Shown piece by piece: positions 1-33,836 of a stretch of DNA of 33,836 bases. The notes under the pieces were generated by a model. It did not search any database, was not told where the DNA came from, and saw nothing but the letters and a program-made list of their open reading frames with translations. The position numbers and the translations under genes are program-made. Each line of letters opens with the position of its first letter. Within the stretch, counting starts at the first letter, position 1. Where the stretch lies: contig JAPUEB010000045.1 of NCBI GenBank assembly GCA_027492795.1, positions 1 to 33,836 on the forward strand, in the 5' to 3' direction. The stretch comes from Chryseobacterium sp. GTDB taxonomy: Bacteria; Bacteroidota; Bacteroidia; Flavobacteriales; Weeksellaceae.

Positions 1-23
1 GATGTTCTACTTAACACGAACCA

Positions 24-226
24 CGTCACTTCGAGTAGCGAAGCGTATCGAGAAGCGCTCACAACAAGTTCTCGATACATTTCGCTAGCGCGAAACACTC
101 GAACTGACGGAGCGTTCTGCCCTCAACAACCACCACACGCGTCACTTCGAGTAGCGAAGCGTATCGAGAAGTGCTTACAAAAAATTCTCGATACATTTCG
201 CTAGCGCGAAAGACTCGAACTGACGG
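24..226. repeat. Two copies of an 87-bp palindromic REP-like repeat
   Basis: Two near-identical 87-bp units lie at 24-110 and 140-226. Each begins CGTCACTTCGAGT and ends ACTCGAACTGACGG, so each is an imperfect inverted repeat (TCGAGT outer arm, TATCGAGAA/TTCTCGATA inner arm) that can fold into one long hairpin. The copies differ mainly in the loop and at one base near the right end. The pair sits just beyond the 3' end of the polysaccharide operon. Confidence 0.85.
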
Positions 227-265
227 GAGATGAGCGTTTGTCTTACGATTTTGAATGATGGGAAA

Positions 266-1453
266 TTATTCTGCAACTCTTCGGTACTCATCCAGCAAAG
301 CCTTCCATACATACTCCTGCGAATAGCGATCGGAAATTAGCGGTCTTGCGTTTTTCGACAATTTTTCACGCAGCAATTCATTTTGCAAAAGTTTTTGCAT
401 TGCTTCCTCTAATGCATCTACATTTTTTGGGGGAACAATGATACCGTTAATACCGTTTTCTATAATCTCATTACATCCGTTGATATCCGAAACAATTGAT
501 GGAAGCTCCATAGCACCTGCCTGCAACACCACATTCGGAAAACCTTCCCGATAACTTGGAAAAACCAAGGCATCGCTTACCGAAAAATAGGGGCGCACAT
601 CTTTTTGAAAACCTACAGAGATGATGTTCGGATTTTTTTCAATTTCCAAAATCGTTTCCGGTAACAAAGCATCCAGTTCATGCTCAAAAGGACCTACGAG
701 GAGGAGTTTGAGAGTTGGAGGGTTGGAGAGTTGGAGGGTTTGAGAGTTGGAGGGTTGAGCAATTTTTGAATTGAGGTTTTGGAATGCGGAAACCAACTCA
801 TTGATTCCTTTGTCCTTTACCAGTCTACCTACAAATACGAATACAAAATCGGTTTCGGAAATGTTTAATTTTTTTTTCAAAGAAATTTGCGTTTCTTCGG
901 AAATAGAATTTGGACTGAAATAATGTAAATCTAGCCCATTTACATTCCCGTTGGCAATAATTTTCAATGGTTTTTTAGTGATGCCAAAATTGATCAGATC
1001 TTTCTTCACTCCTACACCTTCGGGATAAATGTGTGTTGCGTGAAGACACAAAAGCCTGTCCATTGCAATTAGAAGTTTTTGAAAGACACCGTGGCGATAT
1101 GGAAAAATAAGTCCCGTAAAGGTGTGCATACGTACCGGAACTCCGGCATATTTAGCTGCAATCATGGAGAGGAGGCCTGCTTTTGGGGTAATAGAATGGA
1201 CAATATCCGGTTTTTCATTTCGAAAAAAGAAATATAAACTGATAAGTGACCTTAAATCTTTAAAGGGAGATATTTGCCGCTCTATGTTAATTGCCTTTAC
1301 CTTCACCCCTTCGCGCTCCATTACCCGTTCAAGGTCTTCACCAGCGGAGGAAACAGCAGTTAAGTTGTAATGTTGGGATAGGAATTTCAACTGACCTTTC
1401 AGCAGAATATTTAGAGATATAGGAACTGTTGCTACCCTTATAAGTTTAGCCAT
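266..1453 (-). CDS. Glycosyltransferase family 4, last gene of the polysaccharide operon in the window
   Basis: This 395-residue GT-B enzyme probably moves a sugar from a nucleotide donor onto the lipid-linked repeat unit at the inner face of the membrane. The C-terminal donor-binding half is visible: FVFVGRLVKDKG near 205-216, LLLVGPFE near 250-257, and SYREGFPNVVLQAGAM near 300-315. The usual EX7E pair appears as E303...Q311; from memory Q is common in PglA-like capsular enzymes. Residues about 231-249 form a Ser/Pro/Gln/Leu-rich insertion encoded by three 16-bp tandem repeats (710-757) between the Rossmann strand and LLLVGP, where relatives have none that I recall. It is separated from the upstream GT4 gene by 158 nt, unlike the overlapping genes before it, so it may have its own promoter. 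The sugar specificity cannot be read from sequence. Confidence 0.9.
   Translation of the reverse strand: MAKLIRVATVPISLNILLKGQLKFLSQHYNLTAVSSAGEDLERVMEREGVKVKAINIERQISPFKDLRSLISLYFFFRNEKPDIVHSITPKAGLLSMIAAKYAGVPVRMHTFTGLIFPYRHGVFQKLLIAMDRLLCLHATHIYPEGVGVKKDLINFGITKKPLKIIANGNVNGLDLHYFSPNSISEETQISLKKKLNISETDFVFVFVGRLVKDKGINELVSAFQNLNSKIAQPSNSQTLQLSNPPTLKLLLVGPFEHELDALLPETILEIEKNPNIISVGFQKDVRPYFSVSDALVFPSYREGFPNVVLQAGAMELPSIVSDINGCNEIIENGINGIIVPPKNVDALEEAMQKLLQNELLREKLSKNARPLISDRYSQEYVWKALLDEYRRVAE
710..757. repeat. Three tandem 16-bp units inside a glycosyltransferase gene
   Basis: Units GAGAGTTGGAGGGTT(G/T) lie at 710-725, 726-741 and 742-757. Together they add 48 bp (16 codons), which keeps the frame. 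A single unit is 16 bp and would not. Related 16-bp units occur at 33575-33606. Confidence 0.9.
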
Positions 1454-1611
1454 TTTTTTCTATTGTTTTTAAAAGTTTTTTTCCATTTTTTTGGCAAATG
1501 AATAAAATACTTTATTTGGTGATATTACTTTATCAATATCAAAAGCGTATAATTTTACTGAATATCGGTTAATTCTTCTTTATAAAAAGTTTTGAAACTA
1601 ATAAATGTTAT

Positions 1612-2712
1612 TTAATTTTCTTTGCTCAATATAGTTTTATAAAGAAGTACTGTTTTATCCACCATACTTACAATATCATATCTTGCGGCTCTTTCTGTAC
1701 ATTGTTCTACAACTTTTTCATAATGATAAGTGTCCACTATAAGTTTTTTTATTTCTTCTGCCAAATTCTTGCTGTCACCTTGCGGAAAAAGAATTCCTGC
1801 GCCTCCAACAACTTCCGACAAACCTGGAACATCACTTGCTAAAAAAGGTTTTCCAGATGCCATACCTTCTAAACTGGAAAGTGAAAGTCCTTCGTAATGG
1901 GAGGAAAGTACAACAGCATCCACAGTTTTCAGTAATTGCGGAATATCATTTCTGATGCCTAAGAAAAATACGCGGTCTTGTAGTTGAAGTTCTTTTGTTA
2001 TATTTTCACACTCTTTGCGTAAAGGTCCTTCTCCTGCAAGAAGTAATTTTACTTGTTGTGGAAGATGTTGTAGCGCATGGATGAGGGTTGGCTGATCTTT
2101 AGGATACTGAAAAGACGATACTTGCAATAGCAGAAAATCGCTTTCAGATATCATTTTATGTATCGTATTCCTTGGAATGTTGGTAGCTGTATTAATTTTT
2201 TTTAAATCAACTCCGTTTTCAATAATAATAAGAACATCTTTGCTAATTCCCGTTTTTTCCAAAACTGCCGATTTTACTTTTTCAGTGATGCAAATAATTT
2301 TATTATAGGAAGAATAAACAATTTTGTCTGACAAACGAAACCACTTACTTCTAAAACGTCTGTTTGAAGTGGAATGTTCCGTAAAAATCATTGGAACTTT
2401 GGAAAAAGACAATCTTTTTGCAGCCACAGCAAAATATTGTGCTGGAAACAAATGAACATGAACCAAATCATATTTTTTTAGATAAGGTATTATCTTCCCA
2501 ATATGCTTCGGGCTGTACACCGAACCTTTACCTAAGGAATAAATATTGCCACTATATTTTTTTTTAAGTTCATGATACAATGGATATTCTGTGCCGTTGA
2601 GTAGCAATACATCGGTTTCTATACCTTGATTGTTCAGCAGTGGAATTGTTTCAACAATCAGTTTTTCTGCTCCGCCGGTAGCAAGAGAGTTGATGATGTG
2701 GAGGACTTTCAT
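1612..2712 (-). CDS. Glycosyltransferase family 4
   Basis: This 366-residue GT4 enzyme has the N-terminal signature HIINSLATGGAEKLI (residues 5-19), typical of WcaL/capsular GT4 proteins that bind the acceptor through a Gly-rich loop. The donor site is in the C-terminal half: ENGVDL near 165, LLLAGEGPLRKE near 224, and a complete EX7E motif (EGLSLSSLE) followed by GMASGKPFLASDVPG. It should add one sugar to the repeat unit in the cytoplasm. Its ATG overlaps the stop codon of the upstream GT2 gene by 4 nt (ATGA), so the two are translationally coupled. The sugar and linkage are unknown. Confidence 0.92.
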   Translation of the reverse strand: MKVLHIINSLATGGAEKLIVETIPLLNNQGIETDVLLLNGTEYPLYHELKKKYSGNIYSLGKGSVYSPKHIGKIIPYLKKYDLVHVHLFPAQYFAVAAKRLSFSKVPMIFTEHSTSNRRFRSKWFRLSDKIVYSSYNKIICITEKVKSAVLEKTGISKDVLIIIENGVDLKKINTATNIPRNTIHKMISESDFLLLQVSSFQYPKDQPTLIHALQHLPQQVKLLLAGEGPLRKECENITKELQLQDRVFFLGIRNDIPQLLKTVDAVVLSSHYEGLSLSSLEGMASGKPFLASDVPGLSEVVGGAGILFPQGDSKNLAEEIKKLIVDTYHYEKVVEQCTERAARYDIVSMVDKTVLLYKTILSKEN

Positions 2713-3584
2713 TTGACTGTAAATTGATCTTTAAAGCTTAATACAGTGCCAATAGGCAAACCAATAACGGACGAGAATGCATTAACCTTTTTGATTTTTT
2801 CACTAAAAGCTAGATTTGAATAACGTGCAAATCTCCAAAAATTAATATTAGCTTTAAGTTTCTGGATGATGGGTATGTCACATGCTTCTAATTCCGAATA
2901 GGTAAGCATGGAGGCTACAGGTGAATTCATTCTTATTTTTGTGATTTTCGCAGTGAGACCATCGTTCAAGTATTCGCAATGATACACAATTTCGTTAAAA
3001 TATAATAGGCTGTAGGATTGTGCAATTCTGTTCCACACCAATGCTTCTGGACAAAATTTTTCATTTTGTATATCAGGAAAAGGATATTTTTTCAAAATTT
3101 CTGTTCTAAAAACTTCTGCTAAATCACCTGTAACCCCATATTTATTTCGTATTTCAATTGCATTGGCAACTACATTGCTCTGTAAGCCAGAACCCACACA
3201 TTTTCCTTCCAAATCAGCTTTCAACCCTGCAATTCCGGCAATTTCATTATTACTTTCTATTGTCTTATATTTTTCCCAAATGATTTGAAGTGCCTTGTAT
3301 GGTAAAACATCATCACTGTCCACAATAAAGAAAAGACTACCTTTTGCTTCGCTTACGCCTCTATTAATAGCTCTATGTTTTCCGCCATTTCGTTGCTTTA
3401 TGTACTTGATATTTATTTTTTTTTCATCAAGTAGCGACGCAACCAATTTCTCTGTATTATCGGTGCTTCCATCGTCAATAATCAGCCATTCAAAATCCGA
3501 AAAAGATTGTTCAACTAAACTGCTGTATAAATTTTTTAATCTATATGCGCGGTTATACGTAGGTGTAAAAACTGTAATTTTCAT
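2709..3584 (-). CDS. Glycosyltransferase family 2
   Basis: This 291-residue protein has a GT-A fold, family 2. The start ITVFTPTYNRAYRLKNLYSSL, the IDDGSTDNT motif near 36-44 and the metal-binding DSDD near 89-92 (FFIVDSDDVLP) are the classic nucleotide-sugar and divalent-cation sites. KHRAINRG between them is the usual acceptor-side helix. No membrane segment is seen, so it acts in the cytoplasm on an undecaprenyl-linked acceptor. Both ends overlap neighbours by 4 nt (ATGA), placing it firmly within the operon. The donor sugar is not predictable. Confidence 0.92.
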   Translation of the reverse strand: MKITVFTPTYNRAYRLKNLYSSLVEQSFSDFEWLIIDDGSTDNTEKLVASLLDEKKINIKYIKQRNGGKHRAINRGVSEAKGSLFFIVDSDDVLPYKALQIIWEKYKTIESNNEIAGIAGLKADLEGKCVGSGLQSNVVANAIEIRNKYGVTGDLAEVFRTEILKKYPFPDIQNEKFCPEALVWNRIAQSYSLLYFNEIVYHCEYLNDGLTAKITKIRMNSPVASMLTYSELEACDIPIIQKLKANINFWRFARYSNLAFSEKIKKVNAFSSVIGLPIGTVLSFKDQFTVK

Positions 3585-4672
3585 TTTATTCGGTATTCAA
3601 GTTTGTCCCAAATACTTGTCCTTTCAGTATCAAACAATACACTTTTATATGGTATAAAATCACCATTATCAAAACTAATCATCAAACGAAAGAACAAAAG
3701 AGTAAAATATAAAAACGTGATGCTTTTGAATAATAGTTTATTTTTATTTTCTAAAAAATAGTAGATAAAAGAAATTCCTATAGCAACAAAAATTAAGTAA
3801 TACCATGAAAACCTTATAAATGATGCATTAGTTAGCGATATTAGAATTAAAAATACATAGAATAAAGCGCCGTTAAAAAAAATGACAGACTGTTTATAAC
3901 GGTAAAGATTTTTTCCAAAGAAAAATAACACTCCAAATATTATTAAGGATTCTATGAGATAGAAGATATTGATTGCTCCAGACTTAGCTACATATTTAGA
4001 AACTTTTGCATCACCAATATTTTCTGAAAACAGATTCAAAAACAAATTGGATAACGGAGTTAATGAAATGAAAATTGCCAACGCAGCACAAACTGCAATG
4101 GTAAAAGGATTGAAGCGGTAGTTTCCTAACAAAACTAGAGGAAGAAAAACTATTGAAGATTTATGAATGAAAAACGCCGTAATGCACAACAGGGCTACTA
4201 CAAAGTATGATCTTTTTATGATAAAAGGTATTGCCAACCAAATTACCCCCATTGCAATACCTTGCCTAACATAAACATAAGACATTAGATAAAACTTACA
4301 GAATATAATAAATGCTGCGAAAAAAGGTAAATATGCATATCTCTTTATGTTGTAAGAAAAAAGTAAAAAGGTTAGGAGACTGCTTACAAAAAGCATAAAA
4401 TATCTATCTGTGGAGAATATACGAAGTAATAGATAGTATAAACGAAATCCAAATTCAAATGGTTTGAATGTTAATATAAACCTGCCATCCGATTCATACA
4501 CTTCAGAATATACGTAAATATCATAACCACCAATCATGTCACGAAGACCTGCCGTAAGTACTACAGCAGAAAAGGAAAAAATTGCAAAATTCTGCAATTG
4601 TTGAATACTCATCTTTTCCTCTGTCCAGAAGATGAAGGCAAAAACCAAAAACAGAATTATGTATACTAACAT
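3581..4672 (-). CDS. EpsG-like O-antigen/exopolysaccharide polymerase (Wzy role)
   Basis: This 363-residue integral membrane protein has about ten hydrophobic segments and a short charged segment after TM1 (WTEEKMS). The pattern, including the loop after TM2 (GLRDMIGGYDIYVYSEVY) and a central YVRQGIAMGVIWLAI stretch, is that of the EpsG family. This family fills the Wzy polymerase position in many Firmicutes and Bacteroidota loci. It would join repeat units at the outer face of the inner membrane after Wzx flips them. It is the only polymerase candidate in the cluster, which supports the role. It overlaps the upstream gene by 7 nt and the downstream GT2 gene by 4 nt. Confidence 0.8.
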   Translation of the reverse strand: MLVYIILFLVFAFIFWTEEKMSIQQLQNFAIFSFSAVVLTAGLRDMIGGYDIYVYSEVYESDGRFILTFKPFEFGFRLYYLLLRIFSTDRYFMLFVSSLLTFLLFSYNIKRYAYLPFFAAFIIFCKFYLMSYVYVRQGIAMGVIWLAIPFIIKRSYFVVALLCITAFFIHKSSIVFLPLVLLGNYRFNPFTIAVCAALAIFISLTPLSNLFLNLFSENIGDAKVSKYVAKSGAINIFYLIESLIIFGVLFFFGKNLYRYKQSVIFFNGALFYVFLILISLTNASFIRFSWYYLIFVAIGISFIYYFLENKNKLLFKSITFLYFTLLFFRLMISFDNGDFIPYKSVLFDTERTSIWDKLEYRIK

Positions 4673-5892
4673 AAGTTACGTTTCATCAATTGATTTTTTA
4701 AATCTTTTGCAACAAAATCAACGGTAAAATGCTCCTTCATTGCACTTAGGTTTTTCCTAAACAAGCCATAATCTGCAATAGAATTATTATCCAACAACGC
4801 AATTTCTTTCACTTTACTCAACAAATGATCATAATCTTTACATACATAACCAATAGCCCCAAATCTTTCTACAAGATTATCGAAATAAGGATGCTGATAA
4901 GTTAAAATAGGAATACCAAAAGCAACTGCATCTATAAATGCTCCGCTTGCCCGAAATACGTACTGTATTTGATCATATAAAAAAACAGTGAAATCCAGAT
5001 TTTTTAAATGAGATTCATACTCTTCTCTGGTAAGATAATCTGGTTTGTCTGGCTTACTATTGCCAACTTTTTCTAGAACCCATTCATTCTTATAATCTTG
5101 CATCTCGGGAGTTATTAAACCAACAGTTTCAAAAACTACGTTATGATCTGTTATGAATGAACTTGAGTCTTTTGCCAATTGATATAATATATGTGAATTT
5201 TTGCGATATCGCTCCATACTGCCAATGTGACCAATATGAACTGGAGAATTAAGTATTTTATCATAATGATCACTACCGTCCATTTGCAGGTAGGGATGAT
5301 CAATCTCTATAATTTCATTCTCTTTTACAAAACCAGATTGCAAAAGTTTGTTCTTTGAAATTTTGTTGAGTACAATATAGTAAAAATTGGAAGACTTAAC
5401 GGCCAAATTAATCCTATACAGAAGCCCCGTGAATTTTTCGAATTTATTTTGTGTAACATAAAGAAAATCTAAATCACCATGCAAAACTGCAATAAACTTT
5501 CTTGATGGATACAATATTTTTAAAAGCTTTAGAAGTAAAAATGAAGTTGGAGTAGTAATCGACAAGAAATAACGGTCGTTTGAGGATCCTCTTTTTAACA
5601 ACTGATAAAAGTGGAAAAACCTTTTTATTTCTTTTCGTATAAAGTTGAATAGTTTATGAATGGTTTTTTCGGTTTTTGGTTCAGTATAAATTATGGGTGA
5701 CAGCTTTATCTTCACTAATTCCTCAGCATCTAACAAACTTAATGTGCTTGATTGACTAGATTCGATACCGCAAAAAGTGATTATACTATGTTGGTATATC
5801 TTAATTAGCATACTTACAAAAGATGCATTAAAAATCATGTGGTGGTTTCGCTCGGAAGTTTGATCTATAAAGTAAATTTGCGAATCGTTCAT
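4666..5892 (-). CDS. Probable GT-B-fold glycosyltransferase, divergent
   Basis: This 408-residue protein has no family signature that I can name with certainty. The C-terminal third reads like a GT-B donor domain: HIGHIGSMERYRKN near 219-232, then the late FRASGAFIDAVAFGIPILT segment near 313-331, which corresponds to the EGxxxxxxEAxxxGxPV region of GT4-type enzymes with the Glu residues lost. An earlier FIAVLHGDLDFL segment resembles the end of the acceptor domain. It lies between a GT2 gene and the EpsG-like polymerase and overlaps the latter by 7 nt. The context strongly implies a transferase or sugar-modifying role in the same pathway. Confidence is high for the gene and moderate for the function. 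Confidence 0.7.
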   Translation of the reverse strand: MNDSQIYFIDQTSERNHHMIFNASFVSMLIKIYQHSIITFCGIESSQSSTLSLLDAEELVKIKLSPIIYTEPKTEKTIHKLFNFIRKEIKRFFHFYQLLKRGSSNDRYFLSITTPTSFLLLKLLKILYPSRKFIAVLHGDLDFLYVTQNKFEKFTGLLYRINLAVKSSNFYYIVLNKISKNKLLQSGFVKENEIIEIDHPYLQMDGSDHYDKILNSPVHIGHIGSMERYRKNSHILYQLAKDSSSFITDHNVVFETVGLITPEMQDYKNEWVLEKVGNSKPDKPDYLTREEYESHLKNLDFTVFLYDQIQYVFRASGAFIDAVAFGIPILTYQHPYFDNLVERFGAIGYVCKDYDHLLSKVKEIALLDNNSIADYGLFRKNLSAMKEHFTVDFVAKDLKNQLMKRNLC

Positions 5893-5909
5893 TTTGATAA
5901 AAAAAATTA

Positions 5910-6902
5910 TTATTTTGTTTTTTGTATATTTACAATCTTATCAATGAAATATTTTTCGTAATTAATCATATATTTCCTAGTTTTTTGAGCAATGGTTTTC
6001 AACGATCCTTTGATTGGATATAAATCATACTTCTTAAGTTCTTCGAAACATCTTTTTATAAAGCTTTCGTTGAGGTTTTCTTGCTTACTATAAAAACGCC
6101 ATAATAAGTTCCAAACAACAGAATTATAATTTTTTATTATTGCTGTTTTTAGTTTTGGATCCATGTTATATTGGATAGTGTCTTTAATAAGTTTTGCAAC
6201 AATTATCTCATCATGTAGAAGTTTTTCAAGCTTTTTCATATCTGTTGGCTTAGACATCGATCCACTATGCTGCAGGTAGTTGTATGCATAATCTTCTTTG
6301 AAAATAACTTTCTGTGCATTAATCATTAAACGGTTTGTAAATTCAACATCTTCATGCGTGATGCCCAAAACAAACTTTAGATTTTTTTCTTTCAAAAAAT
6401 TAGTTCTGATTAGGAAACAACAAACGCTCGATATTTGGTAACCTTTTATTAAAGCTTCAGATCCCTTTAAAACTTTATCGTACTGAACTGAATGCCTATC
6501 TTTCATTCTAATCAGATTACCACTTTCATCAACTAATTTCATCCCATAGCACAGAGCGTCAATATTTAAGTGATCTGCATTGGTAAGCAAATGTATTAAT
6601 ATGGAAAAGTTAATAGTATCGTCTGCATCTAAAAATTGAATGAACTTTCCTCTAGCGTGATCGATTCCAGTATTTCTTGCGCCAGATAATCCTAAATTAT
6701 GTTGGTGAATAACCTTAATATTACTTTTTCTAGCTCCAAAATCATTCAAAACTTCACCACTATTATCCGTTGAACCATCATTTACAAAAATAATTTCAAA
6801 ATCTTTTTTAGGTAGAAATTGATACAAAGCTTCTAAATCCCGAAACGTCCTTTCCAAAAAATTGACACCGTTATACACCGGTATTACTATTGTTAATTTC
6901 AT
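5910..6902 (-). CDS. Glycosyltransferase family 2
   Basis: This 330-residue GT-A family 2 enzyme starts KLTIVIPVYNGVNFLERT. It shows the nucleotide site FVNDGSTDNS near 40-49, the LSGARNTGIDHARGKF helix near 73-88, and the metal-binding DADD (FLDADDTI) near 92-95. A C-terminal helical region of about 120 residues has many Lys and aromatic residues, as in capsule GT2 proteins that sit on the membrane surface. The ATG overlaps the Wzx stop by 4 nt (ATGA). Specificity is unknown. Confidence 0.92.
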   Translation of the reverse strand: MKLTIVIPVYNGVNFLERTFRDLEALYQFLPKKDFEIIFVNDGSTDNSGEVLNDFGARKSNIKVIHQHNLGLSGARNTGIDHARGKFIQFLDADDTINFSILIHLLTNADHLNIDALCYGMKLVDESGNLIRMKDRHSVQYDKVLKGSEALIKGYQISSVCCFLIRTNFLKEKNLKFVLGITHEDVEFTNRLMINAQKVIFKEDYAYNYLQHSGSMSKPTDMKKLEKLLHDEIIVAKLIKDTIQYNMDPKLKTAIIKNYNSVVWNLLWRFYSKQENLNESFIKRCFEELKKYDLYPIKGSLKTIAQKTRKYMINYEKYFIDKIVNIQKTK

Positions 6903-8329
6903 TTTATAAATGATATGATATTCATTAACATTTTTCTATTTATTAAATAACTAAAAAATATATAGCATAGTGCAAAAATAGTTAACTGAGTAATTAAATA
7001 TAAAAATACATTATTACTTAAGAAATTTAAAAGTTGTAAAAATGGTAATGCTAAAATCGTAGCCAAAAATATCCTCAATAAATCTATGATTTGATCTTTT
7101 ATTAAATACTTATTTAGGATTTTCTTTGTAAAAAAAACATGTAAAAGCAATTCAAATAGAGAGTATGGAATTAACAAAGTTACCATAGTTTTAAAATTAC
7201 CAAGAAAGTAGCCAGCACTCACAAAAAGAATAAAAAAAGCTTTACAGATAACACTCACTTTTAATACTAAATCACTCTTACCTTTTATTGATAAAGCGTT
7301 TTCATGTAAAGTCGTAACTGGATACAACATACCTGAAAGAGCTAATACAGTGAGATAGAAATTCATATCTATCCACTTGTTAGTAAATAGCAAAATGATG
7401 ATTTCTTTTGAAAAAAGGGCAATAAAAATTAAGGTAGGGACTGAAATAAATGCTACACCATTTAGTAATTGCCGAAACTTGTTATTGAAAGATGTATTAT
7501 CATTATGTACCATTGAAATAATTGGAAAAGAAACTTTCGAGAATGTATTCGTAATAAGATTTACAAAAATATTTTTCATCGACTCAGAACGACTATAATA
7601 TCCCACGACTGATGGTTGATAAAGTCTTCCAAATAAAACATTTATAACATTTCTGACAATTCCATCCAATAAATTAGTGATTGTTAACTTATATCCGAAT
7701 GAAAAATGTTTTTTTAAAACATTTTTATCAAAAACAAAAAGTCTTGGCTTCCATTTTGAAGCAATCCACAAACAACATAAACTTGAAAAAATACTGATTA
7801 AAGTCGTGAAGACTAAACTCCAAACATGATAATTATTTAGAGCCATAATTACTCCAATCATTCCACCAAGAACACCAGAAATAATAGAAGACAATGCTAA
7901 AATTTTGAAGTGTAAATACTTTGTTAAATATGCTTGTTGTGTAGTTGTTAACGAGTTTAAAATAATGGAAATCGCATAAACTCTCACAACATCAATTAAT
8001 ATTTTCTGATGAAAAAAATTCGCAATAAATGGTGCAGATATAAATACTATTAAATACAAAACAATACCAATAACGATATTGAAATTAAAAATAACTGAAA
8101 AATGATAATCATCAGCATCAGCATCTCTAACCAAAGAATTTGAAAAACCAGAATCTAGAAGAACGTTACTTATTGTAAAAATAACATATATCATTCCTAG
8201 CAAGCCATAATCTGTAGGAGTTAATAATCTTCCTAATATTATAACTAAACTTAGGCCTGTTATTTGGCTAAATAGTTGCTGTAAAAAAGTCCACTTAAAT
8301 CCGCGAAAAGCTTGCTCTTTTAAAGACAT
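6899..8329 (-). CDS. Wzx-type polysaccharide flippase (MOP superfamily)
   Basis: This membrane protein has 12-14 hydrophobic helices. It starts SLKEQAFRGFKWTF and continues with the ILGRLLTPTDYGLLGM segment that is a hallmark of the LPS/capsule MOP exporters (residues about 30-45). It should flip the undecaprenyl-linked repeat unit to the periplasmic side for the EpsG-like polymerase. I chose the ATG at 8329 (476 aa). A TTG two codons upstream (8335) would overlap the wzc stop. The ATG begins directly after the wzc stop codon at 8332-8334, which fits coupled translation. Confidence 0.92.
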   Translation of the reverse strand: MSLKEQAFRGFKWTFLQQLFSQITGLSLVIILGRLLTPTDYGLLGMIYVIFTISNVLLDSGFSNSLVRDADADDYHFSVIFNFNIVIGIVLYLIVFISAPFIANFFHQKILIDVVRVYAISIILNSLTTTQQAYLTKYLHFKILALSSIISGVLGGMIGVIMALNNYHVWSLVFTTLISIFSSLCCLWIASKWKPRLFVFDKNVLKKHFSFGYKLTITNLLDGIVRNVINVLFGRLYQPSVVGYYSRSESMKNIFVNLITNTFSKVSFPIISMVHNDNTSFNNKFRQLLNGVAFISVPTLIFIALFSKEIIILLFTNKWIDMNFYLTVLALSGMLYPVTTLHENALSIKGKSDLVLKVSVICKAFFILFVSAGYFLGNFKTMVTLLIPYSLFELLLHVFFTKKILNKYLIKDQIIDLLRIFLATILALPFLQLLNFLSNNVFLYLITQLTIFALCYIFFSYLINRKMLMNIISFIK

Positions 8330-8331
8330 TA

Positions 8332-10641
8332 TCAAAAGAATTTTTTCAATCCTGTTTTCTCCTTCTCATGATAATACCCATACGCATACTTTTTACCATA
8401 GCGTGTATTCTCTTTTTTCACACCGTTCAGCACAAAAGACAAAGTTTTTATATGGTTTTCTTTTCGGAAATTATCCGCAAACTCGAGCATTTCTTTTTCG
8501 GTGTAATCTGCTTTTACCACATATAAAACCACATCTGCATGCTCCACCAAATGAATACTGTCGCTTACCAGCATTACTGGTGCAGAGTCAATCAGTACAT
8601 AATCGTACTTGGAGCTCAGGCTTTTCACCATTTCACCAAATTTAGGCATATCCAAAAGGTCGTTCGGATTCGGAGGGATACTGCCACTGATCATGATATC
8701 CAGATTTTTATTCATAGGTGAGGAAGCTATAAATCCTGAATAATTTTCGGTATCCGACACAAGATAATCGGACAATCCCTGCGAAGAATAGGATTGCAGA
8801 TAACGCTGAAGCTGCGGATTTCTAAGATCTGCACCTATAAGTATCACTTTGTTTTTACTGGCAAGTGTAAGAGCGGTGTTCATAGAGATTGTGGTTTTAC
8901 CTTCACCCTTAATAGATGAAGTGTACAAAATAACGCCACCCTTTTCCTTATTTTTAGTTTTTAATAAAAATTTTAGATTGGAAGCCAAAATACGGAAAGA
9001 TTCTGCATATACCGAGAAATCATTAGCACCCACAATTGCATTTTCACCATCGTGTAAGGGTACTTCTGTAAGTACAGAAGCTTCCGGAATAACGCCTGTA
9101 ATATCTTCCCTACGGTGTACTTTGGTATCCAGGGAGAATATACCGAACAAGACGAGCAACGGCAACATAAAACCAGCACCTAAAGCACCCAATACAATTT
9201 GGTTGCGGTTGGGTTTTACCTGCCCTACTGTATAAGCCGGATTTACTACCTTGGCTTTCGGAGCCGTAACCGCCAATGTAATAGCATTTTCTTCCCTTTT
9301 CTGGAGTAGATAAAGGTAAAGCTGCTCTTTTAGATTAAGTTCACGGTCAATACTCCTGAATATTTTTTCCTGGGTAGGAAATTTGCTGATTTTAGCACGA
9401 TCCGTACTTACCTGCTGCTGCAGACCGGCAATGCTGTTTGCCAAATTGTTTCTAGTATCGGCAAGGTTTCTGCGGATAATGTTTTTTAGAGAGGCGATTT
9501 CACGGTTCAATTCAATTACTGCCGGATTGGCATTGGTAGCCTGCTTTAAAGTAGCATTCCTTGTGATAACCAATTCATTGTACTGCGATATTAATGACTC
9601 CGTGGAAGGAGGTAGCCCAAGGTTACTGGGAATAAGGCCTTCACCAGTTGCTGCACCCGAGATAGAATTAAGCAAATCCAATTGGGTGCGGTACGCTACA
9701 ATTTGTTTGGTATTATCACTGGCATTTTGCAGAGAAAGCTGTGCCTGTGCCTCTAAATCGGCAATTTCGTTCTGACGCTTGAAACCTTCTTTTTGTTTTT
9801 CAACCCCCAAAAGGTCATTGGTGATAATGGATAATCGGTTGGTAATAAATTCCTGCGTATTGAGTGCTTCCTGATTTTTATCGTTCACACCGTCTATATT
9901 GTATTGGCGAACTACTTCATCCAAAATAGACTCCGATTTATAAGGCAATGGACCTACCATGGAGAGATCCATAATAAGCCCTTTGTTCTGCGGAATTTCT
10001 ACCTTCACCCAGCTTTCCAGCAAAGACACCGCTTGCTTGCTGTTTAAAATTTGAACTTTATAATCATTTGTAATAACTGACGTTGGCTTACCAACGAAAA
10101 CCGCTTTACCAAAAGGAAACTGATGCACCACGCCCAAACGGAATGTACCCGGAACACCAGAAAGTTTAAAGGAATTGTTTCCTACAGGCGATAAGGTATA
10201 TGATGCCCCCTGAAAATCAGGTTTGAACTCACGGATTTCTACATAAAACGGTGCATCTTTATACGCTTCCACTTCTTTTACTTTACCAATCGTAAAAACG
10301 CGGGAAAATAAATGAAGCTTCTGCGCCACTTTCTCTAAAATAGGTTTTGAAACAATGACGGTAGTTTCGGTTTGCAGTTCTTCATTACCGCTAACGCCCA
10401 TTCCTAGAGAATTCAAATCAGATAATGCTGAGGCGGAAACACCTTTGCTTTTGTTTTCGGAGAAGCGCAAAGTAGTTTTGGACAGATACTCCTTCTCCGC
10501 ATATCTAAGATAAATTTGTGCCGCCGCATAAAACAATGCCATACTGATGAGAAACCAATACCATCTCTTGAGATATTTAGCCACCTCCTTCTTGAAATTG
10601 ATTTTTTTGTTCTGCAAAGGCAGATTTTCAAGTAATTCCAT
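8332..10641 (-). CDS. Wzc-like polysaccharide co-polymerase and tyrosine autokinase
   Basis: This 769-residue inner-membrane protein has an N-terminal Wzz domain with TM1 near 28-46, a long periplasmic coiled-coil region (about 255-450) and TM2 near 481-503 after a Pro-rich approach. The cytoplasmic BY-kinase domain follows: Walker A KGEGKTT (578-584), Walker A' ILIGADLRNP (600-609) and Walker B VLIDSAP (682-688). The C-terminus carries a tyrosine cluster with Tyr748, 752, 754, 756 and 757, the expected autophosphorylation tail. Cycles of phosphorylation are known to control chain length and export together with Wza. The gene starts 3 nt after the wza stop. Length and layout match the fused Bacteroidota/proteobacterial form, not the split Firmicutes form. 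Confidence 0.95.
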   Translation of the reverse strand: MELLENLPLQNKKINFKKEVAKYLKRWYWFLISMALFYAAAQIYLRYAEKEYLSKTTLRFSENKSKGVSASALSDLNSLGMGVSGNEELQTETTVIVSKPILEKVAQKLHLFSRVFTIGKVKEVEAYKDAPFYVEIREFKPDFQGASYTLSPVGNNSFKLSGVPGTFRLGVVHQFPFGKAVFVGKPTSVITNDYKVQILNSKQAVSLLESWVKVEIPQNKGLIMDLSMVGPLPYKSESILDEVVRQYNIDGVNDKNQEALNTQEFITNRLSIITNDLLGVEKQKEGFKRQNEIADLEAQAQLSLQNASDNTKQIVAYRTQLDLLNSISGAATGEGLIPSNLGLPPSTESLISQYNELVITRNATLKQATNANPAVIELNREIASLKNIIRRNLADTRNNLANSIAGLQQQVSTDRAKISKFPTQEKIFRSIDRELNLKEQLYLYLLQKREENAITLAVTAPKAKVVNPAYTVGQVKPNRNQIVLGALGAGFMLPLLVLFGIFSLDTKVHRREDITGVIPEASVLTEVPLHDGENAIVGANDFSVYAESFRILASNLKFLLKTKNKEKGGVILYTSSIKGEGKTTISMNTALTLASKNKVILIGADLRNPQLQRYLQSYSSQGLSDYLVSDTENYSGFIASSPMNKNLDIMISGSIPPNPNDLLDMPKFGEMVKSLSSKYDYVLIDSAPVMLVSDSIHLVEHADVVLYVVKADYTEKEMLEFADNFRKENHIKTLSFVLNGVKKENTRYGKKYAYGYYHEKEKTGLKKFF

Positions 10642-10644
10642 GTG

Positions 10645-11433
10645 CTATTTTCTCGTTAAACTGATGATTAGGGTAAGCACAGCCAACGCTGCGCCTCCTA
10701 TTTGAAACCATAAAGCCCTGTTCGGATTATTATTGGCAGCTATTTGCCTGTTTTCATCAGGCTCCACATAAAGGATATCGTTTTGCTGCAAGTAATAATA
10801 AGGAGAGTTGGTAATTCCGGAGCTGGACAAATCTAGATTGACCACCAAATCCGCTCCACCGTCCTGTGCGCGGATAAGCTTCACCTTTTTTCTGTCGCCA
10901 CTTTCCGTCATATCACCTGCCAATGCCAATGCTTGAAAAACATTAAGCTTTTGTGAGGCACTTTCCTTCTGTCCCGGAGCTTTCACTTCGCCAAGAACAC
11001 TAATGTTGAAGTTTTTCAGAGATACAGAAACCAAAGGATCGGTAAGATATCTTTTAAGCCGGTTTTCCAAATCGCTTCGCAGCTGCGTTTGTGTCATCCC
11101 TTTTACGTACACCTCACCCAAAGTTGGAAAATTGATATTACCTTCCGGAGTTACCGTATATTCACTCGGAACCGTATTCGCACCACCAGATTTTGCTTCG
11201 GAATTCGTTTGGTTCATGGTATTGAGATTGAAGGGCCTCACCGCTATATTATCCAGTGCAGAAACCAAGATAAGAAGCTGGTCTCCTTCCTGTATATGCA
11301 GCCCTTCATATTTTGCCTTGGCAATTTCCTCATCGGGATTATGGGTGGACATATATACCATATTCTGCTTTGGCTTACATGCAAAAAAAAGCATGGCAAT
11401 GCAAAGCAGAAAAGCTATGTTTAGTAATTTCAT
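10645..11433 (-). CDS. Wza-like polysaccharide export lipoprotein
   Basis: This 262-residue outer-membrane export protein is the first gene of the operon. The start at 11433 is chosen over an upstream in-frame codon because it gives a clean lipoprotein signal (KLLNIAFLLCIAMLFFAC, lipidated Cys19). The Poly_export domain (YTVTPEGNINFPTLGEVYVKG) and a SLBB-like segment (ISVLGEVKAPGQ) follow. The C-terminus is a hydrophobic helix near 242-258 ending LTRK. This fits a Wza-type membrane-spanning helix, though a Bacteroidota inner-membrane-type anchor is an alternative. It is followed directly by wzc, its usual partner. A TAnnTTTG box lies 18 nt upstream of the ATG. Confidence 0.93.
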   Translation of the reverse strand: MKLLNIAFLLCIAMLFFACKPKQNMVYMSTHNPDEEIAKAKYEGLHIQEGDQLLILVSALDNIAVRPFNLNTMNQTNSEAKSGGANTVPSEYTVTPEGNINFPTLGEVYVKGMTQTQLRSDLENRLKRYLTDPLVSVSLKNFNISVLGEVKAPGQKESASQKLNVFQALALAGDMTESGDRKKVKLIRAQDGGADLVVNLDLSSSGITNSPYYYLQQNDILYVEPDENRQIAANNNPNRALWFQIGGAALAVLTLIISLTRK

Positions 11434-11451
11434 TTCTTTTTTTAATCGCTG

Positions 11452-11485
11452 CAAATGTAAGAATTTTCTACATTTCTTACCACAA
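11452..11485 (-). promoter_or_regulatory. Candidate promoter of the polysaccharide operon
   Basis: On the minus strand, TACATTTG (plus 11452-11459) matches the Bacteroidota -7 box TAnnTTTG. TTG at plus 11483-11485 lies 23 nt upstream, the longest spacing normally accepted. The box is 18 nt before the wza start codon, the same short-leader arrangement as the promoter at 26216. Confidence 0.5.
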
Positions 11486-11647
11486 ACTACAAGATAATTC
11501 CTGTAGTTACCAAAACAAAAGCACCTGTGCAACTTGCTAAAAAAATGCAGAAAACAGCTATAATAGAAAAAAGCATTACAAATATTTAGATCTATTTAAA
11601 AATTTAAACTCAAAATGGAATTAGAGTAAAAAAAAGCATAAAACAGA

Positions 11648-11670
11648 AAAGCAGCCGAAAGAGCTGCTTT
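11648..11670 (-). terminator. Intrinsic terminator after the outer-membrane protein gene
   Basis: A perfect 8-bp stem AAAGCAGC/GCTGCTTT with a 7-nt loop is followed on the minus strand by a T-rich run. It lies 57 nt past the stop of 11727-12371 and separates it from the polysaccharide operon. Confidence 0.75.
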
Positions 11671-11726
11671 GTGTAATCATTTATTTAAAAAAAGGGGTAT
11701 TCAATATTTATCAATTGAATAGTGAA

Positions 11727-12371
11727 TTATTTATTTGTACCAAAAATATAGTTGATTCCTGCACCCAACTGGTAATTGTAAGTTTTTTGGAGAGTATAAT
11801 TATCGTATGCCTTTGTAAAACCATGATCATACCTCAAATATCCTTCAAAATTTTCAGTAAACCTGTAGCCACCGCCAACAGATGCAGCCAAATTGAATTT
11901 TTTGTGATGACCTTCAGCAGCGATATCCTGTGGATTATACACCGCTCCTTCTCTTTTTTCTGAAACTGCAAATCCGAACTTTGGACCCGCCATTACAAAG
12001 AGGTTTTTGTTAGTATTTTCCTTGTTAAAACCAAAATAATACTTCAAATACAGCGGAACATTGATGTAGCTGAAATGAAATTTTTGATCTCCTTTAGGTT
12101 CTTTTGCGTTTTCTCCCTCCATACTGAACTCCAGCTGCGGTACAAAATAAATATTGTTTTCTACCCTGCTGTTTAAAGGAATTTGTGCAAAAACACCAAT
12201 TGCAGGAGCAATACGTGCTTTAGAATAATCGTGGATTCCTCTGATGTTGGATTGATGTACCTTTAATGTGGCACCAAACTGAATTGTTGATAGATTGTCG
12301 TTCCCTGCGTTTTCCTGCGCAAAAACAAATCCGGTTGCCATGAATGCGGCGAACAATAAATTTTTCTTCAT
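11727..12371 (-). CDS. Outer-membrane beta-barrel protein, small porin-like
   Basis: This 214-residue protein has a Sec signal peptide (KKNLLFAAFMATGFVFA, cut before QEN) and alternating amphipathic strands with aromatic girdles. It ends in a strand of the pattern YNYQLGAGINYIF, typical of 8-stranded barrels of the OmpW/OprF-like PorT/PF13568 type found throughout Bacteroidota. The start at 12371 is chosen for the signal peptide; an in-frame extension to 12527 has no signal and is AT-rich. It is a single-gene unit with its own terminator. The ligand or function is unknown, and nothing shows it belongs to the polysaccharide system next door. Confidence 0.85.
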   Translation of the reverse strand: MKKNLLFAAFMATGFVFAQENAGNDNLSTIQFGATLKVHQSNIRGIHDYSKARIAPAIGVFAQIPLNSRVENNIYFVPQLEFSMEGENAKEPKGDQKFHFSYINVPLYLKYYFGFNKENTNKNLFVMAGPKFGFAVSEKREGAVYNPQDIAAEGHHKKFNLAASVGGGYRFTENFEGYLRYDHGFTKAYDNYTLQKTYNYQLGAGINYIFGTNK

Positions 12372-12701
12372 AATAAGAGATTTTTGACTTTTTTTTGCAA
12401 TAATAGTAAAAAATAGTGTATAAAAAATATTTTTTCCAAATCCTTCACGAAAAACCCCACAAAACCTAAAAGACTTTTGAAATTTTTTATTGATATAATA
12501 AAGTATCAGAAATTCTTCTTTCCCCAAAACTACTGCAAGGAAAATTTATCTAAAAATCAATCAAAATTACACCCTTTAACGATTTAAGAAATTAATTTTG
12601 ATGATTTTTTGTGGCCTGTTATTGATATGAACTGTCAATATTAACGAAAATTACAAAAATTGGCTTATAATTTCTTAAATTTGAAGAAATAAAAAACCAG
12701 T
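12372..12701. other. 330-bp divergent intergenic region between the OMP gene and glyA
   Basis: This is an AT-rich spacer from which the OMP gene and glyA are read outward. Apart from the TAnnTTTG box next to glyA (12676-12683) I see no hairpin, repeat or coding signal. The OMP promoter was not found with confidence. Confidence 0.6.
12676..12683 (+). promoter_or_regulatory. TAnnTTTG -7 box upstream of glyA
   Basis: TAAATTTG lies 18 nt before the glyA ATG at 12702, the spacing seen at other promoters here. No TTG occurs at 17-23 nt upstream (the nearest is at 13 nt), so only the -7 element is supported. Confidence 0.45.
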
Positions 12702-13973
12702 ATGAACAACGACATTATTTTTGAATTAATTGAAAAGGAAAGACAGCGCCAAACCCACGGAATTGAACTGATAGCTTCGGAAAATTTTGTATCCGAAAAC
12801 GTGATGAAAGCCATGGGAAGCGTTTTAACCAATAAATATGCGGAAGGCTATCCCGGAAGAAGATATTACGGCGGTTGCGAAGTTGTGGACGAAGTAGAAA
12901 CTTTGGCGATTGACCGCGCAAAACAACTCTTCGGGATTGAATATGCGAATGTTCAGCCACACTCTGGTTCCCAGGCGAATGCTGCCATTTATTTGGCGGT
13001 TTTGAAGCCGGGAGATTCCATTTTGGGACTGGATTTATCAATGGGCGGCCACTTAACGCATGGAAGTTTCGTAAATTTTTCCGGGATTCAATATAAAGCA
13101 AATTTCTATGGTGTTGATAGAGAATCGGGAAGAATCGATTACGATGCGATGCGCCAAAAAGCCTTGGAAGTAAAACCAAAAATGTTAATAGCAGGTTTTT
13201 CGGCATATTCCAGAGATTTAGATTACAAAAAATACCGTGAAATTGCAGATGAAGTTGGTGCGACACTTTGGGCAGACATCGCGCATCCTGCAGGTTTAAT
13301 CGCAAAAGGATTGCTAAATTCTCCATTTGAACATTGCCACGTTGTAACCACGACGACTCACAAAACGTTGCGCGGACCAAGAGGCGGATTAATAATGATG
13401 GGCAAAGATTTTGAAAATACGTACGGACATACAACGCCTAAAGGAGAAACCAAAATGATGAGCGCAGTTCTGGACAGTGCAGTTTTTCCCGGAATTCAAG
13501 GCGGCCCTTTGGAGCACGTGATTGCAGGAAAAGCAGTAGCTTTTGGTGAAGCGATTGACGGAAAATTTGAAACCTACGCAAAACAAGTCATTGCAAATGC
13601 GCAAGCTTTGGCAAAAGCGATGATAGATCTGGATTTCCATATTGTGAGCGGCGGAACAGATAACCACTTGATGTTGGTAGATTTGCGCAACAAAAACGTT
13701 AATGGAAAAGAAACTGAAAAAGCTTTGGTTCAAGCCGATATTACCTGTAACAAAAATATGGTTCCTTTTGATGATAAAACAGCGTTTACAACTTCCGGAA
13801 TTCGTCTCGGAACCGCGGCAGTTACAACCAGAGGTTTGAAAGAAAACGATATGCAGACCATTGCCGAACTTATCAACGAAGTGGTGATGAACATTAAAGA
13901 CGACAACGTGATTTCATCTGTCCGCAAAAAAGTGAATGAATTGATGGATGCGAAACCGTTGTTTCAATATTAA
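12702..13973 (+). CDS. glyA: Serine hydroxymethyltransferase
   Basis: This PLP enzyme interconverts serine and glycine with transfer of a one-carbon unit to tetrahydrofolate; it supplies 5,10-methylene-THF for thymidylate and purines. The full length of 423 residues is usual. Visible motifs are [10 protein letters not shown] (22-31), [13 protein letters not shown] (46-58), the GGHLTHG loop (115-121), DIAHPAG (192-198) and the PLP-lysine segment [16 protein letters not shown] with Lys221. It is transcribed alone; the next gene is 400 bp away beyond a repeat-filled gap. Codon use is richer in G/C than the surrounding spacer, as expected of a well-expressed core gene. Confidence 0.98.
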
Positions 13974-14370
13974 AATAGGATGAGGTAAAGGATGAGGTTG
14001 AGATGAAGGAAGAGTAAAAGATTTATCAATTAAGTTTTTTACTTTTCCTTATATTTTTAAATGATTGCACAATGTATTGCCTAATCGGAAATTAATTTTC
14101 TTCGTTTTCCCCTATTCCTACAGGGAGCGAAGAAAATCAATTTCCTCCTTTAGGGACGGGGAAAAGAAATTGATTTTCAATATATCACAATTATATTAGA
14201 TAAAACCTTGAGTAATCATCTATTTTTTATTTTTATTAAATCCTCCTCCATCTTTTCAACCTTTACCTAAACCTAAACCTTTACCTAAATCTAAACATTA
14301 TCCTTTACCTTTACCTTTACCTTTACCTTTACCTTTACCTTTACCTTTACCTCAACCTAAACATAATCCT
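13974..14370. other. 397-bp repeat-filled gap between glyA and recX
   Basis: The gap begins with GATGAGGTNAAG-like units (13979-14010) directly after glyA. It then holds the palindromic element at 14071-14184 and ends with the CCTNAA/CCTTTA hexamer tract that runs into recX. The tract's sense relative to the first units makes the gap an overall loose inverted repeat (GAGGTTGAG versus CTCAACCT). Confidence 0.7.
14071..14184. repeat. Palindromic dispersed repeat, copy 1 (AAATTGATTTTC family)
   Basis: AATGTATTGCCTAATCGGAAATT leads into three alternating copies of the motif AAATTGATTTTCTTCG separated by CCCC/GGGG blocks, so several alternative hairpins are possible. A second copy at 25386-25498 matches along its length with the same leader (AATGTATTACATAAACGGAAATT) and the same end (TTGATTTTCAATATA). 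A fragment lies at 28398-28452. Confidence 0.85.
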
Positions 14371-14390
14371 TTGCCTCAACCTAAATCCTA
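14255..14390. repeat. Hexamer tandem repeat (CCTTTA/CCTAAA/CCTCAA) upstream of and into recX
   Basis: CCTAAA and CCTTTA hexamers run almost unbroken, with eight consecutive CCTTTA units at about 14302-14349. The last degenerate units (CCTCAACCTAAA) lie within the first codons of recX. In the recX frame the tract would read (Leu-Pro)n. A related CCTCAA tract precedes the gene at 16804-17214. Confidence 0.9.
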
Positions 14391-14838
14391 CACTTTTGAA
14401 GAAATCAAGCAGAAAATGGTAAACTACTGCGTTTATCAGGACCGCTGTCACTACGAAGTGGAGCAAAAGATGCGGGATTTCCTGTTAATTCCCGAAGCAA
14501 AAGATGAAATTATAATTTATCTAATTAAAGAAAATTATCTGAATGAAGAACGATTTACCAGAAGCTATATTCGTGGAAAATTCTACATGAAATCTTGGGG
14601 AAGAACAAAAATCCGGTTGAATTTAAAACAAAAAGGAATTTCCGAAAAACTGATTGCAAAATGTATGGATGAAATTGATGAAAAAGACTACTCGAAAACA
14701 ATTCAAAAAATTTGGGAAGATTATTATGCAAAACAAAAAGGATTGAAGGATTATCAAAGGAAAATAAAGACGACGCGGTATTTGATGAGCCGTGGGTTTG
14801 AATTTGAAGAAATTCAAAAAAATGTAGATGAAGAATAA
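14371..14838 (+). CDS. recX: RecX-family regulator of RecA
   Basis: RecX binds RecA filaments and limits recombinase activity. The protein (about 155 aa from the TTG at 14371) has the three tandem three-helix repeats: YTFEEIKQKMVNYCVYQDRCHYEVEQKM, YLIKENYLNEERFTRSYIRGKF with the conserved Lys-rich WGRTKIRLNLKQKGI, and a third ending YLMSRGFEFEEIQK. The start is uncertain. The first ATG in frame (14416) would cut off the conserved YTFEEIKQK helix. The frame stays open to about 14212 through the hexamer repeat with no ATG. TTG at 14371 is the best available start, so the 5' end appears remodelled by the repeat. Confidence 0.88.
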   Translation: MPQPKSYTFEEIKQKMVNYCVYQDRCHYEVEQKMRDFLLIPEAKDEIIIYLIKENYLNEERFTRSYIRGKFYMKSWGRTKIRLNLKQKGISEKLIAKCMDEIDEKDYSKTIQKIWEDYYAKQKGLKDYQRKIKTTRYLMSRGFEFEEIQKNVDEE

Positions 14839-14892
14839 ATAATAACAAACCAATCAATAATACTTTAAACTATGGCAACTTAGTTTAGGTAG

Positions 14893-14924
14893 CATTATAG
14901 GATCTTCAATTGTAAGCTATAATG
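14893..14924 (+). promoter_or_regulatory. 8-bp hairpin enclosing the start codon of the TrpF-like gene
   Basis: CATTATAG (14893-14900) pairs perfectly with CTATAATG (14917-14924). The second arm contains the ATG at 14922. If formed in mRNA it would hide the initiation codon. A chance dyad is possible in AT-rich DNA. Confidence 0.35.
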
Positions 14925-15578
14925 AAAAATATCCCACGAGTAAAAATTTGCTGCATCAGCAGTATTGAAGAAGCAAAACTCGCCATTGATTGTGGTGCTT
15001 CAGCATTAGGACTGGTCGGAAAAATGCCAAGTGGTCCCGGTGTGATTTCTGATGAAATGATTTTTGAAATTTCAAAATCGGTTCCACCGCCAATTTCTAC
15101 TTTTTTACTGACGAGCGAAACGAGCGCAGAAGAAATTATTGAACATTATAAAAAAGTGCAAACCTCAACCATCCAAATTGTAGATGAATTACAGGAACGC
15201 GATTACGAGAAAATTCGCAGAGAACTTCCGAGTATAAAATTGGTTCAGGTGATTCACGTTATTGATGAAAATTCGGTTCAGGAAGCGATAGAAATTTCAA
15301 AATTTGTAGATGCAATTCTTTTGGACAGCGGAAATCCGAATTTGGAAGTGAAAGTTTTAGGCGGAACAGGAAAAACACATAATTGGGATTTGAGCAAAAA
15401 AATCCGTGAATCTGTTGATATTCCGATATTTTTAGCAGGCGGAATCACGAAAGACAATGTGAAGGAAGCAATAGAAAAAGTTCAACCTTTCGGATTGGAT
15501 TTGTGCAGCAGCGTTCGCACGGACGGAAAGCTGGATGCCGATAAATTGAAAGCGTTTTTTGAGGCGATTCGCTTTTAA
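14922..15578 (+). CDS. TrpF-like phosphoribosylanthranilate isomerase
   Basis: This 218-residue TIM barrel has the TrpF pattern: VKICCISS with the catalytic Cys10 in the KIC motif, the general-acid Asp135 in AILLDSGNPN, GGTG (147-150), the phosphate-binding FLAGGI segment (170-175) and GLDLCSSVRT where TrpF normally has VDVSSGVE. It would catalyse the Amadori isomerisation of PRA to CdRP in tryptophan synthesis. No other trp gene is near, and the changes KICG to KICC and SSGVE to SSVRT suggest a paralogue that may have another substrate. A second trpF within a trp operon elsewhere would support that. Confidence 0.8.
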   Translation: MKNIPRVKICCISSIEEAKLAIDCGASALGLVGKMPSGPGVISDEMIFEISKSVPPPISTFLLTSETSAEEIIEHYKKVQTSTIQIVDELQERDYEKIRRELPSIKLVQVIHVIDENSVQEAIEISKFVDAILLDSGNPNLEVKVLGGTGKTHNWDLSKKIRESVDIPIFLAGGITKDNVKEAIEKVQPFGLDLCSSVRTDGKLDADKLKAFFEAIRF

Positions 15579-15619
15579 TTGTGATTTTAAAACCTTACTA
15601 TTGCAAAAAAATAAACAAC

Positions 15620-15916
15620 ATGAGCAACAAAAAAAGATATAAAAAACAGATTCTAAAATCGTTGAAAAACCTCGCATTTTCCGAACATCATTTGTTGGAA
15701 ACAATGACCAATTTAATGCTTTTAAAAGAAGCCAAGAAAAATAATATTGAGTTCAAAAAAGGTGACACCTTCTCTTTTGAAGACAATATTTTTGATTACA
15801 GCGAAGATAAAAATGTGCGAAAAATCGCCAAACTCCGCAAAAAAATGCTGAAAACAATGAATAAATTGGTGGAGAAGAATAATTTTAAGGATAAGCAGAT
15901 TGATTTTTTGGCGTAA
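15620..15916 (+). CDS. Small conserved-looking protein of unknown function
   Basis: This is a 98-residue, Lys-rich, probably helical protein with no signal peptide or membrane segment. The ATG at 15620 is preferred to an upstream one at 15581 because the first residues of the longer form overlap the trpF-like end and look like spacer. It starts 42 nt after the trpF-like gene on the same strand and could be cotranscribed. I do not recognise the family; the cluster of charged residues suggests a cytosolic protein, possibly nucleic-acid binding, but nothing proves that. Confidence 0.65.
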   Translation: MSNKKRYKKQILKSLKNLAFSEHHLLETMTNLMLLKEAKKNNIEFKKGDTFSFEDNIFDYSEDKNVRKIAKLRKKMLKTMNKLVEKNNFKDKQIDFLA

Positions 15917-15928
15917 AATATCTTCTTA

Positions 15929-16125
15929 CTTTTGTCTTAATACAAAAGTAACAAAAAATCAAGACTGGATTTTTTTGCTAAAATTTCCAAATATTTTCTA
16001 AAATTTCCAAAACTCGGGCGGAAACTTGATTTTGCTATTTAAGAAGATTTTTGCCGCCACTCAAACAATGGAAATTTCTTAACGAAAATATTTTGAAATT
16101 TCTTAACGCAAAAAACTCCTAGGTC
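15929..16125. repeat. Long-hairpin element, copy A
   Basis: This element of about 200 bp is shared with 17820-18044 and 21128-21323. It opens with the small hairpin CTTTTGT-cttaat-ACAAAAG, then ATCAAGACTGGATTTTTTTGCTAA, and closes with CTTAACGCAAAAAACTCCTAGGTC. Between them the arms pair: 15981-15998 with 16084-16101 (17 of 18), 16001-16009 with 16069-16077, and GGCGG 16017-16021 with CCGCC 16054-16058. The arms differ in sequence from those of the other copies but keep pairing. With the ends, the whole element is one long stem-loop. Confidence 0.85.
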
Positions 16126-16193
16126 AAAAATTTACCAACTCAATTTTTAGTACAAAATTTTAGATTTAAGTAGATTAATTTGATTTAACCTTT

Positions 16194-16227
16194 TTGATTT
16201 TATTTCGATTAAAAAATTGTAGTTTTG
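16194..16227 (+). promoter_or_regulatory. Promoter of the toxin-antitoxin operon
   Basis: TTG (16194-16196) and TAGTTTTG (16220-16227, matching TAnnTTTG) are separated by 23 nt. The box ends 20 nt before the antitoxin ATG at 16248. This fits the Bacteroidota consensus with a short leader. Confidence 0.55.
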
Positions 16228-16247
16228 AATCTGAAAATCAACACAAA

Positions 16248-16475
16248 ATGGAAACTATAAATATTACCGCAGACATTAAAGATAAATCTCAAATGGATGC
16301 TTTGAAAGCATTTTTAAAAGCATTAAAAATTAAGTTTGAGATTGAAAAAAAGGAAGAAAAGCCTTATAATCCGGAGTTTGTCGCAAAAATTATGGAAAGT
16401 CGCGCTCAATATGAAAGAGGCGAGTTTACCCGTGTGAAATCTGAAGATTTGGAAGATTTTTTAGGTTTAAAATAA
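16248..16475 (+). CDS. DUF2683-type antitoxin of a Txe/YoeB module
   Basis: This is a 75-residue acidic, helical protein. The N-terminal METINITADIKDKSQMDALKAFLKALKIKFEI is characteristic of the small DUF2683 proteins that precede Txe/YoeB toxins in Flavobacteria. The C-terminal tail (PYNPEFVAKIMES...VKSEDLEDFLGLK) is the probable toxin-wrapping segment. The ATG at 16248 is chosen; an in-frame extension upstream would run over the promoter. Its stop overlaps the toxin ATG by one base (TAATG), so the two are translationally coupled. Such antitoxins usually repress their own operon. Confidence 0.85.
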   Translation: METINITADIKDKSQMDALKAFLKALKIKFEIEKKEEKPYNPEFVAKIMESRAQYERGEFTRVKSEDLEDFLGLK

Positions 16476-16738
16476 TGTGGACATTTGATTTCACGGATGA
16501 AGCAAAAGACCATGTTGCATTCTTTAAAAAATCTGGAGATAAAGTTGTTTTAAAGAAAATTAATGGTTTAATAAAAGAAATTTGCATCACTCCATTTTCA
16601 GGAACAGGAAAGCCAGAACCTTTAAAACACAATCTTTCAGGGCTTTGGTCGCGAAGAATAAACAGAGAACACCGAATAGTATATGAAGTTTTAGACAAAA
16701 TCATCGTCATACACTCTCTAAAAGGTCATTACGAATAA
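16475..16738 (+). CDS. Txe/YoeB-family mRNA interferase toxin
   Basis: This is an 87-residue RelE-superfamily toxin. YoeB cuts mRNA in the ribosomal A site. Family features are present: the start WTFDFTDEAKDH, the GTGKPEPLKHNLSGLWSRRI segment with catalytic Glu and Arg candidates, REHRIVYEV, and the C-terminal VIHSLKGHYE with the conserved His-Tyr pair needed for catalysis. All key positions look intact, so the toxin is probably active. It overlaps its antitoxin by 1 nt and is followed by a strong terminator. Confidence 0.93.
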   Translation: MWTFDFTDEAKDHVAFFKKSGDKVVLKKINGLIKEICITPFSGTGKPEPLKHNLSGLWSRRINREHRIVYEVLDKIIVIHSLKGHYE

Positions 16739-16743
16739 AATCA

Positions 16744-16774
16744 AAACGGCTTCAGAAAATTTCTGAAGCCGTTT
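16744..16774. terminator. Bidirectional terminator between converging genes
   Basis: AAACGGCTTCAG pairs perfectly with CTGAAGCCGTTT around an AAAATTT loop, with A-rich flanks on one side and T-rich on the other. It serves the toxin gene from the left and the gene 16804-17214 from the right. Confidence 0.85.
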
Positions 16775-16803
16775 CTACAATTATATATGGAAACTTATAA
16801 AAG

Positions 16804-17214
16804 TCAAGGTTTTAAGTTGAAATAGGTGATTAGATAATACGCTCCCCAAGCCAAAATAACCATAATCAGCACCCAAATCCAAACAGGAATGGTTTGCGGC
16901 GTTTCGCTACCTTCAATCACAAAACTTTTTTGATTACCTTTGTCGTAAGCATTTAACATTAAGGGAATTACGCCGTCTACAATATCATTTTCCTTCAATC
17001 CTTCCACACTGATTGCTGGTCCGTTTTTTACCGTAAAATTTATTTTTCGGATGCCTTCTTTTCCTGTTGGCGACTGACTTACAATTTTCAGAATATGTTC
17101 GCCGTCGGTCAATTTTGAGGTATCAAAATCAAAAACAATCGGGGTTTCCAATTCTGCAATCGGCTTGGTTTCATCGTCTATGAAGAGGAAAACTTTGCTT
17201 CGGTCTTTTGTCAT
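16804..17214 (-). CDS. Tail-anchored Ig-like protein next to the cbb3 oxidase genes
   Basis: This 136-residue protein has an N-terminal beta-rich region (KVFLFIDDETKPIAELETP, then DGEHILKIVSQSPTGKEG) reading like one Ig-like/cadherin-type fold. A linker and one C-terminal transmembrane helix follow (VWIWVLIMVILAWGAYYLI, about 110-128). There is no signal peptide and no CxxCH, so it does not bind haem c. Proteins of this kind recur beside cbb3 oxidase genes in Flavobacteria, as far as I recall, suggesting an assembly or accessory subunit. It is third in the minus-strand set ccoN, ccoO, 17273-17533, 16804-17214. A CCTCAA hexamer tract occupies the 58-bp gap before its start. Confidence 0.7.
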   Translation of the reverse strand: MTKDRSKVFLFIDDETKPIAELETPIVFDFDTSKLTDGEHILKIVSQSPTGKEGIRKINFTVKNGPAISVEGLKENDIVDGVIPLMLNAYDKGNQKSFVIEGSETPQTIPVWIWVLIMVILAWGAYYLITYFNLKP

Positions 17215-17218
17215 TGTT

Positions 17219-17270
17219 ATTGAGGTTAAGGTTAAGGTTGAGGTTGAGGTTGAGGTTGAGGCTGAGGTTG
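17219..17270. repeat. Hexamer tandem repeat (CCTCAA) in the leader of 16804-17214
   Basis: On the plus strand GAGGTTAAGGTTAAGGTTGAGGTTGAGG continues to 17270, i.e. CCTCAA/CCTTAA units read on the gene's strand. The tract fills nearly the whole space between two genes and ends 4 nt from the ATG. Confidence 0.9.
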
Positions 17271-17272
17271 TT

Positions 17273-17533
17273 TTATTCTAAAAAAGAATATTTGATGTGT
17301 TTTTTGTCTTTTTCTCCGGGTTTTACTAAAAATTTAACGGAATAATAGAGCGTTATCAGCGTGATAATTCCCACAATTCCTACGATGAGCCAGTCCATAT
17401 TTCCGTCGGGACCGGTTCCGTGAGTGATGTTTTTTGTAATTTTGGGTTGTTGTAATTTACAGGCGTCACAAGCAAAAGCAAAGTTTGCGATTGCGATGAA
17501 TACGAAGACAAATATTTGTTTTAGATTTTTCAT
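17273..17533 (-). CDS. Small exported membrane protein with a CDAC motif
   Basis: This 86-residue protein has a signal peptide (KNLKQIFVFVFIAIANFAFA) followed at once by CDACKLQQPK, then a short periplasmic stretch with GTGPDGNMD and a second hydrophobic helix (WLIVGIVGIITLITLYYSVKFLV). The two Cys could be a thiol pair or a metal (copper) site. It is not a haem c site because no His follows. The first Cys could be a lipidation site, but AFAC is a weak lipobox. Location beside ccoNO suggests a role in oxidase assembly; I do not recognise a named family. Confidence 0.65.
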   Translation of the reverse strand: MKNLKQIFVFVFIAIANFAFACDACKLQQPKITKNITHGTGPDGNMDWLIVGIVGIITLITLYYSVKFLVKPGEKDKKHIKYSFLE

Positions 17534-17819
17534 TTTTTTTTAATTTCTCACAGATTACACAGATTTTCACAGATTTTTTTAAAACCACAAAAGACACAAA
17601 AGCGTCATTGCGAGGAACGAAGCAATCTAAGATGGAACTTATTGTGTTTATTAAGTTTACAATATTGAAAATCAAAGATTTTCTTTTTATGAGGATTCAC
17701 TTTTTTAAAAATAAATTAATAACATCTTTTTGTCATTCCGTAGGAATCTCAACTATTAATTTCCATTGTTCTTTTTCTAAAATTCTTTCAAAATAAATTC
17801 CAAAATATTTCTTTCTGTT

Positions 17820-18044
17820 CTTTTGTCTTGAAACAAAAGAAACAAAAGTTCAAGACTTGGATTTTTTTGCTAAAAAATTAAAATTTCTTTTAAGAAAATT
17901 TCCAAACTCGCTCGGAAACGAGATTTGGTCTTTATAGTTAAATTTTTGCCTCGCTCAAACAGTGGAAATTTTTATGCAGTTATAATTTACACGATTTGTT
18001 CACAAGAAATTTTAATTTTTCTTAACGCAAAAAACTCCTAGGTC
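17820..18044. repeat. Long-hairpin element, copy B
   Basis: This is the same element as 15929-16125. Arms 17873-17888 and 18005-18020 pair perfectly over 16 nt, and AAATTTCC (17896-17903) pairs with GGAAATTT (17964-17971). The outer arm sequence (AAAAATTAAAATTTCT) differs from copy A. The right half carries about 30 extra bases. The end is the conserved CTTAACGCAAAAAACTCCTAGGTC. Confidence 0.85.
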
Positions 18045-18130
18045 GGAAATTCGGTGCCTAATCAAGATATGCTTCATTTACTTTATTTACTACTCTCAAA
18101 TATTAACTTTTATGATTTATCATTTTAAAT

Positions 18131-18191
18131 TTTGGCTAAAGCCAATTGATTTTCATTTTTTGTAAATGGGCTAAAGCCCGTTCCTATTGAT
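18131..18191. repeat. Two mini-hairpins with CTATTGAT linker
   Basis: TTGGCTAAAGCCAA and GGGCTAAAGCCC are followed by GTTCCTATTGATAG. The same hairpins and linker occur at 29815-29879, beside the unknown gene in the nrd interval. Confidence 0.8.
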
Positions 18192-18292
18192 AGATTCTGT
18201 ATTTCAAATAGAAATCTTGGATTTCTGAACTTTTTTGTCCTTTTGAAAAACTTAAAATCGTATCAATTCTTTTGTGACTTTTGTGGTTTAAA

Positions 18293-19285
18293 TTATTTCA
18301 AACCCTCCATAATTTTCTTCACATCCTCCAATTTCACAGGTGGCGCAGAGTTTCCCCAAGAACTTCTTTCGTGGTTGATGAGCGCCGTTACTTGTTCTGG
18401 CGTTAAACTCGCGGTTGTTCCTACATTTGGCATTGCTGCCCATTCTGGACGAGGGTCGTAACCTTTCATAATTATCGTAACATACAATTCCAAATCGTTT
18501 CCGTTCACAATCGGACTTCCTTTTAATGGCGGAAATGCTCCTGCCAAACCTTCTCCATTCGCTTGGTGGCACGCAACGCAGTTTGCAGTGTAAATTTCGC
18601 CTCCGTCGGGTAATGCTGCTCCTGCTCCACCTGCTGCTTTTTTCTCTTTTTGTTTGTATAAAAATTCTGGCGATGGCGTTCCGTCTGGAAGTTTTACCTG
18701 TTTTAATGATTTTAAATAAGCCACCAATTGCAGTGCTTCTTTCGTTGCTACAATTTTTTTGAATTTATTTTTTAAGAATTTTTCAGGAACTTTTACTTCT
18801 ACATCGCCTTTTTCCAAGTAATCTTTTTCCAAGAAAAGCCATTTGTAAGACGGCATCACACTTTCCGCAACCGTTGCTCTTGGCTGATAAAGATGCACCA
18901 AATGCCAATCGTCGCTTGGTTGTCGCGCTCCAATATTCGTTAAATCGGGGCCTGTTCTTTCGGAACCCAATAAATTGGCGGTATTTCTCCAAATATCTTG
19001 TCGTTTGTTCATCGCATAATCTGCGGAAACATTCGGTCTTTCACCAAAAACTTTGTCCATATCCACATTTCTAACTTGCTGAGTATGACACGCAATACAA
19101 CCTTCCTGAATGTAAATCGCTTTTCCGGCGGCTTCCATTTTCGTGAGTGGTTTTGCGCCAGCAAGTGGTTTGTGAACTCTTTGATTTTCCAATGCGGGAA
19201 GTATCGCAATATTCAGCGTGAGGAACAGAAAAAATATCAGCGCCGACCAAAAAAGAGTTTGATGATTATTGAGAAATTTATACAT
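18293..19285 (-). CDS. ccoO: cbb3 oxidase subunit II (CcoO/FixO) fused to a C-terminal cytochrome c domain
   Basis: This 330-residue membrane-anchored dihaem cytochrome c has an N-terminal anchor (LFWSALIFFLFLTLNIAIL, 11-29). The CcoO domain carries haem motif CIACH (63-67), QQVRNVD after it, GPDLTNIGAR and the axial-Met segment SVMPSYKWL (Met144). A linker is followed by a second cytochrome domain with CVACH (236-240) and AAMPNVG (Met285). The second domain takes the place of the separate dihaem CcoP, which is absent here. Electrons would pass from this subunit to CcoN. It begins 2 nt downstream of the ccoN stop. Confidence 0.92.
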   Translation of the reverse strand: MYKFLNNHQTLFWSALIFFLFLTLNIAILPALENQRVHKPLAGAKPLTKMEAAGKAIYIQEGCIACHTQQVRNVDMDKVFGERPNVSADYAMNKRQDIWRNTANLLGSERTGPDLTNIGARQPSDDWHLVHLYQPRATVAESVMPSYKWLFLEKDYLEKGDVEVKVPEKFLKNKFKKIVATKEALQLVAYLKSLKQVKLPDGTPSPEFLYKQKEKKAAGGAGAALPDGGEIYTANCVACHQANGEGLAGAFPPLKGSPIVNGNDLELYVTIIMKGYDPRPEWAAMPNVGTTASLTPEQVTALINHERSSWGNSAPPVKLEDVKKIMEGLK

Positions 19286-19287
19286 TT

Positions 19288-21042
19288 TTACTTTTGTTGA
19301 GGGTTGAATTCGGTGTTTTTAAGTTGTCTTTTGGCTTCCAAAATTTCGGATGCAGTGGTTGGAACAAAAATTTCGGGTTTTCCGTTCACCATTTTATAAA
19401 AATTGAAGGCGAAAATAAGGTGCGAAATCCACATCATACTTCCTCCAATCGCTCTCCACAACCAATAGGGAACGGAATGAACCACACTTTCTATAAACGG
19501 TTTTTTCTCCATCCACATCAATCCTTTTTCGGTGGAACCTATCATTAATGGAACCGTGTAAAACATCAAACCAATCAAAGCCATCCAAAAGTGCGTTCCT
19601 ACCAAAGTTTTTGGCGGTTCTTTTCCTGTAATTCTCGGAACTAAAGTATAAGTGAACGCAAAAAGCATAAAAGTGATAATTCCATACATCGTGAGATGCG
19701 AATGCGCCACCGTAAAATCGGTAAAATGCCAAATCAAATTCGTAAAACGAAACGCTTCCGCCGTTCCCTGAAGCGAACCTGTGAAGTAAAATAAAGTCGC
19801 TATTAAATAAAACGGCAATACATAACTGGTTTTGAGTTGATGCCAAGAACCATTAAAAGTGAATAAAAAGTTCGCCGTTCCTGCAACTACGGGAATCACC
19901 ATTCCAACGCTCGCAACAATCGCCACCGTTTGAATCCACCAAGGAATTGCGCTGAAAATAAAGTGGTGACTACCGATTAAAGTATAAAACAAAATCTGCG
20001 TCCAAAATGCGAGAACTCCCAAACTGTATGAATAAATCGGTTTGTTAAGTTGTTGAGGCAGAAAGTAATACATTAATCCCAAACAGAAAAACATAAACCA
20101 CATTCCCACACCTTGATGCATATAATACCCTTGAATTATTGTTTCCGCCAAACCACTTTGCCAAAAAGGAAGGTACGCAACTACCAGAATTACAATCACA
20201 TACATTACCGCAGAAATAATATACCAATTGGAAACATAAATGTCTTCGGTTTTTCTAGTAGCAACAGTTTTCAAAAAATTATAAAGCGAAAGCACGACTC
20301 CCGCTGCGAAAATCACCATAATTGGCCAAATATATTCTCGGTATTCTCCACCACTGTTGTTGATTCCCGCCATTAGAGAAATCGTTCCGCAAATCACAGC
20401 GATATTCAATAAAATTAAGGCATAATAACCGAGTTTTGTGCTGTAAAGATTCACATTTCCAACACGCGGAATCACATAATTGGCAAATCCCAACATCGCA
20501 ATGGAAGCCCAACCCCAAAAAACCATATTCGTATGAACTGGACGCAATCTCCCGAAACTGAGCCAACTTTGATGGTCAACATCGGGTGCAACGAATTTAA
20601 TACCCAAATATTCGCCAATGGAAGTTCCCAAAACCAACCAAAAAATAGCGCATCCTAAATACAGAAGCACCATTTTTGAAACATCTTTAGACACATAATT
20701 TTGGTCTTTGATGCTTTTTTTGTGAGGAATAACGCGCAGTTCAGCAACCGTATTTACATTCGTAATAATCCCTTTTTTGTCCACCGGTTTTTGATTTCCC
20801 GACAATACATTTTCAGGAAGTTGGTATTGAAGTTGGCGTTCCCGCTCTTCGTAAGCCGCCAATTCTTCTTCGGAAAGATTATCCAATTTTTTCAGAAAAG
20901 CAGAACGCTCATTCCTTTTTTTCAAATGGAGATAGGTGGAATAAAGTTTGAGAACGGCCAAAATAAGACCTGCGATTACGGGAATAAGAATCAGAAAAAT
21001 AGTAATCTGTATCCCCGATTCACCAAAAAGTGATGCATTCAT
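19288..21042 (-). CDS. ccoN: cbb3-type cytochrome c oxidase subunit I, with N-terminal extension
   Basis: This is the catalytic subunit of a high-affinity terminal oxidase (584 aa, about 12-13 membrane helices). The ligands are visible: His170 (RPVHTN) and His449 for low-spin haem b, His447 for haem b3, His309 (YMHQG) and His359/His360 (GSHH) for CuB. Tyr353 is six residues before the His pair. This is the cross-linked tyrosine of oxygen-reducing cbb3 enzymes, which nitric oxide reductases lack, so oxygen reduction is favoured. Residues 1-120 are an extension with one helix (13-35) and a charged linker, resembling a fused CcoQ-like piece. An Rrf2 regulator lies upstream. Confidence 0.93.
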   Translation of the reverse strand: MNASLFGESGIQITIFLILIPVIAGLILAVLKLYSTYLHLKKRNERSAFLKKLDNLSEEELAAYEERERQLQYQLPENVLSGNQKPVDKKGIITNVNTVAELRVIPHKKSIKDQNYVSKDVSKMVLLYLGCAIFWLVLGTSIGEYLGIKFVAPDVDHQSWLSFGRLRPVHTNMVFWGWASIAMLGFANYVIPRVGNVNLYSTKLGYYALILLNIAVICGTISLMAGINNSGGEYREYIWPIMVIFAAGVVLSLYNFLKTVATRKTEDIYVSNWYIISAVMYVIVILVVAYLPFWQSGLAETIIQGYYMHQGVGMWFMFFCLGLMYYFLPQQLNKPIYSYSLGVLAFWTQILFYTLIGSHHFIFSAIPWWIQTVAIVASVGMVIPVVAGTANFLFTFNGSWHQLKTSYVLPFYLIATLFYFTGSLQGTAEAFRFTNLIWHFTDFTVAHSHLTMYGIITFMLFAFTYTLVPRITGKEPPKTLVGTHFWMALIGLMFYTVPLMIGSTEKGLMWMEKKPFIESVVHSVPYWLWRAIGGSMMWISHLIFAFNFYKMVNGKPEIFVPTTASEILEAKRQLKNTEFNPQQK

Positions 21043-21127
21043 AAATTAAAAGATATTTTTGTCCTTTATTTTTGTAAAATTTTTTGAAGGTTTCTTCAAA
21101 AAATTCTACTATATTTTCTTAATTGTT

Positions 21128-21323
21128 CTTTTGTCTTGGAACAAAAGAACCAAAAGTTCAAGACTGGATTTTTTTGCTAAAAATTTTAAAAACTTCCTAA
21201 AATTCTCCAAACTCGCGCGATACTCAATTTCGTTGTTAAAATTAAATTCTAGCGCGCTCAAACAAGGAGAATTTCTTAACGGAATTTTTTTAAATTTTTC
21301 TTAACGCAAAAAACTCCTAGGTC
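21128..21323. repeat. Long-hairpin element, copy C
   Basis: This is the third copy of the element, between ccoN and the Rrf2 gene. Arms 21179-21197 and 21281-21299 pair at 17 of 19 positions, AATTCTCC (21201-21208) with GGAGAATT (21266-21273), and GCGCG (21215-21219) with CGCGC (21253-21257). In copy A the equivalent pairs are AAATTTCC/GGAAATTT and GGCGG/CCGCC, i.e. compensating changes. Confidence 0.85.
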
Positions 21324-21340
21324 GCTCCAAAAATTGCGCA

Positions 21341-21775
21341 TTATCGTTTCAGAAAGGCATTTCCAACAATAACTTCGGTTGCCAAATCTTTCAAAGAGGT
21401 TTGCTCCAAACTTTCGCGGATGTTTTCGCGAATTTCTTTGAATTTAAAATGCAATGGACAAGGTTTTTGCTCGTTACATTTTTTCAAACCCAAACTGCAA
21501 TCTTGGTAAAGACTTTGTCCGTCAATCGTGAAGACGACATTCCAAAGTTTTACTCTGTCCAAATCCGTTTCGCTTACAAAAAAACCGCCATTTGGTCCTT
21601 TTGCAGAACTTAAAATATTGGTTTTTACCAATTTCTGCAAAATTTTTGCAGTGAATGCTTCCGGAGAATCTGTCGCCGTTGCAATCTCTTTCAGACTTAC
21701 TTTTCTGTCCTTTATAGATTGTTTCGCCACATAAATGGTTGCCCGAATTGCATATTCACAAGATTTTGAAAACAT
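21341..21775 (-). CDS. Rrf2-family transcriptional regulator with Fe-S cysteines
   Basis: This 144-residue winged-helix protein starts MFSKSCEYAIRATIYVA, the usual Rrf2 opening. The HTH is near 26-50 (VSLKEIATATDSPEAFTAKILQKLV) with the wing KGPNGGFFV (59-67). Three cysteines, Cys93, Cys100 and Cys106 (DCSLGLKKC...PCPLHF), match the cluster-binding loop of IscR/NsrR-type sensors. It probably senses NO, oxygen or Fe-S status. Being directly upstream of ccoN on the same strand, it is the natural candidate regulator of the oxidase genes. IscR identity is unlikely because no isc/suf genes are near. Confidence 0.92.
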   Translation of the reverse strand: MFSKSCEYAIRATIYVAKQSIKDRKVSLKEIATATDSPEAFTAKILQKLVKTNILSSAKGPNGGFFVSETDLDRVKLWNVVFTIDGQSLYQDCSLGLKKCNEQKPCPLHFKFKEIRENIRESLEQTSLKDLATEVIVGNAFLKR

Positions 21776-21882
21776 TTGATTTCTGCGTTTGCTAATTTAG
21801 AAGTTATAAAAACAATAAAGGATAAAATAGTCTTTTGTTTTATCTATGATAGGTATTTGATTTTACGATAATGTGCGTTACT

Positions 21883-22003
21883 CGTCATTGCGAGCGAAAC
21901 GAAGTGAAGCGCGGCAATCCTTTGAAACTATATACTCCTTTAATTATACAAGAATAATTATAAACAGATTGCTTCGTCGTCGTTCCTTCTCCTCGCAATG
22001 ACG
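21883..22003. repeat. CGTCATTGCGAG palindromic repeat
   Basis: CGTCATTGCGAGCGAAACGAAG at the left pairs with CTTCTCCTCGCAATGACG at the right, around GCAATC/GATTGC inner arms. It forms a 121-bp imperfect palindrome between two genes. Related full or partial units lie at 17603-17628, 28145-28203, 28283-28353 and 30027-30063. Confidence 0.85.
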
Positions 22004-22011
22004 ACTCATAA

Positions 22012-22896
22012 TCAAAACAAAGTTTTCGCTTCCGCCATTACTGGAACGTGAATTTCCGTACCAAATTCTTTGTTGAATTTCTCAATAAAATACGCGGAAA
22101 GCAACGGCGATGCTTTTTCAATATTCTGATGAACGAAAAAATATAGGTTTTCCAAACCTTCGCTTTGCCAAACTTTGATGCGTTCCAACCAATCATCCAA
22201 TCTTGTGTAATCACTTTCTGCATTAGCGCCGACATAACGAATAAAAGCAGTTGGAGTAGTTAATCGCATATGAAGCATATCTCTTCTTCCGGCGGTATCT
22301 ACGATGATATTCGTGATGTTATTTTCCTCGAAAAGTGACGTTGTTTTATCAAAGACTTCTTGGTTTGAAAACCATTCGTTGTTGCGAAGTTCTATTGCGA
22401 GGGGAATTTCTTTGGGCCAATCTTTTACGAATTTTTCTAAGCGTTCGTAATCTTTCGGCTTAAAATTATCGTGTAATTGTAAGAAAACCATTCCCAGTTT
22501 TTCATCAAAATTGAGAACTGAAGTTGCAAATTGTGTCACAACATCCGTGATATTTAACAATCTGCGAAAATGCGAAACGGTATTCGTGATTTTTGGAAAA
22601 AATTTGAAATCTTTTGGCGTTTTTTCTTTCCAGGTTTGCACCTGTTCCGGAGAAGGCATTCCGTAGAAAGTCGCGTTTAACTCAATGGAATTAAATTGTG
22701 TAGCGTAATACGTGAGTTCGTCTTTTGTTCCTTTTGGATAGAAACCTTTCAAATCGGTTTTGTTCCATTTGGCGCAACCGATGGATATATTTTCAAGACC
22801 TTTTTTATTCTTTTTCAGAATTTCTGCAGTTCGTGGATGGTCTTTTGGTAAGGTAAAATCTATTTGCGACGGGTCTTCTACTTGTCCGAATTTCAT
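22012..22896 (-). CDS. DUF72 (YecE-like) protein
   Basis: This 294-residue TIM-barrel-type protein of the DUF72 family shows ISIGCAKWNKTDLKGFYP near 37-54, FNSIELNATFYGMPSPEQV near 68-86, FFPKITNTVSHF near 98-109, LQLHDNF near 139 and the late VRYVGAN-like segment (FIRYVGANAESDY). The biochemical role of the family is not established. The gene has no operon partner; the neighbours on both sides are separated by repeats. The ATG at 22896 gives the normal family length. Confidence 0.92.
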   Translation of the reverse strand: MKFGQVEDPSQIDFTLPKDHPRTAEILKKNKKGLENISIGCAKWNKTDLKGFYPKGTKDELTYYATQFNSIELNATFYGMPSPEQVQTWKEKTPKDFKFFPKITNTVSHFRRLLNITDVVTQFATSVLNFDEKLGMVFLQLHDNFKPKDYERLEKFVKDWPKEIPLAIELRNNEWFSNQEVFDKTTSLFEENNITNIIVDTAGRRDMLHMRLTTPTAFIRYVGANAESDYTRLDDWLERIKVWQSEGLENLYFFVHQNIEKASPLLSAYFIEKFNKEFGTEIHVPVMAEAKTLF

Positions 22897-23092
22897 TTTA
22901 TAAAATTTGAGATTTTAAAGTTAATAATTTCTCACAGATTCCACAGATTTTCACAGAATGTTTTGCTGATAAAAAAACCCTGTTTGTCATTCTGTGGGAA
23001 ACCTAACGAAGTGGTTTTTGCTATTAGAAAAATAAATTTTGGATTCAATTGATGAATCCAATTAAACTCATTAAAAAAATCTTTCTAAAAAT

Positions 23093-23123
23093 TTGTTTTA
23101 GTTTGGAATCCTAACTATATTTG
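23093..23123 (+). promoter_or_regulatory. Promoter of the thiol protein-DUF2024-MarR operon
   Basis: TTG (23093-23095) and TATATTTG (23116-23123) are separated by 20 nt, a full match to TTG-N(17-23)-TAnnTTTG. The ATG follows at 23162, leaving a leader of about 30 nt, long enough to hold an operator for the operon's own MarR protein. Confidence 0.65.
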
Positions 23124-23161
23124 TTTCGACAATTTTGTCCAATCATTTAAAATTTTACATT

Positions 23162-23395
23162 ATGAAAAAGTCAGTTTTTTATCACGCAGGTTGTCCTGTT
23201 TGTGTGAGTGCCGAAAAAGAAATCATTGAATTAATCGGGAATGAGAATGTGGAAGTCGTTCATTTGGGCGAACAGAAAAACCGTATTTCTGAAGCAGAAA
23301 ACGCAGGTGTAAAATCGGTTCCTGCACTTTTGACACCCAATAACAACGTGCTTCACCTAAATTTTGGTGCAAGCATAGAAGATGTGAAAGGATAA
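23162..23395 (+). CDS. Small thioredoxin-fold protein with a CPVC motif
   Basis: This 77-residue protein has the layout of a glutaredoxin or thioredoxin core: KKSVFYHAGCPVCVSAEKEI with Cys11 and Cys14, a beta strand VEVVHLGE, and the cis-proline segment VKSVPALLT. It likely reduces or forms disulfides in the cytoplasm; there is no signal peptide. The ATG at 23162 is preferred to one nine codons earlier because it matches the fold and follows the promoter. Its stop overlaps the next ATG by one base (TAATG). Confidence 0.85.
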   Translation: MKKSVFYHAGCPVCVSAEKEIIELIGNENVEVVHLGEQKNRISEAENAGVKSVPALLTPNNNVLHLNFGASIEDVKG

Positions 23396-23658
23396 TGAGA
23401 GCCGCTGTTTGGGACACTTATGTAAACAGAACCGACGGAAAAGTGATGCATTTTGACATCATCGTTCCTGAAGAACTGAAAGATGAGCAAAAAATTTTTA
23501 ATTTTGGAAAAGAATATCTGAAAAGCAAAAATCAGAATTACAGCGATTTTGGTTCAAAGGAATGTCGTTTTTGCCACATTGAAAACGCTTCCGATGAAGT
23601 GAAAAACGCCATTGAAAAGCAAGGATATTTTATTTACGAAATGGAAAATTGTGACTGA
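23395..23658 (+). CDS. DUF2024 family protein
   Basis: This 87-residue protein starts RAAVWDTYVNRTDGKVMHFDIIVPEEL, the DUF2024 pattern. It has a CRFCHIE motif (Cys57, Cys60, His61) in the second half and the ending GYFIYEMENC. The function of the family is not known to me; CxxCH here is probably a metal or redox site, since there is no signal peptide for haem c attachment. It is overlapped by 1 nt upstream and 8 nt downstream in a tight three-gene operon. Confidence 0.85.
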   Translation: MRAAVWDTYVNRTDGKVMHFDIIVPEELKDEQKIFNFGKEYLKSKNQNYSDFGSKECRFCHIENASDEVKNAIEKQGYFIYEMENCD

Positions 23659-24232
23659 AAATAGCCAAAATTTAAACGTAAAAATCACGACAGTCTTGGA
23701 ACGCATCTCAAGTGCGTTCCGAGTTTTGTTGTGGAACGAAGGCAGAGAATCGTCGCTAAGTCCGATACAGATTCAGATTTTGGTATTTCTTTTTCAGCAT
23801 CCTGACAGAAATTTTACGGCGAGTTATCTTGCAGAAGAATTTAATCTCACAAAAGCCACCATCAGCGAAAGTTTGAAGGTATTGTTTCAAAAAAATCTGA
23901 TTGAAAAATCAGAAAACCGTTTGGATACACGAAGTTATTTCCTTCAATTGACTGAAAACGGTCTTGCAACAGCAAAAAAATCTTCCAGTTTCACTTCTGA
24001 AATTGAACATTCCATCCAAAATTTACCTTTTGAACAACAGGAAATCGTATTTGAAAGTTTGACGAAATTGATATACGATTTGCATCAATCCCGACATATT
24101 TCCCTGAAAAGAATGTGTTTCAATTGCATTAATTATTCCTACGAAAACGGAACGCATTACTGCAAACTTCTTGAAAAAAATCTGAAAAACTCTGAGTTGA
24201 GAGTGGATTGTGGAGAGTTTGTGGATGCTTAA
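23651..24232 (+). CDS. MarR-family regulator with a four-cysteine C-terminus
   Basis: This is a 193-residue winged-helix protein from a GTG start at 23651, which overlaps the DUF2024 stop by 8 nt. An alternative ATG at 23612 lies deep in that gene and adds no conserved sequence. The HTH is PIQIQILVFLFQHPDRNFTASYLAEEF-LTKATISESLKVL (38-78), and the wing has the DTR motif (92-94). The added C-terminal tail carries Cys156, Cys159, Cys171 and Cys187 in a CxxC...C...C pattern, a likely zinc or Fe-S site not present in ordinary MarR proteins. It probably senses redox or metal state and controls its own operon. Confidence 0.88.
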   Translation: MTENSQNLNVKITTVLERISSAFRVLLWNEGRESSLSPIQIQILVFLFQHPDRNFTASYLAEEFNLTKATISESLKVLFQKNLIEKSENRLDTRSYFLQLTENGLATAKKSSSFTSEIEHSIQNLPFEQQEIVFESLTKLIYDLHQSRHISLKRMCFNCINYSYENGTHYCKLLEKNLKNSELRVDCGEFVDA

Positions 24233-24250
24233 ACATTTACCTAAAATTCT

Positions 24251-25276
24251 TTAAATATTCGTTTTTTCCAACGCTCGGAAACTCGTGAATTCAATGTCAT
24301 TACAATAGAAATCGTCTTTGCAGAATTCTTCTTTCATCAAATCGGTGCTTAAATATTTTTTGTTGGAATCGGAGAAAACAGTCACACAAACAGAATCTTT
24401 TCCTAATTTATTTTGCGCAATCAAAGCGCCAATAAAATTCGCACCACAAGAAATTCCGACCGCTAAACCGAGTTGTTTTGAGAGTTTTTGTGCCACCAAA
24501 ATAGAATCGCCGTCATCAACCTGAATAATTTCATCCAGTTCATTCAGTTTTACAATTTCGGGGATAAATTCGTCGGAAATGCCTTGAATTCTGTGTTTCC
24601 CGACTTTATAACCCGTCGTCAACGTTGGAGAATTAGAAGGTTCCAAAGGATGAATTTTGATATTTGAATTTTTTTCTTTTAAAAATTTTCCAGTTCCCAT
24701 CACTGTTCCGCCCGTTCCTACACCTGCAACGAAAGCATCGGGTTTCAAATTCAGTTTTGAAAGTTGCTCCAAAATTTCTGGACCTGTGGTTTCGTAATGT
24801 GCTTCACAATTGTATTTATTGGAAAATTGATGCGGAAGAAAAGCGTGTTCCATTGTTTTTGCCAATTGTTCTCCACGTTCAATACTTCCTAAAAATCCGC
24901 CCTCTTCTTTAGTAATTTTGTGAATTTTCGCACCTAAACTTTCAATTATTTGATAACGTTCCTGACTCAACCAATCGGGCATAAAAATGACAACTTGATG
25001 TCCTAAAGCGCGTCCCAAAGCAGAAAAAGAAATCCCTGTATTTCCGCTGGTTGCTTCAATAATGGTGTCGTTGGGTTTCAGTTCACCGGTTTCGTAAGAT
25101 TTTTTCAGAATTTTATACGCCATTCGGTCTTTTATACTTCCGGACATATTAAAACTTTCCAGTTTTGCATAAATTTTCCGAGGTTCGCCTTTGTAAGTAA
25201 AAGAGATTTCAGCAAGTGGCGTGTTTCCAATCAATGGTTTTAGATTGGCAATTTTTTCGAGGGGTGAAAGTGACAT
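24251..25276 (-). CDS. Cysteine synthase-like PLP enzyme (CysK/CysM family)
   Basis: This 341-residue fold-type II PLP enzyme has PLP-binding Lys49 in SGSIKDR, the substrate loop TSGNTG (76-81) and the phosphate-binding loop GVGTGGT (about 184-190). Such enzymes make cysteine from O-acetylserine or act as cystathionine beta-synthases. The C-terminal tail has two Cys (FCKDDFYC), uncommon in CysK. It converges with the MarR operon, 18 nt away, with no clear terminator between. The exact thiol donor is not predictable from sequence. Confidence 0.9.
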
Positions 25277-25385
25277 TTTTCTATTAGATTTATGCGCATA
25301 AAGATAAGGATTTCAGAGAGTTTAGGGAAATTTTAGAAAATGATTAAAGTTATTATTTTCAAAAAGTTTTGTTTGATGATTAAAT

Positions 25386-25498
25386 AATGTATTACATAAA
25401 CGGAAATTCATTTTCTTCGTTTTCCCCAACCCTAAAGGGAGCGAAGAAAATCAATTTCCTACCTTTAGGGTTGAGGAAAAAAATTGATTTTCAATATA
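25386..25498. repeat. Palindromic dispersed repeat, copy 2 (AAATTGATTTTC family)
   Basis: It matches 14071-14184 through the leader, the CTTCGTTTTCCCC block, AGGGAGCGAAGAAAATCAATTTCCT and the end TTGATTTTCAATATA. It fills most of the gap between the cysteine-synthase-like gene and the XRE regulator. Confidence 0.85.
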
Positions 25499-25536
25499 TA
25501 AATTTAAATAGGAAAAAACTTGATAATTATTTTTCC

Positions 25537-25737
25537 TTAATCACTTTCTTCCAGCAAAAAAATTTCTTCAACTTTTTTTCCAAAATACTTTGCAATTTTA
25601 AGAGCCAAAACCGTCGAAGGAACGTATTTATTTGCTTCCATCGCATTAATGGTTTGTCTTGTAACTCCAACAATTTTCGCCAAATCTTCTTGCGTGATAT
25701 CTTTTATGGCACGTTCAATTTTTATTCGATTTTTCAT
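25537..25737 (-). CDS. XRE-family helix-turn-helix regulator (small)
   Basis: This is a 66-residue protein that is almost only a Cro/CI-type HTH: KNRIKIERAIKDITQEDLAKIVGVTRQTINAMEANKYVPSTVLALKIAKYF. It belongs to the short YozG/YgzD-like group. The start at 25737 is set by the ATGA overlap with the preceding membrane-protein gene and by the conserved opening MKNRI. It probably represses its own two-gene operon. Confidence 0.92.
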   Translation of the reverse strand: MKNRIKIERAIKDITQEDLAKIVGVTRQTINAMEANKYVPSTVLALKIAKYFGKKVEEIFLLEESD

Positions 25738-26195
25738 TTTTGGAGTAATAAATAATGAAAACGGAAAATATACAAAAGCAAAGGAAGATACATTGCAAGA
25801 ATCATTACAGTAAAGAATGCGCTTCCAAACACACAAACAAAAAGAATTAAAACAACTCCATAACTAATCGCCAAACTCCATAAAACTGATTTTAATCTTA
25901 ATGATGAAATATATTCATCCTCATTTTTTTCTTCTGAAAATCCTACCAACATTCCTCCCACTATGATTAATATTCCAAGCAAATTTTGAATCAAATCTAC
26001 GTTTGCCAACTTAAATAATCCTGTTTCATCATTCATAAGAGGAAACCCTGAATTATAAATTACAGGAATTTTCACTTCTTGAAATTCAAAATAAGAATTA
26101 AATAATAAATATATAATTCCTAAAACTAATGATGGAGCAAAAATATACCATCCTATTTTTTTGAAGCGGTTCGGTAAAAGTCTTAAAGTATCCAT
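25734..26195 (-). CDS. Four-helix membrane protein paired with an XRE regulator
   Basis: This 153-residue protein has four hydrophobic helices (about 15-33, 66-88, 104-122, 126-147), a short charged N-terminus and an acidic loop (EEKNEDEY) between helices two and three. I do not recognise a named family. The gene order, membrane protein then YozG-like HTH with 4-nt overlap, is common in Bacteroidota and Firmicutes; the membrane protein may modulate the regulator. A strong promoter precedes it. Confidence 0.75.
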   Translation of the reverse strand: MDTLRLLPNRFKKIGWYIFAPSLVLGIIYLLFNSYFEFQEVKIPVIYNSGFPLMNDETGLFKLANVDLIQNLLGILIIVGGMLVGFSEEKNEDEYISSLRLKSVLWSLAISYGVVLILFVCVFGSAFFTVMILAMYLPLLLYIFRFHYLLLQK

Positions 26196-26215
26196 TTTCT
26201 TAAATTTTAATAGAA

Positions 26216-26246
26216 CAAATGTAATAAATATTTTACATTATGACAA
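26216..26246 (-). promoter_or_regulatory. Promoter of the membrane protein-XRE operon
   Basis: On the minus strand, TTG (plus 26244-26246), then 20 nt, then TACATTTG (plus 26216-26223). The box ends 20 nt before the start codon at 26195. It is a full consensus match. Confidence 0.7.
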
Positions 26247-26272
26247 AATATTTTTACATATTCTTATTAAAA

Positions 26273-26294
26273 AACCGCAGAAAAAATTCTGCGG
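26273..26294 (-). terminator. Intrinsic terminator after nrdA
   Basis: CCGCAGAA pairs with TTCTGCGG around a short A-rich loop. On the minus strand the stem is followed by TTTTTTA. It lies 58 nt beyond the nrdA stop. Confidence 0.85.
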
Positions 26295-26351
26295 CTTACT
26301 TGTATCTTTTGCCTTGTATCTTGTTTCTTTGAGAAAACGCATGCGTTTTCT

Positions 26352-28007
26352 CTACGCTTCACAACTCGAACACGTCACAAAATTCACCATCAATTCTTTT
26401 GAAACCGAAGAACTTCTTTGGTAATACAATGTTTTCACGCCTTTTTTCCACGCTTCAATATAGAGATAATTCACGTCTTTCACTGGCATTGTTGATGGAA
26501 TTTGAAGGTTCAACGATTGCGCTTGGTCGATATATTGCTGTCTTTGTGCGGCTTGCGAAATAATTTCCATCGGAGAAATTTCGCGGAAGGTTTTGAAAAC
26601 TGCTTTTTCTTCATCCGTCAATTCCGCCAAATGTTGCACAGAACCGTGATTCAGCATAATTGTTCTCCACGTTTCCTCGTTGTCGAGACCTTTTTCTTGA
26701 AGCAATTTTGCTAAATATTTGTTTTTGCGCATAAAGTTTCCTTTCGCCAAACCTGCTTTGTAATAATTAGACGCAAAAGGCTCAATTCCCGGAGAAGTTT
26801 GTCCCAAAATTGCAGACGAAGAAGTTGTAGGTGCAATCGCCATTACAGTGGTGTTGCGCATTCCGTAACCCTTCAACATTTCTGGTTCGCCATAAATATT
26901 TGCCAATTCTTGCGATGCCTGAATTGATTGCTCCTTAATGTGTCTGAACGCTCTCGCATTGAATTGCGTCGCCTCAAAACTTTCAAAAGGAATCATATTT
27001 TTCTGCAAATAAGAATGATACCCTAAAACTCCCAAACCAAGCGCTCTGTGACGCATTGCGAAGTTTCTGGCTCCAGTTAAATAATAATTTCCTTCCGTTT
27101 TTTCAATAAATTCAGATAGAACAGCATCCAAGAAATAAATTGCCAGTTTTACAGCGTTCGTATCTTTCCATTCATCATACAATTCCAAATTCATCGAAGA
27201 AAGACAGCAGATAAAACTCTCATCTTTCGTAGAAGGTAGCATAATTTCCGAGCAAAGGTTACTCGCATTCACGGTAAGACCTAAATCTTTGTAAACCTGC
27301 GGTTTATTGCGGTTCACATTGTCCGTAAAGAAAATGTAAGGAAGACCTTTTTGTTGGCGACTTTCTAAAACACGCGCCCAAATTTTACGTTTTTCGTTGT
27401 CGCCGTCAATCATATCCTGCATCCAGTAATCAGGAACGCAAACTCCCGTAAACAAGTTCTGAATTGGGCTTCCAATGTCTTTAATGGACAAAAATTCGTC
27501 AATATCGCCGTGGTCAATATCCAAATACGCCGCAAAAGCACCGCGACGAACACCGCCTTGTGAAACCACATCCATCGCCGTATCAAACAGTTTCATAAAC
27601 GAAACCGCGCCGGAAGATTTTCCGTTATCCGTAACCGCAGTTCCACGATGACGCAATTCCCCGAAATATCCCGAAGTTCCACCGCCAATTTTCGTCTGCA
27701 TAATCACTTCGCCGAGTTTATGCGTAATTCCCTCGATATGGTCCGGAATATGTACATTGAAACACGAAATCGGAAGTCCGCGCTGCGTTCCCATATTCGC
27801 CCAAACCGGCGATGAAAAGGAAATCCAGCCTTTCGTAATCATCTCTTTAAAAGCAGGTTGCAACTCTGGTTTATAAAGTCGTTTTGCAGCGGCAGTTGTA
27901 ATTCTGTCAATCGCACCTTCCACAGTTTCACCTTTCAAAAGGTAACCGCGATTCAGCATTTGCTCACTTTCTTCGTTCAACCACCAGATATCTAATTGTT
28001 CTTCCAT
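26352..28007 (-). CDS. nrdA: Class I ribonucleotide reductase, large (catalytic) subunit, without ATP-cone
   Basis: This protein reduces ribonucleotides to deoxyribonucleotides together with NrdB. It has 551 aa, about 200 shorter than E. coli NrdA, and begins directly in the catalytic core; the N-terminal ATP-cone is missing. Active-site residues are present: Cys82 (PISCFN), Asn250-Cys252-Glu254 (NLCSE), the Cys268/269 region, Tyr528-Tyr529 for radical transfer, and the C-terminal redox pair Cys546/Cys549 (CSSC). It lies downstream of nrdB on the same strand but is separated from it by 2.1 kb of repeats and one unrelated gene. Confidence 0.95.
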   Translation of the reverse strand: MEEQLDIWWLNEESEQMLNRGYLLKGETVEGAIDRITTAAAKRLYKPELQPAFKEMITKGWISFSSPVWANMGTQRGLPISCFNVHIPDHIEGITHKLGEVIMQTKIGGGTSGYFGELRHRGTAVTDNGKSSGAVSFMKLFDTAMDVVSQGGVRRGAFAAYLDIDHGDIDEFLSIKDIGSPIQNLFTGVCVPDYWMQDMIDGDNEKRKIWARVLESRQQKGLPYIFFTDNVNRNKPQVYKDLGLTVNASNLCSEIMLPSTKDESFICCLSSMNLELYDEWKDTNAVKLAIYFLDAVLSEFIEKTEGNYYLTGARNFAMRHRALGLGVLGYHSYLQKNMIPFESFEATQFNARAFRHIKEQSIQASQELANIYGEPEMLKGYGMRNTTVMAIAPTTSSSAILGQTSPGIEPFASNYYKAGLAKGNFMRKNKYLAKLLQEKGLDNEETWRTIMLNHGSVQHLAELTDEEKAVFKTFREISPMEIISQAAQRQQYIDQAQSLNLQIPSTMPVKDVNYLYIEAWKKGVKTLYYQRSSSVSKELMVNFVTCSSCEA

Positions 28008-28856
28008 AACGCTATTTTTGTTTAAAGTCCAAAGTTTAAGGTTTCAAGTTTACCTTCTTTGAAAATATTAGTTTTTTAATTTTTTTTTAGGAGCAACCCG
28101 TTTTTTGCTTCTTTTGAAATTTCGGTCCCGCTTTCCGTTACAATCTGTCATTGCGAGGAACGAACCAATCCCAATCTTACAAAATTTTGGCTCGCAATGT
28201 CAGGATTTCCACTACAATCGGGGCTAAAAAGAGGTTTCGGGTTTTCTTTCGCTGTTTTTTCCAACGCTTCCCATGTTTTTCCCGTCATTGCGAACGAAGT
28301 TTACGAAGTGAAGCAATCTGTTTCTAAAAAAGTTTTGCTTCGTCATCATTCTTCTGGACTTTATTCACTTTTCGTCTGTACATAGCGGAGTTTTGTGGAA
28401 TTTAATTTTCTTCGCACCCTTTAGGGTTGGGGAAAACGAAGAAAATTAAGTTCTATTTTTTCGCAATTTTTTTATTAAAACCTCAAAAAACCAAGACGTC
28501 TCGCCTCTGGCGCTCCCCAAAAACCTGCTTAATTAATTTCTACCAACATTTCGCGCCTCTGGCGCTCCCCAAAAACCTACTCTTTAATTTCTACCAACAT
28601 TTCGCGCCTCTGGCGCTCCCCTTTTTCGTTCTATTTCTTTCAAAGGGCTACACCCTTTGCTATTGATGTCGCGCCTTCGGCGCTCTTTAATTTCTTTCTA
28701 TTCATTTCCGGAGGCTTCGCATCCGGCTATTGATGTTTCGCGCCTTCGGCGCTTCTCTATATTTTTAAATTTTGGCTGAATTCTAGTGAACTCCTTATAT
28801 AATAAACGGTTTTTGAACCTCTAATTCACATTTACGGAATTAAATACAACTACACA
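28008..28856. other. 849-bp repeat region upstream of nrdA
   Basis: In order: a short unique stretch; CTGTCATTGCGAG palindromes at 28145-28203 and 28283-28353; a fragment of the AAATTGATTTTC family at 28398-28452; and the mini-hairpin array at 28481-28774. No gene and no clear nrdA promoter were seen. Confidence 0.75.
28481..28774. repeat. Mini-hairpin array, left copy
   Basis: It holds three tandem units of about 51 bp built on GCGCCTCTGGCGC and AAAAACCT...CTACCAACATTT. CAAAGGG-ctaca-CCCTTTG, GCGCC-ttc-GGCGC, CCGGA-ggcttcgca-TCCGG and a second GCGCC-ttc-GGCGC hairpin follow, joined by CTATTGATGT linkers. A nearly identical array in the same direction lies at 29581-29826, beyond the gene 28857-29561. 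Confidence 0.88.
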
Positions 28857-29561
28857 CTAATTCAAATAATTTAAAATTTTATTTATATCCCTTTCTAATT
28901 TAAAGTTAAGTTGAATTTGTTCTAATTTTAAAGGCTCTGTTTTTCCAATTTTTTTCTCATTACCAAAACTTGCAATCCAACAATCATATCCATTAGCGAA
29001 TGGGTGAAAAATTAGATAGCGATTTTGATTAATATTTTTGTAGTATAAAAATTGGTTAATAGAAATTTTACTTTTTTCATCCAAAACACAATTAAACTTA
29101 TTATTACTAAAAAATTCTAACAAAATTTTATTTTCAAAATTAATTTTATAAGTATAATCTAATAGCATATTTAGTTTATGCGTTTCTTTTTCATTTGGTA
29201 CAATAAATAGATAATATTTGAAAAGATTATCGTTTTTAACTAACGATATTTCTTTAGCAATAATATCGTTGAAAATCTGATGAAATTGCTTAGGAGTAAC
29301 CGTCTTACTATGATAAATTAGTTCTTTTTCCAAAAATTCTCTCAAAAAATAATAATGAATTTCTGTCAACGTAGTAAATTCATATTCTTCACTAGTTTTT
29401 CTAAAATATTTGTAACTATTCTTGTATTTAAAAAATCCAAATCCTCTTTCTTTTAAAAATTTATAAATATTTGCCCGATTATCAATGGTAATAACAACTC
29501 TTATTCTTCCATCCCTATAAGTTGAAAGAGTCAAAAAATCATCAAAATCCCAAATTTTCAT
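28857..29561 (-). CDS. Unrecognised 234-aa protein flanked by direct repeats
   Basis: I do not recognise this protein. It has no signal peptide or membrane helix, is rich in Lys, Asn, Phe, Tyr and Ile, and is more AT-rich than neighbouring core genes, which suggests foreign origin. The N-terminal part (DNRANIYKFLKERGFGFFK then YFRKTSEEYEFTT and a helical YFLREFLEKELI) faintly recalls the first domain of Bacteroidota phage or plasmid primase-like proteins; this is a weak impression only. The C-terminal half has alternating beta-like segments. It lies between two copies of a mini-hairpin array and splits nrdB from nrdA, so it is best read as inserted cargo. Confidence 0.75.
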   Translation of the reverse strand: MKIWDFDDFLTLSTYRDGRIRVVITIDNRANIYKFLKERGFGFFKYKNSYKYFRKTSEEYEFTTLTEIHYYFLREFLEKELIYHSKTVTPKQFHQIFNDIIAKEISLVKNDNLFKYYLFIVPNEKETHKLNMLLDYTYKINFENKILLEFFSNNKFNCVLDEKSKISINQFLYYKNINQNRYLIFHPFANGYDCWIASFGNEKKIGKTEPLKLEQIQLNFKLERDINKILNYLN

Positions 29562-29580
29562 ATTAATTCTATTTTAAAAA

Positions 29581-29826
29581 CCTCAAAAACCAAGATGTCG
29601 CGCCTCTGGCGCTCCCCAAAAACCTGCTATTTATTTTCTACTAACATTTCGCACCTCTGGTGCTTCCCTTTTTCGTTCTATTTCTTTCAAAGGGCTACAC
29701 CCTTTGCTATTGATGTCGCGCCTTCGGCGCTCTTTAATTTCTTTCTATTCATTTCCGGAGGCTTGGCTTCAGGCTATTGATGTTTCGCGCCTTCGGCGCT
29801 TCTCTATATTTCTAAATTTTGGCTAA
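29581..29826. repeat. Mini-hairpin array, right copy
   Basis: It aligns with 28481-28774 from CCTCAAAAA-CCAAGA to AAATTTTGGCT, with one fewer 51-bp unit and scattered changes. One hairpin keeps pairing after change: GCGCC/GGCGC on the left became GCACC/GGTGC at 29651-29663. Both arrays have the same orientation. Confidence 0.88.
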
Positions 29827-29885
29827 AGCCAAATGAATTTTATCTTTTGAAAACGGGCTAAAGCCCGTTCCTATTGATGTTTATT

Positions 29886-29918
29886 AAACCTTCAAGGTTT
29901 TGAAAACCTTGAAGGTTT
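29886..29918. repeat. 33-bp perfect palindrome
   Basis: AAACCTTCAAGGTTTT and AAAACCTTGAAGGTTT are exact reverse complements around one central G. Each arm also holds the smaller palindrome CCTTCAAGG/CCTTGAAGG. It lies directly after the last CTATTGATGT linker. Confidence 0.9.
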
Positions 29919-30140
29919 GTTTGCGTTCCAATCTTTGAAAACAAATGACTCCTTCCGAATTTTCGGAATCTCGCCGTTTAAATTTATAATTTCAAAAAAA
30001 GAAAATTTTAAATCTCGTTTTTGAGTTTGCTTCGTCGTCATTCTTCCTCTTCGCAATGACGATTTGTTGATACTATTCGTTTTTAAATTTCCGAATCGCA
30101 AAACTTCCATCTTCCAGCATCCATCTTCCAGCCAAAAGAT

Positions 30141-31115
30141 TTAAAACAAATCATTCGCGGTAATACTCTTATCGTGTTTCGTATAATCCACAGGTCTTTT
30201 CGCAAAGAAATCATCCAAAGAATTCGCGAAAACTTCCTCCTCAAACCAAACCATCGGTCTGTAATCGGCTGGACTAACGTTGTAGCGTGTTGCCATTCCG
30301 ATTTTTTTCAAACTGTCATCCACGCGATATTTCATAAAATTCAAAAGATTTTCTTTAGAAATATTGTCGATTTCGCCCATCTCGAAAATCCAGTCGAGAA
30401 TTCTTCCTTCCAATTCTACAGATTGGTCAACCAAAGTGTAAATATCTTCAATGTCGCTGTCGGTCAACAATTCCGGTTGCTCTTCGCGGATTTTATTGAT
30501 TAAATAAATTCCTGCATTGGCGTGAATTTGCTCATCAACAGAAGTCCAAGCGATAATGTTGGACACATTTTTCATATAACCTTTAAATCTCGTGAACGAC
30601 AAAATAATCGCAAATTGTGAGAATAACGATACATTTTCAATCAAAATACTGAACAAAAGCAGCGATGAAACATATTCTTTCGGTGTTGTAGAATTGGCGT
30701 GTTTCAAAACGTTGGTCAAGAAATCGATCCGTTCTTTAATCGCAGGAATTTCTACAACATTCAAAAACTCATCGTTGTAACCCAAAACTTCCAACAATCT
30801 TGAATACGCTTCGGAATGACGAAATTCGCATTCTGCGAAAGTGGCGCCAAGTCCGTTCAGTTCTGGTTTTGGCATGTGGTTGTAAAGATTTCCCCAAAAT
30901 GTTTTTACGGAAACTTCAATTTGGGCAATGGCTAAAAGAGCGTGTTTCACTGCATTTTTTTCGTGCGGCTCCATCTGCGATTTAAAATCCTGAACATCTG
31001 CCGTAAAATCTACTTCAGAATGTACCCAAAACGATTTGTTAATCGCCTCAACGAACTGTAAAACTTCCGGATATTCAAACGGTTTATAACTCACTCTTTT
31101 GTCAAAAATTCCCAT
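30141..31115 (-). CDS. nrdB: Class I ribonucleotide reductase, small (radical) subunit
   Basis: This 324-residue ferritin-like protein holds the diiron-tyrosyl radical cofactor. Metal ligands and radical site are visible: acidic residue in WVHSEVDF (30-37), Glu67 (IEVSVK), and the ExxHxxxY motif Glu97-Phe-Arg-His100-Ser-Glu-Ala-Tyr104, with Tyr104 the radical tyrosine. Later helices supply the second ligand set (SVDEQIHANAG). The ATG at 31115 is chosen (MGIFDKRVSYKPF); an extension to 31166 is spacer-like. There is no N-terminal ATP-cone, so neither subunit carries one. Confidence 0.95.
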   Translation of the reverse strand: MGIFDKRVSYKPFEYPEVLQFVEAINKSFWVHSEVDFTADVQDFKSQMEPHEKNAVKHALLAIAQIEVSVKTFWGNLYNHMPKPELNGLGATFAECEFRHSEAYSRLLEVLGYNDEFLNVVEIPAIKERIDFLTNVLKHANSTTPKEYVSSLLLFSILIENVSLFSQFAIILSFTRFKGYMKNVSNIIAWTSVDEQIHANAGIYLINKIREEQPELLTDSDIEDIYTLVDQSVELEGRILDWIFEMGEIDNISKENLLNFMKYRVDDSLKKIGMATRYNVSPADYRPMVWFEEEVFANSLDDFFAKRPVDYTKHDKSITANDLF

Positions 31116-31539
31116 AGCATGATTTTTTTTTAAATAATTAAAACTGTTACTGTTGAAAACCGCCAATAAATACCGTAAAATACTGATTGAGTAATATTTA
31201 CACTCAATTTTTATTCACAAAAATTATTGATTTTCTTTCTTCAGCAGTGAAAACAAAAATAGAAAATTGCGCCGTATATTAAAAGCCGTTAATATTAAAT
31301 TGTTGGTTTTTAGAGGTAAAAGTTTTCCACATTGACACCAAACCTTGGTGCTTAAAGCGTTTGAAAGAAATATTGTGGAGGAATGTGCTTTTAAGGTAGT
31401 AGTTCTTTAAACAAATATTAATAAATTACTGATAGTCAATTTATAAATATTAAACATTTAACATAATGTAATTACTAAAAAAATATTGTAACAAAAAATA
31501 GAATCTTTTGACTTATCATTTAAAATAAAAACCCGCTCA
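31116..31539. other. 424-bp divergent region between nrdB and the ABC operon
   Basis: Both flanking genes are read away from this region. It contains TATTTTTG on the minus strand (plus 31254-31261), a possible nrdB -7 box without a matching TTG. It also contains a nested dyad at 31326-31379: TCCACA/TGTGGA enclosing CACCAA-acc-TTGGTG. No reading frame was supported. Confidence 0.55.
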
Positions 31540-32232
31540 ATGTTAGTAATAAAAGACCTGCACAAATCTTACGACACCGGAAAGAGCAAACTGCACGTTC
31601 TGAAAGGCTTGAACTTTACCATCGGTGAAGGTGAATTTGTGTCGATTATGGGAAGTTCAGGTTCAGGAAAATCTACGCTTTTGAATATCATCGGGATTTT
31701 GGACGAGAAAGATTCCGGCGTTTACGAACTGGATGGAATTCCGATTGAACACCTCAACGAAACCAAAGCAGCAGAATACCGCAGTAAATTTTTGGGATTT
31801 ATTTTTCAGTCTTTTAATTTAATTGGTTATAAAACGGCTCTAGAAAATGTTGCACTTCCACTCTATTACCAAAATGTTCCCAGAAAAGAAAGAAACTTGC
31901 GAGCGATGGAATATCTTGAAAAAGTAGGGCTTTCACAATGGGCGAATCACTTGCCAAATGAACTTTCCGGCGGACAAAAACAAAGAGTTGCGATTGCAAG
32001 AGCCTTAATTACAGACCCAAAAGTAATTTTGGCAGATGAACCGACCGGTGCATTAGATTCCAAAACCACTTACGATATTATGAAACTTTTGCAGGAAATC
32101 AACCGCGAAGGAAAAACCATTATCGTCGTAACGCACGAACCAGACGTCGCCGCAGAAACCAAAAGAAACGTTCTGCTGAAAGACGGCGTGATTGTGAGTG
32201 ATGAGTTTATTGAGCAAAGGGTTTTAGTCTGA
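31540..32232 (+). CDS. ABC transporter ATP-binding protein, MacB/LolD type
   Basis: This 230-residue ATPase has Walker [10 protein letters not shown] (38-46), Q-loop [16 protein letters not shown], signature LSGGQKQR (about 141-148), Walker [16 protein letters not shown] and the switch His in VVTHEPD. The family drives MacB-like or lipoprotein-releasing (LolCDE-like) permeases that move substrate out of the inner-membrane or periplasmic side without transport across the membrane core. It is followed by its permease 112 nt away. No MacA-like or TolC-like gene lies inside the window. The exact substrate is unknown. Confidence 0.95.
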
Positions 32233-32333
32233 AGACGGAAGTCCGAAGACCGAAGAAAATTTGTATATATAAAGAAAAATAAAAAAATTAGAACGCAAAG
32301 TTTGTAGTCTTCGGACTACGGACTTCCATCTTC
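32231..32333 (+). repeat. Inverted repeat between the ABC ATPase and permease genes
   Basis: GAAGACGGAAGTCCGAAGACCGAAGA (32231-32256) and TCTTCGGACTACGGACTTCCATCTTC (about 32308-32333) are nearly complementary. They form a long hairpin of about 26 bp over 51 nt that fills the space between stop and next start. Each arm also contains direct GAAGTCC/GAAGACC subrepeats. Confidence 0.85.
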
Positions 32334-32344
32334 AAACTTAATTT

Positions 32345-33574
32345 ATGTTCGACATCGACCGTTGGAGAGAAATTTTTGAATCTATTCGCAGTAATGTATT
32401 GCGGACGGTACTTTCCGGATTTACGGTAGCGCTTGGTTTGTACATTTTTATTGTGCTTTTTGGCATTGGAAAAGGACTTCAAAATGCATTCTCCGAAGGT
32501 TTTACGAGAGATGCGCAGAACCTGATTACGATTGCAACGGGAAGAACAACCATTGCTTACGGCGGTTTACAGTCGGACAGAGATGTAAGGCTGAACAATG
32601 AAGATTATGAAACCATTGTAAACAGCGAACCTGAAAAAGTACAATATTCCACACCGAGATATTCCACGAGTTTGATGGTAAAATATGGAAAAGAAAGTGG
32701 AAATTATCAAATCAGCGGCGCCAATAATGAAGAAGCCAAAATTGAAAACCAAAAACTTCTGAACGGAAGATTTATTTCGCCAAGAGATATTGATAACAAA
32801 CAAAATGTCGCGGTCATTGGAAGAATGGTTCAGCGCGATTTGATAAAAAATGGCGACCCAATTGGAAAAGAACTCGATATTAATGGAAGTATTTTCAAAG
32901 TCATCGGTGTTTTTGGTGATGACGGCGGAGATTGGGACGAGCGAATGATTAGCGTTCCGATTTCGACGCTTCAACAGATGAAAAAAGGTTCGGATACGGT
33001 AAGTACAGTTTTCATCGCCTATGATGAAAAAATGACACCGGAAGACGCTATAAAATACAGCGACAAACTGAAAAAAGATTTAAAAGCCCGAAAAAAAGTT
33101 TCTCCAGATGATGAAAACGGTGTTTTTGTAAGAAACCGCGCCGAAGGTTTGAAAGATTCTTTCCAATTTTTATTTGTGATTACTTTAATTGTTGGATTTA
33201 TCGGTATGGGAACACTTCTCGCAGGAATTATCGGCATCAGCAACATTATGGTTTACATTGTGAAAGAACGAACTCAGGAAATTGGCGTTCGGAAAGCGAT
33301 TGGCGCAAAACCCAAAAGTATAGTGGGACTTATTATGCAAGAAAGTGTCGTCATTACTGTAATTTCGGGATTAATTGGTGTAGGATTAGGAATTTTAACT
33401 TTAAAAATGATTGGCGACAGCCTTGAAAAATATTATATAAAAGATCCAAATGTCGGTATTGCATTAATTATCGCAGCATTTATCAGTTTGGTAATTTCCG
33501 GATTAATCGCGGGATTCGTTCCGGCGTACAGAGCGAGTAAGATTAAACCGATTGAGGCGTTGAGAACGGAGTAA
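32345..33574 (+). CDS. MacB/FtsX-type ABC transporter permease
   Basis: This 409-residue protein has a first membrane helix near 26-46 (LSGFTVALGLYIFIVLFGIG), a periplasmic MacB_PCD domain (about 50-270), then three C-terminal helices (about 278-305, 332-352, 370-390). It ends with the family hallmark GFVPAYRASKIKPIEALR. This is the four-helix MacB/LolC topology. It forms a dimer with the upstream ATPase and probably exports or extracts a lipoprotein, peptide or drug. The C-terminus is complete in the window; further genes of the operon would be beyond 33836. Confidence 0.93.
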   Translation: MFDIDRWREIFESIRSNVLRTVLSGFTVALGLYIFIVLFGIGKGLQNAFSEGFTRDAQNLITIATGRTTIAYGGLQSDRDVRLNNEDYETIVNSEPEKVQYSTPRYSTSLMVKYGKESGNYQISGANNEEAKIENQKLLNGRFISPRDIDNKQNVAVIGRMVQRDLIKNGDPIGKELDINGSIFKVIGVFGDDGGDWDERMISVPISTLQQMKKGSDTVSTVFIAYDEKMTPEDAIKYSDKLKKDLKARKKVSPDDENGVFVRNRAEGLKDSFQFLFVITLIVGFIGMGTLLAGIIGISNIMVYIVKERTQEIGVRKAIGAKPKSIVGLIMQESVVITVISGLIGVGLGILTLKMIGDSLEKYYIKDPNVGIALIIAAFISLVISGLIAGFVPAYRASKIKPIEALRTE

Positions 33575-33606
33575 GTGTGGGAGAGTTTGAGTGTGGGAGA
33601 GTTTGA
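33575..33606. repeat. Two 16-bp tandem units after the permease gene
   Basis: GTGTGGGAGAGTTTGA occurs twice, at 33575-33590 and 33591-33606, immediately after the stop codon. It has the same period and GAGAGTT core as the units inside the glycosyltransferase gene at 710-757. Confidence 0.9.
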
Positions 33607-33623
33607 GAGTTAGAGTGATAGAG

Positions 33624-33772
<149 letters not shown>

Positions 33773-33836
33773 TTTGAACTTGAAACTGATCTCTCATAAA
33801 ATAAGTTGACGTAAAGTTTAGTTGATAACTTTTCTA

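Follow-up and report, generated by a model that had tools for sequence, protein, structure and literature searches.

A probably foreign gene between twin REP-like hairpin arrays in the nrdB-nrdA gap of a Chryseobacterium, and a link between Acido-Lenti-1 and Y1 transposase genes

The window, that is the whole 33,836-nt stretch of Chryseobacterium sp. DNA analysed here, carries in the gap between the ribonucleotide reductase genes nrdB and nrdA a single large AT-rich gene, which is enclosed by two nearly identical arrays of small hairpins. The reading we favor, with a probability of roughly 0.6 for all its parts jointly, combines REP-like arrays linked to Y1 transposases, a permissive gap, the entry of a foreign gene and the duplication of an array. 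The steps it envisages are the following: Y1 enzymes of the subclass 1.2 type probably act on the repeats in the form of single-stranded hairpins; the gap tolerates the coming and going of accessory genes (as seen at the level of the family), and also arrays without cargo (as seen in one relative); an AT-rich, probably foreign gene would have entered this repeat-rich gap via horizontal transfer; and one array would have been copied, recombination among the repeats being the likeliest route, which placed the gene between direct copies. The longest stretch of identity between the arrays would further allow a RecA-type deletion of the gene, leaving one array behind. The analysis also bears on Acido-Lenti-1: filed as an sRNA, this family is well supported as a single-strand DNA element that is copied by transposases of subclass 1.2. 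If true, a transposase group hitherto described on its own would acquire its repeat partner in a puzzling ‘RNA’ family, and both would gain a testable function, namely hairpin binding and cutting.

Results and discussion

Organization of the locus and its twin arrays

The window corresponds to contig C45 of its own genome, a draft assembly of 2.96 Mb in 46 contigs. By nrdB, its closest named relatives are Elizabethkingia, Chryseobacterium, Kaistella, Cloacibacterium and similar genera, i.e. Weeksellaceae. An earlier sequence-only reading of this DNA had exchanged the names of the two ribonucleotide reductase genes, Pfam identifying 26352-28007 as the large subunit and 30141-31115 as the small one. 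The features of the locus are:

26352..28007, - strand: nrdA, ribonucleotide reductase large subunit (Pfam PF02867 Ribonuc_red_lgC, E 9e-108)
28120..28229, - strand: Flavo-1 element (Rfam RF01705) within the nrdB-nrdA gap (65 bits; gathering score 42)
28465..28780, + strand: hairpin array A, with three type I units (28490-28513, degenerate and recognized by eye; 28540-28565; 28591-28616) and two type II units (28641-28683; 28708-28753)
28857..29561, - strand: orphan ORF of 234 aa, 22% GC, of no recognised family
29565..29827, + strand: hairpin array B, with two type I units (29589-29613, degenerate and recognized by eye; 29638-29663) and two type II units (29688-29730; 29755-29800)
29852..29879, + strand: a further hairpin followed by CTATTGATG, a type II-like half unit
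29886..29918, strand not applicable: perfect palindrome with 16-nt arms, between array B and nrdB
30141..31115, - strand: nrdB, ribonucleotide reductase small subunit (Pfam PF00268 Ribonuc_red_sm, E 1e-68, scanned as the slightly longer ORF 30141-31166)

The order is accordingly nrdB, array B, orphan ORF, array A and nrdA, with all three genes on the - strand and the orphan as the sole large ORF listed for the gap. This gap spans 2.1 kb, as against 44-1531 bp in 80 named members of the family.

Alignment of the repeats confirmed the earlier description of near-identical, same-direction arrays around one gene between the two reductase genes. The segments 28542-28780 and 29589-29827 are identical at 225 of 239 positions (94%), with a longest exact match of 99 nt, and a second block (28465-28543 against 29565-29641) shows 87% identity over 79 nt. 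At 369 bits this is the strongest direct repeat of the window, the runner-up reaching 150 bits. Array A exceeds array B by one 51-nt unit, and the repeat ends 4 nt from the start codon of the orphan ORF. For a 114-nt segment of array A, the predicted fold is more stable than those of its shuffled versions (z -4.4; 0 of 200).

These data also bear on the possibility that the segment is a chimera put together by the assembler through the repeats, which we consider highly improbable. The draft state of the assembly, the gulf in GC content between gene and window, and the failure to find relatives of the protein would all be compatible with it; however, the arrays differ at 14 of the 239 positions and by one whole unit, differences that reads should resolve, and nrdB and nrdA stand in their family-typical order.

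Several other direct repeats were observed in the window. A 69-nt one of 90% identity (18123-18191 and 29810-29878) shows that the outer edge of array B, together with the adjoining hairpin-tag unit, recurs in another gap; the remainder (14061-14219 with 25376-25530; 15929-16125 with 21128-21323 and 17769-18051) are of about 160-290 nt and 70-83% identity.

The nrdB-nrdA gap in Weeksellaceae

The gap comparison covers 80 named Weeksellaceae loci, in all of which nrdB and nrdA are neighbors; in the genus search the genome of the window was the only member of its genus. Among these loci 17/80 gaps are at least 600 bp long and 6/80 hold an insertion with an ORF of 150 aa or more. The counts for the four upstream gene pairs are 3/76, 0/74, 0/72 and 0/69, and two pairs beyond nrdA are likewise variable (8/29 and 2/16). 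As its usual resident the gap has an ORF of some 95 aa, whose match to the ABM domain is weak and stays below the Pfam cut-off.

The larger tenants include the following: ThsB-like TIR proteins in L090 and L111 (PADLOC, E 4e-113 and 6e-111); a CAP12-TIR/PDC-S35 protein in L129; a DUF4145 protein in L092, with a weaker match to PD-T7-4 (6e-12); a PIN protein in L126; and, in L119 and L069, ORFs without a Pfam match that have relatives in L061 and L062. L148 also has a ThsB-like TIR protein in its gap, as judged from its similarity to those of L090 and L111, and in all three of these gaps the TIR gene is found without a second large ORF. In L092, L111 and L129 the insert directly follows the nrdB stop codon: similarity to relatives breaks off no more than about six bases from that codon and resumes past the insert. 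The near relatives L115 and L075 are without the DUF4145 insert of L092, and where its relatives lack that gene the site is occupied by a hairpin of the GGCGCGAGCGAAGCGAGCGCC type.

Taken at the level of the family, these comparisons support the view that the nrdB-nrdA gap is a variable accessory-gene spot. This type of cargo recalls the anti-phage hotspots found between core genes; unlike what is seen there, the gene of the window has no match to a defence family, and its start is set apart from the nrdB stop. The earlier proposal of an insertion between nrdB and nrdA consequently survives as far as accessory insertion into a variable gap is concerned, and falls where it took the arrays to define a cassette. 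The gap may thus serve as a compact place to seek new defence genes of Weeksellaceae, and the orphan may be one of them.

Direct repeats at E<=1e-3 were detected in 6/80 gaps (L065, L068, L080, L083, L089 and L091), and the gaps with TIR, DUF4145 or PIN cargo had none at this threshold. L080, from Kaistella palustris of another genus, contains a tandem hairpin array that by eye has the type II build, and a 19-nt exact copy of the type II stem of the window, the only such copy in the 80 loci; this gap has no convincing gene and is hence an array-only gap. In L083 the resident 98-aa gene is enclosed by a direct hairpin repeat of 179 nt and 92% identity, and in L091 one of 40 nt and 88% identity surrounds the resident 95-aa gene. 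Since the gene bracketed in these two cases is the family-typical resident, twin repeats are no proof of capture. The repeats of L083 and L091 are themselves of a different hairpin, again of the GGCGCGAGCGAAGCGAGCGCC type, and bracket the ABM-like resident. Together, the repeat data from the relatives indicate that the gap is accessory and repeat-prone, and that arrays are not a general entry route.

The orphan gene

The characterization of the gene as unrecognised and compositionally odd was borne out on both counts. Its GC content is 22.4% overall against 35% for the window, and at third codon positions 17% against 31-40% in five neighboring genes, while PADLOC, Pfam, PHROGs and NCBIfam returned no match, to a defence family or otherwise. 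The orphan ORF very probably codes for a protein, because no ORF exceeded 148 aa in 2000 sequences simulated from the insert with a first-order Markov model. The promoter motif TAnnTTTG is absent from the 580 nt upstream of it. The gene is single-copy in its own genome and probably foreign in origin.

A homologue search across 199 relatives matched the orphan protein in its own genome only. At the order level, matches at E<=1 were obtained in 39/395 genomes including its own, the best of the other 38 having an E-value of 0.002; six of these loci (L032, L039, L043, L045, L046 and L049) were inspected by eye and set aside as unrelated long proteins or as having no real alignment. At the phylum level one genome besides its own was matched (E 7.5e-5), a match supported neither by tblastn nor by the ORF lists. 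No match was recovered by tblastn against phages and plasmids, nor by scans of genome contigs and viral contigs, which are sensitive to close relatives only, and the best match among PDB sequences had an E-value of 0.1. A suspected resemblance of the N-terminus to a phage primase domain yielded a single phage match at E 2 and was dropped. AlphaFold2 run on the single sequence gave a mean pLDDT of 40. Judged by the company that genes keep in this gap among the relatives, the product may act against phages or as a toxin; this is the leading guess, a tentative one that we would put at about one in three.

The array units are REP-like and dispersed

The arrays are composed of two kinds of units. 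The type I unit comprises CTACCAACA, 4 nt and a five-pair stem with a TCT loop; the type II unit comprises a first hairpin, then CTATTGATG or CTATTGATT, 2-4 nt and a five-pair stem with a TTC loop. Pattern searches that allowed at most one mismatch recovered 16 type I and 14 type II units in the own genome, and none with the reversed controls. Across all 16 type I copies 77/80 stem cells are paired, the broken pairs falling in two copies whose pattern match, in each case, included one mismatch in the tag or the loop. In nine of the 16 copies (8 distinct) all 40/40 cells are paired, and four of the five pairs show changes on both sides; controls with slid partners were at most 50% paired.

Counting both arrays, the own genome yields 48 array-A-like matches at E<=10 and 29 at E<=0.001, of which the best outside the pair reaches 76-84% identity over 78-130 nt. 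When 17 units outside the window were checked against ORFs, 15 proved intergenic, the remaining two falling within short ORFs (107 and 121 aa). Two of the units so checked flank a transposase gene. The proteins scanned beside units (n=5) are MutS-like, a uracil-DNA glycosylase, a thiolase, an acyl-CoA dehydrogenase and flotillin-like. In build and spread the array units behave like REP elements, as judged from sequence, and form at least two families. Because the units are dispersed in the own genome, the arrays alone are no cassette signature. The idea that they mark a cassette was abandoned on three grounds: such units occur genome-wide and, at the places checked, lie between ordinary genes; the defence-like gaps of the relatives are without direct repeats; and L083 and L091 show that a gene can come to be bracketed in this way with no capture involved. 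The sequence-only reading had itself held that arrays around ordinary core genes would speak against a cassette, and the checked units provide this in part.

It is possible, if rather unlikely, that the arrays are ordinary repeats which spread on both sides of whatever gene is resident, in which case the position of the orphan would be uninformative on its origin. Besides the units between ordinary genes elsewhere, this explanation could draw on the presence in the gap of Flavo-1, the extra hairpin-tag unit and the long palindrome, and on the direct hairpin repeats around the resident genes of L083 and L091. On the other hand, no other site of the own genome comes near to array B in its likeness to array A, and the repeat extends almost to the start codon of the ORF.

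The units share with the REP/BIME elements and their TnpA_REP (RAYT) transposases, the REPtrons, the character of short, multi-copy, intergenic palindromes that are arrayed; as in REPtrons, palindromes flank a low-copy Y1 gene in inverted orientation and stems are kept by paired changes. They differ in two respects: the own transposases have the motif Y---Q--HH whereas TnpA_REP (class 2 RAYT) has Y..NP, and the GT[AG]G at the stem foot of canonical REPs is missing from the type I and type II units of the window. As the own Y1 proteins lack a Y motif ending in NP, the units are REP-like rather than canonical REPs.

Association with Y1 (HUH) transposase genes

The own genome has seven Y1_Tnp matches, six of them above the Pfam cut-off. 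The six corresponding proteins are 144-155 aa long and all have Y---Q--HH, the signature of subclass 1.2 (an assignment based on the motif); deviations are seen in the HUH motif of 2/6 (DHLH, EHCH) and in the WQ motif of 1/6, and the genes are diverged single copies. A 2018 survey characterizes TnpA_Y1 subclass 1.2 by Y---Q--HH, DH[IV]H, WQ, a length of about 148 aa and low copy number, enters ‘no’ for it in the REP column, and describes it as generally without typical IS200 end structures (PMC6006769).

The Y1 gene at C37:145450-145794 lies between two inverted type I units, one at 145267(-) and the other at 146048(+), and its flanks form an inverted repeat of 81 nt and 85% identity; the solved relatives of its product are transposases, e.g. 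ISHp608 TnpA (2a6m, E 1.5e-4). A distance of 87 nt separates the Y1 match at C35:177938-178279 from a type II unit, and the flanks of this match likewise form an inverted repeat, here of 91 nt and 74% identity. Among the own Y---Q--HH genes, type I units on both sides are found in 1/6 and a flank inverted repeat in 5/6. The frequency of such repeats was determined with 500-nt flanks at E<=1e-3, independently of Rfam and after omission of one control locus and of five Y1 loci whose contigs were short: they were present at 18/26 Y---Q--HH genes, 4/6 other Y1 genes and 2/79 nrdB control genes. Given that 8/26 signature genes are without the repeat and 4/6 other Y1 genes have it, the flank repeat is not special to the subclass. 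Motif and position together tie the type I and type II families to Y1 transposase genes of the subclass 1.2 type. For TnpA_REP, the processing of hairpins as single strands has been reported (PMC8266576).

Acido-Lenti-1 and the Y1 genes

The type II units of the window align to the full length of Acido-Lenti-1 (Rfam RF01687) at 21.6-27.4 bits, the upper value being the best in the window and the own genome and below the gathering threshold of 37. The two have in common a hairpin, an 11-12-nt linker starting with CTA, a short hairpin with a TTC loop and several copies per genome; they differ in that the window units stay below the gathering score and that RF01687 is classified as an sRNA gene. 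With cmscan at E<=1, neither the surroundings of the six own Y1 genes scanned nor L080 gave an Acido-Lenti-1 match; hence, the link between Acido-Lenti-1 and Y1 in the own genome rests on patterns and inspection.

A scan of 296 genomes of the phylum, with at most 20 candidates scored per genome, showed RF01687 to be a multi-copy family present at E<=0.001 in at least 61/296 genomes (the own genome included) and above the cut-off in at least 28 (the own genome not among them). Y1_Tnp matches occur in 28/28 genomes with above-cut-off Acido-Lenti-1. Proximity was counted over 124 listed above-cut-off copies in these 28 other genomes, with the expectation taken from uniform placement: within 1 kb of a listed copy lie 10/85 Y1 matches of at least 68 bits (0.15 expected), or 10 over all 150 listed Y1 matches (0.27 expected), the other 75/85 having no listed above-cut-off copy within that distance. 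The ten adjacent genes are spread over 9/28 genomes, and 9/10 have Y---Q--HH; the tenth (G616:C4) has DHIH, WQ and YIHNQ, where the stretch ends. At three Y1 genes (G716:C1, G616:C11 and G616:C4) Acido-Lenti-1 copies flank both sides in inverted orientation. There is thus good support for regarding Acido-Lenti-1 as a single-strand DNA element copied by such transposases. In the literature, PMC2864571 lists the family in Acidobacteria and Lentisphaerae, and PMC13298647 calls its function little known; in the open-licence literature we found no report linking Acido-Lenti-1 to RAYTs.

The notion that genes are regularly held between direct Acido-Lenti-1 copies was rejected as a general rule. Fourteen stretches from six genomes, out of 17 fetched, were ORF-listed; a gene between neighboring direct copies was found in 3/14 (L269, L273 and L276), and 11/14 were without a convincing one. 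In L273, three insertion-sequence-like ORFs lie between the copies. In L269 (G614, 3698-8482), ORFs of 1140 aa and 145 aa, which resemble a helicase/nuclease and a NUDIX protein, lie between direct, equal-scoring copies, and in L276 (G691, 31-2425) an ORF of 445 aa lies between two direct copies.

IS200/IS605 elements move between same-strand hairpin ends. It could accordingly be proposed that the two arrays are the ends of a non-autonomous single-strand transposon, with a Y1 enzyme that would cut one strand at both arrays and move array, gene and array as a unit. The shared direction and near-identity of the arrays, the Y1 matches of the own genome, two of which are flanked by unit types of the arrays, and the genes between direct copies in L269, L273 and L276 would favor such an arrangement; weighing against it are the single copy of the gene in the own genome, the want of a Y1 gene between the arrays, the majority of stretches with no convincing gene between copies, and the family-typical nature of the gene bracketed in L083 and L091. 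We regard this proposal as improbable. IS200/IS605 (subclass 1.1) itself is comparable in the homology of its Y1 HUH transposase, and differs in that the array-gene-array unit holds no transposase gene. It is similarly doubtful, to much the same degree, that both halves of a wider claim hold, namely that Acido-Lenti-1 is a transposase-copied single-strand DNA element and that the same-direction arrays let the transposase capture a passenger gene and move it into and out of the gap.

Flavo-1 may also be a transposase-linked repeat. It is found close to nrdA both in the window (28120-28229, - strand, 65 bits) and in L080 (7892-7996, 61 bits). The copies in L219 (387-469, 67 bits) and L247 (2002-2144, 36 bits, below the cut-off) lie about 1 kb or less from Y1 genes.
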